A DNA stretch of 64,000 nt, from assembly GCF_000702545.1 (NCBI RefSeq), contig NZ_JNIO01000008.1, positions 1,674,001 to 1,738,000 on the forward strand. Reading direction: 5' to 3'. This document shows positions 1-64,000 of this stretch, one piece after another. Source of the DNA: Selenomonas sp. AB3002 (GTDB taxonomy: Bacteria > Bacillota > Negativicutes > Selenomonadales > Selenomonadaceae). How positions within the stretch are numbered: position 1 is the stretch's first letter; the number at the start of each line of letters is the position of its first letter. Both the position numbers and the translations under genes were made by a program. Below the pieces are notes generated by a model. The model was given only the letters and a program-made list of their open reading frames with translations, had not been told where the DNA came from and did not search any database.

Positions 1-1355
1 AGGTCAGTCACCGCATCTTCCTTCATGTACTTCACCAGCATGCCCTCGCCGATGACAAAGCCTGAGCTGTTGGTAGGAGTGTTCCAGCCTCCATAAGCCT
101 TGATCTTGAAGAGCATATCCTTCTTCCTGAGATTCTCCATCAGGGCGTTGTCAGAACCGTTGGCATAGGCCACATCAGCTATGGCTACCGGATATCCCTT
201 GCCCACATAGTCACTCACCAGGTCCATGAAGTAGTCAGTGCCCTCCCGGGAACTGCCGTCATTGCTGCGCCAGTTGGCCTCATAAGTCTTGCCATTGGGA
301 TTGGTATTGACCACCAGCACCAGGTCGGCCTTCTCCGGGGAATTCACCTGCAAGCCGCCGCTTGCGTTGATGGCAGAATCAATGGAAGCCCCCATGGTTT
401 CGTCAGAATAGGCGGGGATGGTCTTTGCGCCACGACCCCAGTTGTACCGAACGTAAACAAAGGGAACTTCACGCCTGATGTCATTTACCGCCCGGGCCAT
501 GAGGAGCATGCCTATCTCATCAATGCCTGCCATGGCCTGGAACTTGGATGCATCCAGCTTTCCGGCCGCAGCCAACAGATGACGGCTCTCCAGATGAGTC
601 TGGGACAGGGGGGCGTTATCATCCCTGCCCAGCACCAGATAATTGAAGGTGTTGTTGCCTGCCAGTTTCATCAGGCTTTCATTGGCAGCGTAGTTCTTCT
701 TCCGGCGTCCCAGCCAGTCCTGAAGGTCTTTTTTGGGTATCAGCCGCTCCAGGAATGACACTTCCTTGCGTTCCCGGGAAGTAAGGCCCTCCGTTTCTTC
801 CTTGTCCTTCAGCCCCGTATACCTGAAGATGTCAGCCCCATAACGCCTGTAATAATCCGGTTCCTCATGACCTGAGGCCTCACCATTCCTGGGAGTGCGC
901 ATGATGGAACTGAAGACATAGAGCTGCATGTTGGGATGATTCGCGCGAAATTCCCTGAAGCGTTTTACTCTGGCCTCCACCTCTGCCTGGGAGAAATTAT
1001 GCTTGCGGGAGCCCACCAGGCTGCCGTAAAGCATGGCATCAGAGGAAATCACTGCCGCATCTGCTTCCTCAGAGTTTTCCTCCAGCCACTGCCAGAGCAC
1101 TTCAGGATTCCCCAGATTGGTACGGTTCCCCAGCTTTTCATCCGGCGGCACCACCACCTGATAGCCGATTTTTTCCACCACTTCCGCCGTCTGCTTGTTG
1201 GAAATGGGGCGATTGTCGTGGGGCACATAGATGATCTTGGGCACGGGGTTTTCTACTTTCTTCCGCGCCTCACCTGCCAAAGGCATCATAAGCAGGGCAG
1301 CCCCCACCAGTGCTGCCGCTGCTTTCATGAAATTTTTCCCTGCTGTAATCCTCAT
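1..1355 (-). CDS. DUF4127 family protein, 3' end cut by the window edge
   Basis: The frame is open from an ATG at 1355 to the left edge, giving about 451 residues without a stop. It begins with a hydrophobic signal-like segment (alanine and leucine rich, residues 9-28) that ends near LAGEA, so the product is probably exported. The text following it (YVPHDNRPISN, then SSDAMLYGSLVGSR) matches the DUF4127 family, whose members carry a D-x-R-P motif and an S-D-A-x-x-Y-G motif. The biochemical role of that family is not established. The start lies 1 base after the stop of the upstream gene, so the two are probably co-transcribed. The C-terminus lies outside the window. Confidence 0.8.
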   Translation of the reverse strand, partial: MRITAGKNFMKAAAALVGAALLMMPLAGEARKKVENPVPKIIYVPHDNRPISNKQTAEVVEKIGYQVVVPPDEKLGNRTNLGNPEVLWQWLEENSEEADAAVISSDAMLYGSLVGSRKHNFSQAEVEARVKRFREFRANHPNMQLYVFSSIMRTPRNGEASGHEEPDYYRRYGADIFRYTGLKDKEETEGLTSRERKEVSFLERLIPKKDLQDWLGRRKKNYAANESLMKLAGNNTFNYLVLGRDDNAPLSQTHLESRHLLAAAGKLDASKFQAMAGIDEIGMLLMARAVNDIRREVPFVYVRYNWGRGAKTIPAYSDETMGASIDSAINASGGLQVNSPEKADLVLVVNTNPNGKTYEANWRSNDGSSREGTDYFMDLVSDYVGKGYPVAIADVAYANGSDNALMENLRKKDMLFKIKAYGGWNTPTNSSGFVIGEGMLVKYMKEDAVTD

Positions 1356-1356
1356 T

Positions 1357-2070
1357 TTACTTCCCATCATTTCCTGCCTTTATCTCCTCCCCTTTGCCTT
1401 TGAGAAGGCCCTTCAGGTCATCTTTCACATCATCCGGTATATGCAGTTCCGTCTGGAACTCTATGCCGTTTTCCTTGGGAGTGGCACCTTTTATTTCAAT
1501 CATATCCAGCAGCCTGTGGCCGTGGAAGCGGGTCTGGCCAAAAGTAGAAGCAGCCAGCACCTGACCGCAGTCCACCTTCACATCATTGTGGCGGATGTCC
1601 ACAGGCAGATTGTCAAAGGCATCTGCCTTCCCCACCATGCGCTCCACCATGGACAGGGAAACCCGGGAGAAAATCCAGGACATGAGGCCATGGCCCGGCA
1701 TTTTTTTCTGCTGCACCTGGTAGACCATATAGGTCTTGTCTCCCTGGTGAATGAACTCTTTGATTTTCCCGGACAGCTTCAATTCTCCCTTTTGGGTAGA
1801 AGCTTCGATATCCAGCTTCCCATTCTCGTGAGAATGAAGCGCCAGCCTGTCCAGTCCCTGCTGAGGCTTCTTTTGCAATCCCTGCATGAGGGCTTCATTG
1901 ATGACCTCATCAGGCACGAAGAGCTTGCCCTCGCTGATTTCCTTCAGACTTTCCCTGGACCAGGTGCCGCGCACCACCTTGAGGGCGGGGCCGTAATCCT
2001 GCACCTTTTCCCTGAGTTCTCCCCAATCAATCTTCTGAACCTGCTCCACCCAGGCTGCTGGTAAATCCAT
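1357..2070 (-). CDS. unrecognised protein of a DUF2225-DUF4127 operon
   Basis: This gene encodes 237 residues and I do not recognise a family. There is no signal peptide or membrane segment. The protein is mixed charged and polar, with a lysine-rich tail. The middle (residues about 75-215) alternates short hydrophobic and charged stretches, as in a beta-rich lipid- or ligand-binding fold, but that is only an impression. The start codon overlaps the stop of the DUF2225 gene by one base (TAATG), a strong sign of translational coupling, and the DUF4127 gene follows 1 base later. The three genes therefore look like one operon. No function is proposed. Confidence 0.75.
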   Translation of the reverse strand: MDLPAAWVEQVQKIDWGELREKVQDYGPALKVVRGTWSRESLKEISEGKLFVPDEVINEALMQGLQKKPQQGLDRLALHSHENGKLDIEASTQKGELKLSGKIKEFIHQGDKTYMVYQVQQKKMPGHGLMSWIFSRVSLSMVERMVGKADAFDNLPVDIRHNDVKVDCGQVLAASTFGQTRFHGHRLLDMIEIKGATPKENGIEFQTELHIPDDVKDDLKGLLKGKGEEIKAGNDGK

Positions 2071-2768
2071 TAACTGCCTTCCTCCTTGCTCTCCTTCTTG
2101 GCAGCCCGCACATCCTCCCAGAGGTTGCGGGTCTTGTCGTAGAGTTTCGGGTCATTAGACCTGATATTATTATCTCCGATAATCCTTGAGAGATACTGGG
2201 TGGATTTCTCAATCTCACCCATGCGGTAATAAATAGCTCCAATGAGGTACATGCAGAGACCGTCTGACATGCCATTCAGAGGATACATTTCCGTGGTGAG
2301 GGACTTGTCGTAAAGTTCCGCCGCCCGCCCCAGCATTTCTACCTCGTTCTCACGTTCGCCGGCATCGCGGTAGATCCAGGCCAGCATGAGATAGAGGCCT
2401 GCCCGGCGATTCAGGGAAGCCTCCAGCATTTCCGCGTAGAAGATACCCAGCTTGAAGGAAGCCACCGCCTCAGCCTTGCCCCGCTCCTCCATGAATTCCA
2501 GCGCCATCCTCTTGTTGGCCAGGAACTCAGCTATCTTTTCCTTGTGCTTGGCAGGCATATTGCCCACAAAGATTTTTTCCTCAGCCGCAAAGCCGCAGTG
2601 CTCACAGAACCAGATTTTGTAATAGTAGGGATTGAAGTCTCTATAGTGGACGCACATATCCTCATCAGTGCTGAGGGTAATGAGCCGTGCCTTGGTCTTG
2701 GAAACCCGGGTCATCTTGCCACAGATAGGGCATTTTTTCTCCACCACAAAGGTATATTCGCTCATCAA
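2070..2768 (-). CDS. DUF2225 zinc-ribbon/TPR-like protein
   Basis: The product has 232 residues. Near the N-terminus it has a CPICG pair and about 40 residues later a CEHCG pair, which together look like a four-cysteine zinc site. This arrangement is typical of DUF2225. The rest is helical with a repeating pattern (LMLAWIYRDAG, then LIGAIYYRMGEIEKSTQYL) that resembles tetratricopeptide repeats, so a scaffold role is plausible but not shown. An AGGAGG-like site (GGGAGGTTC) precedes the ATG. It is the first gene of a three-gene operon with the two genes to its left. The family's function is unknown. Confidence 0.8.
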   Translation of the reverse strand: MMSEYTFVVEKKCPICGKMTRVSKTKARLITLSTDEDMCVHYRDFNPYYYKIWFCEHCGFAAEEKIFVGNMPAKHKEKIAEFLANKRMALEFMEERGKAEAVASFKLGIFYAEMLEASLNRRAGLYLMLAWIYRDAGERENEVEMLGRAAELYDKSLTTEMYPLNGMSDGLCMYLIGAIYYRMGEIEKSTQYLSRIIGDNNIRSNDPKLYDKTRNLWEDVRAAKKESKEEGS

Positions 2769-2846
2769 AAGAACCTCCCATCTATTAAATTTTCACCGCC
2801 ATAATAGCATACCACATATTCATGAAAAATTGAATTAGAGAGCATT

Positions 2847-2874
2847 AGAGGATTGCTGCTGGCAGCAATCCTCT
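2847..2874 (-). terminator. hairpin between the glycogen cluster and the DUF2225 operon
   Basis: A perfect 12-base stem (AGAGGATTGCTG paired with CAGCAATCCTCT) lies just after the stop of the GH13-GH77 gene. There is no immediate T-run on the minus strand; the nearest is about 20 bases further on. It may be a weak terminator or an mRNA-stabilising hairpin. Confidence 0.5.
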
Positions 2875-2895
2875 GTCCTTTAGGCCCGGAGCCTG

Positions 2896-5800
2896 TCAGC
2901 GCTCATATCGCACGCAGAGCTCTTTGAGCCTTTCTACATCAACTTCCATCAGATAGCCTGGCTTCAGGCACCACTTCCAGTTGAAGCCCACCGTGCCAGG
3001 CGTGTTCATGCGGTTGCGCTCATCAAGTCCCAGCAGGTCCTGCATGGGCACCATGGCCAGGCGGGCATCGCTGGCGTAGGCAAACTCCACCAGGCGCTCG
3101 CAGATTTCCCTGGGCCTGTCAGGACGTGCCTCCAAGAGGTATGCCACGGCGACTTTCATGGCATCATCAATATCATGATTGTACCAGCCCACGGTGGTGT
3201 TATTGTCGTGGGTGCCGGTGTAGACAATGCTGTTCTCCGGAGCCACAAAGCCAAAGCGGCCCATCTCACCGAAGTGGAGGGCGAAGTGCAGCACCTTCAT
3301 GCCCGGGAAGTCGCAGGCATCCCGCAGGGCCTCCACCTCATCGGTGATGATGCCCAAATCCTCTGCCACGATAGGCATATGGCCCAGGCTGCTTTTGATT
3401 TCATCAAAGAAAGGCTTGCATGGTCCCTTCACCCAACGGCCATTGATGGCAGTTTCCGCCTTGCCATCCACCTCCCAGTATGACTCAAAGCCACGGAAGT
3501 GGTCGATGCGCACGATATCCACCAGCCCGTAAAGCTTCCTGAAGCGCTTCTTCCACCAGTCATAATTCTCAGCTTCCATGGCCTGCCAGTTATACTGGGG
3601 GTTGCCCCAGAGCTGGCCTGTGGCGCTGAAGTAATCAGGCGGTACTCCCGCCACGGTCTTGGCCGTGCCATCGGGATTCAGGTCAAAGAGCTTCTGGTTG
3701 GCCCAGGCATCAGCACTGTCATGGGAAATGAAGATGGGCATATCTCCCATGATGGAGACGCCGTGGTCACGGGCGTAATCATGGAGCTTCTGCCACTGGG
3801 TATGGAAAATATACTGCAGGAACTTCTCGTAGCCCACAGTCTCGTGAAGTTTTCCGGCTATGACCTTCATAGCCTGCTTGTCCCTGTGTTTCAGTGTCTT
3901 GGGCCAATCAATCCAGGAAGCTCCTTTCTGGTCCTTCTTGATGGCCATGAAGAGGGCATAATCATCCAGCCAGTAGGCCTCCCTCTGGCAGAAAGCTTCA
4001 TACTCCCCGTCCTTGGCTGCTTCCTTGGCAAACTTGGCATAGGCTTTCTTCAGGCACTTGGCCTTGAAAGCCTGCACCCGCTCAAAGTCCACGAAGGAAC
4101 TTCCTCCGGCATAAGGAAGCTTGGCCTCGCTGGCAGTAATCCACTTTTTCTCAATAAGCTCATCGATGTCAATCAGCAGGGGATTGCCTGCAAAAGCCGA
4201 GGGTGACTGATAGGGTGAATAGCCAAAGCCCACAGGCCCCAGCGGCAGTATCTGCCAGACAGTCTGGCCCGCTTCATGCAGGAAATCGATAAACTTGTAA
4301 GCCTCCTTGCCAAAATCACCGATGCCATACTTTGAGGGCAGGCAGGTGGGATGCAGGAGCACGCCAGCCTGGCGGGGATACTTCCTGACAGGCTTGACCG
4401 CTTTGAGCACCAGCGGCTTCAGATCCTGCAGCTTCAGGTGGAGACGTCCCCGCACCACGGTATAGCGCTCCCTGCGTTCCGAGAGCACATCCTCCAGTTC
4501 CCCGGACACGAAATCGCTGACATCGATATCTATGTGCTCCCACTCTGCATTGCGGTTGAAGGCGATGATGAAGACGCCATCCTCTGCCGGTGCCCCGAAC
4601 ACATCCTTGCCTCCCCGTATGACCCGGGTATAAGCAATGACGTTGCCGGAAGCGTAAAGAGGCAGGATCATCCCTGTCTGCAAAACCTGATTCTCATTGC
4701 GCAGCTTGATGAGCTTCCTGTAGAAGTCCTGTATCTCTTCATCTCCCCCGCTCCACTTGTAGGGACGGCGGTTGTAGGGATCCTTGAACCCCTCCATGCC
4801 TATCTCATCCCCGTAGTAGATGCAGGGCACCCCGGGATAGGTCATCTGCCAGGCAGCTGCCATGAGGAGCCGTGCCTTGCCCAGGGAATAGTGGACATGA
4901 TCCATTTTGGCCCGGGACTGCTCGACGGCAGGCATGCCGTCATAGTAAGGAGCTTCGCCCAGATAGGTGATAGCCCTGTGCACATCATGGCTGCCAATGA
5001 GGTTCATCATGGCGTATAGATTTTCCCTGGGGTAATTCTCAATCATGCTGGTAAGCCTGCGAAGCGCCAGATTTCCGTCCACCCGCCCCATCAGGAAATC
5101 GAAGATGATTTCCCGGAAGGGATAGTTCATGGCAGAATCCATTTCCTGACCGCAGAGGTATTCCCTGGGCACCCCATAGGCTACCTTGTGGGAGCAATCC
5201 TCCCAGACCTCGCCAATCATCACGGCCTCAGGATTTGTTTTCTTGAGCTCCGCATAGAAGCTCTGGGAGAAAGGCTCCGGCAGCTCGTCGATGACATCAA
5301 GGCGCCAGCCCATTACCCCTTCCTTCATCCAGTGATGGAGCACACTGTCCTTGCCTGTGATAATGAAGTCCATATAGGAAGGCGTGGTTTCCTGCACATT
5401 GGGCAGGGTATTGAAATCCCACCAGCTGTCATACTCATGGGGCCAGTTGCGGAAGCAGAACCAGTCATAATAGGGCGAATCCTTGGACTGATAAGCCCCC
5501 ACTGTATCATATTCACCCTTGCGGTTGAAATAACGACTGTTGCTGCCCGTATGGCTGAAAACACCGTCAATGATGATGCGGATGCCCTTCTCTTTGGCAG
5601 CCTCGATGAGATGCCTGAAATCCTCGTTGGTGCCGAGAATCGGATCTACCTTATGATAGTCGCCAGTATCATAGTGATGATTGCTCTCCGACTCAAAGAC
5701 CGGGTTCATGTAAATGACGGAAATCCCCAGTTCCTTCAGGTAGTCAAGCTTCTCCTCTATGCCCTTGAAATTCCCGCCGAAGAAATCATAGGCCACGATT

Positions 5801-6351
5801 TCCTTTGTATCCGGATCCTTGTAGTAACATGGCTCGTCTTCCCAGTTGGCATGGTATACCGCCCCCTTCTTGGGGATTAGCTTGTCCCCGTGGCGGTGGA
5901 AGCGGTCCGGAAAAATCTGGTACATGACACTGTGCTTGAACCAGTCCGGCGTCTTTGCCCCCTTGTTATAAACCGTGATCTGATAGGAGTAGGGCACCGT
6001 GTCATAGACGTCCCCCTTGCCCCCCAGCATCTCCGGATTGTTGCCATAGTAACAGGTACCCTGTGAGGTATTGATAATGAAATAATACCAGAGGAGACAG
6101 CCCTTTTCGGGCATTTCCAGCTCTGTGCTGTAGAAATGATCCGCCGAACCCTCTGCATGGTTTTTGTCCTGCAAAGTGACAAGAGTCTCTCCCTTGCGCT
6201 CCTGCCACAGGCGCAGCAGCACCTGCTTGATGGCAAGCTCCGTATGTATCCTTATCCCCAGCTTCACCTTGGAACCGGCTTCCGCCGCCCCGATGGTTGA
6301 ACGATAATAGACGTTATGGGAATTATGCTCGACATTATGTCTATCCAGCAT
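2896..6351 (-). CDS. bifunctional GH13 alpha-glucanase / GH77 4-alpha-glucanotransferase fusion
   Basis: The 1151-residue product joins two enzymes. Residues 1-130 look like a starch-binding or CBM34-type N-domain. Residues about 135-645 are a GH13 barrel, with DGVFSH at 262, GWRLDVIDE (nucleophile Asp352), GEVWED (acid/base Glu381) and IGSHD (Asp456). Residues about 658-1150 are a complete GH77 MalQ-like enzyme with VRIDHFRGF (Asp950), VAEDLG (Glu997) and THDNN (Asp1049). Together they could cut branches or linear maltodextrins and disproportionate the products. No signal peptide is present, so it acts in the cytoplasm. It is the last gene of the glycogen cluster, behind a terminator-like hairpin. 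All catalytic residues expected of both families are visible. Confidence 0.93.
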   Translation of the reverse strand: MLDRHNVEHNSHNVYYRSTIGAAEAGSKVKLGIRIHTELAIKQVLLRLWQERKGETLVTLQDKNHAEGSADHFYSTELEMPEKGCLLWYYFIINTSQGTCYYGNNPEMLGGKGDVYDTVPYSYQITVYNKGAKTPDWFKHSVMYQIFPDRFHRHGDKLIPKKGAVYHANWEDEPCYYKDPDTKEIVAYDFFGGNFKGIEEKLDYLKELGISVIYMNPVFESESNHHYDTGDYHKVDPILGTNEDFRHLIEAAKEKGIRIIIDGVFSHTGSNSRYFNRKGEYDTVGAYQSKDSPYYDWFCFRNWPHEYDSWWDFNTLPNVQETTPSYMDFIITGKDSVLHHWMKEGVMGWRLDVIDELPEPFSQSFYAELKKTNPEAVMIGEVWEDCSHKVAYGVPREYLCGQEMDSAMNYPFREIIFDFLMGRVDGNLALRRLTSMIENYPRENLYAMMNLIGSHDVHRAITYLGEAPYYDGMPAVEQSRAKMDHVHYSLGKARLLMAAAWQMTYPGVPCIYYGDEIGMEGFKDPYNRRPYKWSGGDEEIQDFYRKLIKLRNENQVLQTGMILPLYASGNVIAYTRVIRGGKDVFGAPAEDGVFIIAFNRNAEWEHIDIDVSDFVSGELEDVLSERRERYTVVRGRLHLKLQDLKPLVLKAVKPVRKYPRQAGVLLHPTCLPSKYGIGDFGKEAYKFIDFLHEAGQTVWQILPLGPVGFGYSPYQSPSAFAGNPLLIDIDELIEKKWITASEAKLPYAGGSSFVDFERVQAFKAKCLKKAYAKFAKEAAKDGEYEAFCQREAYWLDDYALFMAIKKDQKGASWIDWPKTLKHRDKQAMKVIAGKLHETVGYEKFLQYIFHTQWQKLHDYARDHGVSIMGDMPIFISHDSADAWANQKLFDLNPDGTAKTVAGVPPDYFSATGQLWGNPQYNWQAMEAENYDWWKKRFRKLYGLVDIVRIDHFRGFESYWEVDGKAETAINGRWVKGPCKPFFDEIKSSLGHMPIVAEDLGIITDEVEALRDACDFPGMKVLHFALHFGEMGRFGFVAPENSIVYTGTHDNNTTVGWYNHDIDDAMKVAVAYLLEARPDRPREICERLVEFAYASDARLAMVPMQDLLGLDERNRMNTPGTVGFNWKWCLKPGYLMEVDVERLKELCVRYER

Positions 6352-6402
6352 TCTCTCACCCTCCCTTATCTTATCCAGACCTCTGCCAGGTACCTTTATG
6401 CG

Positions 6403-6427
6403 AAAAAGGGCGGCCTGCAGACCGCCC
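6403..6427 (-). terminator. rho-independent terminator after glgA
   Basis: On the minus strand GGGCGG and CCGCCC arms enclose an 8-base loop and are followed by TTTTTCG. It stands between glgA and the GH13-GH77 gene, so the last gene may be expressed only by read-through or from its own promoter. Confidence 0.75.
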
Positions 6428-6445
6428 CGTATTTCACTGCTTCAC

Positions 6446-7906
6446 TTACTCCGTCTTGCCCCCGGGAGCTTCCTTGGCCAGCAGCTTCTCATAGAGCTGC
6501 TTGTATTCCCTGGCCGACTCTGCCCAGCTGTAGTCGGAAGTCATGGCGTTGTTCACGATCTGGCGCCATTCCCCAGGATTCTCATAAGCTGAGAGTGCAC
6601 GTTTAAGTGAATACATCATTTCATGGGCGTTGTAATCCGAGAAGACAAAACCGTTGCCCTGCTTGGTATATTTATCATAAGGCACTACGGTATCCTTGAG
6701 ACCGCCCGTTTCACGAACCACCGGAATAGCGCCATAGCGCAGGGCTATGAGCTGGCCAATGCCGCAAGGCTCGTAGTTGGAAGGCATGAGGAAGATATCA
6801 GCTGCCGCATAGATGCGCTGAGCCAGCTGGTTGGAGAAATAAATGTTCACGGAAACCTTGTTGGGATAGCGCCATGCCAGCCCCTTGAACCAGTCCTCGT
6901 AAACCTTGTCGCCAGTACCCAGCAGCACGAACTGGATATCCTCATGCAGGAGTATCTCATCCATCATGCGCACGATGAGATCCATGCCCTTGGCAGCCAC
7001 CAGGCGGGAAACAAGTGCTACCATGGGCACCTGACGCTTGTTGGGCAGGCCCAAGAGATTCTGGAGCTCCGTCTTGTTGTCAGCCTTGCGGGAAGGATCC
7101 TCCACATCGTAAGTCTCAAAGAGATTCTTGTCCGTGCGGGGATTGTAAGTATCATAGTCAAGGCCATTGACGATGCCAAAGAGGTCATCCTTGCGGCTGC
7201 GCAGCAGGCCGTCCAGATGCTCGCCAAAATAGCCGTACTGGATTTCCTGGGCATAAGTCTTGCTGACGGTGGAAATGAAGTCGGAATAAATGATGCCGCC
7301 CTTCATGAAGTTCACCGCATCGTAGAACTCCAGGTCGCCATTGTTGAAATACTTCCAGTCCAGCGCCAGCACATCGGCCATGACATCCTTGGGGAAGACA
7401 CCCTGATACTTCAGGTTGTGGATAGTGTAGAGGGTGCGAATCCTCTCATAGCGCTCATCATCCTTATGCTCCAGCTTCAGGAACACGCTGATAAGGCCTG
7501 CGTGCCAGTCATTGCTGTGGATGATGTCCGGCCAGAAATCCATGGCAGGCAGGAGGCAGAGCACCGCACGGCAGAAGAAGGAGAACCTTTCTGCATCATC
7601 ATCGTAGCCATAGAAGCCTTCCCGGTTGTAGTATTCCTCATTATCCACAAAATAATAGGTAACACCCTCGTATTCCAGCTTCTCCAGGCCCACGAACTTC
7701 GTGCGCCAGGCCACGTTTATCTCGCCATCATAGACATGTTCCATCTTGGAGCGGTATTCCTCGGGGATTTTGCCAAACTTGGGCATAATGACCCGAACAT
7801 CAACTCCCTCCAGGCGCAGAGCCTTGGGAAGGGAACCTGCCACATCAGCCAATCCGCCGGTTTTAGCAAAAGGCACCGCTTCCGATGCTACATACAGTAC
7901 ATTCAT
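6446..7906 (-). CDS. glgA: glycogen synthase
   Basis: The 486-residue product transfers glucose from ADP-glucose to the growing alpha-1,4-glucan. It shows the N-terminal KTGGLADV signature (Lys15) and the C-terminal EPCGIGQL and ETGGL motifs of GT5 starch/glycogen synthases. I place the start at MNVLYVASE because AGGAGG sits 8 bases before it. A longer in-frame ATG at 7963 would run into glgB and lacks a ribosome site. The gene follows glgB by about 50 bases and ends shortly before a terminator. Length is normal for the family. Confidence 0.96.
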   Translation of the reverse strand: MNVLYVASEAVPFAKTGGLADVAGSLPKALRLEGVDVRVIMPKFGKIPEEYRSKMEHVYDGEINVAWRTKFVGLEKLEYEGVTYYFVDNEEYYNREGFYGYDDDAERFSFFCRAVLCLLPAMDFWPDIIHSNDWHAGLISVFLKLEHKDDERYERIRTLYTIHNLKYQGVFPKDVMADVLALDWKYFNNGDLEFYDAVNFMKGGIIYSDFISTVSKTYAQEIQYGYFGEHLDGLLRSRKDDLFGIVNGLDYDTYNPRTDKNLFETYDVEDPSRKADNKTELQNLLGLPNKRQVPMVALVSRLVAAKGMDLIVRMMDEILLHEDIQFVLLGTGDKVYEDWFKGLAWRYPNKVSVNIYFSNQLAQRIYAAADIFLMPSNYEPCGIGQLIALRYGAIPVVRETGGLKDTVVPYDKYTKQGNGFVFSDYNAHEMMYSLKRALSAYENPGEWRQIVNNAMTSDYSWAESAREYKQLYEKLLAKEAPGGKTE

Positions 7907-7955
7907 GCCTTGTGTCCTCCTTTTATGGTAAACCTTGGTATAATTTATTTTTTCA

Positions 7956-9989
7956 TCAAGCACTCTTTATCTTCTTGCCGCCGCTTTCTTTCCGGGCAGC
8001 TTCGGTGGAAACCTTGACGGCTTCCTTATCTTCCCGTCCCTTCACTTCTGTGACCTGCTCTATTTCCGGAGCTATGTAGCCCGCTCCGGCCTGGCCCTTG
8101 ACCCTGAGGAAAATCGCAGCCAAAGGCGGCAGAGTCAAAGTGATGGACTGCTCACGTCCGTGCCAGGGCACATCCTCTGTCTGAAGGTCACCGGCATTTC
8201 TCACACCGCCGCCTCCATACCCCTTGTCATCGGAGTTGAATACCTCTACATAAATTCCCTTGGAAGGCACCCCCACCCGGTAACTCTCACGGAGTTCAGG
8301 GGTGAAATTGCAGAGCACGATAATGAAGTCGTTGCTATCCTTGGCCTTGCGGATAAAGGAAATGACGCTGTTCTCATTGTCATCGCAGTCAATCCACTTG
8401 AAGCCTTCCCAATCAAAGTCCACCTGCCAGAGTGCCTTGGTATCACAGTAGAACTTGTTGAGGGTCCTGGAATAAGTCTGCATGGCTTCGTGCATGGGAT
8501 ACTTCTGCACCAGATGCCAGTCCAATTCCTCATCATAGTTCCATTCGATGAACTGGCCGAACTCGCCCCCCATGAAGAGCAGCTTCTTGCCGGGGTGGGC
8601 AATCCAGTAGCCAAAGAAAACTCTGAGGCCCGCAAACTTCTGCCAGTAATCCCCGGGCATCTTGGAAATCAGCGAGCACTTGCCATGCACAACCTCATCA
8701 TGGGACAGGGGCAGCACGAAATTCTCCGAAAAGGCATACATGAAGGAAAAAGTCACCTTGTCATGGTTCCACTTGCGGTAGATAGGGTCCAGACTGACAT
8801 ACCTGAGCATATCGTTCATCCAGCCCATGTTCCACTTGTAGTTGAAGCCCATGCCTCCCATGTAGACAGGCTTGGAAATATTTGGCCAGGCCGTGGACTC
8901 CTCAGCAATCATGAGGGCCTGGGGGTGATATTTGAAGATGGCTTCATTGAGCTTCTTCAAAAAATCCATGGCTTCAAGATTGCCGGTGTCTCCGTACTTA
9001 TTGGGCTGCCATTCCCCTTCCTTCCTGCCGTAGTCCAGATAGAGCATATTGGCCACCGCGTCTATGCGCAGGCCGTCAATATGGAATTCCTCAAACCAGA
9101 ACATGGCATTGGAAATCAGGAAGCTCTGTACCTCCGTGCGGCCGTAGTCAAAATTGGTAGTGCCCCACTCCCAGTTCTCAGCCAGCTGTTCATTGTCAGA
9201 CTCGTAGAGATTCATGCCATCAAAGTGCCTGAGTCCCTGCTCGTCCTTGCAGAAATGGCCGGGCACCCAGTCCATGATGATGCCGATGCCATGCTGGTGG
9301 GCCTTGTCCACCAGGTACCGGAAATCATCAGGTGTGCCATAGCGGCTGGTCACCGCATAGTAACCTGTGGCCTGATAGCCCCAGGAGCCGTCAAAAGGAT
9401 GCTCGCAAAGGGGCATGAACTCAATGTGTGTATAGTGCATATCGCGCACATACTCAATGAGCTCATCTGCCATCTCCCGGTAGGAGAGGTACTCCCCGTC
9501 CTCCCGGCGCCGCCAGGAACCGGCGTGAACCTCATAGGTCAGCATGGGGCGGCTGTAAGAAGACTCATTTTTCTTCTGCTCCTGCCACTCCCCATCCTGC
9601 CAGTCGTAGTGGCTCATATCATACAGGCGGGAAGCTGTCCGGGGTTTCTTTTCCGCATAGAAGCCGTAGGGGTCGGCCTTCATGATATGAGGTCCCCCCC
9701 ACTGCGGCTCTATGGCGTACTTGTAAATGCCGCCTTCAGACAGCCCTGCTATGAAGACTTGCCAGATTTCCCCGTCCCCCACTTTTTCCATGTGGTTCAC
9801 CCGGGTATCCCAGCCGTTGAAATCCCCCACCACACTGACTGATTTGGCATGGGGAGCCCAGAGGGCAAAGCGCACTCCGGCCTTCCCCTCCCGGGTCTCA
9901 AAGTGAGCCCCCAGCATCTCATAAGCATGATAGTTGGTTCCCTGATGGAACAGGTACAGGTCAAACTCGCTGAGTTCGGAAGTCTTCAC
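7956..9989 (-). CDS. glgB: 1,4-alpha-glucan (glycogen) branching enzyme
   Basis: The 677-residue GH13 enzyme creates alpha-1,6 branches in glycogen. It has an N-terminal CBM48-type module (residues about 20-110, LWAPHAKSVSVVGDFNGW) and the branching-enzyme signatures DWVPGHF, GLRIDAVANMLYLDYGR (nucleophile Asp), IAEESTAWP (Glu) and LPLSHDEVVHGK. After the usual C-domain there is an extra charged tail of about 40 residues (REDKEAVKVSTEAARKE) not typical of the family. It sits between glgP and glgA in the same direction and cluster. Confidence 0.96.
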   Translation of the reverse strand: MKTSELSEFDLYLFHQGTNYHAYEMLGAHFETREGKAGVRFALWAPHAKSVSVVGDFNGWDTRVNHMEKVGDGEIWQVFIAGLSEGGIYKYAIEPQWGGPHIMKADPYGFYAEKKPRTASRLYDMSHYDWQDGEWQEQKKNESSYSRPMLTYEVHAGSWRRREDGEYLSYREMADELIEYVRDMHYTHIEFMPLCEHPFDGSWGYQATGYYAVTSRYGTPDDFRYLVDKAHQHGIGIIMDWVPGHFCKDEQGLRHFDGMNLYESDNEQLAENWEWGTTNFDYGRTEVQSFLISNAMFWFEEFHIDGLRIDAVANMLYLDYGRKEGEWQPNKYGDTGNLEAMDFLKKLNEAIFKYHPQALMIAEESTAWPNISKPVYMGGMGFNYKWNMGWMNDMLRYVSLDPIYRKWNHDKVTFSFMYAFSENFVLPLSHDEVVHGKCSLISKMPGDYWQKFAGLRVFFGYWIAHPGKKLLFMGGEFGQFIEWNYDEELDWHLVQKYPMHEAMQTYSRTLNKFYCDTKALWQVDFDWEGFKWIDCDDNENSVISFIRKAKDSNDFIIVLCNFTPELRESYRVGVPSKGIYVEVFNSDDKGYGGGGVRNAGDLQTEDVPWHGREQSITLTLPPLAAIFLRVKGQAGAGYIAPEIEQVTEVKGREDKEAVKVSTEAARKESGGKKIKSA

Positions 9990-10026
9990 GGATAATCCCC
10001 CTTGTATGGACCGGCTAACCTTGGCA

Positions 10027-12504
10027 TCAGTTGATCATGCAGGGCTTCACGCGCCAGATTTCATTGGCGTACTCGTCAATGGTGCGGTCAGAGGAGAACC
10101 TGCCGGAGTTGGCGATATTCACCGCCGAGGACTTCAGCCAGTCAAAGCGCTGCTCATAGCGGCGCATAGCTTCCTCATGTGCCTCGCTGTAGGCGCAGAA
10201 ATCCTTCATGATGAAGAATTCATCATTGCTTTGCAGGATATAGTCATAGAGGGAACGGAAGTCGCCATACCTGCCGTCCACCAGCTGATTCATGACATTG
10301 CGCACAGTTTCATTTTGGTTGAACTCATCCCAGGCGGAATAGCTGCCGTTGGCGTAGTAAGCCAGCACTTCCTCAGCCCTTAGGCCGAAGAGGATGAAGT
10401 GGTCATCACCGCCCACCGCTTCGCGGATTTCCACGTTGGCCCCGTCCAGGGTACCAAGGGTAACAGCGCCGTTCATCATGAATTTCATGTTGCCGGTGCC
10501 GGATGCTTCCTTGGAAGCAGTGGAAATCTGTTCGCTGATTTCGGCAGCAGGATAGACGATTTCGCCCAAAGACACACCGAAGTTCTCGATAAAGGCCACC
10601 TTAAGCCTGTCACGGGTGACGGGATCATTGTTGATCTTTGCCCCTACGGCGTTGATGAGCCTGATGGTTTCCTTGGCAATGAAGTAGCCGGGAGCCGCCT
10701 TGCCGCCAAAGAAATAGGTGGTGGGCACCATATCATAGGTGGTGTCATTCTTCAAGCGCTCATACTGATACATGATATGCAGGATATTCATGAGCTGGCG
10801 CTTGTAAGAATGGATGCGCTTCACCTGGATATCGAAAATGGAATTGGTATCCAGGATCAGGCCGTTGTTGTGCTCTTTGATGTAGTCAGCCAGCCTCTTC
10901 TTCCTGATGGTCTTGATATCCCCCAGCTTGGTGAGGAAAGGCTTGTCCTCCACATAGTCGTTCAAAAGGTCCAGCTGCTCCGGATAGCGGTGCCAGCGGC
11001 GGCTGCCGATGGTCTCATCAATGAGATCCGAAAGCTCTGGATTTGCCCCCATGAGCCAGCGGCGATGGGTAATGCCGTTGGTCTTGTTGTTGAACATGCG
11101 GGGATAGAGCTCATAGAAGTCGCGCAGGGTGGTATTCTGCAGAATCATGGAATGAATCTCTGCCACGCCGTTGACGCTGTGGGAGCCGATGATGGCAAGT
11201 CTCGCCATGTGCACCAGACCACCCTCGATGATGGAGATAGCCCGGACCTTGTTGTCATCGCCTGGATAGCGCTTGCGCACGAAGTTCAGATGGCGATGGT
11301 TGATCTCCTCGATGATCATGTAGATGCGGGGCAGCAGCTCCTTGAACATATCCACCGGCCAGGTTTCCAGTGCTTCCGGCAGGATAGTGTGGTTGGTGTA
11401 AGCCACGGTGTTCCGCACCATTGCCCAGGCTTCATCCCATTCCATCTTCTCCTCATCCACAAAGATGCGCATGAGTTCTGCCACAATGAGAGCCGGATGG
11501 GTATCATTGATATGCAGGGCGATCTTCTGGGGGAAGTTGCTGAGAGCCGAGCCCGTCTTCTTATAGTGGCGGACAATGCTCTGCACCCCTGCAGACACCA
11601 GGAAGTACTCCTGGATCAGGCGACGCTGGCGGCCTTCATAGCTGCTGTCATCCGGATACAGATAGCGGGTTATATTCTCTACGAAATGCCTGTACTGCTC
11701 CTTCTGCTGCAGCTGTTCATGGGTGATGAAGCCGTAATCTGAGAAGTCGCGGTTTACTTCTGCGTTCCAGAGGCGCAGGTTGTTCACCGTATTGTTATGG
11801 TAGCCTACCACAGGAACATCATAGGGCACAGCCATGACCGTGGTGGGGTTCTCATACACCAGCTCCAGCTCGCCATTGCCCAGGTCCTTCATATAGGCAT
11901 TGCCGAAGAACTTCACATCGATAGCCTTATCAGCCTTGCGGTACTCCCAGGCAAAGCCGTTCTTCAGCCAGTTGTCGGGGATCTCTGCCTGCTGGCCGTC
12001 AATTATCTTCTGCTCGAAGAGGCCGAACTGATAGTGCAGGCTGCAGCCATGGCCTGCCAGGCGGTGAGCTGCCATGGAATCTATGAAGCAGGCCGCCAGA
12101 CGCCCGAGGCCGCCATTGCCCAGACCTGCATCCGGCTCTTCTTCGTAAATCTCAGAAAGCTCCAGCTTGAAATCGTCCTGGAGCACCTCCTGCACCGCCT
12201 CCTCAATACCCAGATTGATGAGGTTGGACTTCAGGAGACGGCCCAGCAGGAACTCGATGGAGAAGTAATAAACCTGCTTTTCCTGACGCTCGTCATAAGT
12301 GCGATTGGTCTTGATCCAGTTGTCGGAAATGTACTGCTTGGCAACAGAGGCCACAGTCTGGTAAATCTCATTCTTGGTCAGATCATGGAGCTCACGCCCC
12401 CACATGATGTGCACCGTGGTTATGAAACGCGTCTTGAGCTCGTTCTTCAGCTTTTCATAAGCCTTATCCTTGACCTTATTGACTTTCTTTTCCTTTGCCA
12501 ACAA
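10027..12504 (-). CDS. glgP: glycogen phosphorylase
   Basis: The product of about 825 residues releases glucose-1-phosphate from glycogen. It contains NTHPALIVAELMR-type phosphorylase sequence, VKRIHSYKRQLMN, and the pyridoxal-phosphate site EASGTGNMKFMMNGA with its lysine. The frame opens with GTG at 12510, but AAGGAG is only 1 base from that codon. It is 7 bases from a TTG at 12504 and 10 from a second TTG at 12501, so a TTG start is more likely. The gene lies after a 200-base hairpin-rich gap downstream of glgD and 37 bases before glgB. Confidence 0.95.
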   Translation of the reverse strand: MLAKEKKVNKVKDKAYEKLKNELKTRFITTVHIMWGRELHDLTKNEIYQTVASVAKQYISDNWIKTNRTYDERQEKQVYYFSIEFLLGRLLKSNLINLGIEEAVQEVLQDDFKLELSEIYEEEPDAGLGNGGLGRLAACFIDSMAAHRLAGHGCSLHYQFGLFEQKIIDGQQAEIPDNWLKNGFAWEYRKADKAIDVKFFGNAYMKDLGNGELELVYENPTTVMAVPYDVPVVGYHNNTVNNLRLWNAEVNRDFSDYGFITHEQLQQKEQYRHFVENITRYLYPDDSSYEGRQRRLIQEYFLVSAGVQSIVRHYKKTGSALSNFPQKIALHINDTHPALIVAELMRIFVDEEKMEWDEAWAMVRNTVAYTNHTILPEALETWPVDMFKELLPRIYMIIEEINHRHLNFVRKRYPGDDNKVRAISIIEGGLVHMARLAIIGSHSVNGVAEIHSMILQNTTLRDFYELYPRMFNNKTNGITHRRWLMGANPELSDLIDETIGSRRWHRYPEQLDLLNDYVEDKPFLTKLGDIKTIRKKRLADYIKEHNNGLILDTNSIFDIQVKRIHSYKRQLMNILHIMYQYERLKNDTTYDMVPTTYFFGGKAAPGYFIAKETIRLINAVGAKINNDPVTRDRLKVAFIENFGVSLGEIVYPAAEISEQISTASKEASGTGNMKFMMNGAVTLGTLDGANVEIREAVGGDDHFILFGLRAEEVLAYYANGSYSAWDEFNQNETVRNVMNQLVDGRYGDFRSLYDYILQSNDEFFIMKDFCAYSEAHEEAMRRYEQRFDWLKSSAVNIANSGRFSSDRTIDEYANEIWRVKPCMIN

Positions 12505-12562
12505 AAACACTCTCCTTCGGTGTAACTAAAACCAGGCCATATTCATCCTCTGGGAAAGCCTC

Positions 12563-12578
12563 GTGCGAAATTTCGCAC
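12563..12578. promoter_or_regulatory. 16-base perfect palindrome in the glgP leader
   Basis: GTGCGAAATTTCGCAC is a perfect 16-base palindrome about 60 bases before the glgP start. It could be an operator, or an RNA hairpin with a minimal loop. No regulator can be assigned from the sequence. Confidence 0.35.
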
Positions 12579-12592
12579 AGCTTGAGTGCGTG

Positions 12593-12630
12593 AAAAAGCC
12601 CATCAGCCGCTTTCCGGCTTGCTGGACTTT
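12593..12630 (-). terminator. hairpin plus T-run in the glgD-glgP gap
   Basis: On the minus strand AAAGTCC pairs with GGGCTTT, with an inner AGCCG/CGGCT stem, followed by more T residues and CAC. It has the form of an intrinsic terminator or attenuator placed ahead of glgP. Confidence 0.55.
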
Positions 12631-12645
12631 CACTGCACAATATAA

Positions 12646-12701
12646 AGAGCCGTCATAAAGGGCCCCGCCAAAAGCAGGCTGGAACCTCTTTACAACGGCT
12701 T
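12646..12701 (-). terminator. large hairpin after glgD
   Basis: Directly after the glgD stop, AGCCGTTGTAAAG pairs imperfectly with CCTTTATGACGGCT and is followed by CTTTATAT. It looks like the glgD terminator. With the second hairpin further on, it separates glgCD from glgPBA. Confidence 0.5.
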
Positions 12702-12710
12702 GCCTTATCT

Positions 12711-13820
12711 TTAGATAACTACATTCTTGGTGACGATGAGGGGATAATTGGGGGCTCCCTTGAGCCACTTGTCCTTGGTGATGACCACATTCTTGTCGCA
12801 GATGACATTCTCGATAAGAGAACCTTCCTGAATGTCGCATTTCTGCATGATGATGGAATTCTTGACCTTCACGCCCTTGGCAATCTTGACGCCGCGGAAG
12901 ATGATGGAGTTCTCCACCTCGCCGCGAATCTCGCAGCCATTGGCAATGAGGGAATTCTTCACATCAGCGCTCTCCTTGTACTGGACAGGCACTTCATCCT
13001 TCACCTTGGTGTAGATGGAATTGCGGCCCATAAAGAGCTCTTCCCAGTTCTCCGGCTCCAGGAGGTCCATATTGGCCTTGTAGAAAGCCGTGGTGGAATC
13101 CACATGAGCTACATAGCCATCATGCTCGCAGGCATAGATGTTGTACTCGGAAGCCCTGCGGATAAGGCCATCCATCATGAGGTCCTGGCCGCCATGTTCG
13201 AAGGTATAGCGCACCATCTCGGCGAAAATGCGCTTCTCCATGAGGTAGACGCTCATGGCCACCTTGGAGCCGTCATAGACAGCCTGCTTCTCAGAGATAT
13301 CCTCCACCAGGCCGTTCTCCGCCGTCTCAATGACCACATTGCGGCCCGGGGTCTCATGGGTGGAAGTATAGTAAACCATGGTGATGTCAGCATCCGTATT
13401 CTGATGGAAACGGAGGAGCTGGCTGAAGTCAACATTGTAAACAAAACTGCCGCTGGTCAGAAGCACATACTTCTGGGAGCTGTGTTCAAAGAAATCCAGA
13501 TTGTGGTAAAAGTTCTTGAGATCGCCTTTGCGTGTTGCTATTGCTTCATCATGTGGGGCAGGGAGATAAAATAGTCCATCATGGCGGCGGGCCAGATCCC
13601 AATCCTTGCCGGACCTCAGATGGTCAAGCACGGAGCGGGGCTTATCCGGCAACATGACACCGACATTCTGGATGCCGGAGTTCACCATGCTGGAAAGCGT
13701 GAAATCAATCAAGCGGTAACGACCTGCAAAAGGCAATGACTCAACAGCACGACGGTCCGTAAGTTCGCGAATCAGCTTGTTCTCTTCCTGAAGATTGATA
13801 ATCCCCATTACTGTTTTCAA
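12711..13820 (-). CDS. glgD: glucose-1-phosphate adenylyltransferase, GlgD subunit
   Basis: The 369-residue product is the GlgD partner of ADP-glucose pyrophosphorylase. It has the nucleotidyltransferase-like fold (FAGRYRLIDFTLSSMVNSGI) and a C-terminal left-handed beta-helix ([25 protein letters not shown]). The N-terminal motif GGxGxRL that binds the nucleotide in GlgC is absent here (INLQEENKLIREL), as is usual for GlgD. It probably modulates GlgC rather than acting alone. It starts about 40 bases after the glgC stop and is surely co-transcribed. Confidence 0.94.
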   Translation of the reverse strand: MKTVMGIINLQEENKLIRELTDRRAVESLPFAGRYRLIDFTLSSMVNSGIQNVGVMLPDKPRSVLDHLRSGKDWDLARRHDGLFYLPAPHDEAIATRKGDLKNFYHNLDFFEHSSQKYVLLTSGSFVYNVDFSQLLRFHQNTDADITMVYYTSTHETPGRNVVIETAENGLVEDISEKQAVYDGSKVAMSVYLMEKRIFAEMVRYTFEHGGQDLMMDGLIRRASEYNIYACEHDGYVAHVDSTTAFYKANMDLLEPENWEELFMGRNSIYTKVKDEVPVQYKESADVKNSLIANGCEIRGEVENSIIFRGVKIAKGVKVKNSIIMQKCDIQEGSLIENVICDKNVVITKDKWLKGAPNYPLIVTKNVVI

Positions 13821-13863
13821 TTTTTATTCACTCCGATCTCATGGTCTTCCTGTGTGAGAAGGC

Positions 13864-15018
13864 TCAGCCTGCCTGCTTGCCGCTGGCAGCTGCCTCAACC
13901 GTCTCGCCCTCAGCCACAACCGTGATGGCACCCAGCTCGCCCGTGACCTTTGCACCTTCGGCAATCTCACAGTTCTGAGCCACAATGGCGTAATCCACCA
14001 CAGCGCCGTCCTTGATGACGGTGGAGGGCATGATGACAGAATTGGTGACCTTGGCTCCCTTGCCAATGCGGACTCCGGGGAAGATGATGGAGTTCTCCAC
14101 CTCGCCCAGAATCATGGAGCCTTCGCTTACCATAGCCTTCTTGATCTTGGCATCCTTGCCGATATAATGAGGCGGGAAGGGCTGGTTGGAAGAATAAATC
14201 TTCCAGTCGCCATTGAGCTCAAACGGTGGCTTGTCCTGCAGAAGGTCCATATTAGCCTGCCAGAGGCTCTCAATGGTTCCCACATCCTTCCAGTAGCCAT
14301 CAAAAGCGTACGAATAGAGACGGCCCTTGTCGGCGAGCATCTTCGGAATGATGTTCTTGCCGAAGTCATGAGCGGAAGTCTCATCCTTGGCATCTTCTTC
14401 AAGGTACTTCTTGAGGTAGCTCTTGTTGAAGATGTAGATGCCCATGGAAGCAAGGTTGCTCTTGGGCTTAGCCGGCTTCTCCTCAAATTCGAGGATGCGG
14501 CCGGACTTGTCCGTGTTCATAATGCCGAAGCGGGGAGCCTCATCCCAAGGAACCTCGAAGACACCGATAGTGGCTTCTGCCTTGTTCATCTTATGGGATT
14601 CCAGCATCCAGGAATAATCCATGGTGTAAATGTGGTCACCGGACAGAATGAGCACATACTCAGGATCTGCCAGGTCAATGAAGTTCAGGTTCTGGTAGAT
14701 GGCATCTGCCGTACCCTGATACCAGTCTGCTCCCTTTTCGCGGGCATAGGGAGGCAGGATGAAGATGCCGCCGTCACTCTTATCCAGATCCCAGGCACTG
14801 CCGGAAGCCAGGTAGTTGTGCAGCTCCAGCGGACGGTACTGAGTCAGCACGCCCACCTTATCGATTCCCGAGTTAGCACAGTTGCTCAGCGGAAAATCGA
14901 TAATACGATATTTGCCGCCAAAAGGCACGGCCGGCTTGGCGATTTTCTTCGTCAAAGCCCCCAGACGGCTGCCCTGGCCGCCTGCTAGAATCATTGCTAA
15001 GCATTCTGTCTTTCTCAT
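13864..15018 (-). CDS. glgC: glucose-1-phosphate adenylyltransferase, catalytic subunit
   Basis: The 384-residue enzyme makes ADP-glucose from ATP and glucose-1-phosphate, the committed step of glycogen synthesis. It has the signature [15 protein letters not shown], the substrate region GTADAIYQN, the effector-site [10 protein letters not shown] and a C-terminal beta-helix ([16 protein letters not shown]). The start is set at MRKTECLAM because AAGGGGGA precedes it by 6 bases; a longer frame to 15069 lacks a ribosome site. A short alanine-glycine tail ends the protein. It is the first gene of the glycogen cluster, so its promoter should lie in the AT-rich gap upstream. Confidence 0.96.
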
Positions 15019-15365
15019 AAAAAATCCCCCTTGGATATCTTGTGACGACTGGCTCCCCATTTTGACCAATTCGCCTTTATACTTCTATAATAACAGAAAA
15101 CTCTCTGTTAGTATACATAATTTACACAACCAAAGCATTGTATACAGTATCTAATTTTAAATTGTAATCCTTTTGCGTATATCAGCCGATAATCCAAGGT
15201 TTTCCTTAGCCCTAAATTACGAGATAACAGCTTTACTGCATAAATACTTATTCTAGCTTTGGCAGGAATCTCCTGCCTTCTGAAGAAATTTTTTCGCATT
15301 TTTTTCCATTCTGCCACTATCAAGCAACTGATTGGAAAAAAAGCTATTTTTTGACAATTATGCCA
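15019..15365. other. AT-rich intergenic region upstream of glgC
   Basis: This stretch of about 350 bases holds no credible gene. It contains the dyad at 15086-15115, several TATACT/TATTAT -10-like hexamers on the minus strand without a convincing -35 partner, and a small perfect hairpin (GGCAGGA/TCCTGCC) at 15261-15277. It should carry the glgC promoter and the 3' end of the amidase operon. Confidence 0.6.
15086..15115. promoter_or_regulatory. 30-base dyad, candidate operator of the glycogen cluster
   Basis: Two 11-base arms (TATACTAACAG and CTGTTATTATA on the minus strand) match as an inverted repeat with one mismatch and an 8-base spacer. It lies about 70-100 bases before the glgC start, amid -10-like hexamers, where an operator would be expected. 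No T-run follows, so it is not a terminator. Confidence 0.4.
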
Positions 15366-15704
15366 TCAAAGAAATATCCATATCAGGATTCCCCAGCCCA
15401 GTGCCAGACTGAATCCCTTCAAAAAGTTGGCAAGAAAAGTTCCCCGCTTCCCTCCCAGGCCCCTGGCCAGAGGATGGAGCAAATAAAGCAATACCGCCAG
15501 AGAAAAAAGAAAGAGCTGCAAGTCCTCCGACCAGAGGGCATAGCAGGCAGCCGCAGCCGCAAGAAAAGTGCCTGCTCCTTTTCCGATGGAAAACCTGCCT
15601 TTTTCCTGCTTGTCCCCTTCCTCCCTGTCATGCCAGAGAGCCCGGGAGACATGCTCGCCAAACTCGTCCTTTTCATCCTCATGGGCAAACCATCTGTAGC
15701 GCAT
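15366..15704 (-). CDS. small membrane protein coupled to an amidase
   Basis: This encodes about 112 residues. I start it at MRYRWFAHEDEK because TGATG overlaps the amidase stop and GGAGGTGC lies just upstream; the frame extends further but would lie inside the amidase gene. Residues 1-40 are charged and soluble. From about residue 45 there are two or three hydrophobic segments (AAAAACYALW, LFLFSLAVLLYLLHPL, LALGWGILIWIFL). I recognise no family. Translational coupling to a cell-wall amidase suggests a role at the envelope, but that is inference. Confidence 0.7.
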   Translation of the reverse strand: MRYRWFAHEDEKDEFGEHVSRALWHDREEGDKQEKGRFSIGKGAGTFLAAAAACYALWSEDLQLFLFSLAVLLYLLHPLARGLGGKRGTFLANFLKGFSLALGWGILIWIFL

Positions 15705-16306
15705 CAGGAAGCACCTCCAAAGTACACCTTCCTGGCCTCTGCAATAAGCTCCGGCAGCTGCCTGTAAAGGTTCCTGCCCGGACAAGCGGTAGAATTGAAA
15801 TCCCGGTGACCGAAGATGGTATCTCCTCCCGGCTCCAGACCGTAATTCTTGCAGAGGGCCGCCAACAGCTTCGCAGCCGAATCAAGCTGCGCCGCCTCTG
15901 GCTCCGCTTCCTCAAAATTGCCTACTACATTCACCCCCACTGTATGCCAGTTCTCCCCGTAGCAATGGGCTCCCACCGTATCCCGGGGGCGTCCCTGCTC
16001 AATGGTTCCATCCTTGCGAATCAGATAATGGTAGCCTATGCCGGACCATCCCTGAGCCTGATGCCACCCATGCACTGTAGCGGCAGAAACATCCTTGTCA
16101 GTGTTGCCGATATGGTGAATGACGATGGCATCTGTCTGCTCGCGATTCTCCAGCGAACCGAATTGCAGATAGGTTGGCTTGATGCGAAGCCCCAGCCATG
16201 GGTTCCTGGCCTGCCAGGCAGCTTCCACGCTTCCCATGGCCCCTGGCAGCAATAGGCCGCCCAGGGTGAAAAATGTAATGTTTTTCAGGAATTCTCTACG
16301 CTTCAT
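15704..16306 (-). CDS. N-acetylmuramoyl-L-alanine amidase, Amidase_2/PGRP type, Tat signal
   Basis: The 200-residue product should cleave the amide bond between muramic acid and the stem peptide of peptidoglycan. The N-terminus MKRREFLKN followed by a hydrophobic stretch matches the twin-arginine (RRxFLK) export signal. The catalytic domain shows IVIHHIGNTD (zinc His), GWSGIGYHYLI, and GHRDFNSTACPG (zinc His and Cys region). The start at 16306 is chosen over an upstream ATG because it begins the signal peptide exactly. It is coupled to the small membrane protein that follows. Tat export of a zinc enzyme as a pre-folded protein is plausible. Confidence 0.88.
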   Translation of the reverse strand: MKRREFLKNITFFTLGGLLLPGAMGSVEAAWQARNPWLGLRIKPTYLQFGSLENREQTDAIVIHHIGNTDKDVSAATVHGWHQAQGWSGIGYHYLIRKDGTIEQGRPRDTVGAHCYGENWHTVGVNVVGNFEEAEPEAAQLDSAAKLLAALCKNYGLEPGGDTIFGHRDFNSTACPGRNLYRQLPELIAEARKVYFGGAS

Positions 16307-16455
16307 TATCAACCGCCTATCAACGAACAGATATATTATAGGCAAAATCAAGCAAAAAATCTAGTGAAAAAAGTCATATTCTTGACGTTTTTTCCGAAAG
16401 AATTTCTATGTGCGTATAAACTTTTTCTAATTTATTCTTTTGCCCCTCTCTCCTT

Positions 16456-18171
16456 TCAAATAGGAGAAAGCTGCCAGCCTCCCCTGCCGTCCAGCAGGAG
16501 TTTTTCCTCATGCTGCCTGAGCAAAGTGGAGCGATGGCCTACGCTCATTATGCCCAAATCGGGCAGCTCATCTTTCAAAAGGTCATACATTTCCTGCTCC
16601 CTGTCCTCGTCAAGAGCAGAAGTAGCCTCGTCAAGGAAGACCCACAGGGGCTTTGCCAGGAGCACCCGGGCAAAGGCCAGCCGCTGCTGCTCACCCAGAG
16701 AGAGTATGCGGCTCCAGTCATCTGTCTCCCCAAGTTTTCCAGCCAGCGCAGCAAGGCCCACCTTCTCCAGCACCCGCTGCAGCGTATCCCTGTCAGCCGT
16801 CACTTCCCCAGGGTAAGAAAGAGCCTGTTCCAGGCTGCCCAGGGGCAGATAGGGACGCTGGGGCAGGAAAAGCACCTTATCCGCAGGCAGGGAAAGCGCC
16901 CCTGTACCATAGGGCCAGATGCCCGCCAGGGTGCGCAGGAGAGTGCTCTTGCCGCAGCCGGAGCTGCCCATGACCAACACCCGGCTGCCGGCAGCAAAGT
17001 CCGCCCCCAGCTCCTGCACCAGCTGCCTGCCATCCGGCAGGGCCACCGTCAACTCTTTGAGAGCCAGCATCTCCCCGCCGCTTTCCTGGCGCCTGACACC
17101 GTTCTCCACCGCCGCAACTTCCTCCATGTGGCGGCTGAAGGTACCCAGACGGCGAATGACCGCCGCCAACTGTGCGATGCTGTCATAAGAGGTGACAAAA
17201 TAGGAAAGGGCATCCTGCACACGGCCAAAAGCAGACAAAGTCTGCATGAAGCCGCCCAAAGCGATGGTACCTGCAAAATACTGGGGAGCCGCCATCACAA
17301 TGGGCACGATGATGGCCAGCTGGGCATAGCCGTTGATGTAAAAGTTCAACAGCTTCGTCTGGCGCATGAGCTGCCAGAAATTGCCGATGACCTTGCCAAA
17401 CCTCTCCCGGAACCCCGCCCCCTCGGGAGTTTCCCCACGGTAGAAAGCAATGCTCTCGCTGTTTTCCCGCACTCTCATCATGTTGAAGCGGAAGTCTGCC
17501 TCATAGCGCTGCTGGTCAAAATCCAGGCCGATGAGCCTCCTGCCCACCAGATGAGCAGCCCCGGTGCCCAAAACAGAATATATCAGGGAGAACCAGAACA
17601 TATAGCCATAGATGACGAACTCATGCCCGCCAAAGGGTACCGTGAGGGCTCCGGAAAGGTTCCAGAGCACCACCGAGAAAGCCCCCAGAGTGGTGAGTTC
17701 CTTCAAGAGGTCCACGAAGAGCTGCAGGGAAAGGCTGACAAACTGATTGATATCCTCGCTGATTCGCTGGTCAGGGTTGTCCGTGTCACTGCCCAGCACC
17801 TGCAGGCGGTAGTAGGACTGGTCTGCCAGCCAGGCGGTGAGATACCTGTCCGTCATCCAGCTGCGCCACTTGATCTGCAGCATCTGCCTGATGTAAATAG
17901 CGTACACCGCAATGATGATGTAGAGCATAGCCAGGCCGGTAAACTGCCCCACCAGCGGCAGGAAACTATCCTCATCATAGCCCTGCAGGGCATTGTAGAA
18001 GGTGTTGTACCAGTCGTTGAGCAGCACCAGCAGATACACGGCGGCCAGGTTCAGGGCAATGACCACCCCCAGAAGCCCTATAGCCTTCCACTTCTCCTCC
18101 GACTTCCAGTACCCCCGGCACAAATGCCAGAAGGTCTTGAAATAGCTGATTTTTTCCCTAGCCACGAACAT
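16456..18171 (-). CDS. SbmA/BacA-YddA-like ABC transporter (fused permease and ATPase)
   Basis: The 571-residue product has a membrane half (residues about 25-320, with segments such as GLLGVVIALNLAAVYLLVL) and a C-terminal ATPase half. The sequence around YLTAWLADQSYYRLQ and DNPDQRISEDI is characteristic of the ABC_membrane_2 / SbmA-YddA group. The ATPase shows Walker A GSSGCGKST, signature LSLGEQQRL, Walker B LWVFLDEATSALD and H-loop GHRS. Members of this group move peptides, vitamins or lipids; the substrate here is unknown. It probably works as a homodimer. ATG at 18171 is only 3-4 bases from AAGGAG, so GTG at 18165 is also possible. Confidence 0.88.
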   Translation of the reverse strand: MFVAREKISYFKTFWHLCRGYWKSEEKWKAIGLLGVVIALNLAAVYLLVLLNDWYNTFYNALQGYDEDSFLPLVGQFTGLAMLYIIIAVYAIYIRQMLQIKWRSWMTDRYLTAWLADQSYYRLQVLGSDTDNPDQRISEDINQFVSLSLQLFVDLLKELTTLGAFSVVLWNLSGALTVPFGGHEFVIYGYMFWFSLIYSVLGTGAAHLVGRRLIGLDFDQQRYEADFRFNMMRVRENSESIAFYRGETPEGAGFRERFGKVIGNFWQLMRQTKLLNFYINGYAQLAIIVPIVMAAPQYFAGTIALGGFMQTLSAFGRVQDALSYFVTSYDSIAQLAAVIRRLGTFSRHMEEVAAVENGVRRQESGGEMLALKELTVALPDGRQLVQELGADFAAGSRVLVMGSSGCGKSTLLRTLAGIWPYGTGALSLPADKVLFLPQRPYLPLGSLEQALSYPGEVTADRDTLQRVLEKVGLAALAGKLGETDDWSRILSLGEQQRLAFARVLLAKPLWVFLDEATSALDEDREQEMYDLLKDELPDLGIMSVGHRSTLLRQHEEKLLLDGRGGWQLSPI

Positions 18172-18242
18172 CCACTCCTTACCCTTTTCCCGCCTTTATG
18201 ATAGAATATCTATTGTAACATCTATCCTCCAAGGAGGTTTTT

Positions 18243-18929
18243 ATGATTATCTACTCTTTAGGGGCCATTGCCCTTGTACTTCTTTTCATCTTATACAAGA
18301 AAACCCGCAGCCGCAAGGCCTTCTACGGCTTCACCCTTACCATCGGACTGGCAGGAGCCATTGCCTACTTCGCCTGGCCTGCCGCCCAATCTCCCCAGGA
18401 GGGCATCACTGACGAGCAGCGCTATGCCGTCATGCAGGAGCAGCAAGTCTTTGCCGCCTGGTACGAAGGCTACCAGAAGGACCTCAACGAGCTGGACCGG
18501 AACTGGCAGTGGTACCACCACATCCTGGAAAGCTTCAAAGAAGACAACATCAGCCTGCAAACCACCTACGCCCTCCTGAAGCAGCTGGAGCTGGACAGCA
18601 ACCAGCTGAAAGAGCGCATGGCTGCCCGCAAGGTGCCCCTGGAGCTTTCCGACTACACCTACGACCAGACAGCCCAGCTCCTGTCCAAGACAAATGACTA
18701 CATAGGAGCTCAATGCCGTGCCATCTCACTCACCCGGGCCGCAGCTGACCCTGCCCTGATGCCCACTGCCGAGCAGCCTCAGCAGAGCCAGCTCCTGCAG
18801 ACGGTGATGATACGTGAATCCCCGGTGAAGCTCTTCATCGCCGATGAAATCGAAGCCATCAGGCACCAGCTGGAACTGCCCAAGGAAAAGACTCCCCTGC
18901 CAGAAGAAACTGCCCAGCCTTCCCCTTGA
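18243..18929 (+). CDS. unrecognised membrane-anchored protein
   Basis: The 228-residue product starts at an ATG preceded by AAGGAGG. Two closely spaced hydrophobic segments (residues 3-18, IIYSLGAIALVLLFILY; and 30-47, GFTLTIGLAGAIAYFAW) anchor it. The remainder is a long charged helical region with coiled-coil character (QKDLNELDRNWQWYHHILESF; LEDxNQLKERMAARK-like) ending in a proline-rich tail. I do not recognise a family. It is a lone plus-strand gene diverging from the ABC transporter gene and converging on the permease gene, with a shared terminator. Confidence 0.7.
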   Translation: MIIYSLGAIALVLLFILYKKTRSRKAFYGFTLTIGLAGAIAYFAWPAAQSPQEGITDEQRYAVMQEQQVFAAWYEGYQKDLNELDRNWQWYHHILESFKEDNISLQTTYALLKQLELDSNQLKERMAARKVPLELSDYTYDQTAQLLSKTNDYIGAQCRAISLTRAAADPALMPTAEQPQQSQLLQTVMIRESPVKLFIADEIEAIRHQLELPKEKTPLPEETAQPSP

Positions 18930-18940
18930 AGGAAAATCAA

Positions 18941-18984
18941 AAAACTGCCGGTCCGTGCCCCAACGAGCACAGGCCGGCAGTTTT
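18941..18984. terminator. bidirectional terminator between convergent genes
   Basis: AAAACTGCCGG and CCGGCAGTTTT form a perfect outer stem, with T-runs on both strands. It serves the plus-strand unknown gene and the minus-strand permease. Confidence 0.85.
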
Positions 18985-18995
18985 CTTCATCTCAT

Positions 18996-20423
18996 TTATC
19001 TTGCCATGGCCGCACGCCGTGCCCTCAAACGGGCTCTCAGGCGATACCAGGCCATAGGCAGCAGCAGCATGGGCACACCGGCGTAAAGGGCTTCACGCAA
19101 ATCGGGGGTGAAGGCCATCACCGCCAGGCAGAAAACCTGGGCCCAGATGCCGAAATAGGTCACATAGGGGAACAGGGGCATTTTATACGCCAGCTTCTCC
19201 ACCTCTCCTGCTGCCTCCAGTGCCCTGCGGCGCCTGAGCTGGCTCCAGCAGATGGAAATCCAGGCAATGGCTCCCGTGAAGCCCGACACTGCCAAAAGAT
19301 AAGTGTAGAGAGCGGAATCGGGATTGAAAGCGTACAGGAGGATCACCAGCCAGCAGGTGCAGATGGAAAGCACGATGGCATGGGAAGGCATGCCCTTCCT
19401 GCTGATATGGGACAGGGACTTGGGTGCCATATCCATCTTGCCCAGGGCATACAGGGCGCGGGCGGCCCCGTACAGGCCGGAGTTAGAGCAGGAAATGGCA
19501 GCCGTGAGGATTACCATGGCAAAGAGAGCCGCAAAGCCGTTCAGCCCATACTCAGCCATAGCCGCCGCAAAGACGCTTTCCTCCAGGGTTGCCTTATCCC
19601 AAGGCAAAATGCTGATCAGCAGGGTAATGGGAATGATATAGAGGGCAATGATGCGCCAGGTCACATTCCGCACCGCAATGGGAATGCTCTTTTCAGGACG
19701 TTCGCACTCCCCGGCTGCCAAGCCGATGATTTCCGTACCCTGGAAGTTCACCAGGATAATCACCATGGTCATGACGATAGCCCAGTAGCCATTAGGGGCA
19801 AAACCGCCGCTGCCCAAAAGCACCAGTGAGCCGATATAACCCTGGTCGCCAATCAGCCCCAGGCAGATAAGGCCTGCCACAATGCTGAACGCCACCAATG
19901 CCACTATCTTGATGAGGGAAAGCCAGAATTCGCTTTCACCGAACTTGTCCACATGAAAGAGGTTCACGGCAGTAACAATCAAACCAAAGAGTACCGCCCA
20001 CCAGAGCTGACTGATCTGAGGCAGGAAATTCTCCATGATGATGCCCGCCGCAATCATCTCCGAAGGGACGTAGGAAACCCAGGTAAGCCAGTAAGCCCAG
20101 CCCACCCCACAGGCCCAGGTTGGGGAAATATTGTCCCGGGCGTAGTTTACGAAGGAACCGGAAATGGGTTTTTCCACTGCCAGCTCCGCCAGGCACAGCA
20201 TGACGCACAGCACGATGAGCCCTCCCAAAAGATAGGCAAGTATCGCTGCCGGGCCAGCCTGCTCCAGCACATACCCTGTGCCGAGGAAGTAACCGCTGCC
20301 GATGACTCCCCCCAGGGAAATCAGCTGCAGATGGCGGTTCTTCAGCCCTCTGTTCATTTTCGACTCGTTCATGGCCTCATTAACACAACCTTTCCAGCCC
20401 CGCTGCTGTAATGCGTCTTGCAT
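18996..20423 (-). CDS. amino acid permease, APC superfamily
   Basis: The 475-residue product has about twelve hydrophobic segments and the N-terminal signature LKNRHLQLISLGGVIGSGYFLGTG of bacterial AAT-type permeases (LysP, AnsP, ProY group), including the GxIGSG substrate-binding turn. It would import an amino acid by proton symport. Substrate cannot be assigned from sequence alone. The start at 20423 is weakly supported by an AGGA; ATGs at MNESK and MNRGL, 18 and 23 codons in, are alternatives closer to the family N-terminus. It diverges from yigZ. Confidence 0.9.
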   Translation of the reverse strand: MQDALQQRGWKGCVNEAMNESKMNRGLKNRHLQLISLGGVIGSGYFLGTGYVLEQAGPAAILAYLLGGLIVLCVMLCLAELAVEKPISGSFVNYARDNISPTWACGVGWAYWLTWVSYVPSEMIAAGIIMENFLPQISQLWWAVLFGLIVTAVNLFHVDKFGESEFWLSLIKIVALVAFSIVAGLICLGLIGDQGYIGSLVLLGSGGFAPNGYWAIVMTMVIILVNFQGTEIIGLAAGECERPEKSIPIAVRNVTWRIIALYIIPITLLISILPWDKATLEESVFAAAMAEYGLNGFAALFAMVILTAAISCSNSGLYGAARALYALGKMDMAPKSLSHISRKGMPSHAIVLSICTCWLVILLYAFNPDSALYTYLLAVSGFTGAIAWISICWSQLRRRRALEAAGEVEKLAYKMPLFPYVTYFGIWAQVFCLAVMAFTPDLREALYAGVPMLLLPMAWYRLRARLRARRAAMAR

Positions 20424-20604
20424 ACCAGAAAATCCTGGTCATCCGCGGGACTTAAAATAGCAATTGACTGCTTCCCTAAAGAATACTACAAACAGCTTCC
20501 AAATACTATAGTTTTGAAAAATTTTATCACTGCATTTTTTCTGTGGCAAAAATTGTTTCCATGGAGTATGATACCAATATACTTTCCCAGAACAGGAGGC
20601 CTAT

Positions 20605-21249
20605 ATGGAAACTTACCGCACTATTGAAGAAACAGACGAGAGCCTTGAGACTCTCTATGAGATACAGAAATCAAAATTCATCACCCACCTGCGCCATGTG
20701 GACAGCGAAGAAGAGGCCCGGGACTTCATCCAGGCCATGAAGAAGCGCTACTATGACGCCCGGCACAACTGCTCCGCCTATATCCTGGGGGAGCGGGGGG
20801 ACAAGCAGAAGTCAAACGATGACGGCGAACCCGGAGGCACTGCCGGGGCCCCCATACTGGAAGCCATCAAACAGAATGGCCTCACGGACATCGTGGTGGT
20901 GGTCACTCGCTACTTCGGCGGCATCAAGCTGGGAGCAGGAGGGCTGATCCGCGCCTACAGCCATGCTGCCGTCCTGGGACTGGAAGCCGCCACCAAGCTG
21001 GAGATAACTCCCTTCCAGGAAATCAACGTGACCCTGAGCTACGACCTGCTGGCCACCGTCGAGAATTACCTGAGGAAAGAATCAATCCGCACTGGCGAGA
21101 CGGAATATGCAGAGAACGTGACCATCCCCCTGCTGCTCTCCCCCGGCGAAGTCGAACAGCGCCTGACCGAACTCACCGACCTGACCTCCGCCAGATTCAC
21201 ACACAAAAAAGGCAGGCTAATCAGCCTGCCCTTAAAGATACAAAACTAA
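20605..21249 (+). CDS. yigZ: YigZ/IMPACT family protein
   Basis: The 214-residue product starts 9 bases after ACAGGAGG. It contains the UPF0029 signatures of the family: KSKFITHLRHVDSEEEA, ARHNCSAYILG, SNDDGEPGGTAGAPIL and VVVTRYFGGIKLGAGGLIRAY. The C-terminal third matches the smaller DUF1949-like RNA-binding domain. Bacterial members are poorly characterised and relate to eukaryotic IMPACT, a translation-stress protein. The end of the gene contains a hairpin (21211-21230) that reads as a terminator on the opposite strand. Confidence 0.93.
   Translation: METYRTIEETDESLETLYEIQKSKFITHLRHVDSEEEARDFIQAMKKRYYDARHNCSAYILGERGDKQKSNDDGEPGGTAGAPILEAIKQNGLTDIVVVVTRYFGGIKLGAGGLIRAYSHAAVLGLEAATKLEITPFQEINVTLSYDLLATVENYLRKESIRTGETEYAENVTIPLLLSPGEVEQRLTELTDLTSARFTHKKGRLISLPLKIQN
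21205..21230 (-). terminator. terminator hairpin inside the 3' end of yigZ, reading leftward
   Basis: GGCAGGCT and AGCCTGCC enclose a 4-base loop and on the minus strand are followed by TTTTTTG. It can stop transcripts of the binding-protein gene coming from the right. Confidence 0.6.
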
Positions 21250-21260
21250 CAATTGAGTCG

Positions 21261-21365
21261 GCGGCCCAAGGATGGGCCGCTCCCGCGGACCTTTGGACTC
21301 GCGTGAAGCGATCCAGGTCCGCAGTCTCTTTTTGTTACTTTTTCTCTGCAACAGAGAAAAAGTAA
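21261..21365. repeat. three consecutive strong hairpins between convergent genes
   Basis: Three stems follow each other: GCGGCCC/GGGCCGC at 21261-21280; a nearly fully paired 38-base hairpin (GCGGACCT/AGGTCCGC outer stem) at 21285-21322; and a perfect 14-base stem TTACTTTTTCTCTG/CAGAGAAAAAGTAA at 21335-21365. They fill the gap between yigZ and the binding-protein gene. They look like REP-type palindromes rather than a single terminator. Confidence 0.6.
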
Positions 21366-21373
21366 GCGTAGCC

Positions 21374-22186
21374 TTATTTGGTGATGTTCTTCCCGAACCA
21401 CTTCTCGGAAATCTTGCCCATGGTGCCGTCGGCCTTCATATCATTCAAGACCTTCTGCACCTCATCCCTGAGCGCCTGGTTGTCCTTGGCAAAGCCAATG
21501 CCGAAGGTGCTCACGGGGCCCACAGCCACATCCACGGCGTCAATCTTGTCAGCGTGCTTGCTCATGTAGTAGCGGCCCACAATCTCGTCACCCACTACAG
21601 CATCAATGCGGCCGTTCTCCAAATCCATGAAAGCGGAAACGAAGTCGGAATACTTCTTGACTTCCTTCACGTCCTTCTTGAAGAACTCGTTGCCGTCCAT
21701 GTATTCCTCGGAGGTGCTGGCGCTCTGGGTGCCTACCACCTTGCCAGCCAGGCTCTTCTCATCCTTGATGGAGGTCTCCCCCTTCTTCACGAAGATAATC
21801 TGGCGGTTGTCCATATAGGGGTCGGAGAAAAGCATATTCTCCTTGCGCTTCTCGGTGATATCCAGGCCGTTCCAGAGCACATCCACCCGGCCGCTCTTGA
21901 GCTCGGCCTCCTTGCTGGACCAGTCAATGGCCTTGAACTCTACCTCCCGGCCCAGGCGCTTGGCAGCCTCCTTTGCCAGGTCAATATCAAAGCCAGTGAT
22001 CTGCCCGTCCTCGCCCTTGAAGCCCATGGGCGGGAAATTATCATCGAGACCCACTACAATAGCCTTGCCGACGCTGGAAGAACCAGACCCCGACGAACCA
22101 GAAGTTGCCTGCTGCTGGCTGCCACAGCCAGCCAGTCCCATCATCATCACTGCAAGGCCTGCGGCCAGTAATCTCTGCCATTTCAT
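21374..22186 (-). CDS. amino-acid ABC transporter substrate-binding lipoprotein
   Basis: The 270-residue product begins MKWQRLLAAGLAVMMMGLAGCG, a lipoprotein signal with lipobox LAGC, followed by a serine/glycine linker. The mature part matches the SBP_bac_3 family (DDNFPPMGFKGEDGQITGFDIDLAKEAAKRLG; WSSKEAELKSGRVDVLWNGLDIT; SDPYMDNRQIIFVKKG), which binds polar amino acids such as cystine, glutamine or arginine. The start at 22186 is preferred to one 5 codons upstream because it begins the signal peptide. No permease or ATPase gene adjoins it, so it is an orphan that must share a transporter encoded elsewhere. Confidence 0.92.
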   Translation of the reverse strand: MKWQRLLAAGLAVMMMGLAGCGSQQQATSGSSGSGSSSVGKAIVVGLDDNFPPMGFKGEDGQITGFDIDLAKEAAKRLGREVEFKAIDWSSKEAELKSGRVDVLWNGLDITEKRKENMLFSDPYMDNRQIIFVKKGETSIKDEKSLAGKVVGTQSASTSEEYMDGNEFFKKDVKEVKKYSDFVSAFMDLENGRIDAVVGDEIVGRYYMSKHADKIDAVDVAVGPVSTFGIGFAKDNQALRDEVQKVLNDMKADGTMGKISEKWFGKNITK

Positions 22187-22274
22187 AAGTATCGCTCCCA
22201 TCTCTTTGCTTTATCACATTAAAGTATTAATATAAACGTATTATACCTAAGGGTTGTAAAGTTGTCAAGAGCGA

Positions 22275-22309
22275 ATGCAAAAAGCCTGCACAAAGCAGGC
22301 TTTTTGCAT
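22275..22309. terminator. terminator after the HD-GYP gene
   Basis: ATGCAAAAAGCCTGC and GCAGGCTTTTTGCAT pair perfectly around a short loop, with T-runs on both strands. It follows the HD-GYP stop and isolates it from the binding-protein gene. Confidence 0.85.
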
Positions 22310-23374
22310 TCACTTCGGATTATACTCAATGATCTTCAGCTCCGGGTGCTCATTGAGGTTCACCAGCTGCTCCTCCTCATTGCTGATGATGGGCAGCCCC
22401 GCATAATCCTTGGGATAAGCGGCAATGACCCCCTTTGTGCCGTCATTCAGCATGACCCTGGACCCCAGGAAAGCATCCGTGATATGAGTGAGCACTGGCA
22501 TGCATACTCCGGGGTCAAGGGTGGTGAACATATGCTCAGTGATATAGGCGATGGCAGTGAAAGGAGTTTCCTTCACGAAGCCCTCCCGCTCCGTGGTGAT
22601 ATTGTCGTAGATATCCGCCACGGCGATGATGCGGGCATACTCATGTATATCCTGCCCCGTAGAACCAAAGGGGAAGCCTGAGCCATCCATGCGCTCGTGG
22701 TGCTGCAGCACCGCCAGCTTCACGCCGTCAGAAAGGTTGGGAATAGAATTGACCACCTGCTGGCCATCCACTGTATGCCTGATATACTCCTCGTACTCCT
22801 CAGCAGAAAGCTTGGAAACGTGCTTGTCCAGAAGCTTCTGGGAGAATCTGGTCTTGCCAATATCGTGCAGGAAGCCCGCCAGAATGATATCCTGGGTCTT
22901 GGCCCTGTCAAAACGCATCCACTTGGCAATGACCCCGGCCAGAATAGACACCCTCAGGGAATGGTTGTAAATGTCGCTGGCCAGATGATTCAGCTCATAG
23001 AGATAGTCAATGGCCCCGCTGTTCTTGGCCATGGGCGCCACATCATTTTCAATGATGGCATGAGTTTCCTCCACAGGCACCGCACCAGTCTTGTTGGTGT
23101 CCTCGAAAATGCGCTTGGCGCTGTCCACCACCCCTTCATACTCCTGCAGGAAGGCATTGCTCTGATTGAAGATGGAAGTGGCCACCAGATAGTTCTGGCT
23201 CAGTTCATATTCGTCCTTCACATAGACAACAGGTATATTGAGAAACCCCAGGCGGGTGATATGCGCCTTGGTCAGCAAGGTATTTTCAGACAGCACCACA
23301 ATCATCTCGTCATTGGTCACAGTCCTTGCCAACGTCATGCCAGGCTTCAGATCTTCCACTGATACTGCACGCAC
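22310..23374 (-). CDS. HD-GYP-type phosphodiesterase-like protein
   Basis: The 354-residue product starts at GTG with AGGAGGGG 7 bases upstream. Residues about 1-120 form a domain of the type often found before HD-GYP modules. From about 135 the HD domain shows NHSLRVSILAGVIAK, LHDIGKTRFSQKLLDK, HTVDGQQVV and HHERMDGSGFP. The last motif reads GFP instead of the usual GYP. Such proteins degrade cyclic di-GMP to control motility and biofilm. The metal-binding H and D residues are present, so activity is likely. A diguanylate cyclase gene lies directly upstream. Confidence 0.88.
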   Translation of the reverse strand: MRAVSVEDLKPGMTLARTVTNDEMIVVLSENTLLTKAHITRLGFLNIPVVYVKDEYELSQNYLVATSIFNQSNAFLQEYEGVVDSAKRIFEDTNKTGAVPVEETHAIIENDVAPMAKNSGAIDYLYELNHLASDIYNHSLRVSILAGVIAKWMRFDRAKTQDIILAGFLHDIGKTRFSQKLLDKHVSKLSAEEYEEYIRHTVDGQQVVNSIPNLSDGVKLAVLQHHERMDGSGFPFGSTGQDIHEYARIIAVADIYDNITTEREGFVKETPFTAIAYITEHMFTTLDPGVCMPVLTHITDAFLGSRVMLNDGTKGVIAAYPKDYAGLPIISNEEEQLVNLNEHPELKIIEYNPK

Positions 23375-23479
23375 GATAAATCCCCTCCTAAAATCCGCCC
23401 TTCTTTTAGGGTATAATTCTACCTTTGGTGATTAAAACCTGCCGCAGAGAAAAATAAAGCTCCCCCTGCAGGCATGCAA

Positions 23480-23514
23480 AAAAAGCCGTCCCTTCCCGAA
23501 GGAAGAAACGGCTT
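23480..23514 (-). terminator. terminator after the diguanylate cyclase gene
   Basis: On the minus strand AAGCCGT and ACGGCTT arms (with inner CTTCC/GGAAG pairing) are followed by TTTTTTGC, a few bases after the GGDEF gene stop. Confidence 0.8.
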
Positions 23515-23518
23515 GATA

Positions 23519-25306
23519 TCAGCAATACAGTTCCGGCAGCTTGCCGCCCTCCAGCCTGACGCAGTTGCGCCCGGCGTTCTTCGCCATATAGAGGGCCTGG
23601 TCCACCCGCTTGAAGATGGCCTGGAAGCTGTCCACCCGGCCGTGCCAGACGGCCACGCCAATGCTGCAGGTCACGTCCAGCCCGCCCAGCTTCCGGCTGG
23701 AAACCAGGCGGCGCAGCTTCTCTGCAAAGTCCATGGCCTCCTTCATGCTGAGATGAGGACAGAAGACCAGGAATTCCTCGCCCCCCCAGCGGATAAAGGG
23801 CTTGTTCTTGTCCAGAACCTGGCGTATGACGGCGGTGAAATCCTTCAGCACCTTGTCACCTGTGCTGTGCCCGAACTCGTCATTTATCCGCTTGAAATGG
23901 TCAATATCCAGCAGCAGCACAGACATGGGCAGATGCTCCTTCTGGCTTGCAGCCAGGCTTTCCCTGGCCAGTTCCTCCAGGCGCTGGCGGTTGTAGCAGC
24001 CTGTGAGGGGATCCCTTTCTGCTCGTTCTGCCGCCACAGCAGCCTCATATTCCAGGTCGGCCTGCCGGGCAGCCATCTCCCGCTGGTAAGCCAGCTGCCT
24101 GCCGATAATCACGAAGATGAAATAGCAGAAAGCCAGTACCGCAAAGGGAGTCACATAGCTGTAACTGTTCCAAAGGCGGAAATGCCCGGCCAATCCATCT
24201 GCCACGCCGCAGAGAGTGAAGGCTGCCACAGAGGCCAGGAGAGCCCTGGCCCGGTAGTCACCCTTCTTCCCCTTGCGCCAGAGCCACCAGGCTGCTGCAC
24301 TCTCACAGATGAGCAGCAGGGGATAATACACCGCCATCATCCTGTTCATCAAGTGGAACCCCAAAGCCTCCCCTGTCATGGCAATGACGAAGAGCAGGAC
24401 CTGTACCCCCACCACCAGATCCATGTGGGTACCAGGCTCCCCTTTCAGCATCTCATAGACAATGAGGTTGGCAGAAATGGGCAGCAGATAGGCCAGTATG
24501 CTCAGAGAATACCACCAGAACACCGGCGCATCAAAAATGAACATGGTGAGCTTGGTGGCACAGAGCAGCCACAGGGCAAACACCCCGAGGAAGCCCACAA
24601 TGGCAAAGTAAAGCTTCCTGGCCTTCCGGGAAGTGAAATGATGGTAAAGCAGCATGATGACCATCAGCAGCAGGCACACGGGAATGGCCATGAGATTGGG
24701 CACATCATGCCAAAAGAGGGTCTGCACCGCATCCATTTCCGTAGTTAGCTCAAGATTCTCCACCCTGCCCAGCTGATAAGGGGAATTAGAATAGAGCTCA
24801 AAGGTAAGCTGGGTTGGAGCATAGAACTCCGGCAGCACTACAATGTGCCAGCGATAGCCATCCCCCAGGGGCACATCCCTGAAATGGCCGTATTCATAGA
24901 TAAGCCTTTCCCCCAGCCACAGCCTCACAGACTCATTGGTGGTAGAAAAGGTCAGGGTGTTGTTCTTCACATCTGCAGGAGAGATGGTGCGGGAGATAGT
25001 CGCCCAGTGCAAATCCCCACTGACAGGAGTGCTGCTCCCCGGGCAGTCAAAGGGCTGCCAGCACTCGGAGACCAATCCCGGTTCAGCCAGCCAGTCTTTA
25101 TCAGTAATGCGCTCGTAAGCCTGTGGTACCATACCGGGACGATAGAGCCACGGTCCCTGCCAGGCTGCCGCCTCTGCTCTTGCAAGACAGCACACCATTG
25201 CTATCAGCACCATCAGCGGCACTATTTTCGCTATGCTTTTATGCCATCTCACATTCATCCAAAAACCTCTGCTTCTATTTAGGACAAAAGTCCTAATCGA
25301 TTTCAT
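23519..25306 (-). CDS. 7TM sensor diguanylate cyclase
   Basis: The 595-residue product has a signal or first membrane segment (residues about 22-42), an extracellular beta-rich domain (about 50-210) resembling the 7TMR-DISM sensor ectodomains, seven membrane segments (about 215-420), a short coiled linker and a C-terminal GGDEF domain (about 430-590). The active-site loop reads RWGGEEF and substrate residues LLLDIDHFKRINDEFGH are intact, so it should make cyclic di-GMP. The residues where the inhibitory RxxD site normally lies read DKNK, so product inhibition through that site is probably absent. ATG at 25306 has AGAGG upstream; a longer frame exists. Confidence 0.9.
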   Translation of the reverse strand: MKSIRTFVLNRSRGFWMNVRWHKSIAKIVPLMVLIAMVCCLARAEAAAWQGPWLYRPGMVPQAYERITDKDWLAEPGLVSECWQPFDCPGSSTPVSGDLHWATISRTISPADVKNNTLTFSTTNESVRLWLGERLIYEYGHFRDVPLGDGYRWHIVVLPEFYAPTQLTFELYSNSPYQLGRVENLELTTEMDAVQTLFWHDVPNLMAIPVCLLLMVIMLLYHHFTSRKARKLYFAIVGFLGVFALWLLCATKLTMFIFDAPVFWWYSLSILAYLLPISANLIVYEMLKGEPGTHMDLVVGVQVLLFVIAMTGEALGFHLMNRMMAVYYPLLLICESAAAWWLWRKGKKGDYRARALLASVAAFTLCGVADGLAGHFRLWNSYSYVTPFAVLAFCYFIFVIIGRQLAYQREMAARQADLEYEAAVAAERAERDPLTGCYNRQRLEELARESLAASQKEHLPMSVLLLDIDHFKRINDEFGHSTGDKVLKDFTAVIRQVLDKNKPFIRWGGEEFLVFCPHLSMKEAMDFAEKLRRLVSSRKLGGLDVTCSIGVAVWHGRVDSFQAIFKRVDQALYMAKNAGRNCVRLEGGKLPELYC

Positions 25307-25435
25307 TTTATTTCCTCTTAGTCTACTCTTATCCAGCGGCAAAGTCAAGGATATATGTCCTTAAACCTTTTGCATCTGACAAAAAATATCCCGGCTGGAA
25401 ACAGCCGGGAATATGATTTGGGGCTGGGGAAGTAT

Positions 25436-26269
25436 TCAAAACATCATATTGACAAAGTTGCCCATGTTCGCATAGCTATGAAGCTGGAGAAGGGAATTGC
25501 CGCTGTAGACGCTGGCCTGCTTGAGCTGCTTGCCAAACATACTGTCTACGGAGGGGAAGAGCTTGTCTTCCTGGCCCTTGGCGAAGTTCACATGGTTCTC
25601 CGCCTTGCCGGTGAGGCCGTCCTTGCCCAGGATATTCTCCACCCGGCCGGGGGTGTCCTGAATAGCCTTGGCCAGCTTTTCCTCATCCACGGTGATCTTG
25701 CCATCGCTGCCCACAGTGAGGCCGATCTTGGCATAGTTTTCTGCCCGGGCAGTGGTGTCACCAAAGACAGAAGCCATGTGGGACATGCGCTTGGACACAT
25801 CACCATACTCCTTGAAGAGACCAATGGCAGAATTGTAGTCGTCCACGAACTTGCCCACAGTATCCAAGGCTTCCTGCATTGACTTGCTGTATTCGGTCTT
25901 CTGGCTCGTGGTACCGTCCTCTGCTGTGACGGTCTTCTGGGTGATGGCATTTTCTCCTACATCGAGATTCAGTTTCTTCATATCCTTGATGGATTCAGAG
26001 AGATCCTTCATGGTGGAACCGAACTCTGCCTTGAATTCCTTGGCAGCGCTGTCGTAGCTGGCAAGGAGCTCACGCTTGCTGCTGCTGACCTCGGAAACTC
26101 CGGCCATCATGGCACTGGCGCTGCTGCTGGCACTGCTGCCATAATTGCTCCAGATATCACTGGACTTCGAGCTGCTGGCATAATCTGTGCCAAACAGGGA
26201 CAGGCCGTTGTTCTGGGCCATGGTCAGCATCGTGTAGGTGTTGTTTGCCATTGAGCTGATGGTAGCCAT
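25436..26269 (-). CDS. FliD C-terminal-domain-like protein (orphan)
   Basis: The 277-residue product has a low-complexity serine-rich N-terminus (residues 30-65). From about residue 135 (KFVDDYNSAIGLFKEYGDVSKRM ... LGITxxxDGKxxxDEEKL-like) it follows the pattern of the FliD (hook-associated protein 2) C-terminal domain, with SMASVFGDT, IGLTVGSDGKITVDEEKL and a final helix. It is much shorter than FliD and lacks the N-terminal half. It could be a cap-like or secreted adhesin-type protein exported by the flagellar apparatus, but this is inference. Its partner gene starts just upstream on the same strand, 42 bases away. Confidence 0.6.
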   Translation of the reverse strand: MATISSMANNTYTMLTMAQNNGLSLFGTDYASSSKSSDIWSNYGSSASSSASAMMAGVSEVSSSKRELLASYDSAAKEFKAEFGSTMKDLSESIKDMKKLNLDVGENAITQKTVTAEDGTTSQKTEYSKSMQEALDTVGKFVDDYNSAIGLFKEYGDVSKRMSHMASVFGDTTARAENYAKIGLTVGSDGKITVDEEKLAKAIQDTPGRVENILGKDGLTGKAENHVNFAKGQEDKLFPSVDSMFGKQLKQASVYSGNSLLQLHSYANMGNFVNMMF

Positions 26270-26311
26270 AAATCATACCTCCTTTCCCTGGATTTTTGAT
26301 TGATATGGCTG

Positions 26312-26980
26312 CTACTCCGACTTGCCTTCATCTTCTGCCGTGCCCGTGAGCTTGGCATAGAGTTCATCGAAGCGCTTGGTTATCGCATCATGGGTATCCT
26401 GGGTGATCTGAGGCATCTTGTCGGTGCCCATAGTGTCCTTCCAGGCAACGCCTGCCTGCTTGAAGCCTTCTTCTACAGCATCCTGCATAGCCTTGAGCTT
26501 TTCAGGGTCATCCCCTGCGATAGCCTTGGCCATGTCAAAGATGCGGTCAGCCACGGCATCCACAGAATACTCGCCGCCCTCGGCCACAGCTGCAGCCGCT
26601 TCTTCGGGGGTGGTGCCCACGGCGGGCAGCCCGAACTTGGAACTGTCAATCTGCAGGTCGCCAAAAGCAAGCTTGCCAATGCCCTCGTCCAGCCAGCCCT
26701 GAAGCTTGGCGTTGTTCTCAGTCAGTACGGAAATCATCATCTTGTAGGAGTTGTCAATGCCCTGCTGCAGGATATCGATCTGCTCCGCAGTCAGGCCCTT
26801 CACAGCCTCCCCATGGTTTTTCGCCGCATCCGATACATTCACCTCATAAGCGCCGGCAGGAGCCTGAGTCTCTTGCTGAGTCTCAACGGCTTTCATGCCT
26901 GCTGCCGCCCCATTGCTCCCCTGTTTCACATTCAGGGTGCTTAGGTTGGTGGATACGTTCACCATCGTATTAACATCCAT
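26312..26980 (-). CDS. unrecognised protein paired with the FliD-like gene
   Basis: The 222-residue product begins MDVNTMVNVS after AGGAGG with 8 bases spacing; the frame continues upstream without a ribosome site. It is acidic, rich in alanine, glutamine and aspartate, and has no cysteine, signal peptide or membrane segment. An N-terminal part with VSDAAKNHGEAVKGLTAEQIDIL resembles the amphipathic N-termini of flagellum-associated proteins. The C-terminal half is helical. I do not recognise a family. Adjacency and direction suggest that it works with the FliD-like protein, perhaps as a secreted partner or chaperone. Confidence 0.65.
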   Translation of the reverse strand: MDVNTMVNVSTNLSTLNVKQGSNGAAAGMKAVETQQETQAPAGAYEVNVSDAAKNHGEAVKGLTAEQIDILQQGIDNSYKMMISVLTENNAKLQGWLDEGIGKLAFGDLQIDSSKFGLPAVGTTPEEAAAAVAEGGEYSVDAVADRIFDMAKAIAGDDPEKLKAMQDAVEEGFKQAGVAWKDTMGTDKMPQITQDTHDAITKRFDELYAKLTGTAEDEGKSE

Positions 26981-27120
26981 GTTAATAACCTCCTTTTCTT
27001 CCCTTGAAAGCAGTAGATTTTCCCGAACTCCCCACAGGCCCCATAGGAAAAATGCTGAAAAGCACATTCACTCACTATCTATATCGTAACCTTGCCAGGA
27101 AAAGTTAAGTGTTTGATAAA

Positions 27121-27163
27121 AAATTTTTGCCCTCAGGGAATAAACCGCCGAGGGCAAAAATTG
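27121..27163 (-). terminator. terminator downstream of pfkA
   Basis: TTTTTGCCCTC and GAGGGCAAAAA form the stem around a 17-base loop, with a T-run at the minus-strand 3' side. It ends transcripts coming from pfkA before the FliD-like pair. Confidence 0.75.
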
Positions 27164-27192
27164 CTATGTCTAAACTGTATGCTATGCTAAGG

Positions 27193-27287
27193 CGTTCGAG
27201 GCACAGGTGCAGCAGCGCTTCACTTGAAATCTTGCCTGCGGCAAAGTTTTACACGTTCCGCTTATGCTGTGCCTGTGTCCCTCACTC
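27193..27287. repeat. dispersed palindromic element, copy 1
   Basis: This stretch of about 95 bases matches in inverted orientation the segment at 30271-30366. Shared blocks include CGCTTCACTTGAAAT, CGCTTATGCTGTGCCTG and CCTCACT. Its own ends are partly complementary (GCACAGG...CCTGTGT), so it can fold into one long hairpin. It lies immediately after the pfkA stop. Confidence 0.7.
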
Positions 27288-27295
27288 ACGTATGC

Positions 27296-28261
27296 TTACG
27301 CCAGCACGCGGGACAGGCGCACAAGCTCAGGGTCAAGGGTCTTGGTGTTGTTGACAGCATCGAAGAGGTTGACACCTACTACCTTGCCCTCGTTGAAGCC
27401 GAAGACCAGGTTGGTAGCACCGGAGATGATGGCCAGAGCAGCTTTCTCGCCCAGCATGGAGGCCTTCATGCGGTCCTCCACCGTAGGAGAGCCCCCACGC
27501 TGGATATGGCCCAGCACAGAGACACGGGTGTCGATGCCCGTCTTCTCCTCAACCACCTTGCCCAGGCCCACACCGGAGCCTGCGCCCTCCGCGATGACGA
27601 TGATGCTGTAGCGCTTGCCTGCATCGTACATGGCCTTGAGCTCATGGCACATCTCATCCAGGTCGTACTTCACCTCAGGCACCAGCACATACTCGGCGCC
27701 GCCGGCGATGCCTGCCATCATGGCCAGCCAGCCGGAGTTGCGGCCCATGACCTCTACCACCATGATGCGGCGGTGAGCAGAAGCCGTGTCGCGGAGCTTG
27801 TTGATGGCATCCACGATGGTGTTGGCAGCAGTGTCGCAGCCGATGGTGTAGTCCATGCCCCAGACATCGTTGTCGATGGTGCCCGGCAGGCCTACGATGG
27901 GAATGCCCGTTTCCTTGGACAGGAGAGAGCCGCCGGTGAGACTGCCGTCACCGCCGATGATGACCAGGCCCTCAATGCCGTGCTTCATCAGGTTGTCAAA
28001 GCCCTTCTTGCGGCCCTCGGGAGTCTTGAACTCCATGGAACGGGCAGTGCCCAGGAAGGTACCGCCACGCTGGATCATGTCGCTGACGCTGCGGCTGTCC
28101 AGCTCCACGATTTCATCGTCCAGCATGCCCTGATAGCCGTTATAGATGCCGTAGACACCCACGCCCTCGCTGAGAGCAGTGCGGACCACAGCGCGGGCAG
28201 CAGCATTCATGCCCGGGCTGTCACCGCCAGAAGTCATTACGGCAATCGCTTTCTTGATCAT
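27296..28261 (-). CDS. pfkA: 6-phosphofructokinase
   Basis: The 321-residue enzyme phosphorylates fructose-6-phosphate with ATP in glycolysis. It shows TSGGDSPGMNAA (ATP loop), GGTFLGTAR, VIIGGDGSLTG, GLPGTIDNDVWGMDYTIG (catalytic TIDND) and HIQRGGSPTVEDR, as in the bacterial allosteric enzyme, and its length matches E. coli PfkA. The start MIKKAIAVM at 28261 is chosen because GGAGAG lies 9 bases before it; an ATG at 28270 has none. It follows the PTS operon but has its own promoter, and is flanked downstream by a palindromic repeat. Confidence 0.97.
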   Translation of the reverse strand: MIKKAIAVMTSGGDSPGMNAAARAVVRTALSEGVGVYGIYNGYQGMLDDEIVELDSRSVSDMIQRGGTFLGTARSMEFKTPEGRKKGFDNLMKHGIEGLVIIGGDGSLTGGSLLSKETGIPIVGLPGTIDNDVWGMDYTIGCDTAANTIVDAINKLRDTASAHRRIMVVEVMGRNSGWLAMMAGIAGGAEYVLVPEVKYDLDEMCHELKAMYDAGKRYSIIVIAEGAGSGVGLGKVVEEKTGIDTRVSVLGHIQRGGSPTVEDRMKASMLGEKAALAIISGATNLVFGFNEGKVVGVNLFDAVNNTKTLDPELVRLSRVLA

Positions 28262-28326
28262 TTGAAACATCTCTCCCTATATTATAGAAACTGATTGATT
28301 GGTTGCTGTTTCTTTCCCTTGCCTCT

Positions 28327-28355
28327 ATTTTACAAAAACAGACAGGAAATGTAAA
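28327..28355 (-). promoter_or_regulatory. predicted sigma-70 promoter of pfkA
   Basis: On the minus strand TTTACA and TAAAAT are separated by exactly 17 bases, about 65 bases before the pfkA start. It is one of the clearest housekeeping-type promoters in the window. Confidence 0.65.
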
Positions 28356-28391
28356 TGCCTAAATGGGCAAACCCACGTGCGAAGTCTACAT

Positions 28392-28420
28392 TAAAAGAGC
28401 GGCAGGCATTCGCCCGCCGC
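28392..28420 (-). terminator. terminator of the PTS operon
   Basis: On the minus strand GCGGCGGGC and GCCTGCCGC pair around GAAT, followed by TCTTTTAA. It lies 40 bases after the IID stop and separates the operon from pfkA. Confidence 0.75.
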
Positions 28421-28459
28421 CCATAAAATCCCTTCCGGATATTCTGTTTTATGCCAGAA

Positions 28460-29284
28460 TTACTTCACGTTCATGATGCCCAGAGCGAAGCAGATGATAC
28501 CCAGAGCGAAGAGACCGAAGATGATCCAGATAGCGTTGACCTTCTTCTTGAGAAGACCCATGCACATGAAGGTCAGGAGCAGGGGAACGAGGCCAGGCAT
28601 CAGGCTGTCCAGGATGCCCTGAACAGTGGTGACCACGTGCTCGCCCTTGGCGTTGGTGATTTCGGAAACCACGATGGGGATGTTGACGCTGGTCCATTTG
28701 TTGACCAGTGCGCCCATGACGAAGAGGCCCAGGATGGAAGCACCCTCAGTGAGCTTCTGCAGCTTGTTGCCAGCCACGTCCTGCACGATATCGGTACCCT
28801 TGGAATAGCCGTAGCTGATGCCGTACCAACGAACCAGCAGGCGGACCAGGTTGAAGAGCACGAAGAAGATGATAGGACCGAGGAGGCTGCCGCTCATAGC
28901 GATGGAAGCACCGAGAGCTGCAGTGATAGGACGGAGAGTACCCCAGAAAATCGGGTCGCCCACGCCGGCCAGAGGGCCCATCATACCGACTTTGATACCG
29001 TTGATAACGCCGTCGGGAATGTCAGCACCGTTGGCCTTCTTCTCCTCCATAGCGGCGGTGATGCCGATGATGGGAGCAGTTACGAAAGGCTGGGTGTTAT
29101 AGAACTCCAGGTGGCGCTTCAGAGCCTGCTTGAGTTCCTCGCCCTCATAGAGGCGCTTCAGGATGGGGACCATGCCGAAGCAGTATCCCAGACCCTGCAT
29201 ACGTTCCATGTTCCAGGAAGCCTGCAGGAAGTTAGAGCGGACAAAAGCCCAGAAAAAATCAGACTTAGTAAGTTTCTTTTCCAT
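28460..29284 (-). CDS. PTS mannose/fructose/sorbose family IID component
   Basis: The 274-residue product is the IID subunit of a mannose-class permease. It has the family N-terminus KKLTKSDFFWAFVRSNFLQASWNMERMQGLGYCFGMVP and the glycine-rich PLAGVGDPIFWGTLRPI segment, then membrane segments including the C-terminal ALGIICFALGIM. With IIC it forms the membrane channel that admits sugar for phosphorylation by IIB. GGGGAGG precedes the ATG. It starts 19 bases after IIC ends and closes the operon. Confidence 0.95.
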   Translation of the reverse strand: MEKKLTKSDFFWAFVRSNFLQASWNMERMQGLGYCFGMVPILKRLYEGEELKQALKRHLEFYNTQPFVTAPIIGITAAMEEKKANGADIPDGVINGIKVGMMGPLAGVGDPIFWGTLRPITAALGASIAMSGSLLGPIIFFVLFNLVRLLVRWYGISYGYSKGTDIVQDVAGNKLQKLTEGASILGLFVMGALVNKWTSVNIPIVVSEITNAKGEHVVTTVQGILDSLMPGLVPLLLTFMCMGLLKKKVNAIWIIFGLFALGIICFALGIMNVK

Positions 29285-29302
29285 TATCTTCCTACCTCCC
29301 CA

Positions 29303-30109
29303 TTAATCAAGTTCGTCGTCCATGTCGCTGGCAGATGCAGCAGCAGCGGCAGCAGGTGCAGCTTCCACAGCCTGATACTTAGGATTGAGCTGGATGTAGA
29401 CGATAGCAGCCACGAGGCCGATAACGCCGAGAGCAACCAGGTTGAAATCCGTGAAAGCAGCGACAACGAAACCGAGGAAGAAGAAAGGCATGAGGTAATC
29501 TGCGCCCATCATGTTGATGACCATTGCATAACCTACGACCACGATGAAGCCGGAAGCAACCTGCAGACCGCCGGTGATGACCGGGGGAAGAGCTGCCAGC
29601 ATGCTCTGGACAGCATCAGTGCCGACAGTCATAGCAACGATGACAGCGGGAACGCCAACGCGGAGGCCCTGGAAGACCAGAGCGAGATAATGGCAGAGGT
29701 CGATGCCGAAGGTAGAGCCCTTCTCAGCATAGCCGTCAGCCCAGTGCTGGAAGACCACGGATACAGTCTTACAAATGATAGCCAGAACCTGGCCAGCAGC
29801 AGCGATAGGCATAGCGATAGCGATACCGGTGGAGATGTCCTGATGACCAGCCACAACCAGGATGGTAGAAATGACAGAAGCCAGAGCTGCGTCAGGAGCG
29901 ATAGCTGCGCCGATGTTCATCCAGCCCAGAGCCATCATCTCAAGGGTACCACCGATGATAATACCTGAAGTCATGTCACCAAGGATAAGACCGGTTGCCG
30001 TGCAGGCAATCAAGGGGCGGTGAGTCTGGAATTCATCCAAGCAGCTGCCCATACCGGCAATGGTTGCGAAGATGAAAACTAGAAGAATTTGGATTCCACT
30101 GATTTCCAT
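29303..30109 (-). CDS. PTS mannose/fructose/sorbose family IIC component
   Basis: The 268-residue product has the mannose-class IIC pattern (FATIAGMGSCLDEFQTHRPLIACTATGLILGDMTSGIIIGGTLEMMALGWMNIGAA) and about six to eight membrane segments. An alanine-rich acidic tail (AAAAAASASDMDDELD) extends the C-terminus. Start context is GGAGGGAAAACACA-ATG. A 268-base gap that contains repeat DNA separates it from the IIB gene, unusual within a PTS operon whose other members touch. Confidence 0.95.
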   Translation of the reverse strand: MEISGIQILLVFIFATIAGMGSCLDEFQTHRPLIACTATGLILGDMTSGIIIGGTLEMMALGWMNIGAAIAPDAALASVISTILVVAGHQDISTGIAIAMPIAAAGQVLAIICKTVSVVFQHWADGYAEKGSTFGIDLCHYLALVFQGLRVGVPAVIVAMTVGTDAVQSMLAALPPVITGGLQVASGFIVVVGYAMVINMMGADYLMPFFFLGFVVAAFTDFNLVALGVIGLVAAIVYIQLNPKYQAVEAAPAAAAAASASDMDDELD

Positions 30110-30195
30110 TGTGTTTTCCCTCCATTGATTCTCTTACATTATATATAACTTCCCATATTTCAAGAGACTATGTCTCTCAGAAACCTTGCTAATTC

Positions 30196-30262
30196 GCTCA
30201 CATCTGACGTTATGTCAACGCTACGCTTTTGACACAATATCAGCTGCTCGCTTGCGTTAGCA
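30196..30262. repeat. partial relative of the 41.5 kb palindrome
   Basis: It contains TTATGTCAACGC and TGACACAATATCAGC, closely similar to the conserved arm ends of the element at 41541-41746. It lies inside the IIB-IIC gap, next to copy 2 of the other dispersed element. Confidence 0.5.
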
Positions 30263-30270
30263 CTACCTTG

Positions 30271-30366
30271 CAAGTGAGGGGCGCAGGCACAGCATAAGCG
30301 AAACGCGTGAAATATTTCCGAAGGAAAAATTTCAAGTGAAGCGTTGCTGCGCCTGTGGCCCGAACG
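30271..30366. repeat. dispersed palindromic element, copy 2
   Basis: It is the inverted counterpart of the element at 27193-27287. It is inserted in the gap directly after the IIB stop, so it is transcribed within the PTS mRNA and can fold into a long hairpin between IIB and IIC. Confidence 0.7.
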
Positions 30367-30377
30367 ACTCGCCAGGC

Positions 30378-30854
30378 TTACTTCAGCACATCCATCAGCA
30401 TAACCTTGGAATCCGTATCAACCTTGCGGATCTCAAGCTCGATGCCCTTCTCGTTGAGCTTCTTGAAAGCTTCGATGTCCTTGTCATCCACGGAGACAGC
30501 GCCAGTGATCTGGTGCTTGCCTTCCTTGAAGCTCATGCCGCCGATGTTGACGCTCTTGATGTCAACGCCATGCTCAACCATGTAGAGAACGCTGGTGGGG
30601 TTGGTGAAGAGCAGCAGGCACTTCTCGTTCTCATACTTGGGGTTGTTGTAAACGCGTACAGCCTTCTCCAGGTCAACCACGTGGCTCTTGATGCCTGCAG
30701 GAGCAACCTGCTTCAGGAGAGTTGCGCGGATGGTGTCCTTGGCAACGTCATCATCGCAGACGATGATGCGGCTGCAGCCGGTAACCTTGGACCAGACAGT
30801 TGCCACCTGACCATGGATAAGACGGTCATCAATGCGTGCAAGTACGATATTCAT
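30378..30854 (-). CDS. PTS mannose/fructose/sorbose family IIB component
   Basis: The 158-residue cytoplasmic product carries the phosphorylatable histidine in ARIDDRLIHGQVATVW (His14), the signature of the mannose-class IIB, and the usual IIB fold text (IIVCDDDVAKDTIRATLLKQVAPAG). It accepts phosphate from IIA and passes it to the incoming sugar. It begins 3 bases after the IIA stop with GAGGAGG upstream. Length is normal for a separate IIB. Confidence 0.95.
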   Translation of the reverse strand: MNIVLARIDDRLIHGQVATVWSKVTGCSRIIVCDDDVAKDTIRATLLKQVAPAGIKSHVVDLEKAVRVYNNPKYENEKCLLLFTNPTSVLYMVEHGVDIKSVNIGGMSFKEGKHQITGAVSVDDKDIEAFKKLNEKGIELEIRKVDTDSKVMLMDVLK

Positions 30855-30856
30855 GA

Positions 30857-31288
30857 TTAAAGTTCCTCCTCGTCATCATCGGAAATAGAGCTGGCATGGA
30901 AAGTCTGGGTGCCGTTCTTGCCGGCATCCACAGCCTTCTGCATGAGATCCTTGATATCAGAACCATCATCCATGAGCTGAGCACTGCACATCTCGATGAG
31001 CATGGGCAGGTTCACGCCAGTGACGATGCCATAGTTTTCGTTGCTGATTACCAGACGGCAAGCTGCATTGTAGGGGCTGCCACCGAACAGGTCGTTCAGG
31101 AAGAGCACTCCGCCATCGCAGTCAAGCTCCTTGATAGCAGCTTCATACTTGGTCACCACATCATCGGGGCCCTCACCGGGGATAAGGGTCACGGCGCGAA
31201 CGTTCTTCTGCTCGCCGCAAATCATCTCGCAAGACTTAACCAGTTCCTGAGCGAAAATGCCGTGGGTACCAACAATGATTCCAAACAT
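30857..31288 (-). CDS. PTS mannose/fructose/sorbose family IIA component
   Basis: The 143-residue product has the EIIA-Man fold with active-site His9 in VGTHGIFAQELVKS and the LNDLFGGSPYNAA loop. It receives phosphate from HPr. The start at 31288 has AAGGAGGT 6 bases upstream; the frame runs further but without a ribosome site. It ends with an acidic SSISDDDEEEL tail. It is the first gene of the operon, under the sigma-54 promoter 90 bases upstream. Confidence 0.95.
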   Translation of the reverse strand: MFGIIVGTHGIFAQELVKSCEMICGEQKNVRAVTLIPGEGPDDVVTKYEAAIKELDCDGGVLFLNDLFGGSPYNAACRLVISNENYGIVTGVNLPMLIEMCSAQLMDDGSDIKDLMQKAVDAGKNGTQTFHASSISDDDEEEL

Positions 31289-31378
31289 TTTGTTACCTCC
31301 TTGAAATAAACACAAAACCTACATCATTGAATGAATATGATTGCTTTTGGCCTTTTTTTGCCTTACGCCCTTATATAT

Positions 31379-31394
31379 TGCAAGCAGCGTGCCA
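31379..31394 (-). promoter_or_regulatory. sigma-54 (-24/-12) promoter of the PTS operon
   Basis: On the minus strand the sequence TGGCACGCTGCTTGCA agrees with the sigma-54 consensus TGGCAC-N5-TTGCA. It lies about 90 bases before the IIA start and opposite a LevR-type activator gene, the expected regulator of such promoters. Confidence 0.9.
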
Positions 31395-31419
31395 ACTTTG
31401 TGTATTAAACGAAAAAAGT

Positions 31420-31441
31420 CTGTAAAGCCTTGAATTTACAG
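31420..31441. promoter_or_regulatory. dyad, candidate upstream activator site
   Basis: CTGTAAA and TTTACAG form a perfect 7-base inverted repeat with an 8-base spacer, 26-47 bases upstream of the sigma-54 promoter. LevR-type activators bind inverted repeats upstream of -24/-12 promoters, so this is a candidate binding site. Confidence 0.5.
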
Positions 31442-31487
31442 ATTCTTTTCATGCTTCAAAAACCGCCGTCAATACAGTAATTTCGTT

Positions 31488-31541
31488 TTTGATACACTTT
31501 GATACTAAAAAAAGCTCTTTTGATACGCTCTTTTTTGTATC
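31488..31541. promoter_or_regulatory. cluster of TTTGATAC motifs upstream of the PTS promoter
   Basis: Three direct copies of TTTGATAC (31488, 31498, 31519) and an inverted GTATC (31537) sit within 54 bases, about 95-160 bases upstream of the sigma-54 promoter. The first two copies are one helical turn apart. They may be additional activator sites. Confidence 0.4.
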
Positions 31542-31549
31542 GCAATAAA

Positions 31550-31588
31550 AAAATACACTATGACATTTGTCATGGCATAGTGTATTTT
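31550..31588 (-). terminator. terminator of the levR-type gene
   Basis: AAAATACACTATG and CATAGTGTATTTT form a perfect stem with inner CAT/ATG pairs, and a T-run follows on the minus strand. It separates the regulator gene from the PTS control region. Confidence 0.85.
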
Positions 31589-31633
31589 CTGTATCATATT
31601 TTCGCCTTATCAGCCTCATTTATGCATCTTATC

Positions 31634-34432
31634 CTAGAGCATATTGGCCATAAAGTAATACTCATCCTCGGAGAAATGCAGTTTCAGGCTGTCCTCGAAC
31701 ACTTTTGCGGCCTTTTTTACCGCTGCCAATTTTACTGTATCAACCTTGCCCTTATCTTCCTTATACTCAAGAGGCGTGCGGGTAACGATACGCTCCAGGG
31801 CACAGCCACAGTGTACAAGGAGGCGGATACGCAGGGGATTGGACAGATGGAGCTTCAGGTCCGCTTCTATCTGCCGGTCAAACTCAAGCAGGACACCCAT
31901 GACCTTGGCAGGATTTAAATAGGTAAGGAACTTCTGCAAGGATTCCTCGCAGAGCTTCTGCACCACCATATTGCTCTTTTCCTCGGGCACCATGGCAATC
32001 TCAGAGCCCAGCACCAGTTCCGTCAGCATTTTCTCCCCGCTGCCATCTATGAGCTGCTCCAGAGGTATGAAGGGGATAGGCGCAACAGGCTTCTTCATGC
32101 CCACAGAGGCGATGATGTGATACTCTTTGGCCAGATTTTCCAGATGTTCATCCAGTTTCACCAGTCCCACAGGCAGGACTTCGATGGCCCGGCCCGCATG
32201 ATGCAGGATATCTTCCACCAGCGCCTTCAGCTTCATGGCCGCCCCCTGCCCCGTACTGCAGATTGTGACAATGGCCTCGGGCTTGCCATCCACCTCCCGG
32301 CGCTGGCCGCCTGCATCCACGCTGTCATATCCCTTGAAACTGCGCAAAGACTCATAGATGCTGTCAAGATCCATGCCGGCGATATCCACCTTGCGCATGG
32401 CCTCCAGTATCAAAGGGGTTGATACCATATCGAGAGTGCGCACGGGAATCTTCAGCCGCTCGGAAATAATGGAGCCGATATTGCAGAGAGACCCCATATC
32501 CGCCAGGATCAGCACCCCCCGGCGGCAGTCCATGGCCCGCAGCATGGCAGTCATCTGCTCCAGTATCTGCTGGGGGCCCGTCTCCAGGGGCATGTCCACC
32601 GCAATGATATTAGTATCGGCAGAGCTGAAGAGCTTCTGGGCCACCTCCACCATGGAGCTGGCGGTGCTGGTGCCATGGGTAGCCACGATGATGGAAACCC
32701 TGTCGCTGAGGTCATCATCCTCCGCCGATTCCAGCAGCAGGGCGATATACTCTATCTCCACCCGGGGCACTTTCAGGAAATAATGGCTCTCGATTTTTTC
32801 TCCTATCTCCATAGCCACCTGCAGGCACAGGGAATCCTGGGGCACCGCCCCCTCGATTTCCGTGGTATAGGGAATAGCCTCCTTGGCCTTGATGCGCTTG
32901 AGGAAGGCCGAAAGATGCAGGCTGAAGGCGTAGAGGAAGCGGTCACGGTAGCTGCGATTCATGCGCTTCTGCACGAAGAGGGCAATCTGCTCCGCAAAGT
33001 CCACCAGGGAAGCGTCCACAATCTTCAGCAGGCGCTCCCGGGTGGTCATATTGACGGAATGCTTCTTATTATACAGTTCCTTCACATAGACATTCACGTC
33101 CGTAGCCACAATCTGCTTGATAAGGTCGGCGCTGATGCCCTCGTTCCGCAGCAGGGCCACCTTGTCCTCCACCACCTGATACAGATTGAAGGAGGCCGGC
33201 CCCTGCTCCTCGTCTGCGGCAGCCTTCTTGCCCCCTGCCGGGGAAATCACCAGGGGCTCGGCTATATACTGGGCCAGCTCTGCCAAAGCCTGGCGGTTGG
33301 AGGACAGGGTCAAAAGACCGTCCTTCACCCCCTCCGGCAGCATCTTGAAATCCACCTCGATGAAATCCGGGTTATCAATGCCATTTAGGAAGGCCTGGGC
33401 GCAGAGCAGCTTGATATTGGACTTCAGCTGTCCCACGTTGCCGCTGCCGATGCTGCCGATCAGGGCCTTCACCGACTCCACGGTAATGCGCACGGGCTTC
33501 TTCACCCGCTGGGCCTCCTCCCGGAAGAGCAGCTTGATGATGTCGATTTTCTCCGACAGGCTGCGCTCAGACAGGGGCTTTATTTTAATTATGTTGGGAA
33601 TGCGCCGCACAAAGGTCTTGGTGAGGGCAGAATCCGGGTCCTCAGTAGTGGCGCCGATAATCAACACTTTGGCCCTGCGGGAACGGGTGGTTTCGCCCAA
33701 TCTGTTGAAAGTGCCCGTATCCATGAAGTAGAATATCATCTCCTGGCCCTCGGGAGGCAGGCGGTGAATCTCGTCCAGGAACAGGACGCCACCGTCCGCT
33801 TCTTCCACCAGTCCAGCCTTGTCCTTGTCCGCCCCGGTGAAAGCCCCTTTCTGGTGCCCGAACACATGGGAAATGAGCAGCTGGGGATTGTTATAGTAAT
33901 CGGCGCAGTTGAAGGTCACGAATGGAGCTTCCTCGGAGAAGCGGTGCATGGCCTTGCCATAGGCAAACATCATGTGGGCAAAGAGGGTCTTGCCCACGCC
34001 GGTCTGGCCCACAATCAAAGTGTGCAGTCCGTCAGGTGGATAGAGGATAGCCGCCTTGGCCTGCTCCACCTGCTTGGAGAGGCTGCGCTCCGCCCCAATC
34101 AGCCGGGCAAAGGGATTGGCCTCCTCCTCTGCTGCCTCAGGGCTCTGGCATTCGGACACATCAAGATACTGGCAGGGCCCCTCCCCCAGCTCCGTCCCCA
34201 GGATTTCCTCCAGGGCAGCCTTGTCAAAATACTTCACCGGCCGCCCCCGGAACTTTACAATCCTGTCCAGACGGTGCAATTCATTGAGCTCCTTGGAAAC
34301 ATTATTGCGCAGGATGCCCAGGGCATCAGCTATCTCCTGGGCATCCAGGCCGATAGCCCCCTGCAGCTCCTCCTTCTTCTGGCTCAGTGAATACTCCCGT
34401 ATATACTCATATATCTTCTCGCTGCGTTTCAA
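31634..34432 (-). CDS. LevR/ManR-type sigma-54 activator with PRD and PTS domains
   Basis: The 932-residue product starts with a winged-helix DNA-reader (residues about 1-75), then an AAA+ domain (about 110-345) with GQTGVGKT Walker A, the sigma-54 contact loop GAFTGA (196-201) and Walker B VLFLDE. A PRD follows (about 440-555), then an EIIA-Man-like domain (VSIIVATHGTSTASS), an EIIB-Gat-like segment (IVTICSTGQGAA) and a second PRD at the C-terminus. It should activate the adjacent PTS operon under control of PTS phosphorylation. The start is TTG. It follows the alkD-like gene by 4 bases, so the two may share a transcript. Confidence 0.94.
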   Translation of the reverse strand: MKRSEKIYEYIREYSLSQKKEELQGAIGLDAQEIADALGILRNNVSKELNELHRLDRIVKFRGRPVKYFDKAALEEILGTELGEGPCQYLDVSECQSPEAAEEEANPFARLIGAERSLSKQVEQAKAAILYPPDGLHTLIVGQTGVGKTLFAHMMFAYGKAMHRFSEEAPFVTFNCADYYNNPQLLISHVFGHQKGAFTGADKDKAGLVEEADGGVLFLDEIHRLPPEGQEMIFYFMDTGTFNRLGETTRSRRAKVLIIGATTEDPDSALTKTFVRRIPNIIKIKPLSERSLSEKIDIIKLLFREEAQRVKKPVRITVESVKALIGSIGSGNVGQLKSNIKLLCAQAFLNGIDNPDFIEVDFKMLPEGVKDGLLTLSSNRQALAELAQYIAEPLVISPAGGKKAAADEEQGPASFNLYQVVEDKVALLRNEGISADLIKQIVATDVNVYVKELYNKKHSVNMTTRERLLKIVDASLVDFAEQIALFVQKRMNRSYRDRFLYAFSLHLSAFLKRIKAKEAIPYTTEIEGAVPQDSLCLQVAMEIGEKIESHYFLKVPRVEIEYIALLLESAEDDDLSDRVSIIVATHGTSTASSMVEVAQKLFSSADTNIIAVDMPLETGPQQILEQMTAMLRAMDCRRGVLILADMGSLCNIGSIISERLKIPVRTLDMVSTPLILEAMRKVDIAGMDLDSIYESLRSFKGYDSVDAGGQRREVDGKPEAIVTICSTGQGAAMKLKALVEDILHHAGRAIEVLPVGLVKLDEHLENLAKEYHIIASVGMKKPVAPIPFIPLEQLIDGSGEKMLTELVLGSEIAMVPEEKSNMVVQKLCEESLQKFLTYLNPAKVMGVLLEFDRQIEADLKLHLSNPLRIRLLVHCGCALERIVTRTPLEYKEDKGKVDTVKLAAVKKAAKVFEDSLKLHFSEDEYYFMANML

Positions 34433-34436
34433 AATC

Positions 34437-35120
34437 TCACCCTTTTCTTATCTTCAATCCCCGCAGATACTCCTTGTGCTCCACGCTGACCCGCCTGCTC
34501 TCGATGGCTTTCTGGATAGCTTTGTTATGCGTCCATGGAGCCAGACGCTTTTCCTCTATGAAAGGCAGGGCCGCTTCGTACTGCTTGGCCAGGGCTGTGG
34601 CGAAGTACCAGGCTGTCATCATGTTGATGTAATATTCCTCAGAGCGCAAATCTGCTGCCAGGGAAAGATATTCCTCGTCAAAATCCTCATCCAGGAAATG
34701 CTGCATGAGCATGCCTATGGCAAAGCGGACGGTATATGTTTCTGGGGAGACCAGCCAGTTCCTTATCTCCCCTAAGAGTTCCCGCCTGTGCGTCTTGAAA
34801 ACCTTGGGAGACATCTGGTCGCAGGTAGCCCAGTTGTCCACATAGGGCAGGAATTCCTTCAGACGCGCCATGCACTCCCCATAGTCCTTGATATTGGAAA
34901 CAATGAAGGCATGCAGCTGGTTCTCATCGTAATATGCATGAGGCAGTCCGGCAAGAAAATCTTCCATGCCGCCCTCCCTCATGATCTCCTTAGCCAGCTG
35001 CCGCAAAGCAGGAGTCCTCACACCGATGATCCGCTCCAAAGGCACCGTAGGAACCAGCTTGCTGTGAAAATCCCGATACCCTGTATCCTGCAAGGCAAAC
35101 AGCCTCTCACGTATATCCAT
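34437..35120 (-). CDS. AlkD-like DNA alkylation repair protein
   Basis: The 227-residue product belongs to the HEAT-repeat AlkD/COG4912 group of DNA glycosylase-like proteins. It shows GVRTPALRQLAKEI, YVDNWATCDQMSPK (catalytic-type Asp), LLGEIRNWLVSPETYTVRFAIGML and YYINMMTAWYFATALAKQY. It would remove alkylated bases such as 7-methylguanine. The start at 35120 is chosen because the longer frame runs back through the tRNA-Ser gene, which cannot be coding. It precedes the PTS regulator by a few bases. Confidence 0.85.
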   Translation of the reverse strand: MDIRERLFALQDTGYRDFHSKLVPTVPLERIIGVRTPALRQLAKEIMREGGMEDFLAGLPHAYYDENQLHAFIVSNIKDYGECMARLKEFLPYVDNWATCDQMSPKVFKTHRRELLGEIRNWLVSPETYTVRFAIGMLMQHFLDEDFDEEYLSLAADLRSEEYYINMMTAWYFATALAKQYEAALPFIEEKRLAPWTHNKAIQKAIESRRVSVEHKEYLRGLKIRKG

Positions 35121-35190
35121 AGCCCACACCTCGCCATCAGTATCAATACCTTTGATACTGATATTAAGTGGTTGGAGTTTGACTGTCAAG

Positions 35191-35219
35191 AAAAAGCCCT
35201 GCGGAATCCGCAGGGCTTT
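35191..35219 (-). terminator. terminator of tRNA-Ser
   Basis: AAAGCCCTGCGG and CCGCAGGGCTTT pair around a short loop and are followed by TTTTTC on the minus strand, 9 bases after the tRNA 3' end. Confidence 0.85.
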
Positions 35220-35227
35220 GATTTCAA

Positions 35228-35316
35228 TGGCAGAGAGGGTGGGATTCGAACCCACGAGGGCTGTTAACCCTATCGCATTTCGAGTGCGACACCTTCGACC
35301 ACTCGGACACCTCTCC
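35228..35316 (-). tRNA. tRNA-Ser (anticodon CGA)
   Basis: The minus-strand sequence folds as a class II tRNA. It has acceptor GGAGAGG/CCTCTCT, a D arm, an anticodon stem TCGCA/TGCGA with loop CTCGAAA (anticodon CGA, reading UCG), a long variable arm TAGGGTTAACAGCCCTC and T arm GTGGGTTCGAATCCCAC. The terminal CCA is encoded. The long variable arm is diagnostic of serine (or leucine/tyrosine), and the anticodon fixes serine. Confidence 0.95.
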
Positions 35317-35379
35317 AGTTTATTGCACAAGGCAACACATATATTTTACCACATCAGTATGACTTTTGTAAAGAAGCGG

Positions 35380-36282
35380 TCAAGCCTCCCTGCCTGCCTC
35401 CGTAAGGTAAGTCCAGCCTTCCTCTTCCCGGATAAGCCCTGCTTTCAGCAGATGTCCCAGGGCACGCTTGAAGGCGGCCTTGCTGATGCCGAACTTGTCC
35501 TTGATGACTTCCGGGGAGGTCTTGTCGCTGTAGGGCATGCGGCCCTCGCGGCTCCTGAGCAGTTCCATGATCTGCTCCGCATCAGTCACCAGCGCCTTTT
35601 CCTTGGCTTCCCGCAGGGAAGCGTTGAGCCTGCCGTCATTCCTGATGTAAGTGACGCGGGCGGTGACTACCTCGCCCACTCTGGGACGCACGGACATTTC
35701 CTTGTTGGCGATAAAGACGATATAGCGCTCCTCGGAAAAGAGGAAGGCGCCTGCATCGGTGAAGTTGTAGATGGCGCCTGTCACCAGGTCACCCTTCTTC
35801 ACTCCCTCAGCAGGGCGGGAGGCCCGGCGCATTTCATCCTCTACCTCCATGGTAACCGCCAGGCGGCCGCTCTTGTCGGTGTAGAGTTTGGCCCAGACCA
35901 CTTCCCCTACCTGGGGACGGCCCCTCATGCCAGCGTAGGGCATGAAGATGCCGCGCTCGGCTCCCACATCCAGGAAAGCACCATCACGGCTGGTGTTGAT
36001 GACCTTCAGCCGGGCAATCTGCCCCTCCTTCATCTTGGGAGTTCTCATGCTGGCGGTAAGACGGCGCTTGGGATCCAAATAAAGGAATACCTCTACTTCC
36101 TCCCCCACCTGCACAGGACGGGTCTGCTGGGTGGTATGGAGCAGGATGTCATCGGAGGTATTTCCGGTCTCTGCGTCCAAAAAGGCACCCATTTCCCCTA
36201 AGCGCGCCACCTTCATGACAGCTACGGTGCTGGGACCGTATTTGCGGCGGGGCCTTTCATTTCTCTGCTTGTCGCTATACAT
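35380..36282 (-). CDS. CvfB-type S1 RNA-binding regulator
   Basis: The 300-residue product has three S1-like beta-barrel segments (VARLGEMGAFLDAETG; VINTSRDGAFLDVGAERGIFMP; GAIYNFTDAGAFLFSEERYIVFI) and a C-terminal winged helix (SDKTSPEVIKDKFGISKAAFKRALGHLLKAGLI). This order is that of CvfB (conserved virulence factor B), an RNA-binding regulator in Firmicutes. GAGG precedes the ATG, 2 bases after the rsfS stop. Co-transcription with rsfS links it to translation. Confidence 0.9.
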   Translation of the reverse strand: MYSDKQRNERPRRKYGPSTVAVMKVARLGEMGAFLDAETGNTSDDILLHTTQQTRPVQVGEEVEVFLYLDPKRRLTASMRTPKMKEGQIARLKVINTSRDGAFLDVGAERGIFMPYAGMRGRPQVGEVVWAKLYTDKSGRLAVTMEVEDEMRRASRPAEGVKKGDLVTGAIYNFTDAGAFLFSEERYIVFIANKEMSVRPRVGEVVTARVTYIRNDGRLNASLREAKEKALVTDAEQIMELLRSREGRMPYSDKTSPEVIKDKFGISKAAFKRALGHLLKAGLIREEEGWTYLTEAGREA

Positions 36283-36284
36283 CC

Positions 36285-36629
36285 TCAGTCCTCATAGGGG
36301 GTGAGGGGAGCCTCGCCCCACAGGCGCTCTAGAGCGTAATATTCACGGGCTTCCTGACGGAAGATATGGGCTACCACATCGCCGTAGTCCAGCAGCACCC
36401 ATTCACCCTCGCGATAGCCTTCCTTGTGGTTGAAGTGGATGCCCGCCTCGTCCATCTTTTCCTCGATGTTGTCGGCAATGGCCCGCACCTGGGTAGCGGT
36501 AGGTGCCGAACATACCATGAAGTAGTCCGTAGAAGACATAAGATTCTTCATATCCATGACCACGATATCCCTGGCCTTCTTGTCGCTGGCTGCAGCGCAG
36601 ATGGCCTGGCTCATTTCTTTCTCAGTCAA
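36285..36629 (-). CDS. rsfS: ribosome silencing factor
   Basis: The 114-residue product binds L14 and keeps the large subunit from joining during starvation. It shows DIVVMDMKNLMSSTDYFMVCSA, the conserved HKEGYREGEWVLLDYGDVVAHIF and REYYALERLWG. The start is TTG, well supported by AAGGAGG 7 bases upstream, and overlaps the stop of the LCP gene (TTGA). The gene order nadD-yqeK-LCP-rsfS is common in Firmicutes. Confidence 0.96.
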   Translation of the reverse strand: MTEKEMSQAICAAASDKKARDIVVMDMKNLMSSTDYFMVCSAPTATQVRAIADNIEEKMDEAGIHFNHKEGYREGEWVLLDYGDVVAHIFRQEAREYYALERLWGEAPLTPYED

Positions 36630-37738
36630 TTTGCTTCCTCCTTATCGGTAGAACTTTCTCCTTGCTCTATATCACTGGGCCGAAAGAGCTCCTGCATCCT
36701 GTTTTGGATGCCTGCTCCATCGGGAATCCAGATGGTATAATCATTTTCTGCTGTAGTGCCCGGCAGCATGACGCTGATGGGCTGCTCGCTGCTGATGCCC
36801 CTGAGGACATTGGCAAGGTGGGCCGAATCAAAGACCTCGGCGCTGGTCTCCACCTCATTCTTGAATATATCAGCAATGGCGGGCAGCTTCGGCAAAGTCT
36901 CAAACTGCAGGATCTTGCTGTAGACGGCCTTGACGAATTTCTGCTGTCGCTGGACCCTTCCTACATCTCCCAGTTCTTCCCCGCGATAGCGCAGGTATTC
37001 CAGGGATTTTGCCCCATCCAGATGGCGGTAGCCCTGCTCCAGATGGATTGTCAGGTTTGCCTCCGGGTCCTGGTAGTCCATATTGGTCTCCACATAGACA
37101 TCAATGCCCCCCAGGGCGTCTATGAAGTGGGCAAAGGCCTTCATGTCCATGACCACATACTGGTGGATGGAGATGCCCAAAAGGCTGTTCACCTGCCGCA
37201 CCATGAGCGGCGCTCCCCCGGCTGGGTAAACATCAGACAACCTTGCCTGCACCCCGGACACAGGCACCGTCACCAGGGTATCCCGGGGAATATTGATGAA
37301 GCGCACCCGGCCTGAGCCATTGTCCATGCTCACCACCAGTATGGTGTCAGCCTTCTTGATCCTGATGGGCTGCCCCTCTGCATCCAGAGGTGCCTCCATG
37401 CCGCCTGCACCGTCATCAAGTCCCAGGATCAGCACATTGGTGTAGCCGTCAAAGCGGGGGTCAACCGCGCCCCGGCGTGCTTCCTGTCTCTCTGTGTAGC
37501 CGGCATACATCTTCTGGTACTCACCGTAGATGTGCTGGCCCCAGCTCACCAGAGTCAGCCCCGCAAAAGCCACCCCCGTCAGCACCGCCCCCAGGATAAT
37601 CAAGATCAGCAATAGGCGGAACAGGGCCTTTCTGCGCCTGCGGGCCAGTGCCTTGCGCTTCTTGATGATATTGTCACGAGTGGTACTTTTCTTGGGGACT
37701 CTGGTCCTTGGCCTGTCCCCGCCATCGTTTCTGTTCAT
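36626..37738 (-). CDS. LytR-CpsA-Psr (LCP) family cell-wall ligase
   Basis: The 370-residue product has a basic cytoplasmic N-terminus, one membrane anchor (residues about 42-66, LFRLLLILIILGAVLTGVAFAGLTL) and an extracytoplasmic LCP domain. The LCP signature is visible: VLILGLDD, KKADTILVVSMDNGSGRVRFINIPRDTLV, YVVMDMKAFAHFIDALGGIDV and GAKSLEYLRYRGEELGDVGRVQRQQKFV. LCP proteins attach glycopolymers to peptidoglycan. It overlaps yqeK by one base and rsfS by 4 bases. The exact polymer in a diderm Firmicute is not known. Confidence 0.93.
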   Translation of the reverse strand: MNRNDGGDRPRTRVPKKSTTRDNIIKKRKALARRRRKALFRLLLILIILGAVLTGVAFAGLTLVSWGQHIYGEYQKMYAGYTERQEARRGAVDPRFDGYTNVLILGLDDGAGGMEAPLDAEGQPIRIKKADTILVVSMDNGSGRVRFINIPRDTLVTVPVSGVQARLSDVYPAGGAPLMVRQVNSLLGISIHQYVVMDMKAFAHFIDALGGIDVYVETNMDYQDPEANLTIHLEQGYRHLDGAKSLEYLRYRGEELGDVGRVQRQQKFVKAVYSKILQFETLPKLPAIADIFKNEVETSAEVFDSAHLANVLRGISSEQPISVMLPGTTAENDYTIWIPDGAGIQNRMQELFRPSDIEQGESSTDKEEAN

Positions 37739-38340
37739 CAGCCCATCCCCTGACTGCCCTTGACCCCCCGGGCCAAAATAATCTCATTTCTTGCCTGCAC
37801 CGTGGCAGGGTGAACCAGATGGCCCTTCCGCACCACAAAGATGATGGACTCGCTGAGCCCCACCAGCACCATTTCGTCAAGGTTGGCTTCCCGGGCCAGC
37901 TGACGCAGGTACTCCACCTCCGGATAGTCCCTGGAAGGCTCTATCATATCCGCATACCAGATAATCTTGTCCAAGGGCGTCATCTTGCTGCCCCCCACCG
38001 TATGGCGGTAGATAGCCTGGCAGATTTCTTCGTCCTCTATCCCATAGATTTCCCGCACCCGCTGAGCCCCAATATAGGCGTGCAAGAGCAAGGGCATGGA
38101 ACGCTCCAAAGGCTCCACAACGATGCCCCGGGCCTCTGCCTCTGCTATCATGGAGTCATTGGGAAACTCCCGGGCGCAGTCGTGCAGGAGTCCTGCCACG
38201 CGGGCCTTCTCCTCATCCACCCCAAAGCGGCGGGCAAGTTCCACGGCGGTTTCTGCCACCCCCAGGGAATGGCGGAAACGGCCTGGCTTCAGCCGCTTCT
38301 GCAGCTCCGCTTTCATCTCTTCGTAGTTCATCCCTGACAT
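37738..38340 (-). CDS. yqeK: YqeK-type HD-domain diadenosine tetraphosphate hydrolase
   Basis: The 200-residue product has the HD-domain metal residues in RFRHSLGVAETAVELA, VAGLLHDCAREFP and HAYIGAQ. It matches YqeK, which hydrolyses Ap4A symmetrically and partners with NadD in Firmicutes. The ATG overlaps the nadD stop (TGATG); a second ATG three codons on is possible. It ends overlapping the LCP gene start. Confidence 0.93.
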   Translation of the reverse strand: MSGMNYEEMKAELQKRLKPGRFRHSLGVAETAVELARRFGVDEEKARVAGLLHDCAREFPNDSMIAEAEARGIVVEPLERSMPLLLHAYIGAQRVREIYGIEDEEICQAIYRHTVGGSKMTPLDKIIWYADMIEPSRDYPEVEYLRQLAREANLDEMVLVGLSESIIFVVRKGHLVHPATVQARNEIILARGVKGSQGMG

Positions 38341-38948
38341 CAGCTATACAGACCTTCCTTATAGATATATGCTTCCACTTCTGCCGTCACCAGATACTTG
38401 ATGGAACGCCCCTCCTGCACCCGGCTGCGGATGTCCGTGGAGGAAATCTCCAGCTCCGGGGTGGGCAGCTCATGGATATGCTTTGCCACCAGATCCTCGC
38501 CGAACTCCCGCCGCAATCTGGGCAGATCCAGGGCGCAGCCCTGGCGGGTGGCGGCGATGAAGTGGCATATTTCCAGCAAGTGCTGTGCCTCATGCCAAGT
38601 GGAAAGCTCATTGATGGCATCGGCGCCTGTGATAAAGTAGAACTCCGCTTCCTGCCCGTGGGCCGCCTGCAAATCCTGCAGGGTGTCCACAGAATAGGAA
38701 GGGCCCTTGCGCTCCAGTTCAATCCGCGATACTTCAAAGCAGGGATTGTCAGCCGCTGCCATTTCCGTCATCACCAGACGGGAGTAGGCAGGAGCCACTT
38801 TCCGCCCCTGCTTGTGAGGAGGCTGGGCCGCGGGAATGAAGAGCACCCTGTGCAGTCCGAACTGCTCCCGCACGGCTTCCGCCGTCAGCAGGTGCCCCAC
38901 ATGGATGGGGTCAAAGGTGCCCCCCATAATACCTATTTTCTTTCTCAT
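38340..38948 (-). CDS. nadD: nicotinate-nucleotide adenylyltransferase
   Basis: The 202-residue enzyme makes deamido-NAD from nicotinate mononucleotide and ATP. It has IMGGTFDPIHVGHLLTAEA at the N-terminus and EISSTDIRSRVQEG (the ISSTxIR motif) near the C-terminus. I start it at MRKKIGIM, 4 bases after the stop of the small membrane peptide gene; GGGGAGG is 11 bases upstream. A GTG 4 codons earlier abuts the Shine-Dalgarno site and is less likely. Confidence 0.95.
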   Translation of the reverse strand: MRKKIGIMGGTFDPIHVGHLLTAEAVREQFGLHRVLFIPAAQPPHKQGRKVAPAYSRLVMTEMAAADNPCFEVSRIELERKGPSYSVDTLQDLQAAHGQEAEFYFITGADAINELSTWHEAQHLLEICHFIAATRQGCALDLPRLRREFGEDLVAKHIHELPTPELEISSTDIRSRVQEGRSIKYLVTAEVEAYIYKEGLYS

Positions 38949-38952
38949 GGGT

Positions 38953-39099
38953 TCATGCACCTCCCCAGTATAAAAGCAAAATCAGCAAAACGCAGGTCAG
39001 CATGACCATCAGCAAAGCCCGGGCATAATCCTTGAAGTCAAAGGCCCCTTTAGGGGTGGCCAGATATTCCCGGAAGGCCCTGTACCAGCCCTTTATCAC
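38953..39099 (-). CDS. 48-residue single-pass membrane peptide between proA and nadD
   Basis: A GTG at 39099 overlaps the proA stop (GTGA) and opens a frame of 48 codons ending at TGA 38953, 4 bases before the nadD ATG. The product reads MIKGWYRAFREYLATPKG, then a charged stretch (AFDFKDYARAL), and a C-terminal membrane segment (LLMVMLTCVLLILLLYW) ending WGGA. Overlap with the upstream gene, tight spacing to the downstream gene and a proper membrane segment make it more convincing than a chance frame. No family is recognised. Confidence 0.65.
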   Translation of the reverse strand: MIKGWYRAFREYLATPKGAFDFKDYARALLMVMLTCVLLILLLYWGGA

Positions 39100-40361
39100 C
39101 CTCTGACCTGTCCTTCCCCATAGATGAGGTATTTCGTGCTGGTCAGCTCCCTGAGACCCATGGGGCCACGGGCATGAAGCTTCTGGGTGCTGATGCCGAT
39201 TTCCGCCCCGAAGCCGAACTCAAAGCCATCGGTAAAGCGGGTGGAAGCATTCACATACACCGCCGCCGCATCAACTTCCTGCTGGAAGCGGTGGGCACTC
39301 ACCAGATTTTCCGTGACGATGCTCTCGGAATGGCCTGTGTTATAGCGGTTTATATGCTCTATGGCTTCGTCAAGGCTGTCAACCACCTTGACGGAGAGAA
39401 TAAGGTCGCCGTACTCCGTGCTCCAGTCCTCCTCCGTGGCAGCCTTGAGCCCCGGCAGCAGAGCCAGAGTCTTTTCGCAGCCTCTAAGTTCAACTCCCTT
39501 GGCTTCCATGGACTCTTTCAGCAAGGGCAGGAACTTCCCTGCTGCTGCCTGATGCACCAGCAGGGTTTCCATGGCATTGCACACAGAGGGACGGGAGGTC
39601 TTGGCGTTGATGGCAATGTCTATGGCCTTGTCAAGGTCCGCAGACTCGTCCACAAAAGTATGGCAGACTCCGGTGCCAGTCTCTATCACAGGCACGGAGC
39701 TGTTCTCCACAATATGGCGGATAAGTCCTGCCCCTCCCCGGGGGATGATCACGTCCAGGATGCCGTTCAGATGGGTCATGGCAGTGACTGCTTCCCGGTC
39801 AGTATCCTCAATGAACTGCAAAGCCCCCTGGGGAATACCTGCTTCATAGGCAGCGGCAGCCAGAACCCTGCTGATGGCAGTATTGGAATTGATGGCCTCG
39901 GAACCGCCCCGCAGCAGCACGGCATTGCCGGACTTCAGGCAAAGCCCAGCCGCATCTGCCGTCACATTGGGACGGGCCTCATAGATGATGCCGATAAGGC
40001 CCAAAGGCACCCGCACCCGGCGGATTTCCAGGCCATTTGGACGCTGGGCGCCATACTCGCACTCACCCACCGGGTCAGGCAGGGCAGCCGTCTGGCGCAG
40101 GCCCTCTGCCATCTGCTCAATGCGGACTTCCGTAAGCTGGAGCCTGTCGAGATAAGATGCCTTGGTCCCCTTGGCTTTAGCTGCCTCCATATCCTTGGCA
40201 TTAGCCTCCAGAATTTCCGCGCTGTGCGTGAGCAAAGCATCAGCCATAGCCAGCAGGGCCTTGTCCTTCACGCTGCTGGAAAGCACTCCCAGAGCTGCCG
40301 CTGCCTGCTTGGCCATCCTGGCCTTGTTCTTTACCACTGTCTCAATACCTGCTGCCAACAT
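39096..40361 (-). CDS. proA: gamma-glutamyl phosphate reductase
   Basis: The 421-residue enzyme reduces gamma-glutamyl phosphate to the semialdehyde in proline synthesis. It shows the family text GLIGIIYEARPNVTADAAGLCLKSGNAVLLRGGSEA, the catalytic cysteine in TSRPSVCNAMETLLVH and TKYLIYGEGQVRG at the end. AGGGGGA precedes the ATG. It follows proB by 18 bases; the two enzymes act in sequence and commonly form a complex. Confidence 0.97.
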   Translation of the reverse strand: MLAAGIETVVKNKARMAKQAAAALGVLSSSVKDKALLAMADALLTHSAEILEANAKDMEAAKAKGTKASYLDRLQLTEVRIEQMAEGLRQTAALPDPVGECEYGAQRPNGLEIRRVRVPLGLIGIIYEARPNVTADAAGLCLKSGNAVLLRGGSEAINSNTAISRVLAAAAYEAGIPQGALQFIEDTDREAVTAMTHLNGILDVIIPRGGAGLIRHIVENSSVPVIETGTGVCHTFVDESADLDKAIDIAINAKTSRPSVCNAMETLLVHQAAAGKFLPLLKESMEAKGVELRGCEKTLALLPGLKAATEEDWSTEYGDLILSVKVVDSLDEAIEHINRYNTGHSESIVTENLVSAHRFQQEVDAAAVYVNASTRFTDGFEFGFGAEIGISTQKLHARGPMGLRELTSTKYLIYGEGQVRG

Positions 40362-40379
40362 GCTGATTCCCCCTGCCTC

Positions 40380-41516
40380 TTAAACCATCAAAACAAGATT
40401 ATCCCTGTGTATGACTTCTTCAGGTAAATCCTTAATGTCAGTATCTGTCAAAAGCGCCTTGAAATCCTCACTTCTGTGTCCTGCCAGCTTCCTGAGGATT
40501 TCCGAACCGTAGCTCACCTGTCCCCGGGCTATCTCCCTGCCATCGACAGAAAGCACCCGGACACTGCTGCCCGCCTCGAAATCCCCCTCGCAGGAGGTAA
40601 CCCCTGCCGCCAGCAAACTGGAGCCACGGGAAAGGGCCGCCTCGCAGCCCTTGTCCACAGTGATGTCGCCTGAGAGCCGCTTGCCAAAGGCCAGCCAGCC
40701 CTTCCGCACCCGCAGATGCTCCTCCTTGGCGGGGAAAACCGTGCCGATTTCCTCCCCCTCCAGCACCTGCCGCAATACCTGCTGACGTGCCCCGGGGGCA
40801 ATCACCAGGGTAATGCCTGCACCGCCGGCAATCTTGGCGGCTTCAATCTTCGTCATCATGCCGCCGGTGCCCAGCTTCGTGCCAGCGCCCCCAGCCAGAG
40901 CCTCTATCTCCGGGGTGATTTCCTTGATTTCAGACATCAACTTTGCTTTAGGGTTGGTATTGGGATTGGCTGTGTAGACCCCTTCTATATCCGACAGGAT
41001 AATCAGGGCATCAGCATCCACCAGCGCCGCCACCACCGCCGACAGGGTATCATTGTCACCAATCTTGAACTCATCCACCGCTACGGCGTCATTCTCATTG
41101 ATGACAGGGATAACTCCCATCTGGATAAGTGCCAGCAAGGCATTGCGGGAATGGGTGTACTGGCTGTGCCGCAGGGAATTCTCCCGGGTCAAGAGCACCT
41201 GGGCCGCCGTCTGCCCATACTCGGCAAAGAAGCGCTCATAGATGTGCATGAGCACCCCCTGCCCCACAGCAGCCAGCGCCTGCTTCCTGGGCAGTTCCGC
41301 CGGCTTTTCCGTCATATTCATGCGCCCCAGCCCCGCCGCCATGGCGCCGGAAGTCACCAGTATCATTTCCTTGCCCGCATTCTGCAGGTCAGCAATCTGG
41401 CGCACCAGGCGTTCGATATTCTCATAGCTGAGGCGGCCCGTACTGTGAGTGAGAGAGCTGGTGCCCACCTTAACCACAATACGTTTTGCTTCTTTCAGCC
41501 TTTCCCGTGCAATCAT
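40380..41516 (-). CDS. proB: glutamate 5-kinase with PUA domain
   Basis: The 378-residue enzyme phosphorylates glutamate at the start of proline synthesis and is normally feedback-inhibited by proline. The amino-acid kinase domain (residues about 10-260) shows KRIVVKVGTSSLTH, LVTSGAMAAGLGRM, VIPVINENDAVAVDE and GTGGMMTKIEAAKIAGGAG. The C-terminal PUA domain (about 275-355) includes VDKGCEAALSRGSSLLAAGVTSCEGDF. GGGGAGG precedes the ATG. The region upstream is a large palindromic repeat. Confidence 0.96.
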   Translation of the reverse strand: MIARERLKEAKRIVVKVGTSSLTHSTGRLSYENIERLVRQIADLQNAGKEMILVTSGAMAAGLGRMNMTEKPAELPRKQALAAVGQGVLMHIYERFFAEYGQTAAQVLLTRENSLRHSQYTHSRNALLALIQMGVIPVINENDAVAVDEFKIGDNDTLSAVVAALVDADALIILSDIEGVYTANPNTNPKAKLMSEIKEITPEIEALAGGAGTKLGTGGMMTKIEAAKIAGGAGITLVIAPGARQQVLRQVLEGEEIGTVFPAKEEHLRVRKGWLAFGKRLSGDITVDKGCEAALSRGSSLLAAGVTSCEGDFEAGSSVRVLSVDGREIARGQVSYGSEILRKLAGHRSEDFKALLTDTDIKDLPEEVIHRDNLVLMV

Positions 41517-41540
41517 AAAGCCCCTCCCCTAAAGCCAACG

Positions 41541-41746
41541 TAAGCGCGGCTGATATTATGTCATAAGCGCAGCTTTGGAAAATTTGCGTTAAGAAAATAT
41601 TTTTTTCCTTCGCATTTCCTTTATGCGAAGAATACGTTCAACCGAAGGGCGTTATTCTGAGCATGAAGGCTTAGTTAAAGGAAAAAAATATTTTTAGCAA
41701 ATTTCCCATGCGGAGCGTTGACATAATATCAGTCGCCCGCGCCTAA
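41541..41746. repeat. large imperfect palindromic element, about 205 bases
   Basis: Two arms of roughly 70 bases are inverted copies. Both contain CTGATATTATGTCA near the outer end, then GGAAAATTTGC or GGGAAATTTGC, then AAATATTTTTTTCCTT. The centre holds a smaller hairpin (AGAATACG/CGTTATTCT). It fills the yhbY-proB gap. There is no open frame. It resembles a MITE or REP-type element. Confidence 0.75.
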
Positions 41747-41757
41747 GCAAGACCGCC

Positions 41758-42063
41758 TTACTTCGGCAGCACAATCTTCGGCTTCTCAAAGTTCCGTTTG
41801 AAAAGCAGCCCATTGCGCCCTATTACCTGCACCAGATTGGCGTCTGCCCGCTCTGCCAGCAGCTCAATGGCATCTGCCGGCTCCTCCGGGGAATTCTGCA
41901 GCACCCGCACCTTGATGAGCTCCCTCTTCTTGATGGCTTCCCTGGCTGCCTGCACCACTGTGGGGGTGACACCTTCTTTGCCAATCTGCACAATGGGCTC
42001 CTCACTCATGCCCATGGAGCGCAGGAAACTCTTCTGCTTGCCTGTAAGTGAATTGCGAATCAA
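41758..42063 (-). CDS. yhbY: YhbY/CRM-domain RNA-binding protein
   Basis: The 101-residue product is a CRM-domain protein that associates with the pre-50S ribosome. It shows LTGKQKSFLRSMGMSEEPIVQIGKEGVTPTVVQAAREAI, KRELIKVRVLQNS and VIGRNGLLFKRNFEKPKI (the GxxG loop of CRM proteins is in this type of fold). The start is TTG with GGAGGT 6 bases upstream. It follows obg, another ribosome-assembly gene, by 28 bases. Confidence 0.94.
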   Translation of the reverse strand: MIRNSLTGKQKSFLRSMGMSEEPIVQIGKEGVTPTVVQAAREAIKKRELIKVRVLQNSPEEPADAIELLAERADANLVQVIGRNGLLFKRNFEKPKIVLPK

Positions 42064-42091
42064 AAAATTTACCTCCGATATCTATTGAAAA

Positions 42092-43372
42092 TTACTCTCT
42101 CCACTCAAATTCCATAGAGCCGATATGCACCGTGTCGCCCTCTTTGATGCCCCGGGCCTTGAGCTTTTCATCAATGCCCTTGATGCGCCAGATGTACTGG
42201 AAGCGGCGCAGAGCCTCATCATTGAGGAAGTTGGTCATGGCCACCAGTTTCTCCAGAGCCTTGCCGGACACCACGAAATCACCGGAAATATCACGCTTGA
42301 TGGTAATCTTCTCGGGATCTTCCTTGTTCTCGTCGTAAACCTTGACCTCTTCCTCGGTCTCGATTTCCGGCACATAGTTGTCCAGCCACTCGCCCACATA
42401 GGAGATGAGCTCTGTCAGCCCCTCCCGGGTAGCAGCAGAAATGGCAAAGAGCTTCAGCCCTTCCTTCTCTGCCAGCTCTTTCAGGCGCGGCAGATTCTCC
42501 TGAGCTTCCGGCAGGTCCATCTTGTTGGCCACCAGGATCTGGGTACGGCGGGCAATCTTCTCGCTGTACTTCTTCAGCTCCACATTGATCTTGTAATAAT
42601 CCTCCACAGGATCCCGGCCCTCCAGGCCAGAAGCATCCACGATGTGCAGGATCAGCTTCGTGCGCTCCACATGGCGCAGGAAGTCATGGCCCAGGCCCAC
42701 GCCGTCAGCAGCGCCTTCGATAAGGCCCGGAATGTCCGCCATGACGAAGCTCTTCTCATAATCAGTCTTCACCACGCCCAGCACAGGGGTAATGGTGGTG
42801 AAGTGATACTCTGCAATCTCAGGACGGGCCGCAGAGCAGCTGGCCACCAGGCTGGACTTGCCCACACTGGGATAGCCCACCAGTCCCACATCAGCCAAGA
42901 GCTTCAGCTCCAAAATCAGGCGCTTGCTCTCACCCGGCTCGCCAAACTCGGCGAAAGTCGGGGCACGGTTGGCAGAATTGGCGAATTTCGCATTGCCGCG
43001 GCCGCCGCGGCCGCCCTTGGCCACCACAGCCTGCTGGCCGATTTCCGTCAGGTCTGCCAGCACCTCTCCCGTGGCTTCGTCCTTGACGATGGTTCCGGGA
43101 GGTACCTTCACGAAGCAGGCAGGGGCATTAGCGCCATACTGGTTCTTGATATCCCCGTTCTCTCCGTTTTCTGCCGCAAACTTCCTGTGATAGCGGAAGT
43201 CCAGCAGGGTATTCATATTCTGGTCCACGATGAAAATCACGTCACCGCCCCGGCCGCCATCGCCGCCAGCGGGACCTCCCTTGGGCACGAACTTCTCCCG
43301 GCGGAAGGCGCTCTTGCCATGACCGCCGTCCCCGGCCTTGACTATGACCTTGGTTCTGTCAATGAACTGCAT
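42092..43372 (-). CDS. obg: Obg family GTPase
   Basis: The 426-residue GTPase acts in 50S assembly and stress signalling. The glycine-rich N-domain (MQFIDRTKVIVKAGDGGHGKSAFRREKFVPKGGPAGGDGGRGGDV) is followed by the G domain with GYPSVGKSSL (G1), ADIPGLIEGA (G3) and NKMDLPEA (G4), and a C-terminal OCT domain typical of Firmicute Obg (FVVSGKALEKLVAMTNFLNDEALRRFQYIWRIKGIDEKLKARG). I start at MQFIDRT, where GGAGGA precedes; a longer frame is unsupported. It follows the L27 gene after two hairpins. Confidence 0.96.
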   Translation of the reverse strand: MQFIDRTKVIVKAGDGGHGKSAFRREKFVPKGGPAGGDGGRGGDVIFIVDQNMNTLLDFRYHRKFAAENGENGDIKNQYGANAPACFVKVPPGTIVKDEATGEVLADLTEIGQQAVVAKGGRGGRGNAKFANSANRAPTFAEFGEPGESKRLILELKLLADVGLVGYPSVGKSSLVASCSAARPEIAEYHFTTITPVLGVVKTDYEKSFVMADIPGLIEGAADGVGLGHDFLRHVERTKLILHIVDASGLEGRDPVEDYYKINVELKKYSEKIARRTQILVANKMDLPEAQENLPRLKELAEKEGLKLFAISAATREGLTELISYVGEWLDNYVPEIETEEEVKVYDENKEDPEKITIKRDISGDFVVSGKALEKLVAMTNFLNDEALRRFQYIWRIKGIDEKLKARGIKEGDTVHIGSMEFEWRE

Positions 43373-43410
43373 ATTTCCTCCTTCAAACTTAAACTCGTTG
43401 TCAAAAATGA

Positions 43411-43438
43411 AAAACCGGCGTTGCGATGAACACCGGCT
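43411..43438 (-). terminator. terminator-like hairpin between rpmA and obg
   Basis: On the minus strand AGCCGGTGTT and AACGCCGGT arms are followed by TTTTTC, 40 bases before obg. It may limit ribosomal-protein transcripts from entering obg. Confidence 0.65.
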
Positions 43439-43489
43439 TTTCATTCCTGACAACGCAACCTAACGTCTTCTTTTCAACAATATAAAGAA

Positions 43490-43519
43490 TACCTGCGCCG
43501 ATGTATCCCTGCGCAGGTA
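43490..43519 (-). terminator. hairpin after rpmA
   Basis: TACCTGCGC and GCGCAGGTA pair perfectly around a 12-base loop, 16 bases after the L27 stop. There is no adjoining T-run, so it may stabilise the mRNA end rather than terminate alone. Confidence 0.45.
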
Positions 43520-43534
43520 CCCCATATTTTTAGA

Positions 43535-43825
43535 TTACATAGCTTCCTCAGCAGTGTAAACGCTGATCTGGCGCTGGTAACGGCCCTTGCGCTCGATAGC
43601 CACCTTGCCGGCGACCTTTGCGAAGAGGGTATCGTCCTTGCCTCTGCCAACGTTATGACCCGGATGGAAGTGCGTGCCGCGCTGACGAACCAGGATGCTG
43701 CCTGCGGTCACAATCGTGCCAGCATGCTCCTTCACGCCAAGGCGCTTGGACTCACTGTCACGACCATTACGGGTGGAGCTAACGCCCTTTTTATGAGCGA
43801 ACAGCTGTAAGTCAAAAGTAAACAT
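43535..43825 (-). CDS. rpmA: 50S ribosomal protein L27
   Basis: The 96-residue product begins [18 protein letters not shown]. The short LQLFA-type extension before HKKG is the Firmicute signal that must be cut off by the protease Prp before L27 enters the ribosome. The remainder ([44 protein letters not shown]) is standard L27. GGAGGT precedes the ATG. A longer frame reaching into prp is rejected. The gene order L21-Prp-L27 fits its maturation. Confidence 0.97.
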
Positions 43826-43858
43826 CAAGTTCACCTCCATTGCGTGAAAGGCCAACTT

Positions 43859-44176
43859 TCATCGCCTTTCATTGATGCGAACTGCCTTGGGAGTGAGCTT
43901 CTCGATTTCCCTCAGCCCCAAAAGCATTGACTGTAATACAGCCTCTGTGAGATCATCGGGAGCGCCCTTGAGCTTCATCGAAAGTTTACCACTCGCGACC
44001 TCATAATCTGTCTCGCGATGCAGATGCTTTCCTATGCCCAGGAGGGCGGTCTGAGCCAGAGCCGAAACCCCTGCACAGACAATATCCTCACCGTGTGCCG
44101 CCGTGCCGCTATGGCCGGTGACCTCGTAGCCGGATATCTTCCCTTCTCCGTTTTTAAAGATCTCTACCTTAATCAA
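43859..44176 (-). CDS. prp: ribosomal-processing cysteine protease Prp
   Basis: The 105-residue protease removes the N-terminal extension of L27. The catalytic pair is visible as His22 in VTGHSGTAAHGED and Cys34 in DIVCAGVSALAQT, at the same positions as in the characterised Firmicute enzymes. It lies between rplU and rpmA with a few bases on each side, the usual Firmicute arrangement. Confidence 0.95.
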   Translation of the reverse strand: MIKVEIFKNGEGKISGYEVTGHSGTAAHGEDIVCAGVSALAQTALLGIGKHLHRETDYEVASGKLSMKLKGAPDDLTEAVLQSMLLGLREIEKLTPKAVRINERR

Positions 44177-44182
44177 TTTTGA

Positions 44183-44494
44183 TTAAGCCTCGATCTTCTC
44201 GATGACAACCTTCGTGAACGGCTGACGATGGCCCTGACGACGACGATAGTTGGACTTCGCCTTGTACTTGAAGACAAGAATCTTGCGCTCCTTGCCCTGA
44301 GCCTCGACCTTAGCCGTAACCTTGGCACCCTCAATAACAGGCTTGCCGACCTTGACATCGCCATCGTTCACCACTGCCAGAACCTGGTCGAAGACAACTG
44401 CTTCGCCCTCAGCCTGAGCCAGCTTCTCAACGGTGATGACATCACCCTCAGCAACCTTGTACTGCTTGCCACCAGTCTTGATAATTGCGTACAT
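44183..44494 (-). CDS. rplU: 50S ribosomal protein L21
   Basis: The 103-residue product matches L21 throughout: [20 protein letters not shown], VDVxLDQVLAV-like [18 protein letters not shown], and the basic C-terminus [36 protein letters not shown] precedes the ATG. It is the first gene of the L21-Prp-L27 operon. About 145 bases of untranslated leader precede it, a size that would allow an L21-type autoregulatory RNA, but no defined fold is claimed here. Confidence 0.97.
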
Positions 44495-44627
44495 GAAAAC
44501 ACCTCCCTGATAGTTACTCGCCAGCTTCGGTACAGCCAAAGGCTGATTTCACTTTCAAAACCTGCACTGCGCGGTTGGGGAAGGACGCCTGAGCGCCCTC
44601 TGGAATGCTCTGCGCATTCACTAGCAA

Positions 44628-44657
44628 AGCTTAACATAGAAAAGGCCCTGCTGTCAA
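44628..44657 (-). promoter_or_regulatory. candidate promoter of the L21-Prp-L27 operon
   Basis: On the minus strand a perfect -35 TTGACA and an extended -10 (TGT-TAAGCT) are separated by 18 bases. The -35 lies in the loop of the terminator hairpin that ends the upstream permease gene, so the two elements share DNA. Confidence 0.45.
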
Positions 44658-44669
44658 CAGCAGAGCCTT
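44642..44669 (-). terminator. terminator of the purine permease gene
   Basis: AAGGCTCTGCTG and CAGCAGGGCCTT form a stem with a TTGA loop (one mismatch) and T residues follow on the minus strand, about 20 bases after the permease stop. Confidence 0.75.
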
Positions 44670-44686
44670 GAGTTTTTATATATTTT

Positions 44687-46033
44687 TTAGGACCTCATAA
44701 CCAGGTTCACCACAAAGGCGATACTCACCAGCCACATGATCCAGCTTACATCCTTGTGCTTGCCTGCGCAGGTCTTGAGCACTGCGTAGCTCACAAAGCC
44801 GAAGGCAAAGCCATTGGCAATGGAGGAAGTCATGGGCATCATCAGAATGGTGAGGAAAGCGGGCAGAGCCACGGTGTAATCCTGCCAGTTGATCTTGCCC
44901 ACATCAGCCATCATCATAGCACCTACCAGAATCAGGGCAGGAGTGGTGGCGAAGCCCGGCACCAGACCGATAAGGGGTGCAAAGGCCAGAGAAACCAGGA
45001 AGAGGACAGCCACCGTCACAGCTGTGAGACCCGTCTTGCCGCCGGCAGCGATACCTGCGGCGCTCTCTATATAGGAAGTAACCGTGGAAGTACCGAACAC
45101 AGCAGAAGCCATGGTGCCCACAGCATCCGTAGTGAGGGCCCGGTCGATGTTCTCGATCTGGCCGTCCGGCTTCACCATCTTGGCCTTGCTGGTGAGACCT
45201 ATCAGTGTACCCATATTATCGAAAAGTTCCACCACCGTGAAGGTGAAGATAATGGAAACAATGCCGTAGTTCCAGGCACCTGCCAGGTCAAGCTGGCCAA
45301 AAGTGGCGCTCATGCTGGGCACGCTGGTGCTGATGACATCAGTGAGGCTGTGCGGTGCCGGGGTATACCCCATCACCATGGCAATCACAGTAGTCACCAC
45401 AATGCCGATAAGGATAGAGCCCTGCACATTGCGGGCCATGAGTGCGCCCGTCAGCAACAGGCTGAACAGGGAAAGCATGGTAGTAGGAGCCACCACAGAA
45501 CCCAAAGTGATGAAAGTGGCAGCATCAGCCACGATGAGGCCGGAACCCTTGAGACCGATAAAGGCGATAAAGGTACCGATACCCACACCAATAGCTACCT
45601 TCAGGTCCGCCGGCACAGCGTTGATGATGGCCTGACGGATACCTCCCAGGGTCAGGATAAAGAAAATCACGCCGGAGAAGAACACAGCGCCCAAAGCTAC
45701 CGTCCAGTGCAGGTGCAGCACACCTACCACATAGAAGGCAAAGAAGGCGTTCAGGCCCATGCCCGGCGCCAGAGCCACAGGATAGTTGGCAAAGACGCCC
45801 ATCATGGTAGTGGCCAGAGCCGCAATCCAGATGGTGGAGGCAATGGCTGCTTCCTTGGGAATCCCGGCCTCGGCCAGGATATTGGGGTTGACGAACATGA
45901 TGTAGGCCAGGGCGATGAAGGTGGTGAAGCCCGCTATCATCTCCGTCCTGATGGAGCTTCCCTTCTCCCTGATCTTAAAGAACTTCTCAATGAAATTTGG
46001 CTGCCCTGCCGACTGCTTCATTTCAGCTTGCAT
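44687..46033 (-). CDS. NCS2 family purine permease (PbuG/AzgA-like)
   Basis: The 448-residue product has about twelve to fourteen hydrophobic segments and the COG2252 signatures RTEMIAGFTTFIALAYIMFVNP, PVALAPGMGLNAFFAF, FTVVELFDNMGTLIGLTSKA and GTSTVTSYIESAAGIAAGGKTGLTAV. Such permeases import hypoxanthine, guanine or adenine by proton symport. AGGAGG lies 11 bases before the ATG. A purine-riboswitch-like leader lies directly upstream, and its P1 stem touches this ribosome site, consistent with purine-controlled translation. Confidence 0.94.
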   Translation of the reverse strand: MQAEMKQSAGQPNFIEKFFKIREKGSSIRTEMIAGFTTFIALAYIMFVNPNILAEAGIPKEAAIASTIWIAALATTMMGVFANYPVALAPGMGLNAFFAFYVVGVLHLHWTVALGAVFFSGVIFFILTLGGIRQAIINAVPADLKVAIGVGIGTFIAFIGLKGSGLIVADAATFITLGSVVAPTTMLSLFSLLLTGALMARNVQGSILIGIVVTTVIAMVMGYTPAPHSLTDVISTSVPSMSATFGQLDLAGAWNYGIVSIIFTFTVVELFDNMGTLIGLTSKAKMVKPDGQIENIDRALTTDAVGTMASAVFGTSTVTSYIESAAGIAAGGKTGLTAVTVAVLFLVSLAFAPLIGLVPGFATTPALILVGAMMMADVGKINWQDYTVALPAFLTILMMPMTSSIANGFAFGFVSYAVLKTCAGKHKDVSWIMWLVSIAFVVNLVMRS

Positions 46034-46045
46034 ACGAAAAATTTC

Positions 46046-46117
46046 CTCCTATAGCCTTGGGCGGTTTACGGCCGCCTGGTAGAAACGCCCGCACCCTATC
46101 TGCGAGCTTATACAGTA
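46046..46117 (-). promoter_or_regulatory. purine-riboswitch-like leader of the permease gene
   Basis: The minus strand shows the aptamer landmarks in order: TATAA (J1/2); P2 GCTCGCA/TGCGGGC with loop GATAGGG; J2/3 TTTCTACC; P3 GGCGG/CCGCC with loop CCGTAAA; then GGCTATAG. The P1 base can form from CTGTA and TATAG. Relative to characterised purine aptamers the 3' side of P3 carries an extra CAA and J3/1 reads GGC instead of GAC. The ligand-contacting C before TATAG is present, which favours guanine or hypoxanthine over adenine. P1 runs into AGGAGG of the permease, suggesting translational control. Confidence 0.75.
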
Positions 46118-46202
46118 ATAACGACAACGATTAGAGTATCATGAAAGTGGACATAAGTCAATTTGATATTGCAATTAAAACTTTCACACAATATCTGCAA
46201 AC

Positions 46203-46227
46203 AAAAAGCAGGCGAAAAACCGCCTGC
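46203..46227 (-). terminator. terminator after the STAS gene
   Basis: On the minus strand GCAGGCG and CGCCTGC pair around GTTTTT and are followed by TTTTTG, about 25 bases after the STAS stop. Confidence 0.85.
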
Positions 46228-46251
46228 CTTCTCACACAACTTATACCCCTG

Positions 46252-46602
46252 TCAGCTTCTGGACCTATGGATATCAGCTGCAAAGGGAAGATCTGAAACA
46301 CTGTCATAAACCTCCAGGAATGCGTTGACACCGGAAGCCTCGATTATCTCTTTTACTTCCGGGCGCATGGCGCAGATTGCCACATGATGGTTCACTTCAG
46401 CTGTTTTCTTGGCCGCCTGCACCAGCGAACGAATCCCCATACTGCTTATATATTCCAATTCACTGACATCCAGCACGATATCAAGGCGCTTGGAAATCTC
46501 CGGCAACATCTCTTTATCCAAATCCGGCGCAGTCTGAGCATCCAGACGTCCCTTCAACGTAAAAAGAATCCATACCCCAAAAACTTCCTTCTTCAATTCC
46601 AT
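46252..46602 (-). CDS. STAS-domain anti-sigma-factor-antagonist-like protein
   Basis: The 116-residue product is a single STAS domain: GVWILFTLKGRLDAQTAPDLDKEM, IVLDVSELEYISSMGIRSLVQAAKKT, then EVKEIIEASGVNAFLEVYDSV. Ser54 in YISSMGIRSL aligns with the serine that RsbW-type kinases phosphorylate in SpoIIAA/RsbV. GGGGGAA precedes the ATG at 46602. No sigma factor or free anti-sigma kinase is encoded nearby. The gene directly upstream encodes a symporter whose N-terminal domain resembles an RsbW-type ATPase, a likely partner. Confidence 0.9.
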   Translation of the reverse strand: MELKKEVFGVWILFTLKGRLDAQTAPDLDKEMLPEISKRLDIVLDVSELEYISSMGIRSLVQAAKKTAEVNHHVAICAMRPEVKEIIEASGVNAFLEVYDSVSDLPFAADIHRSRS

Positions 46603-46721
46603 CTCAATTCCCCCTTGACGCACCATCATTTTCTTCTAGCTTACCTGTCTTATTCTACAAAAGTCATTTATTTCCTTCTAAAAAAACATGCCAATTTTTG
46701 TTCCAGCACCGCAGGCGAACC

Positions 46722-48332
46722 TCACTCTGCCCGATAGACCGACTCATCAACAGCATGCTCATGCCTGGCCAGCAACAAGGCAACAGTAATGCCCCCTGCA
46801 GAATTGAGGGGCGTCCGCAGCATAGAAACCAGCGGGTCCACGGAAAGCACCATGCCGATGGCCTCTATGGGAATCCCCACAGATACAGCCACCGAGGCCA
46901 GGCAGATGACCGCCCCTCCCGTCACTCCTGGAGAGCCAAAGGAAAGGGCCACAGAAGTAAGCGCCAGCGTCATCAGGAAGCCTGAGCTGACCTCAATCCC
47001 GTACAGCTTGGCCAGCATGATGCTTTGCAGGATAAGGAACGCGCAATTGCCGTCCATCTTCACAGAAGCCCCCATGGGTATGGCAAAGCCAGCCAGCTTT
47101 TCCTGTACCCCCAGCTTTTTGACACATAGCTCCATGGAAAAGGGCATAGCAGCGTTGGTGCTGCCCAGAGAGGCCGGCAGCGGCAGAAAGCCAGCCAACT
47201 TTCTCAAAAAGATCCAGGGCGGCAGGTGTCCCGCCGCAGCCACCAAAGCACCGTACACCACCAGCATGAAAACCAGCATCAGCCCTTGGGCCAGCAGTGC
47301 CTCCATAAAAGCCCAAAGGGACTCCAGCCCCACCTGGAAGACAAGGGAAGCCATAGACAAGAAAGCCACCAGGGGAACCAGCCGCACGATGGTCCTTATC
47401 ACCCGCAGGCAGAGAGTGTCCATGGCATTCACGATATCAATCAAAGGACGCGCTTTTTCCCCCATGCTGTTTATGGTCAGGCCAAAGAGCAACGCCAAAA
47501 AAATCACCTGCAGCATATTGCCGGAAATCACCGGCTCCGCAAACTGATGCGGTACAATCCCCACGATCATATCCAGCAGTGACATATGGGCAGCAGCAGT
47601 ATCCCCGGCTGTCCCTATCTGCGCGAATTCCCCTGAAAAGATATGGACGCCCAGGAAAAGGGCACCACCAGCAGCACAAAGGGAGGTCACCAAGTACAGC
47701 CCCATCATGTGCCTGCCCATTTTCCCAACATCTGAGACATTGGAAAGATTCATGATTCCTGCCATGATGGAGAAGAGCACCACCGGTGCCAGCATCATGT
47801 TCATGGCATTCAGGAACATGGTGCGGGCGCTGCGCAGAGCGTAAGTATCAATCATGCTCACAAGGTCAGGCGAAAGCACTTCCTCCAGCACAGAACCGAC
47901 CAGAAGGCCCAATGCCATACCCATCAGGGTATTGCGCACCTGCTTCTTCTTGTCCTTGCGCACCTCGATGGAAAGGCAGTTCTTGCCGTTCCTGCGGGAA
48001 TACCCCAGCCACTCGCGATTGCTGGTCAGGATGATGTGACGGAAATAATCCACCTCTTCCTCTGTCCAGGAATTTTCTTCGCTCAAAGGATTATACGCCT
48101 CGCCCTCTGAGGTCAGACGCAAGCTCACCGCGCCAAAGCGGCGATGTATGCCCACTTTGACTTCCTTGCTTTTATGCTCAAAAAGGCGGTAGCAGATTTC
48201 TTCCAGCAAGAGGCTGGAGCGTATGACTGCCGCATGCTCTATGCCCATCTGCACGAGCTTTTCTTCAATTTTGCCCTGTTCGCTCCCAAAGGTTTCCTTC
48301 GTCAGCAGGAAACTGGACGCTTTTCCTATCAT
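46722..48332 (-). CDS. SDF-family (glutamate/dicarboxylate) symporter with N-terminal RsbW-like ATPase domain
   Basis: The 536-residue product has two parts. Residues about 1-130 are soluble. They follow the layout of GHKL/RsbW ATPases, with a helix [16 protein letters not shown] at the N-box place and [12 protein letters not shown] at the D-x-G place, then a final strand NCLSIEVR. The key Asn and Asp of active kinases are replaced, so it is degenerate. Residues about 135-530 are a complete SDF transporter with [23 protein letters not shown] and [18 protein letters not shown]; the usual NMDGT reads KMDGN. It overlaps hemL by 4 bases and is followed by a STAS gene. Confidence 0.88.
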
Positions 48333-49642
48333 AACGCCGCCACCGCAGCAAAGGCCCTGCCTGCCGCCTCTATAGTGCGGTCAATGTCCTCCTCGCTGTG
48401 GGCGCCGCTCATGAACAATGTCTCGAACTGGGAAGGAGCCAGATAGATGCCCTGCTCCAGCATGGCCTTGAACCAGACCTTGAAGGCTTCTTGGTCGGCG
48501 GCTTCTGCATCAGCGTAGTCATAAACTTCCTTTTCGCTGAAGAAGATGCCAAACATGGAGCCTGCCTGATGGGCCTGAATGGAGACGCCCGCTTCCCTGG
48601 CCTTTTCCTGCCAGCCCAGCAGGAGTTTTTTCGTCTTCAAGGTGAGCTTCCGGCTGTAGTCCGGCTCACCTGCTTCCGGCTCGGCGGTGATGATTTTGAG
48701 AGTCTCCAGCCCAGCCGTCATGGCCAGGGGATTGCCGGAGAGGGTGCCTGCCTGGTACACGGGACCGGAGGGAGAAACCTTTGACATAATCTCCCGCTTG
48801 CCGCCGTAAGCTGCCACCGGCAGGCCGCCGCCGATGATCTTGCCCAGACAGGTGAGATCAGGGACGATGCCGTAGGCCGCCTGAGCCCCACCCAAGGATG
48901 CACGGAAGCCGCACATGACCTCGTCGAAAATCAGGAGGGTGCCGTGTTCCTCCGTGAGCTTCCGCAGCAGGCGCAGATAGCCCTGTTTGGGAGGAATACA
49001 GCCCATGTTGCCAGCCACCGGCTCTACGATAACGGCTGCAATCTCATCACCGCATTTATCCATGATTTCCTTGAAAGCCTCTTCGTCATTGTAGGGAATG
49101 GTGATGGTATCTGCCGCCGTTCCCTTGGTGACACCGGGAGAGCTGGGCACGCCAAAGGTGGCCATGCCGCTGCCAGCGCTCACCAGCAGGCTGTCGCTGT
49201 GGCCGTGGTAGCAGCCGATAAACTTGAGGATTTTTTCCCTGCCCGTATAGCCACGAGCCAGGCGCAGTGCGCTCATGGTGGACTCCGTGCCGGAGTTCAC
49301 CATGCGGAGCATTTCCATGGAGGGATAGACGGACTGGACAAGTTTCGCCAGCTCACTCTCAATCACCGTGGGCGCACCGTAGCTGGTGCCCCGGGTAGCA
49401 GCCTCCTGCAGGGCCTTCACTACCTGGGGATGGGCATGGCCCACCACCATGGGACCCCAGGAACCTACATAATCTATGTACTCATTGCCGTCAATATCGT
49501 ATATCTTGTCCCCCTCAGCCCGGGCGATGAAAGGAGGGTTGCAGTCCACGCTCCTGTAGGAACGCACCGGACTGTTCACCCCGCCGGGCATCAAGGTTTT
49601 GGCTTCATTGAAGGCTTCAAGAGATTTAGACAAATTCAGCAT
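48329..49642 (-). CDS. hemL: glutamate-1-semialdehyde 2,1-aminomutase
   Basis: The 437-residue pyridoxal-phosphate enzyme makes 5-aminolevulinate. It shows [65 protein letters not shown] and [16 protein letters not shown], which carries the cofactor lysine. I start at [11 protein letters not shown]; a TTG-initiated longer frame to 49708 has no ribosome site. It is separated from hemB by a 500-base stretch that holds a plus-strand small-peptide transcript. The symporter gene overlaps its 3' end. Confidence 0.96.
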
Positions 49643-49670
49643 ATACAAGCCACTCCTTGTTGTAGAACAT

Positions 49671-49700
49671 TTGCTCTCTTCATAGTTCTTGTGGTATACT
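49671..49700 (+). promoter_or_regulatory. candidate promoter of the small-peptide transcript
   Basis: TTGCTC and TATACT are separated by 18 bases, and TGG before TATACT gives an extended -10. It points into the 49795 peptide gene and away from hemL, whose start it abuts. Confidence 0.55.
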
Positions 49701-49794
49701 TTAACCAAGCTACAAAACGGTAGGCGGTTAGCCCTCTCATCAAAGCTGGCGTTAAAAGCGCGCGGTCGATCGGCAGATGATGGGAGGTGATAGC

Positions 49795-49866
49795 ATGAAT
49801 GATACGACGCTTCAGCTGTTGCTGATCTTGTTAATCATCCTCGCTGTCAACAGCAGAAAGAAATAA
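49795..49866 (+). CDS. 23-residue hydrophobic peptide, type I toxin-like
   Basis: An ATG preceded by GGGAGGTGATAGC opens a 23-codon frame: a polar start (MNDTTLQ), an uninterrupted hydrophobic run ([11 protein letters not shown]) and a basic end (NSRKK). This matches the form of type I toxin peptides that insert into the membrane. It has its own promoter-like sequence, lies within a long-range RNA duplex and is followed by a hairpin and a strong terminator. I do not recognise a named family. An antisense RNA would be expected but its promoter is not clear. Confidence 0.6.
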
Positions 49867-49895
49867 CCGCCCCAGTTCCCCAACTTTGGCGGTTA
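49864..49895 (+). other. hairpin overlapping the stop of the small peptide
   Basis: TAACCGCC and GGCGGTTA form a perfect 8-base stem that begins at the stop codon of the 23-residue frame. It is part of the folded transcript; no T-run follows. Confidence 0.55.
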
Positions 49896-49944
49896 ATCTT
49901 GTATTGACCTGAAATTTTGAGGGCTAACCGTTTACCAGTAGCCT

Positions 49945-49973
49945 GCCTCCTGTTAGCGCAGGAGGCTTTTTCT
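49945..49973 (+). terminator. terminator of the small-peptide transcript
   Basis: GCCTCCTG and CAGGAGGC pair around TTAGCG and are followed by TTTTTCT. With the promoter at 49671 it bounds a transcript of about 265 bases. Confidence 0.85.
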
Positions 49974-50150
49974 ATAACGCCATTGTTCCGGTTTTGCCGT
50001 AGGCAAAACTTCCTCTTAGCGTTTCAACGAGGCAGGAAATATTAGCTCGCCACATGTTAGTAGTTTGCACTCCCACCTATAGAGGTGATGTATACCTTGT
50101 TCCTCGTTATATGTATTGTAACATATTTACAGCCCTGTTTCAATTATCCT

Positions 50151-51137
50151 TCAATAAACAATTCCTTCCTCCAGCCAGCGGGCAGCATCAAGGGCATGAT
50201 AGGTGATGATCATTTCTGCCCCGGCCCGCTTCATGCAGTTCAGGGACTCCAGCACAATGCGGGGCTCGTCGATCCAGCCATTGGCAGCAGCCGCCTTCAC
50301 CATGGCATACTCGCCGCTGACATTGTAGGTGACCAGGGGCAGGTCGCACTTCTCCTTGGCCTCTTTCACAATGTCCAAGTAAGCAAGGGCAGGCTTCACG
50401 ATGATCATGTCTGCCCCCTCGGCCATATCCAGAGCCAGTTCCTTCATGGCCTCACGGCGGTTGGCCGGGTCCATCTGGTACTGGCGGCGGTCACCGAATT
50501 GGGGAGCGCTGTCAGCCGCATCGCGGAAGGGTCCATAGTAGCCGGAGGCGTACTTGATGGCATAGCTCATGATGGCGGTGTTGATATGACCCTTTTCGTC
50601 CAAAGCCTCACGGATAGCCGCCACCCTGCCGTCCATCATGTCAGAAGGCGCCACGATATCAGCCCCGGCCTCAGCCTGGCTCACCGCCACCTTCTGCAGA
50701 TGCTTCAGAGTAGCATCATTGTCCACATAATGACCGCAAAGCTCCCCGCAGTGTCCGTGGCTGGTATACTCGCAAAGGCACACATCGCCAATGATCACCA
50801 GTTCCGGCACTTCCTGCTTGATGGCTGCGATGGCCCGCTGCACAGGGCTCTTCATATCCCAGGCAGAAGAGCCGATCTCGTCCTTGTACTCAGGAATGCC
50901 GAAGACCTCCACCGCAGGAATCCCCAAAGAAGCCACCAGCTTGGCCTCCTCCACTGCCTGGTCCACAGACAGATGGTAGCAGCCGGGCATGGAAGGAATC
51001 TCCTCCCTTACATTGGTGCCCGGTACAAGAAACAGAGGATAGATGAAATCCTTCACAGAAAGAGACGTCTCCCGCACCATGGCGCGGATGTTCTTGGAAA
51101 TGCGCATACGGCGTGGCCGCAGTACCTGATTGAGCAT
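50151..51137 (-). CDS. hemB: delta-aminolevulinic acid dehydratase (porphobilinogen synthase)
   Basis: The 328-residue enzyme joins two aminolevulinates to porphobilinogen. It shows the zinc-type cysteine cluster DVCLCEYTSHGHCG, the Schiff-base lysines in YAIKYASGYYGPFRDA and MIIVKPALAYLDIV, and the N-terminal RPRRMRISKNIRAMVRE. I start at MLNQVLRPRR with GGAAG upstream. It follows cobA-hemD by about 30 bases in the haem operon. Length is normal. Confidence 0.97.
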   Translation of the reverse strand: MLNQVLRPRRMRISKNIRAMVRETSLSVKDFIYPLFLVPGTNVREEIPSMPGCYHLSVDQAVEEAKLVASLGIPAVEVFGIPEYKDEIGSSAWDMKSPVQRAIAAIKQEVPELVIIGDVCLCEYTSHGHCGELCGHYVDNDATLKHLQKVAVSQAEAGADIVAPSDMMDGRVAAIREALDEKGHINTAIMSYAIKYASGYYGPFRDAADSAPQFGDRRQYQMDPANRREAMKELALDMAEGADMIIVKPALAYLDIVKEAKEKCDLPLVTYNVSGEYAMVKAAAANGWIDEPRIVLESLNCMKRAGAEMIITYHALDAARWLEEGIVY

Positions 51138-51165
51138 AGTATGGCTTCCTTTCAATTATGTTAAC

Positions 51166-52686
51166 TTATGCCTGAAAATGTTCGCTTATAACCTTGACTA
51201 AGCCGTTGATGGTGTATTCTGCTGCTTCCATATCCGGCTCCAGGCCGTTATTCCTGGCGGTCTCTGCCGTAACGGGACCGATGCAGGCCAGCTTTACGCC
51301 ATTGAGCAATTCCTTGCTGCCCAAGAGCTTCAGCAGGTTGGTCACCGTGGAGGAACTGGTGAAGGTCACCAGGTCAATCTCTCCTGCAACCAGCTTCGCC
51401 TTCAATTCCTCAGCATTGCCTTCAGCAGTCACCGTCTGATAAACCGGCACCACATCCACCGTATGCCCCTGCTCCCGCAGCTTCTCCGGCAGGATTTCCC
51501 TGGCCTCCTGGGCCCGGGGAAGAAGGATCTTGGCATGGGGAGGCAGCTTGCCCTTCAAGGCTTCCAGTATGCCCTCAGCCCTGAATTCCTGGGGCACCAC
51601 ATCTGCCCTGATGCCGTATTCCCTGAGCTTCTCTGCCGTAGCGGAACCAATAGCTGCTGCCTTGGCAAAGCCCAGCGCCCGGGTATCCTTCCCGGCACCG
51701 AACAGGCGGGAGAAGAAATGCTCCACCCCGTTGGTGCTGGTGAAAATCAGCCAGTGGTAATCCTGCACATGTGCAAGGGCCTCGTCCAGTGCTTTATAGT
51801 CATCTTCCGGAGCCCTGAGCTCGATGGCAGGAGCCTCAATCACTCCCGCCCCCAGAGCCTCCAAGGCCGCCGTCAGCTTGGAAGCCTGGCTCCTTGCCCG
51901 GGTAACCAGCACAGTCTTGCCAAAGAGGGGGCGGTACTCCAGGTCATCAAACCACTTGAGGCTTTCACGGAGCTTCACGACCTCACCCACAATAAAGATA
52001 GCAGGCGGCTTCAAACCGGCCTTCTTCACATCCTCGGCTGCGGTGCCCACGGTGGTTTCCAGCACCCGCTGCTCAGCCTTGGTGCCCCAGCGGATCACTG
52101 CCGCCGGAGTATCAGCGCTGCGCCCATGCTTGATAAGTTCCTCGGTGATATGGGGCAGATTAGCCACCCCCATGAGGAACACCAGCGTGTCCACCCCCAT
52201 GGAAAGCTTGTCCCAGCGCATATTGGAGCCGCCCTTGGTGGGGTCTTCATGGCCCGTCACCACCGCAAAAGAGGTAGCTACCGCCCGATGGGTCACGGGA
52301 ATCCCCGCATAGGCGGGCACAGAAATGGCAGAGGTAATCCCCGGCACGATTTCAAAGGGCAGATGGTTCTCCCGCAGCAGCAGGGCTTCTTCCCCGCCCC
52401 GTCCGAAGACAAAGGGGTCGCCGCCCTTCAGGCGCACCACGACCTTGCCTTCTTTGGCCTTGTCCACCAAAAGCTGGTTGATATCCTCCTGCTTCATGGT
52501 GTGGTTACTGGAAGCCTTGCCCACATAGATGTACTCCGCTTCCTCCGGCGCCCACTGAAGAATCCGGGGATCTGCCAGCCTGTCGTAGACTACAACCTCT
52601 GCCATCTTCAGGCAATCCACTGCCTTCAAGCTGATAAGCCGGTAATCTCCCGGGCCTGCCCCCACTAAATATACCATTCCTGCCAT
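51166..52686 (-). CDS. uroporphyrinogen-III C-methyltransferase / uroporphyrinogen-III synthase fusion
   Basis: The 506-residue product joins two enzymes. Residues about 1-245 are the SUMT (CobA) methyltransferase with VYLVGAGPGDYRLISLKAV, VVRLKGGDPFVFGRGGEE and GITSAISVPAYAGIPVTHR. Residues about 255-500 are HemD, which closes hydroxymethylbilane (TSTNGVEHFFSRL, AAIGSATAEKLREYG, TFTSSSTVTNLLKLLG). It can therefore make uroporphyrinogen III and divert it to precorrin-2. AAGGAG precedes the ATG at 52686. This CobA-HemD fusion is common in Firmicutes. Confidence 0.95.
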   Translation of the reverse strand: MAGMVYLVGAGPGDYRLISLKAVDCLKMAEVVVYDRLADPRILQWAPEEAEYIYVGKASSNHTMKQEDINQLLVDKAKEGKVVVRLKGGDPFVFGRGGEEALLLRENHLPFEIVPGITSAISVPAYAGIPVTHRAVATSFAVVTGHEDPTKGGSNMRWDKLSMGVDTLVFLMGVANLPHITEELIKHGRSADTPAAVIRWGTKAEQRVLETTVGTAAEDVKKAGLKPPAIFIVGEVVKLRESLKWFDDLEYRPLFGKTVLVTRARSQASKLTAALEALGAGVIEAPAIELRAPEDDYKALDEALAHVQDYHWLIFTSTNGVEHFFSRLFGAGKDTRALGFAKAAAIGSATAEKLREYGIRADVVPQEFRAEGILEALKGKLPPHAKILLPRAQEAREILPEKLREQGHTVDVVPVYQTVTAEGNAEELKAKLVAGEIDLVTFTSSSTVTNLLKLLGSKELLNGVKLACIGPVTAETARNNGLEPDMEAAEYTINGLVKVISEHFQA

Positions 52687-52698
52687 AATCAAAACTCC

Positions 52699-53634
52699 TT
52701 ATTTATCCAACAGCAACCCCAGTTCCTGCATGATTTCCAGTCCCCCGGCAGCCAGCAATTTCTCTGCCAGTTCGCTGCCCAGCTGCTCAGCTTCACTCTT
52801 GGCCCCTGTCAGCTTGTCACGGTACAAGCGGGCGCCGTCCAGAGAGGCGATCACCGCTTCCAGCTGCAATTTCTCATTTTCAACAGAGCCAAAGACACCC
52901 ACAGGCACCTGGCAGCCCCCCTCGACCTTGGCCAGAAAAGCCCTCTCGCCCTTGGCACAGGCTGCCATATCCCCATCATTGAGGAAAGCGATCATCTCAA
53001 GGATTTCTTCATCCTCTGCCCGTGCCTCAATGGCCAAAGCCCCCTGCCCCACGGCAGGCAACATGATTTCCCTGGGCATCACTTCGGCAATCCTGTCCTT
53101 GAAGCCCAGCCTGGTCAGCCCTGCCACCGCCAGCACGATGGCATCGAAGTTCTCCTCCTCCAGCTTCCGCAGGCGGGTGTTCACATTGCCCCTGAGGTCC
53201 TGAATATTCAGGTCAGGACGGGCATGCAGGAGCTGTGCCTTGCGGCGCAGGCTGGAGGTGCCCACCTTGGCTCCCTGGGGCAAATCCTCAAAATGGCCGT
53301 ATTTAAGGCTGACCACGGCATCGCCGGGGTCAGCCCTCTTGGTAATGGCTGCAATGACAAGTCCCTTGGGAACCTCCGTGGGCATATCCTTGAGGCTGTG
53401 CACAGCCAGGTCTATGCCCCCGTCCAGCATTTCCTGCTCCAGTTCCTTGGTAAAGAGCCCCTTGCCCCCAATCTTGGCCAGGGGGGCATCAAGGATTTTG
53501 TCACCCTTGGTGGTCATGAGTTTCTTCTCCACCTGCAGGCCGGGATATTCTTTTCTCAGGCACTCCGCCACATAATCAGCCTGCCAAAGGGCCAGCTTAC
53601 TGCTGCGCGTACCGATAACAATCTTTTTCCTCAC
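52699..53634 (-). CDS. hemC: porphobilinogen deaminase (hydroxymethylbilane synthase)
   Basis: The 311-residue enzyme polymerises four porphobilinogens. It shows IGTRSSKLALWQADYV, GKGLFTKELEQEMLDG, AVHSLKDMPTEVP and the dipyrromethane cofactor cysteine in VEGGCQVPVGVF. The start is GTG with GGAGAG 7 bases upstream. It overlaps the end of hemA by 38 bases, indicating tight coupling, and is followed 13 bases later by cobA-hemD. Confidence 0.97.
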   Translation of the reverse strand: MRKKIVIGTRSSKLALWQADYVAECLRKEYPGLQVEKKLMTTKGDKILDAPLAKIGGKGLFTKELEQEMLDGGIDLAVHSLKDMPTEVPKGLVIAAITKRADPGDAVVSLKYGHFEDLPQGAKVGTSSLRRKAQLLHARPDLNIQDLRGNVNTRLRKLEEENFDAIVLAVAGLTRLGFKDRIAEVMPREIMLPAVGQGALAIEARAEDEEILEMIAFLNDGDMAACAKGERAFLAKVEGGCQVPVGVFGSVENEKLQLEAVIASLDGARLYRDKLTGAKSEAEQLGSELAEKLLAAGGLEIMQELGLLLDK

Positions 53635-54910
53635 TCTTGGTCTCTCCTATGGTATCCAGCTTAAAGAGGGCCCTCATGGCCTCAATGTAGAATTCCTCCT
53701 GCTCAGTGCCCGCAGCGGCCGTGAGCTTCATCATGGGCATGCGCAGGATCTTGCGCACTATCATGCGGCTCATGTGTTCCACCTGCCGCCACTGAGCTTC
53801 CGTCAGCTCCGGCAGCTTGGAGGAGGCCCGGCGCACCTCACGGGCGCGGATACGCTCGCAGCGATTGGACAGCAGGGCCATAATGGGCTGGAAGGAAAGG
53901 TATTGGAACCGCTTCTCGATGGCGGCTGCTTCCTCCTCTACAATGGCATAGGCGGCCTTGGCCTCCCTGCGGCGCTCCTCCACATGCTCATCAACCACTG
54001 CTTCCAGAGAGTCTATATTGTAAAGGGTGACCCCCTTGATATCCGCCACCTCAGGGTCCACATCCCGGGGCACAGCAATATCGATAAAGAACAGGGGCCT
54101 TCCCTTCCTCTTTGCCATAAGCTGCTGGGTCTCCCAGGGCTTCACCACATAGTGGGGCGCGCCGGTGGAAGTGACAATCACATCTGCCTCCACAGCCCTG
54201 CGCATAGCCTGATCCCAGGGAACTGCTTCCCCGCCAAACTCCGCGGCCAAAGTCTCAGCCTTGTCCAGATGGCGGTTGGCCACCATGATTTTCTTCACCC
54301 CACGGGCCACCAGATGCTGGGCGGTAAGCTCAGCCATCTTGCCTGCACCGAAAATCAGGGCTCCGGCTCCCTCAAGATTCCCCAGTTCCTGACGGGCCAA
54401 CTCCACAGCTGCATAGCTGACAGACACGGAATTGTAAGCAATGCGGGTCTCCGTCCTCACCCGCTTGCCCGTGGCGATGGCCCGGTGGAACAAGGTATTG
54501 ATGACAGTGCTGGTGGTGCCGGCCTCCCGGGCAAGGGCATAGGCTTCCTTCACCTGGGAGAGGATCTGCCCCTCCCCCAACACCAGGGAGTCAAGGCTGG
54601 AAGCCACCAGGAACAAATGCCTGATGCACTCCTCGTCCACATATTTATAAAGATACTCGTCAATATCTTCCTCATTGCCCGTGAGGTCAAAGAGGAACTG
54701 CTTGAGGGTGACCTCATCAGAGGCAGCATCGTCCACCACCGCATAGATCTCGCTGCGGTTGCAGGTGGAAAGCACCACCATTTCCTGAAGACCGTCATAT
54801 TCTGACAAATTCATGAGACCCTGACGCACTGCGCCCTTGGCAAGGGAAAAACGCTCCCTCACCTCCACAGGTGCCGTCTTATGATTCAGCCCCAACATCA
54901 GTAATTGCAT
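53597..54910 (-). CDS. hemA: glutamyl-tRNA reductase
   Basis: The 437-residue enzyme reduces glutamyl-tRNA to glutamate-1-semialdehyde in the C5 route. It shows LGLNHKTAPVEVRERF, VVLSTCNRSEIYAVVDD (catalytic Cys in STCNR), GEGQILSQVKEAYALA and the NADPH-binding LIFGAGKMAELTAQHLVARG. The C-terminal dimerisation helices are complete. It overlaps sirC by 32 bases at the start and hemC by 38 bases at the end. With hemL it makes aminolevulinate from glutamyl-tRNA. Confidence 0.97.
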   Translation of the reverse strand: MQLLMLGLNHKTAPVEVRERFSLAKGAVRQGLMNLSEYDGLQEMVVLSTCNRSEIYAVVDDAASDEVTLKQFLFDLTGNEEDIDEYLYKYVDEECIRHLFLVASSLDSLVLGEGQILSQVKEAYALAREAGTTSTVINTLFHRAIATGKRVRTETRIAYNSVSVSYAAVELARQELGNLEGAGALIFGAGKMAELTAQHLVARGVKKIMVANRHLDKAETLAAEFGGEAVPWDQAMRRAVEADVIVTSTGAPHYVVKPWETQQLMAKRKGRPLFFIDIAVPRDVDPEVADIKGVTLYNIDSLEAVVDEHVEERRREAKAAYAIVEEEAAAIEKRFQYLSFQPIMALLSNRCERIRAREVRRASSKLPELTEAQWRQVEHMSRMIVRKILRMPMMKLTAAAGTEQEEFYIEAMRALFKLDTIGETKSEEKDCYRYAQQ

Positions 54911-55526
54911 TTCTTATCTCAGCCTCCGCCTGCTCAAGTTCCCCACTTCTCACTAAAGCCAATACACCGGGCGACAAAGCCTGCCGCCAAAAATCCTGCC
55001 GCTCACTGCTGTCAGACAAGCGCTCCTTCATCTCCGCGCGCATTTCCTTCAGCCGCTCAAGCCAAAGTCCAAAGCTCTCCGGGAACTCCTGCTCAAGCTC
55101 CCGCCGCAGGGCTCTGGAAAAACCGGGGCTGGCTCCCTCCGTAGAAAGGGTCACCAGCAAATCACCCCGCCTGAAACTGGAAGGCACGGTAAAGTCCGTC
55201 TGCTCAGGCTCGGTCACATCATTGACCAGCGCCCCCACCTCTCTGGCTTCTTCTGCCGCCTGCTCATTTACGTCTCTGTTGTCCGTAGCGCAGAAGACCA
55301 AAAGAGGCTTCATGTCCTTCAGCATGCCCTTCATATACCGAAGCTCATACCAGTCTACCAGTCCTGCATGGGCCAGTTCCAAAAGCCGCTCCGTAAGCTT
55401 CGGGGCCACCAGGGTAACTTTCCCGGCCGCCTGCAGCAGCCCCATCACCTTCCGCTCAGCCACCCTGCCGCCCCCAACCACGATGCAGCGCCTGCCCGTC
55501 AGGTCCAGGTTCATAGGATAAAACAA
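54879..55526 (-). CDS. precorrin-2 dehydrogenase / sirohydrochlorin ferrochelatase-like protein
   Basis: The 215-residue product is the NAD-binding CysG-N/Met8-type protein that oxidises precorrin-2 to sirohydrochlorin, with N-terminal LTGRRCIVVGGGRVAERKVMGLL, then LVFCATDNRDVNEQAAEEA and the DFTVPSSFRRGDLLVTLSTEGASPGFSRALR segment. The frame opens with TTG at 55526; an ATG 4 codons on is the alternative. It starts the haem/sirohaem operon behind a TATAAT-containing promoter and overlaps hemA by 32 bases. Confidence 0.92.
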   Translation of the reverse strand: MFYPMNLDLTGRRCIVVGGGRVAERKVMGLLQAAGKVTLVAPKLTERLLELAHAGLVDWYELRYMKGMLKDMKPLLVFCATDNRDVNEQAAEEAREVGALVNDVTEPEQTDFTVPSSFRRGDLLVTLSTEGASPGFSRALRRELEQEFPESFGLWLERLKEMRAEMKERLSDSSERQDFWRQALSPGVLALVRSGELEQAEAEIRNAITDVGAES

Positions 55527-55603
55527 AATTCCAACGCCTCAACTTTCGAACTTGTGAACGACTGTCAATTACGAATCCGATTCACTCTTTATATTCTCTA
55601 CTT

Positions 55604-55632
55604 ATTATAACCTTTCCTGCTAGGAAATTAAA
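55604..55632 (-). promoter_or_regulatory. candidate promoter of the haem operon
   Basis: On the minus strand a perfect TATAAT stands 17 bases after TTTAAT, about 80 bases upstream of sirC. The -35 is weak, so an activator may be needed. Confidence 0.4.
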
Positions 55633-55668
55633 GAGATTTCACAAGACGGACATAAATATTTCCAACAG

Positions 55669-55697
55669 TTGCCACGCCTGGGCTTTAGTGGTATATT
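55669..55697 (+). promoter_or_regulatory. predicted promoter of the PIN toxin-antitoxin pair
   Basis: TTGCCA and TATATT are separated by 17 bases, and TGG before TATATT gives an extended -10. It lies 45 bases before the antitoxin start. Confidence 0.6.
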
Positions 55698-55740
55698 GAG
55701 AGTAGAAATCAGAATTTTTGCAAAGGATGGTGACGTTAAA

Positions 55741-56019
55741 ATGACTGCCCTCAGAAATCAGGCTATGGACATCATCAGTGAACTGCCGGAAGAACATATT
55801 GCATATGTTCTTGCCATTCTAGAAAATATACAGAGAATTTCCCGCCCCCGGGAAATCCCTCATGCCTCTGCACAATTCCCCCTCCATTTGACCAAAAGAG
55901 AAAACTATGATGAAATAGAGCAGGCGCTCAATGCAATTTCAGGAGCCGTGCCAGACACCGGTATGAGCTTGGAGGAATACAGGGCGGAAAGGCTGGCAAA
56001 ATATGAGACTATTGCTTGA
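55741..56019 (+). CDS. putative antitoxin of a PIN-domain pair
   Basis: The 92-residue product starts at MTALRNQAMDII; a longer frame is unlikely because the promoter lies inside it. It is helical and acidic with an N-terminal segment (MDIISELPEEHIAYVLAIL) typical of small antitoxins that dimerise, and a C-terminal tail (SLEEYRAERLAKYE) that could clasp a PIN toxin. The toxin frame overlaps its end by 17 bases. I do not recognise the exact antitoxin family; the role is inferred from position and form. Confidence 0.75.
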   Translation: MTALRNQAMDIISELPEEHIAYVLAILENIQRISRPREIPHASAQFPLHLTKRENYDEIEQALNAISGAVPDTGMSLEEYRAERLAKYETIA

Positions 56020-56428
56020 TACCAATATTGTTCTAGATGTATTCCTCAAACGCCAGCCATTTTACGAGGCCAGCAAAACCATTATGGATTTGTCAAAATT
56101 TGAGCAATTCGATGAATACGTCTCTGCCTCAACCGTAACAGATATCTACTACATCACCAGCAAAAACATCAAGGACGCGCAGGCCACCCGCAATCTTCTC
56201 AACCAAATGCTCAAAACGATTCATATATCTGCTGTAACGGAAGATGACATAAAAAACGCACTTCACCTGTCATGGAAAGACTTCGAGGACGCAGTCCAAT
56301 CTGCCGTTGCTTCCTCTTATGAAATGGACGGCATTATCACCCGCAACAAAGATGACTTTCATCAAGCGGAAATCAATGTTTGGAGTCCTCAAGAGTTTCT
56401 GGATATCATTGCTTACCTAATGAAATGA
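56003..56428 (+). CDS. PIN-domain (VapC-like) toxin
   Basis: The 141-residue product has the PIN nuclease fold with MRLLLDTNIVLDVFLKR (metal Asp in LLLDTN), VSASTVTDIYYI, LSWKDFEDAVQSAVA (acidic pair in DFEDA) and MDGIITRNKDDF. These four acidic positions form the metal site of PIN ribonucleases that cleave tRNA or rRNA. It overlaps the antitoxin gene by 17 bases. It ends just before a strong terminator shared with the flagellin gene. Confidence 0.9.
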   Translation: MRLLLDTNIVLDVFLKRQPFYEASKTIMDLSKFEQFDEYVSASTVTDIYYITSKNIKDAQATRNLLNQMLKTIHISAVTEDDIKNALHLSWKDFEDAVQSAVASSYEMDGIITRNKDDFHQAEINVWSPQEFLDIIAYLMK

Positions 56429-56476
56429 AAACCACCTCCATCAGCCCCGCTAAAGGACAACTGATGGAGGTGGTTT
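56429..56476. terminator. bidirectional terminator between the PIN gene and flagellin
   Basis: AAACCACCTCCATCAG and CTGATGGAGGTGGTTT form a perfect 16-base stem around a 16-base loop. It serves both convergent genes. Confidence 0.85.
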
Positions 56477-56479
56477 CGT

Positions 56480-58501
56480 TTATTGCAGCAGCGACAAGAC
56501 GCTGCTGCTATTCTGATTGGCCTGGGCCAGCATGGACTGGGCTGCCTGGGTGAGGACGTTGCTCTTGGTGTATTCCATCATTTCCTTGGCCATGTCCGCA
56601 TCACGGATGGTACTCTCGGAACTGGTGGTGTTCTCATGGCTGATGGTGAGGGTATCCTCCGTCTGCTCCAAGCGATTGATATAGGAGCCTACCTGTGTCA
56701 TTTCGTTTAGCGCATAGTTAATGGCCTTGTCCAGAGGGCCATCAACGCTGGGATCAGTGAGGCTCCCCAACAGGCGTTGGGCTGAAGCACGGGTACAGAC
56801 ATTGGCCAATTCTGCCAGTTCTTCATCTGTCTTGACGCTGAACAGTGCTTTGGTGCCGAGGTTTTCGATATAGCAGTTGATACGCTGATTAGCCTTGGTG
56901 CCAGTGTGAATCATGAGGGGATTGCCGTCAATACTAGCTTCGCGCAGATTAGGCTTATAATCGGACTCAGGTATTACCGTATAGCCATTGATGGTAACCG
57001 TACCAACTGCTCCCGCCTGACCTTTGCCAATATCTTCGCCATACTCACTAGTTACAAAGCCAGTCATGTTTTCAATAGTTATATTGCCCGCACCAGTGTA
57101 ACACCCACTACCGATACCCGCACCTGAAATACTGGAAGAATATACTATAGAATTCCTTATGCTTATATCTCCAGCCCTGAAGTCAGCAGAAGAACCAGCC
57201 AAACTACTGCCACTGCCGCCAATCCCAGCTCCAACAGATACAGACTCAGCATGGATTACAGACTCTTCAATGGTGATATTTCCTACAATGCCGATCATAC
57301 CACCACCAATGCAGGCACCTTCAGTACCGGAACCCCTAGTACCGGTAAATCTGGCATTTTTTATTACTATATCACCGACTTTAGAATGAGAATATGCGCC
57401 GCTACCAAGATTAGCCCCAAAGCCTTTAGTTGAAATATCAAAAACACCGCCATTTATATAAATATCTCCTATGCTCCCGCTGCCTCCAGATCCAATACAG
57501 GCACCGTTATAAAGACGTTGCTCCCCCTTCAGCTTATATGTGCCACTGTTGATAGTCAAATTAGCATTGCTACGCTCACCACCATCTGTACCAATCATAG
57601 CCCCGCTGCCATTCAGAATGTGCATTTCCATAGAGCCGTCTCCCTCAACAGTAAGTCCAGCGCCAATGTTGATAATGGCATTTCTAAAACTGTTTACTGT
57701 AGAGTCAAAAAAATTGCGCCCCTTGATTGACAACACATTATCACGGCCAGAGAATCTTATCCAAGACTGGTCAGTGGTATTTTTGACATTCAATCCTTCA
57801 ATCCACAGATTAGCATTTCCAGCAGCAGGTCCTATGATATGCACATCCGTAAGCTGAGCAGAATTAGCCTGCTTGATTTTAACCCCTGACACCCCATTCG
57901 CAATAGTGATGTCACCAGAAAAGCCCGCCCCTAGTACATAAACACCAGCGGTGGTGATAGTATGGTTACCACTGGCGAGAGTAACGGGTGTACCGCTGGG
58001 TTCCACTACCCCCGTACTTACACCACTGCTATTGCCACTGCCGTTATCGATAACCATAGCCGTCTGCCACCGCTCGTATTCACCGTTCAACAGCAACTTC
58101 CCATTATAGTGAGTAGTCGCCACAATATCATCAATCTGCTTCAGCTTCTCATCGAATTCTTTCTGTATGGTAGCCCTGTCCGCATCCGTATTGCTATCAT
58201 TAGCCGCATTGATGGCCAGCTGCTTCATTTCTCGCAGTTCATCTACAATCCCCTGAATACCACCCTCTGCCACCTTCAACATAGAGCGTCCTGTGCGCGT
58301 ATTATCAATATCCTGCCGCAGGCTCCTTATTTGCGCCTGCATTCTCTCAGAGATACTGTAATCCGCAGTTCCGTCCCCTGCGCTCACGATTTTTAGGCCA
58401 CTGGCTACCTTGGATAATTGCTTGCCTAGCTTAGACACATTTTTATTAAGTTCCCCTAATGTCATATTCGCCGAAGGATTATTAACCACCGTCATAGCCA
58501 T
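56480..58501 (-). CDS. flagellin with a large beta-helix-like central insert
   Basis: The 673-residue product has conserved flagellin ends: N-terminal MAMTVVNNPSANMTLGELN, KLGKQLSKVASGLKIVSAGDGTADYSISERMQAQIRSLRQ; C-terminal SESTIRDADMAKEMMEYTKSNVLTQAAQSMLAQANQNSSSVLSLLQ. Between about residues 160 and 525 lies a repeat-rich domain built of turns such as GDIYINGGVF, GDIVIKNARF, GNITIEESVI, GDISIRNSIV and GNITIENMTG, each preceded by a GxGIGxG or GACIGxG loop. This is the pattern of a right-handed beta-helix and would be displayed on the filament surface. GGAGG precedes the ATG. Typical flagellins have half this length. Confidence 0.92.
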   Translation of the reverse strand: MAMTVVNNPSANMTLGELNKNVSKLGKQLSKVASGLKIVSAGDGTADYSISERMQAQIRSLRQDIDNTRTGRSMLKVAEGGIQGIVDELREMKQLAINAANDSNTDADRATIQKEFDEKLKQIDDIVATTHYNGKLLLNGEYERWQTAMVIDNGSGNSSGVSTGVVEPSGTPVTLASGNHTITTAGVYVLGAGFSGDITIANGVSGVKIKQANSAQLTDVHIIGPAAGNANLWIEGLNVKNTTDQSWIRFSGRDNVLSIKGRNFFDSTVNSFRNAIINIGAGLTVEGDGSMEMHILNGSGAMIGTDGGERSNANLTINSGTYKLKGEQRLYNGACIGSGGSGSIGDIYINGGVFDISTKGFGANLGSGAYSHSKVGDIVIKNARFTGTRGSGTEGACIGGGMIGIVGNITIEESVIHAESVSVGAGIGGSGSSLAGSSADFRAGDISIRNSIVYSSSISGAGIGSGCYTGAGNITIENMTGFVTSEYGEDIGKGQAGAVGTVTINGYTVIPESDYKPNLREASIDGNPLMIHTGTKANQRINCYIENLGTKALFSVKTDEELAELANVCTRASAQRLLGSLTDPSVDGPLDKAINYALNEMTQVGSYINRLEQTEDTLTISHENTTSSESTIRDADMAKEMMEYTKSNVLTQAAQSMLAQANQNSSSVLSLLQ

Positions 58502-58547
58502 GTTCCTTACCTCCTTGGCCGCCCCTCCCTAGGCTTTCCGCCTATTT

Positions 58548-58829
58548 TCACTGCAAACCATCAGGATACGCCTGATACACCCACATTCTTTTCTCCATGC
58601 TTGAAAAGGTCGTCAGCAGGGAAGGATCTATCTCCAGTCCCTCTGCTATATCCAGAAGCAGCGCTAGGGATATGTTGTCGCCGTACTTGCCACGCTCAAT
58701 TCGGCTCAGGGTGCTCTGGCTAATATGCACCTTCTCTGCCAACTGGTTCTGCTCCATGCCGTACAATATGCGATAATATGCTATTTTTGCTCCAATTTGC
58801 CGAAAGAAAATGTCCCGACGAATTCCCAC
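58548..58829 (-). CDS. XRE-family DNA-binding regulator upstream of flagellin
   Basis: The 93-residue product has a helix-turn-helix (IGAKIAYYRILYGMEQNQLAEKVHISQSTLSRIERGKYGDNISLALLLDIAEGL). I start it at GTG 58829 because GAGG lies 8 bases before it; the GTG at 58838 is too close to that site. It lies 46 bases upstream of the flagellin gene on the same strand, so it is probably co-transcribed and may control flagellin expression. It is divergent to a second XRE gene. Confidence 0.85.
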   Translation of the reverse strand: MGIRRDIFFRQIGAKIAYYRILYGMEQNQLAEKVHISQSTLSRIERGKYGDNISLALLLDIAEGLEIDPSLLTTFSSMEKRMWVYQAYPDGLQ

Positions 58830-59031
58830 AGTCTCCACCTCTTTACGTTTTGCCTATAATAATTATCGCATTTCTTCGGCTCTCGGTTTGGCATATAGTC
58901 GCCGTATTACATCAAGTATATGCTTTTATTGTGCATGTCATTGCAAAATAGTGATTTTCTGTAATTTAATTATGTTTCTGATATAATTATAGTGTTTTTC
59001 ACTTCAAATTGCAATGTATTTTCCCATTTTA

Positions 59032-59060
59032 TTGCATTTCACTATGCTATAACCTATACT
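59032..59060 (+). promoter_or_regulatory. predicted promoter of the plus-strand XRE gene
   Basis: TTGCAT and TATACT are separated by exactly 17 bases, 22 bases before the ATG. The leader is short and carries AAAGGAGGG. Confidence 0.6.
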
Positions 59061-59081
59061 GTTATACAAAGGAGGGATACG

Positions 59082-59459
59082 ATGAGCATAGGAATACGAC
59101 TAAAGTCTATACGCAAGGCACTTGCCCTTAACCAAACAGATTTCGGGGCCCGCATCAGTCTTAGCCAAACCACCATTGGCCAATACGAAAAAGAAACACG
59201 CCCCCTTACGGAGCGTGTCATTTCACAGCTGGTCAGCGAATTTCATATAAATGAAGAATACCTGCGTCATGGAACCGGAGATATGTTCATCGATCAGACG
59301 CCAAAGCTCGTCCGGCAGCTGGCTGACGAGCTTTCCCTCTCTGACAGGGAGCATCATCTGCTGCTGACCTTCCTTTCCTTCCCTCCTGAAACCCGTGCAC
59401 AGGTCCTCGACTTCGCCCAGGAATTTGTAGCTAAACTACATCAAATAGAAATAAAATGA
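59082..59459 (+). CDS. XRE-family transcriptional regulator
   Basis: The 125-residue product starts after AAAGGAGGG. It has an N-terminal HTH (IGIRLKSIRKALALNQTDFGARISLSQTTIGQYEKETRPLTERVISQL) with a phage-repressor-like look, and a C-terminal helical part (LVRQLADELSLSDREHHLLLTFL) that may mediate dimerisation. Target genes are unknown. The divergent neighbour is another small XRE regulator, and the 250-base gap between them is the likely operator region. Confidence 0.88.
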   Translation: MSIGIRLKSIRKALALNQTDFGARISLSQTTIGQYEKETRPLTERVISQLVSEFHINEEYLRHGTGDMFIDQTPKLVRQLADELSLSDREHHLLLTFLSFPPETRAQVLDFAQEFVAKLHQIEIK

Positions 59460-59468
59460 TGCAACGCC

Positions 59469-59510
59469 AAAAAGCTGATGCATGCTCACTTGAGTACGCA
59501 TCAGCTTTTT
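59469..59510. terminator. terminator between the XRE gene and the AAA-ATPase gene
   Basis: AAAAAGCTGATGC and GCATCAGCTTTTT form a perfect stem; T-runs on both strands suit the two convergent genes. Confidence 0.85.
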
Positions 59511-59520
59511 ATATTTGCTG

Positions 59521-61095
59521 TTATCGGACTATCTCCCACTCAGCCAGACACCGCTCCTTGGAGTCGAAGCCCACACCAATCTTAAACACTTGCCGCTTGT
59601 CGGCCTTGTAGGGCAGGGCATAGCCTTGTTCTTCGATTTGCTGCAGCGCCTCGGCGGCGGATTTGTCCACTTTGAATTCGAAGATATAGACGAACTTTTC
59701 AGTCTCCAAAATACAATCGGCCCGTCCCTTACTGCTCCTTACCTCGCACTGCACGAACTGCCCCAGCAAGGTAAAGAGAATATAGAGCACCGATTGGAAG
59801 TAATGCTCGAAGGGGGCATCGTTCGTGGTATATGGTATACCAGCAAAAAGCGCGGTGAGGATATCCCGTATGCTCTCCGTATCCCCCTCCAGGAGCCTGA
59901 GGCGCAAAGTGTAGATGTCCTTGCCGCTGCCGGGAACGGCATCCGGCACGTATTCAGGAAAGAGGCTCTTCAGTAAACCATACTCGACCTCTTTATTTGG
60001 AAAGCCCAAAATATAAAGCCCTGCCGCCCGATCATAATCCACTATGGTAAGATACCCCGTCTGGTAAAGGAGGGGCACTATATCGGGATTGTCCGCCCGG
60101 TAATCAGTGATAGAAACAGCCTCTGCATATATAGTGTGCTTGGCAAATTGCTGCACATCAAAGTGCATATTCTTGAGCCGCCGCACCAGGAAAGTGGGAG
60201 TCCCCGTGCCAAACCAGTAAGCACCGAAATCGCCCTTCTTCAAGGCATTGAGCAGACTGAAGGGATTGTAAACTCCAGGGCTGCCCGGATAGAAGTGGTA
60301 ACCATCATACATACGAGCCAGCTTTTGCAGGCACGCCTCTTCAGTCAGGCCGTTCTTTTCAGCCATCCGCAGAAGTTCAGGCTGGAAAGCAGCACGAATT
60401 TCCTCCTCCGTCATGCCGCAAATGCCGCTATATGCCTCGTCAAGAGAAATATCCTCCAACTGGTTGAGGTCGCTGAAAATACTGACCTTGCTGAACTTCG
60501 TGACACCAGTGATAAAGACAAACCGCAGGTAATCGTCATTATTTTTCAACGTACCAAAGAACCCTTTGAACACAGCTTTGTTGTGCTCTTCCATGGCATC
60601 GTTCTCCAACACCTCTAAGAGCGGCTTGTCATACTCATCTACCAAGACCACGCAGCCCTTGCCAGTCTCTTCTTTTGCCAACTTCAGCAGTCTCTGAAAA
60701 CGGTCACTCAGTGCCCCCTGCTTCTCACAGCCGTATTTCTCTTCCCAGTGGCAAAGCATACTGTCCAGCACATCTTCCAAGGGTCTGGCCTGATAATTCT
60801 GCCCGTTGAAATCAAAATAGAACACAGGATACACCTGCCAGGCATCCTTATTTCCCTTTTCCAACTCTGCAATAGCCAGTCCCTCAAAAAGCTCCTTTTT
60901 CCCCTCCCAATAAGCCCGCAGGGTAGAAAGAAACAGGCTCTTGCCGAAACGCCTGGGACGGCTTAGGAAATACTGCTTGTTGCTGTGAGCCAGCTCATAT
61001 ATATAGCTTGTCTTGTCCACATAGACAAAACCATCTTCCCTAAGTCCGGAAAAACTTTGCACTCCGATGGGAAGCATCCTTCTAGCTTCACTCAT
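59521..61095 (-). CDS. AAA-ATPase with C-terminal PD-(D/E)XK nuclease-like domain
   Basis: The 524-residue product belongs to a family frequent in gut anaerobes (AAA-ATPase_like plus PDDEXK_9). It shows VYVDKTSYIYELA, a degenerate P-loop SRPRRFGKSLFLST, Walker B-like VVLVDEYDKPLL, and VFITGVTKFSKVSIFSDLNQLEDIS. The C-terminal domain has CEVRSSKGRADCILET and VYIFEFKVDKSA, with the D and ExK residues of a PD-(D/E)XK nuclease. Biological role is not established; transposon-related or defence roles have been suggested. GGGGGGATGAGC precedes the ATG. Confidence 0.85.
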   Translation of the reverse strand: MSEARRMLPIGVQSFSGLREDGFVYVDKTSYIYELAHSNKQYFLSRPRRFGKSLFLSTLRAYWEGKKELFEGLAIAELEKGNKDAWQVYPVFYFDFNGQNYQARPLEDVLDSMLCHWEEKYGCEKQGALSDRFQRLLKLAKEETGKGCVVLVDEYDKPLLEVLENDAMEEHNKAVFKGFFGTLKNNDDYLRFVFITGVTKFSKVSIFSDLNQLEDISLDEAYSGICGMTEEEIRAAFQPELLRMAEKNGLTEEACLQKLARMYDGYHFYPGSPGVYNPFSLLNALKKGDFGAYWFGTGTPTFLVRRLKNMHFDVQQFAKHTIYAEAVSITDYRADNPDIVPLLYQTGYLTIVDYDRAAGLYILGFPNKEVEYGLLKSLFPEYVPDAVPGSGKDIYTLRLRLLEGDTESIRDILTALFAGIPYTTNDAPFEHYFQSVLYILFTLLGQFVQCEVRSSKGRADCILETEKFVYIFEFKVDKSAAEALQQIEEQGYALPYKADKRQVFKIGVGFDSKERCLAEWEIVR

Positions 61096-61144
61096 TGCTC
61101 ATCCCCCCGTTCTTCCGTGATATTCATGCGTAAATCATACCACT

Positions 61145-61187
61145 AAAAAGCTCTGCCTATGGAAAACATGACCATCGACAGAGCTTT
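61145..61187 (-). terminator. terminator-like hairpin left of the MITE-like element
   Basis: AAAAGCTCTG and CAGAGCTTTT arms with additional inner pairing surround a loop; T-runs exist on both strands. It can end transcripts of the response regulator coming through the MITE-like element. Confidence 0.6.
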
Positions 61188-61194
61188 TCTCTTT

Positions 61195-61356
61195 AGGAAC
61201 CGCTGATAAAATGAAGTTGTCCAGATTGGCGTAGATTGTTTGTTCTTCACAAGGCGACAAACCGCAGGCATAGCGGCGCTATGTCGAGGATTTTTCAACG
61301 CAGTGAGGACAAACAAGATGCGTCAAGATGGGCTGCTGAATTTATCAGTGGTTCCT
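61195..61356. mobile_element. MITE-like palindromic element with 16-base terminal inverted repeats
   Basis: The 162-base element begins AGGAACCGCTGATAAA and ends TTTATCAGTGGTTCCT, a 16-base terminal inverted repeat with one mismatch. The interior is also palindromic (TTGTTTGTTCTTCAC and GTGAGGACAAACAA; GCGGCGCT centre), so the whole element can fold into one hairpin. It carries no gene. It ends exactly before the stop codon of the response-regulator gene. These are the features of a non-autonomous mobile element. Confidence 0.75.
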
Positions 61357-62028
61357 TCACTCCAGGGACACGATCTTATTCTTCAGCACATAGATAAGCG
61401 CCTGGGTCCTGTCCTTGACCTTCAGCTTGTGGAACAGGCCTGACAGGTGGTTTTTCACCGTCTTTTCGGAAATCCCCAGGGCCTTAGCGATGTCCTGGTT
61501 AGACAGGCCCTTCACCATGCAGTGGAGCACATCCATCTCGCGGGCAGTGATGCGTTCCTTGTGACCGGCGTCCCACATCTCCTTGGCCAGCGTGCCGAAA
61601 TCCTCTCCTTCGGGCACGTCCCCAAACAGACGCTCGGAAAGCTGGGGGTAGATGAAGGCATTGCCTTCGTTCACCACGTGGATGGCCCGCACCAATACGC
61701 TGGGCTCCACATCCTTCAGCAGGTAGCCAAGGGCGCCGTTCTTCAGCATTTCCAGCACGTAGTTGTCGCTGTCGTGGATGGTCAGGGCGATGATCTTGGT
61801 CTTGCTGCCCAGTTCCAGCAGCTGCTTGGTGACCTCCAGGCCCGTGGTGCCGGGCATATTGATGTCCAGCAGCAGCACATCTGGCTGCAGGGCCAAGGTG
61901 CGGGCCAGTGTCTCCTGGCCATCCTCAGCCTCGCCCACGATTTCCAGATCGTCCTCGAAACTAAGTACCCGCTTGATGCCCTGGCGGAACAGGGTATGGT
62001 CATCTGCTATCAATACTCTTATTGCCAT
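61357..62028 (-). CDS. NarL/DegU-type response regulator
   Basis: The 223-residue product has a receiver domain (residues 1-120) with acidic pocket IADDH, phosphorylated Asp in DVLLLDINMPGTTGLEV and conserved Lys in LLKDVEP, then a LuxR-type HTH (about 155-220; ITAREMDVLHCMVKGLSNQDIAKALGISEKTVKNHLSGLFHKLKV). The start overlaps the secretin gene by 29 bases, with GAGG inside that gene. No histidine kinase gene is present in the window. Its stop is immediately followed by a MITE-like element. Confidence 0.93.
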   Translation of the reverse strand: MAIRVLIADDHTLFRQGIKRVLSFEDDLEIVGEAEDGQETLARTLALQPDVLLLDINMPGTTGLEVTKQLLELGSKTKIIALTIHDSDNYVLEMLKNGALGYLLKDVEPSVLVRAIHVVNEGNAFIYPQLSERLFGDVPEGEDFGTLAKEMWDAGHKERITAREMDVLHCMVKGLSNQDIAKALGISEKTVKNHLSGLFHKLKVKDRTQALIYVLKNKIVSLE

Positions 62029-63373
62029 TTGCTTCTTCCTCTATTCTTTCTGCATCAGTTACTATCATATCCTTATCATCCAGTATACGGGCTTTGAGGA
62101 AAATCAGCAACTCCGATTCTGTATGACTTCTGGAAGTATGCCTGAAAAAATGTCCCAACACGGGCAAATCCCCCAGGAAAGGTATCTTGGAAAGCCTTTG
62201 GGCTTCCTCGCTGCCAATGAGTCCCCCTATGACCATGGTCTCCCCGTCCTTCAGGCGCACATTGGTATCAGCACTGCGGGTCTGGAAGCGGTAGGCCTTT
62301 ATATCCTCCACGTATAATGGGGAGCTGACCTCCGTATGCACAGAGGCCGTGATATCGCCATCATCATTGACCCGCGGCGTGTAGCGCAGGATGATGCCTG
62401 CCTTGCGGTACTTGATGGAATTGGTGGTGATATCGTTGGCAGTGGTCTGCTCCGGCACCGGCACTTCCCCGCCAATCTCAATCACCGCTTCATGGCCCTG
62501 CAGGGTGGTGATATTGGGGCGGGACAATAGTTTCGCCTTGCCCGAAGTTACCAGGGCATCTATCTTGGCATCAAGATAAACATTATACCCCAAAACTCCC
62601 GGTCCTATGCCGTAGCGGATGGTGCTGCCACCGGGGTCCTTGATATAGCTTTCCTGCTCCCAGCGCTGGCGCCAGCTGCGCTCAAGAGGCTGACGATGGG
62701 ACTGCCAGCTCCATTCCACCCCCAAATCCCTGGAGGCGTCCTTGGAGATAGCCACGATCTTGGCCTCAAGGGAAACCTGTCTGGCAGGCACATCAAGGCG
62801 TTTCAGGATTTCTTCCATGGCCCGTGCCTCGGCAGGCGTGCCGTAAAGCACGACAGAATTAGTAGCCGGGTCTGCCATGACCCTCAACCCTTCTGCATCA
62901 TTTGCCTTAGGTTCCGGGTCTTTTTGACTACTTTTCCCTTTGCCCTCATTTTTATCATTCGCTGTACTTGCCGTTTCTCCTTTTTCTTCTAAAGAGATTT
63001 TTGCCATGCGGGCAATTACCCTGGGGTCGGCATGGCGCAGGGTATAAACATGAATGCTGCGGCTGCCCCTGCCAGGCAGGGTGATGAGGTAGACCCCCTG
63101 CTCCTTCAGGAGCACCAGTCCCTTGGCAGCAGCGATATGCTCGATGATTTCCTCCGGCTCGGCAGTGATGCTTAAGGTAACCGTGCCCCCTACAGCATCG
63201 TCCATCACCAGGTCAAGCCCGCCCATGCGGGCCGCCCCCAGCAGCAGGGAGCGGACACTGCCCTCGGCAGCCTGTATGGTCATAGGGGAAGCAGACACCA
63301 GCTTCACACTGCTTGACCAAAAGGAAAAGACCAGCAAAAATCCCAGCATGAATCTCCATAATGGTCTTCCCAT
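62000..63373 (-). CDS. PilQ/GspD-like secretin
   Basis: The 457-residue product has an N-terminal membrane signal, a small N-domain (SPMTIQAAEGSVRSLLLGAARMGGLDLVMDD), a second N-domain (IHVYTLRHADPRVIARMAKI) and the C-terminal secretin core (ILRYTPRVNDDGDITASVHTEVSS; RLKDGETMVIGGLIGSEEAQRLSKIPFLGDLPVLGHFFRHTS). A low-complexity linker lies at about 135-165. Secretins form outer-membrane rings for type IV pili or type II secretion, so their presence implies an outer membrane. It is shorter than most PilQ. The gene follows a PilP/GspC-like gene by 19 bases. Confidence 0.92.
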   Translation of the reverse strand: MGRPLWRFMLGFLLVFSFWSSSVKLVSASPMTIQAAEGSVRSLLLGAARMGGLDLVMDDAVGGTVTLSITAEPEEIIEHIAAAKGLVLLKEQGVYLITLPGRGSRSIHVYTLRHADPRVIARMAKISLEEKGETASTANDKNEGKGKSSQKDPEPKANDAEGLRVMADPATNSVVLYGTPAEARAMEEILKRLDVPARQVSLEAKIVAISKDASRDLGVEWSWQSHRQPLERSWRQRWEQESYIKDPGGSTIRYGIGPGVLGYNVYLDAKIDALVTSGKAKLLSRPNITTLQGHEAVIEIGGEVPVPEQTTANDITTNSIKYRKAGIILRYTPRVNDDGDITASVHTEVSSPLYVEDIKAYRFQTRSADTNVRLKDGETMVIGGLIGSEEAQRLSKIPFLGDLPVLGHFFRHTSRSHTESELLIFLKARILDDKDMIVTDAERIEEEANGNKSIDSR

Positions 63374-63392
63374 ATTTCATCATCCCTCTTTG

Positions 63393-63920
63393 TCATGGCA
63401 ATTCCAGCCATTTTTCTCCCTGGGGAGTGCTTACCAGCACCCGCCTGGCTTCAATGGCTGTCACCGTCAGCCCTTCTGTTCCCTCGCCTGCAGCCAGAGT
63501 CAGTGACTTGCCCCCGTACTCCACCAGCGCCAACTGTCCCGAAGCTCCTGAAATTATCCCCGTAAGTTTCGGTTCCTGCACTGACGGCGGTTTGAGTGCC
63601 GGCACAGGTGGAGGGGCCGGCAGCGCAGCAGGCCTTGCCTCCTGCCCGCCCCTTGGCACAGCAGGCTTTTTTCCCTCCGCAGACTTGCTCCTTTCCGCCC
63701 GTGTCTCATGAGTCAGCGTAAAGGGGTCTTTCAGTCCCTCTGAGGCTGCCGCCTGTTCACTGCCCCTTATGGCCTGGTGGGCAGGCCTTTCCTCTGGAAG
63801 TGCCGCCTTTTCCGGCAATGCCAGGGACGCTTCTTCCTCAGGCTCCGAAGCAAAGATGCCTCCTGCCAAAACTATTATCAGCAACAGGGCTGCCAGTCCG
63901 GATTTTTTCCAATCTTGCAA
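63393..63920 (-). CDS. PilP/GspC-like pilus or secretion protein
   Basis: The 175-residue product starts at TTG 63920, with GGAGG 7 bases upstream. A single N-terminal membrane segment (LAALLLIIVLAGGIFA) is followed by a long proline- and glutamate-rich linker (about 30-125) and a compact C-terminal domain (PKLTGIISGASGQLALVEYGGKSLTLAAGEGTEGLTVTAIEARRVLVSTPQGEKWLELP). That C-terminal pattern is the beta-domain of PilP/GspC (HR type), which docks on the secretin. Position directly upstream of the secretin supports this. Further pil genes are probably beyond the window. Confidence 0.8.
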   Translation of the reverse strand: MQDWKKSGLAALLLIIVLAGGIFASEPEEEASLALPEKAALPEERPAHQAIRGSEQAAASEGLKDPFTLTHETRAERSKSAEGKKPAVPRGGQEARPAALPAPPPVPALKPPSVQEPKLTGIISGASGQLALVEYGGKSLTLAAGEGTEGLTVTAIEARRVLVSTPQGEKWLELP

Positions 63921-63948
63921 GGCCCCACCTCCATTTCCTGCATAGGAA

Positions 63949-63991
63949 AAGGGATGTCCCTAAGCCTTTTGGCAGCTTAGAGGCATCCCTT
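63949..63991. other. hairpin upstream of the pilP-like gene
   Basis: AAGGGATG and CATCCCTT close a stem with an inner CTAAGC/GCTTAG pair. It lies 28 bases before the TTG start. The T-run on the minus strand is short (TTTT), so it may terminate an upstream gene or act as an attenuator. Confidence 0.45.
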
Positions 63992-64000
63992 GAGATTTCT

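Follow-up and report, generated by a model that had tools for sequence, protein, structure and literature searches.

Is the short plus-strand unit that separates hemB from hemL in Selenomonas sp. AB3002 a type I toxin gene, and if so, which RNA would silence it? An earlier note on the window, that is, the whole stretch of 64,000 nucleotides analysed here (genome G000, 8 contigs, 3.67 Mb), had proposed a toxin locus of about 265 bases from an extended −10 element, a ribosome site, a 23-codon ORF, a stop-codon hairpin and a terminator. All these elements were recovered where they had been read (Table 1), and NCBIfam confirmed hemB and hemL as the flanks, both opposite in strand to the peptide unit. 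The predicted mRNA of ~266 nt reproduces the proposed unit, whereas the functional unit extends to ~50143, because an antisense promoter sits there, beyond an inserted repeat of ~139 bp. We conclude that the locus is very probably a chromosomal type I toxin-antitoxin pair whose convergent genes overlap at their 3′ ends, as in bsrG/SR4 and txpA/RatA. This reading, already that of the earlier note for the toxin, is now supported by comparative sequence evidence, since it draws on a hydrophobic peptide under selection, a co-varying RNA fold, a conserved antisense gene, many paralogues and the experimentally known look-alike bsrG/SR4. Elsewhere in the window, a purine riboswitch (46032-46135, minus strand, 63.8 bits) directly precedes an ORF on the same strand (44687-46033), 448 aa long and transporter-like.

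Table 1. Features of the hemB-hemL interval, in coordinates of the window
Feature	Position	Strand	Basis
hemL	48329-49642	−	flank confirmed by NCBIfam
Weak −35 of the toxin promoter, TTGCTC	49671-49676	+	sequence
−10 of the toxin promoter, TATACT, extended by TGG at 49692-49694	49695-49700	+	sequence
Predicted toxin mRNA, ~266 nt	49707-49972	+	promoter and terminator positions; fold z −6.9
End-to-end stem, 5′ arm (outer part GCTAC, 49709-49713)	49719-49736	+	inverted repeat; co-variation with 3′ arm
Anti-Shine-Dalgarno strand CCTCTCATC, pairing with GATGGGAGG at 49779-49787 (9-bp leader stem)	49733-49741	+	sequence, folding
Shine-Dalgarno sequence GGGAGGTGAT	49782-49791	+	sequence
Toxin ORF, ATG 49795 to TAA 49866, 23 codons	49795-49866	+	sequence, pN/pS
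Predicted antisense antitoxin RNA, ~256 nt, ~118 nt overlap with the mRNA 3′ end	49853-50108	−	promoter and terminator positions
Stop-codon hairpin, predicted antisense terminator (intrinsic); T-run 49863-49853 complements Lys codons	49864-49895	−	sequence, conservation
End-to-end stem, 3′ arm (outer part GTAGC, 49938-49942)	49919-49936	+	inverted repeat; co-variation
Intrinsic terminator of the toxin mRNA (hairpin 49945-49966, then TTTTT)	49945-49971	+	sequence
Dispersed repeat, ~139 bp, short inverted ends TATAACG...CGTTATA	49973-50111		37 genome matches, alignment
Antisense promoter TTGAAA-17-TACAAT, extended −10 TG	50115-50143	−	sequence; counterpart in 32/35 genera
hemB	50151-51137	−	flank confirmed by NCBIfam

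Folding of the RNA between 49700 and 49975, the check proposed in the note, returned −108.8 kcal/mol as against −76.7 ± 4.7 kcal/mol for dinucleotide shuffles (z −6.9; 0 of 200 shuffles). The inverted repeat that had been read at the two ends of the transcript does pair at 16 of its 18 bases, and the pairing is longer than claimed, GCTAC matching GTAGC outside the repeat to lengthen the end-to-end stem. The two arms co-vary: leaders paired with their cognate 3′ arm at a mean of −41.2 kcal/mol and with the arms of other genera at −32.0 kcal/mol, and none of 20,000 permutations reached the cognate mean. This test used one locus per genus in 35 genera, and the 5′ arm was absent from the search model that retrieved them. 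The plus-strand promoter scored at least 9 of 12 positions in 48% of genera versus 16% of shuffles, a modest enrichment.

What the end-to-end stem does is another matter. It had been taken for the device that keeps the mRNA inactive; the pairing is real and conserved, but folding predicts that the ribosome site is closed instead by the leader stem (49733-49741/49779-49787), with or without the 3′ arm. The predicted unpaired probability of the Shine-Dalgarno sequence was 0.09 in the full mRNA and 0.03-0.05 without the 3′ arm. Since the Shine-Dalgarno sequence stays paired once that arm is removed, the end-to-end stem is probably not the lock, and we rejected it as what hides the ribosome site; its role probably lies in stability, folding order or antisense recognition. 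In 31 of the 35 genera the Shine-Dalgarno sequence was more paired with its own leader than with a shuffled one. In the leaders of loci L027, L078, L110, L118, L119, L125 and L108, the stem that closes it surrounds an additional motif, approximately CTGTGACCCTCCGAT-ATAGAAACCC-loop-GGGAATCT...GGAAAGGAGGG; this motif is conserved between different genera, has no match in Rfam and may represent a separate structured RNA.

The stop-codon hairpin proved to be more than the earlier note had made of it. Read on the minus strand, it would serve as the intrinsic terminator of an antisense RNA, a role that had been missed together with the antitoxin gene that decides the class. In 33 of 35 genera, six or more of the 13 minus-strand nucleotides that follow this hairpin are T, mostly as the complement of lysine codons. 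At a fixed distance, downstream of the 3′ arm, lies a minus-strand promoter that is typically near TTGACA-17-TATAAT; its best match reached at least 9 of 12 positions in 91% of the 35 genera (15% in shuffles) and at least 10 of 12 in 46% (1.7% in shuffles). The best-scoring promoter of copy c3 is displaced, with the TACAAT element still at the usual place. Promoter and terminator, both conserved over the 35 genera, delimit a predicted transcript, and with it a gene for an antisense RNA that overlaps that of the toxin, as in type I systems. An rdlD-like arrangement, with the antisense promoter just before the stop hairpin and an antisense RNA of ~55 nt, was rejected on inspecting the copies, which have no conserved −10/−35 there; what they conserve instead is a promoter close to consensus, immediately beyond the 3′ arm of the mRNA. 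Nor did the minus promoter qualify as merely that of hemL, since it recurs at copies adjoining unrelated genes. Two loci, L016 (G001, 1465-1585) and L038 (G002, 29-195), keep the 3′ arm and the antisense promoter and have lost the toxin ORF; they are apparent antitoxin-only remnants.

In most Selenomonas copies the predicted antisense RNA measures about 97-128 nt; in the window copy it would be ~256 nt, doubled in length by a dispersed repeat that sits inside the antitoxin gene, between the toxin terminator and the antisense promoter. This repeat looks like a small non-autonomous mobile element; it has no match in Rfam and is absent from the paralogues on contig C7. It occupies the same hemB-hemL place in a congener (G002, L030; 89% identity over 2.8 kb), and the unit itself is common to the two species at this position. 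The repeat extends the antisense 5′ end and leaves the promoter intact; the window pair should therefore still work. Its imperfect −10 (TACAAT) and the ~140 nt by which the promoter is farther off than usual could nevertheless weaken the window antisense gene.

We then turn to the peptide. Over 11 Selenomonas copies the pooled pN/pS was 0.21, and the core LLLILLII was invariant or conservatively replaced while the codons varied freely, many of the changes being synonymous. Because of this combination, the copies indicate that selection acts on the peptide, and not only on the RNA; the locus would thus hold a small hydrophobic peptide gene with a ribosome site, selected as a protein, as type I toxin genes do. 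The outcome was the opposite of stems conserved without a peptide, which the earlier note had held against its own reading: stems and peptide are both conserved. The window peptide matched no toxin family in Pfam and NCBIfam, Pfam Hol_Tox (PF16935, cut-off 23.3 bits) included; nothing in its own genome scored above the Hol_Tox cut-off, and the Selenomonas LLLILLIIL peptides are without a match to it.

Seven further distinct copies reside in the same genome, which amounts to at least eight distinct loci and at least three peptide types. Three of them, with 79-83% identity, came from a DNA search and lie together in 9 kb of contig C7, a region that also carries HydF, HydG and [FeFe] hydrogenase genes. 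More distant ones emerged from a covariance-model search with the 3′ part, namely C7:171189 (peptide MEQLIIVLILLWLIRIEAKK), C8:2070038 and C8:2133026 (both MTLESMLALVGFTAAIFSLGYMIGKDLNKNRNDRP, the frame ending just inside the hairpin), and two copies with weak scores and the layout present, C7:24838 (MNDSIIILLLVLLILVVAKK, E 0.001) and C7:169718 (MNELILVLILILLIIVEIKK, E 0.004). Two segments of 1.2 kb, C8:2069500-2070700 and C8:2132500-2133700, are 100% identical and contain one locus apiece (L108 and L109); they may reflect a duplication or an assembly artefact. In L039 and L042 of congener G004, and also in L014/L032, an insertion with ends GGGCGTGTTGATTAA breaks the 5′ arm and is likely an IS element at contig ends. 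A search of the plasmid collection gave no match.

How far the arrangement extends was assessed with a covariance model, R1, built from 20 sequences that span only the stretch from the final lysine codons through the stop-codon hairpin to the 3′ arm. ORF, minus promoter and end-to-end pairing lie outside R1 and agree with it. At E ≤ 0.001, R1 matched 142 of 300 genomes of the class, in 52 of 97 genera and with up to 14 matches per genome; in a phylum-wide draw it matched 22 of 299 genomes, 7 of these from the host's own family. A Shine-Dalgarno sequence followed by a hydrophobic ORF ending at the hairpin accompanied 76 of 95 scaffold hits (80%), versus 1.9% when the upstream DNA was shuffled; the other 19 had no intact ORF by the criteria used. 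The peptides on this scaffold differ strongly from genus to genus. Elsewhere in the class, other genera have loci (e.g. G054, L022) with Hol_Tox peptides on the window-type RNA scaffold, among them YEALTFAIAFATL, which exceeds the Pfam cut-off (24.4 versus 23.3 bits), and 11 of 42 scaffold peptides matched Hol_Tox at E ≤ 1, unlike those of Selenomonas.

Rfam held no family for the locus at gathering or loose thresholds, apart from a faint, local resemblance between the minus strand (CAAGATTA plus hairpin) and the rdlD antitoxin (RF01813; 14.8 bits, E 4.2), far under the gathering score of 50, so that the locus is not a member; Rdl, besides, acts at the 5′ region of its target (PMC6562991). Among the closest counterparts is bsrG/SR4 of the SPbeta prophage of Bacillus subtilis, which displays the same succession of end-to-end stem, Shine-Dalgarno-closing leader hairpin, lysine-ended hydrophobic peptide, stop-codon hairpin and strong terminator. 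Its antisense gene is likewise convergent (PMC6562991), and its stop-codon hairpin, with a minus-strand T-run, is able to terminate the antisense RNA. The two differ in peptide length (38 residues in BsrG, 23 here), in peptide sequence, which is unrelated, and in context, prophage versus chromosomal housekeeping genes. Antitoxins of the bsrG/SR4-txpA/RatA group form duplexes of 100-140 bp with the 3′ end of the toxin mRNA, and the ribosome-binding site of the mRNA is sequestered (PMC6562991); the window locus has convergent genes with a predicted 3′ overlap of ~118 nt, and folding predicts sequestration of its ribosome site. From the published description rather than from sequence, txpA/RatA of the B. 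subtilis skin element also resembles it, with an mRNA of ~270 nt, a RatA overlap of ~120 nt and silencing of the toxin that needs RNase III (PMC3531473), together with the sequestered ribosome-binding site (PMC6562991); txpA, unlike the window gene, lies in a prophage-like element. No homology of toxin or RNA sequence to this group emerged: the window peptide had no family match, and the covariance model found none in the BsrG locus, the best chance hit scoring 7.1 bits; that locus had been retrieved with a BsrG peptide identical to the record letter for letter. Because of this result we claim no homology to bsrG; we class the window locus with bsrG/SR4 and txpA/RatA by layout, not as a sequence homologue. 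Type I pairs of Clostridioides difficile (e.g. CD2517.1-RCd8) share with the window family convergent overlapping genes, small hydrophobic toxins, lysine-rich ends and multiple copies (PMC6563280), but their toxins have 34-53 residues and are often in prophages or near CRISPR arrays, and no sequence link was found.

Of the other explanations, the one that survives best would make the peptide a small regulatory or structural membrane component under tight antisense control, for instance a modulator of a membrane complex, rather than a toxin. Several copies do adjoin housekeeping genes (hemB/hemL, HydF/HydG and one gene reading as mnmG), and two species share the hemB-hemL position. A single scaffold bearing very different peptides across genera, Hol_Tox included, speaks against one specific protein partner, however, as do the many copies per genome and the layout matching bsrG/SR4 against the idea as a whole, and we regard it as improbable. 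Copy numbers of up to 14 per genome and the clustering of copies would also suit a mainly selfish or mobile RNA repeat with an incidental ORF. The purifying selection on the peptide largely refutes this, and the ORF frequency on the scaffold (80% of hits versus 2% in shuffles), the copy at an orthologous position in two species, and the terminal repeats or transposase that were not noticed at the copies also stand against it, leaving it scarcely credible. A third possibility, that the unit regulates the haem genes in cis or attenuates them through a leader peptide and that the minus promoter serves hemL, fits the location of the unit and the direction of that promoter, but is just as hard to sustain given a predicted plus-strand RNA that overlaps neither hemB nor hemL, a minus-strand terminator ahead of hemL, and the recurrence of toxin unit and minus promoter beside unrelated genes.

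For the type I pair, then, we envisage the following course of events. Transcription of the plus strand would yield an extensively folded mRNA; the membrane peptide it encodes, 23 residues long with one span and a basic tail, would damage the membrane when overproduced. Both conserved stems would act on this mRNA, the leader stem by shutting the ribosome site and the long stem by tying the ends, with presumable effects on translation and stability. From its own sigma-70 promoter, the minus strand would produce an antisense RNA that stops at the hairpin in which the toxin stop codon lies. Its pairing with ~118 nt of the mRNA 3′ end would most likely lead to RNase III cleavage and mRNA decay, by analogy with RatA/txpA.

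Annotation overlooks type I toxins on account of their minute size and rapid divergence, and we found no description of type I systems in Negativicutes in the open-access papers searched. What is new here is an unrelated toxin sequence on a known layout and its class-wide spread, and the main interest lies in the breadth of that spread and in one RNA frame with different peptides. Tentatively, and with somewhat more doubt than confidence, we propose that Negativicutes and some other Bacillota inherited one RNA chassis, made up of the end-to-end stem, the Shine-Dalgarno lock and a stop-codon hairpin doubling as antitoxin terminator, in which the toxin was replaced, or diverged beyond recognition, several times; the identity of the system would then reside in the RNA rather than in the toxin, and bsrG/SR4 would be a distant instance. 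The window copy provides a natural experiment in which the antitoxin gene was rebuilt by a dispersed repeat. The RNA frame itself can be searched for, and as a signature it uncovers such systems in roughly half of the Negativicutes genera sampled; with it the separate evolution of RNA frame and toxin becomes testable.
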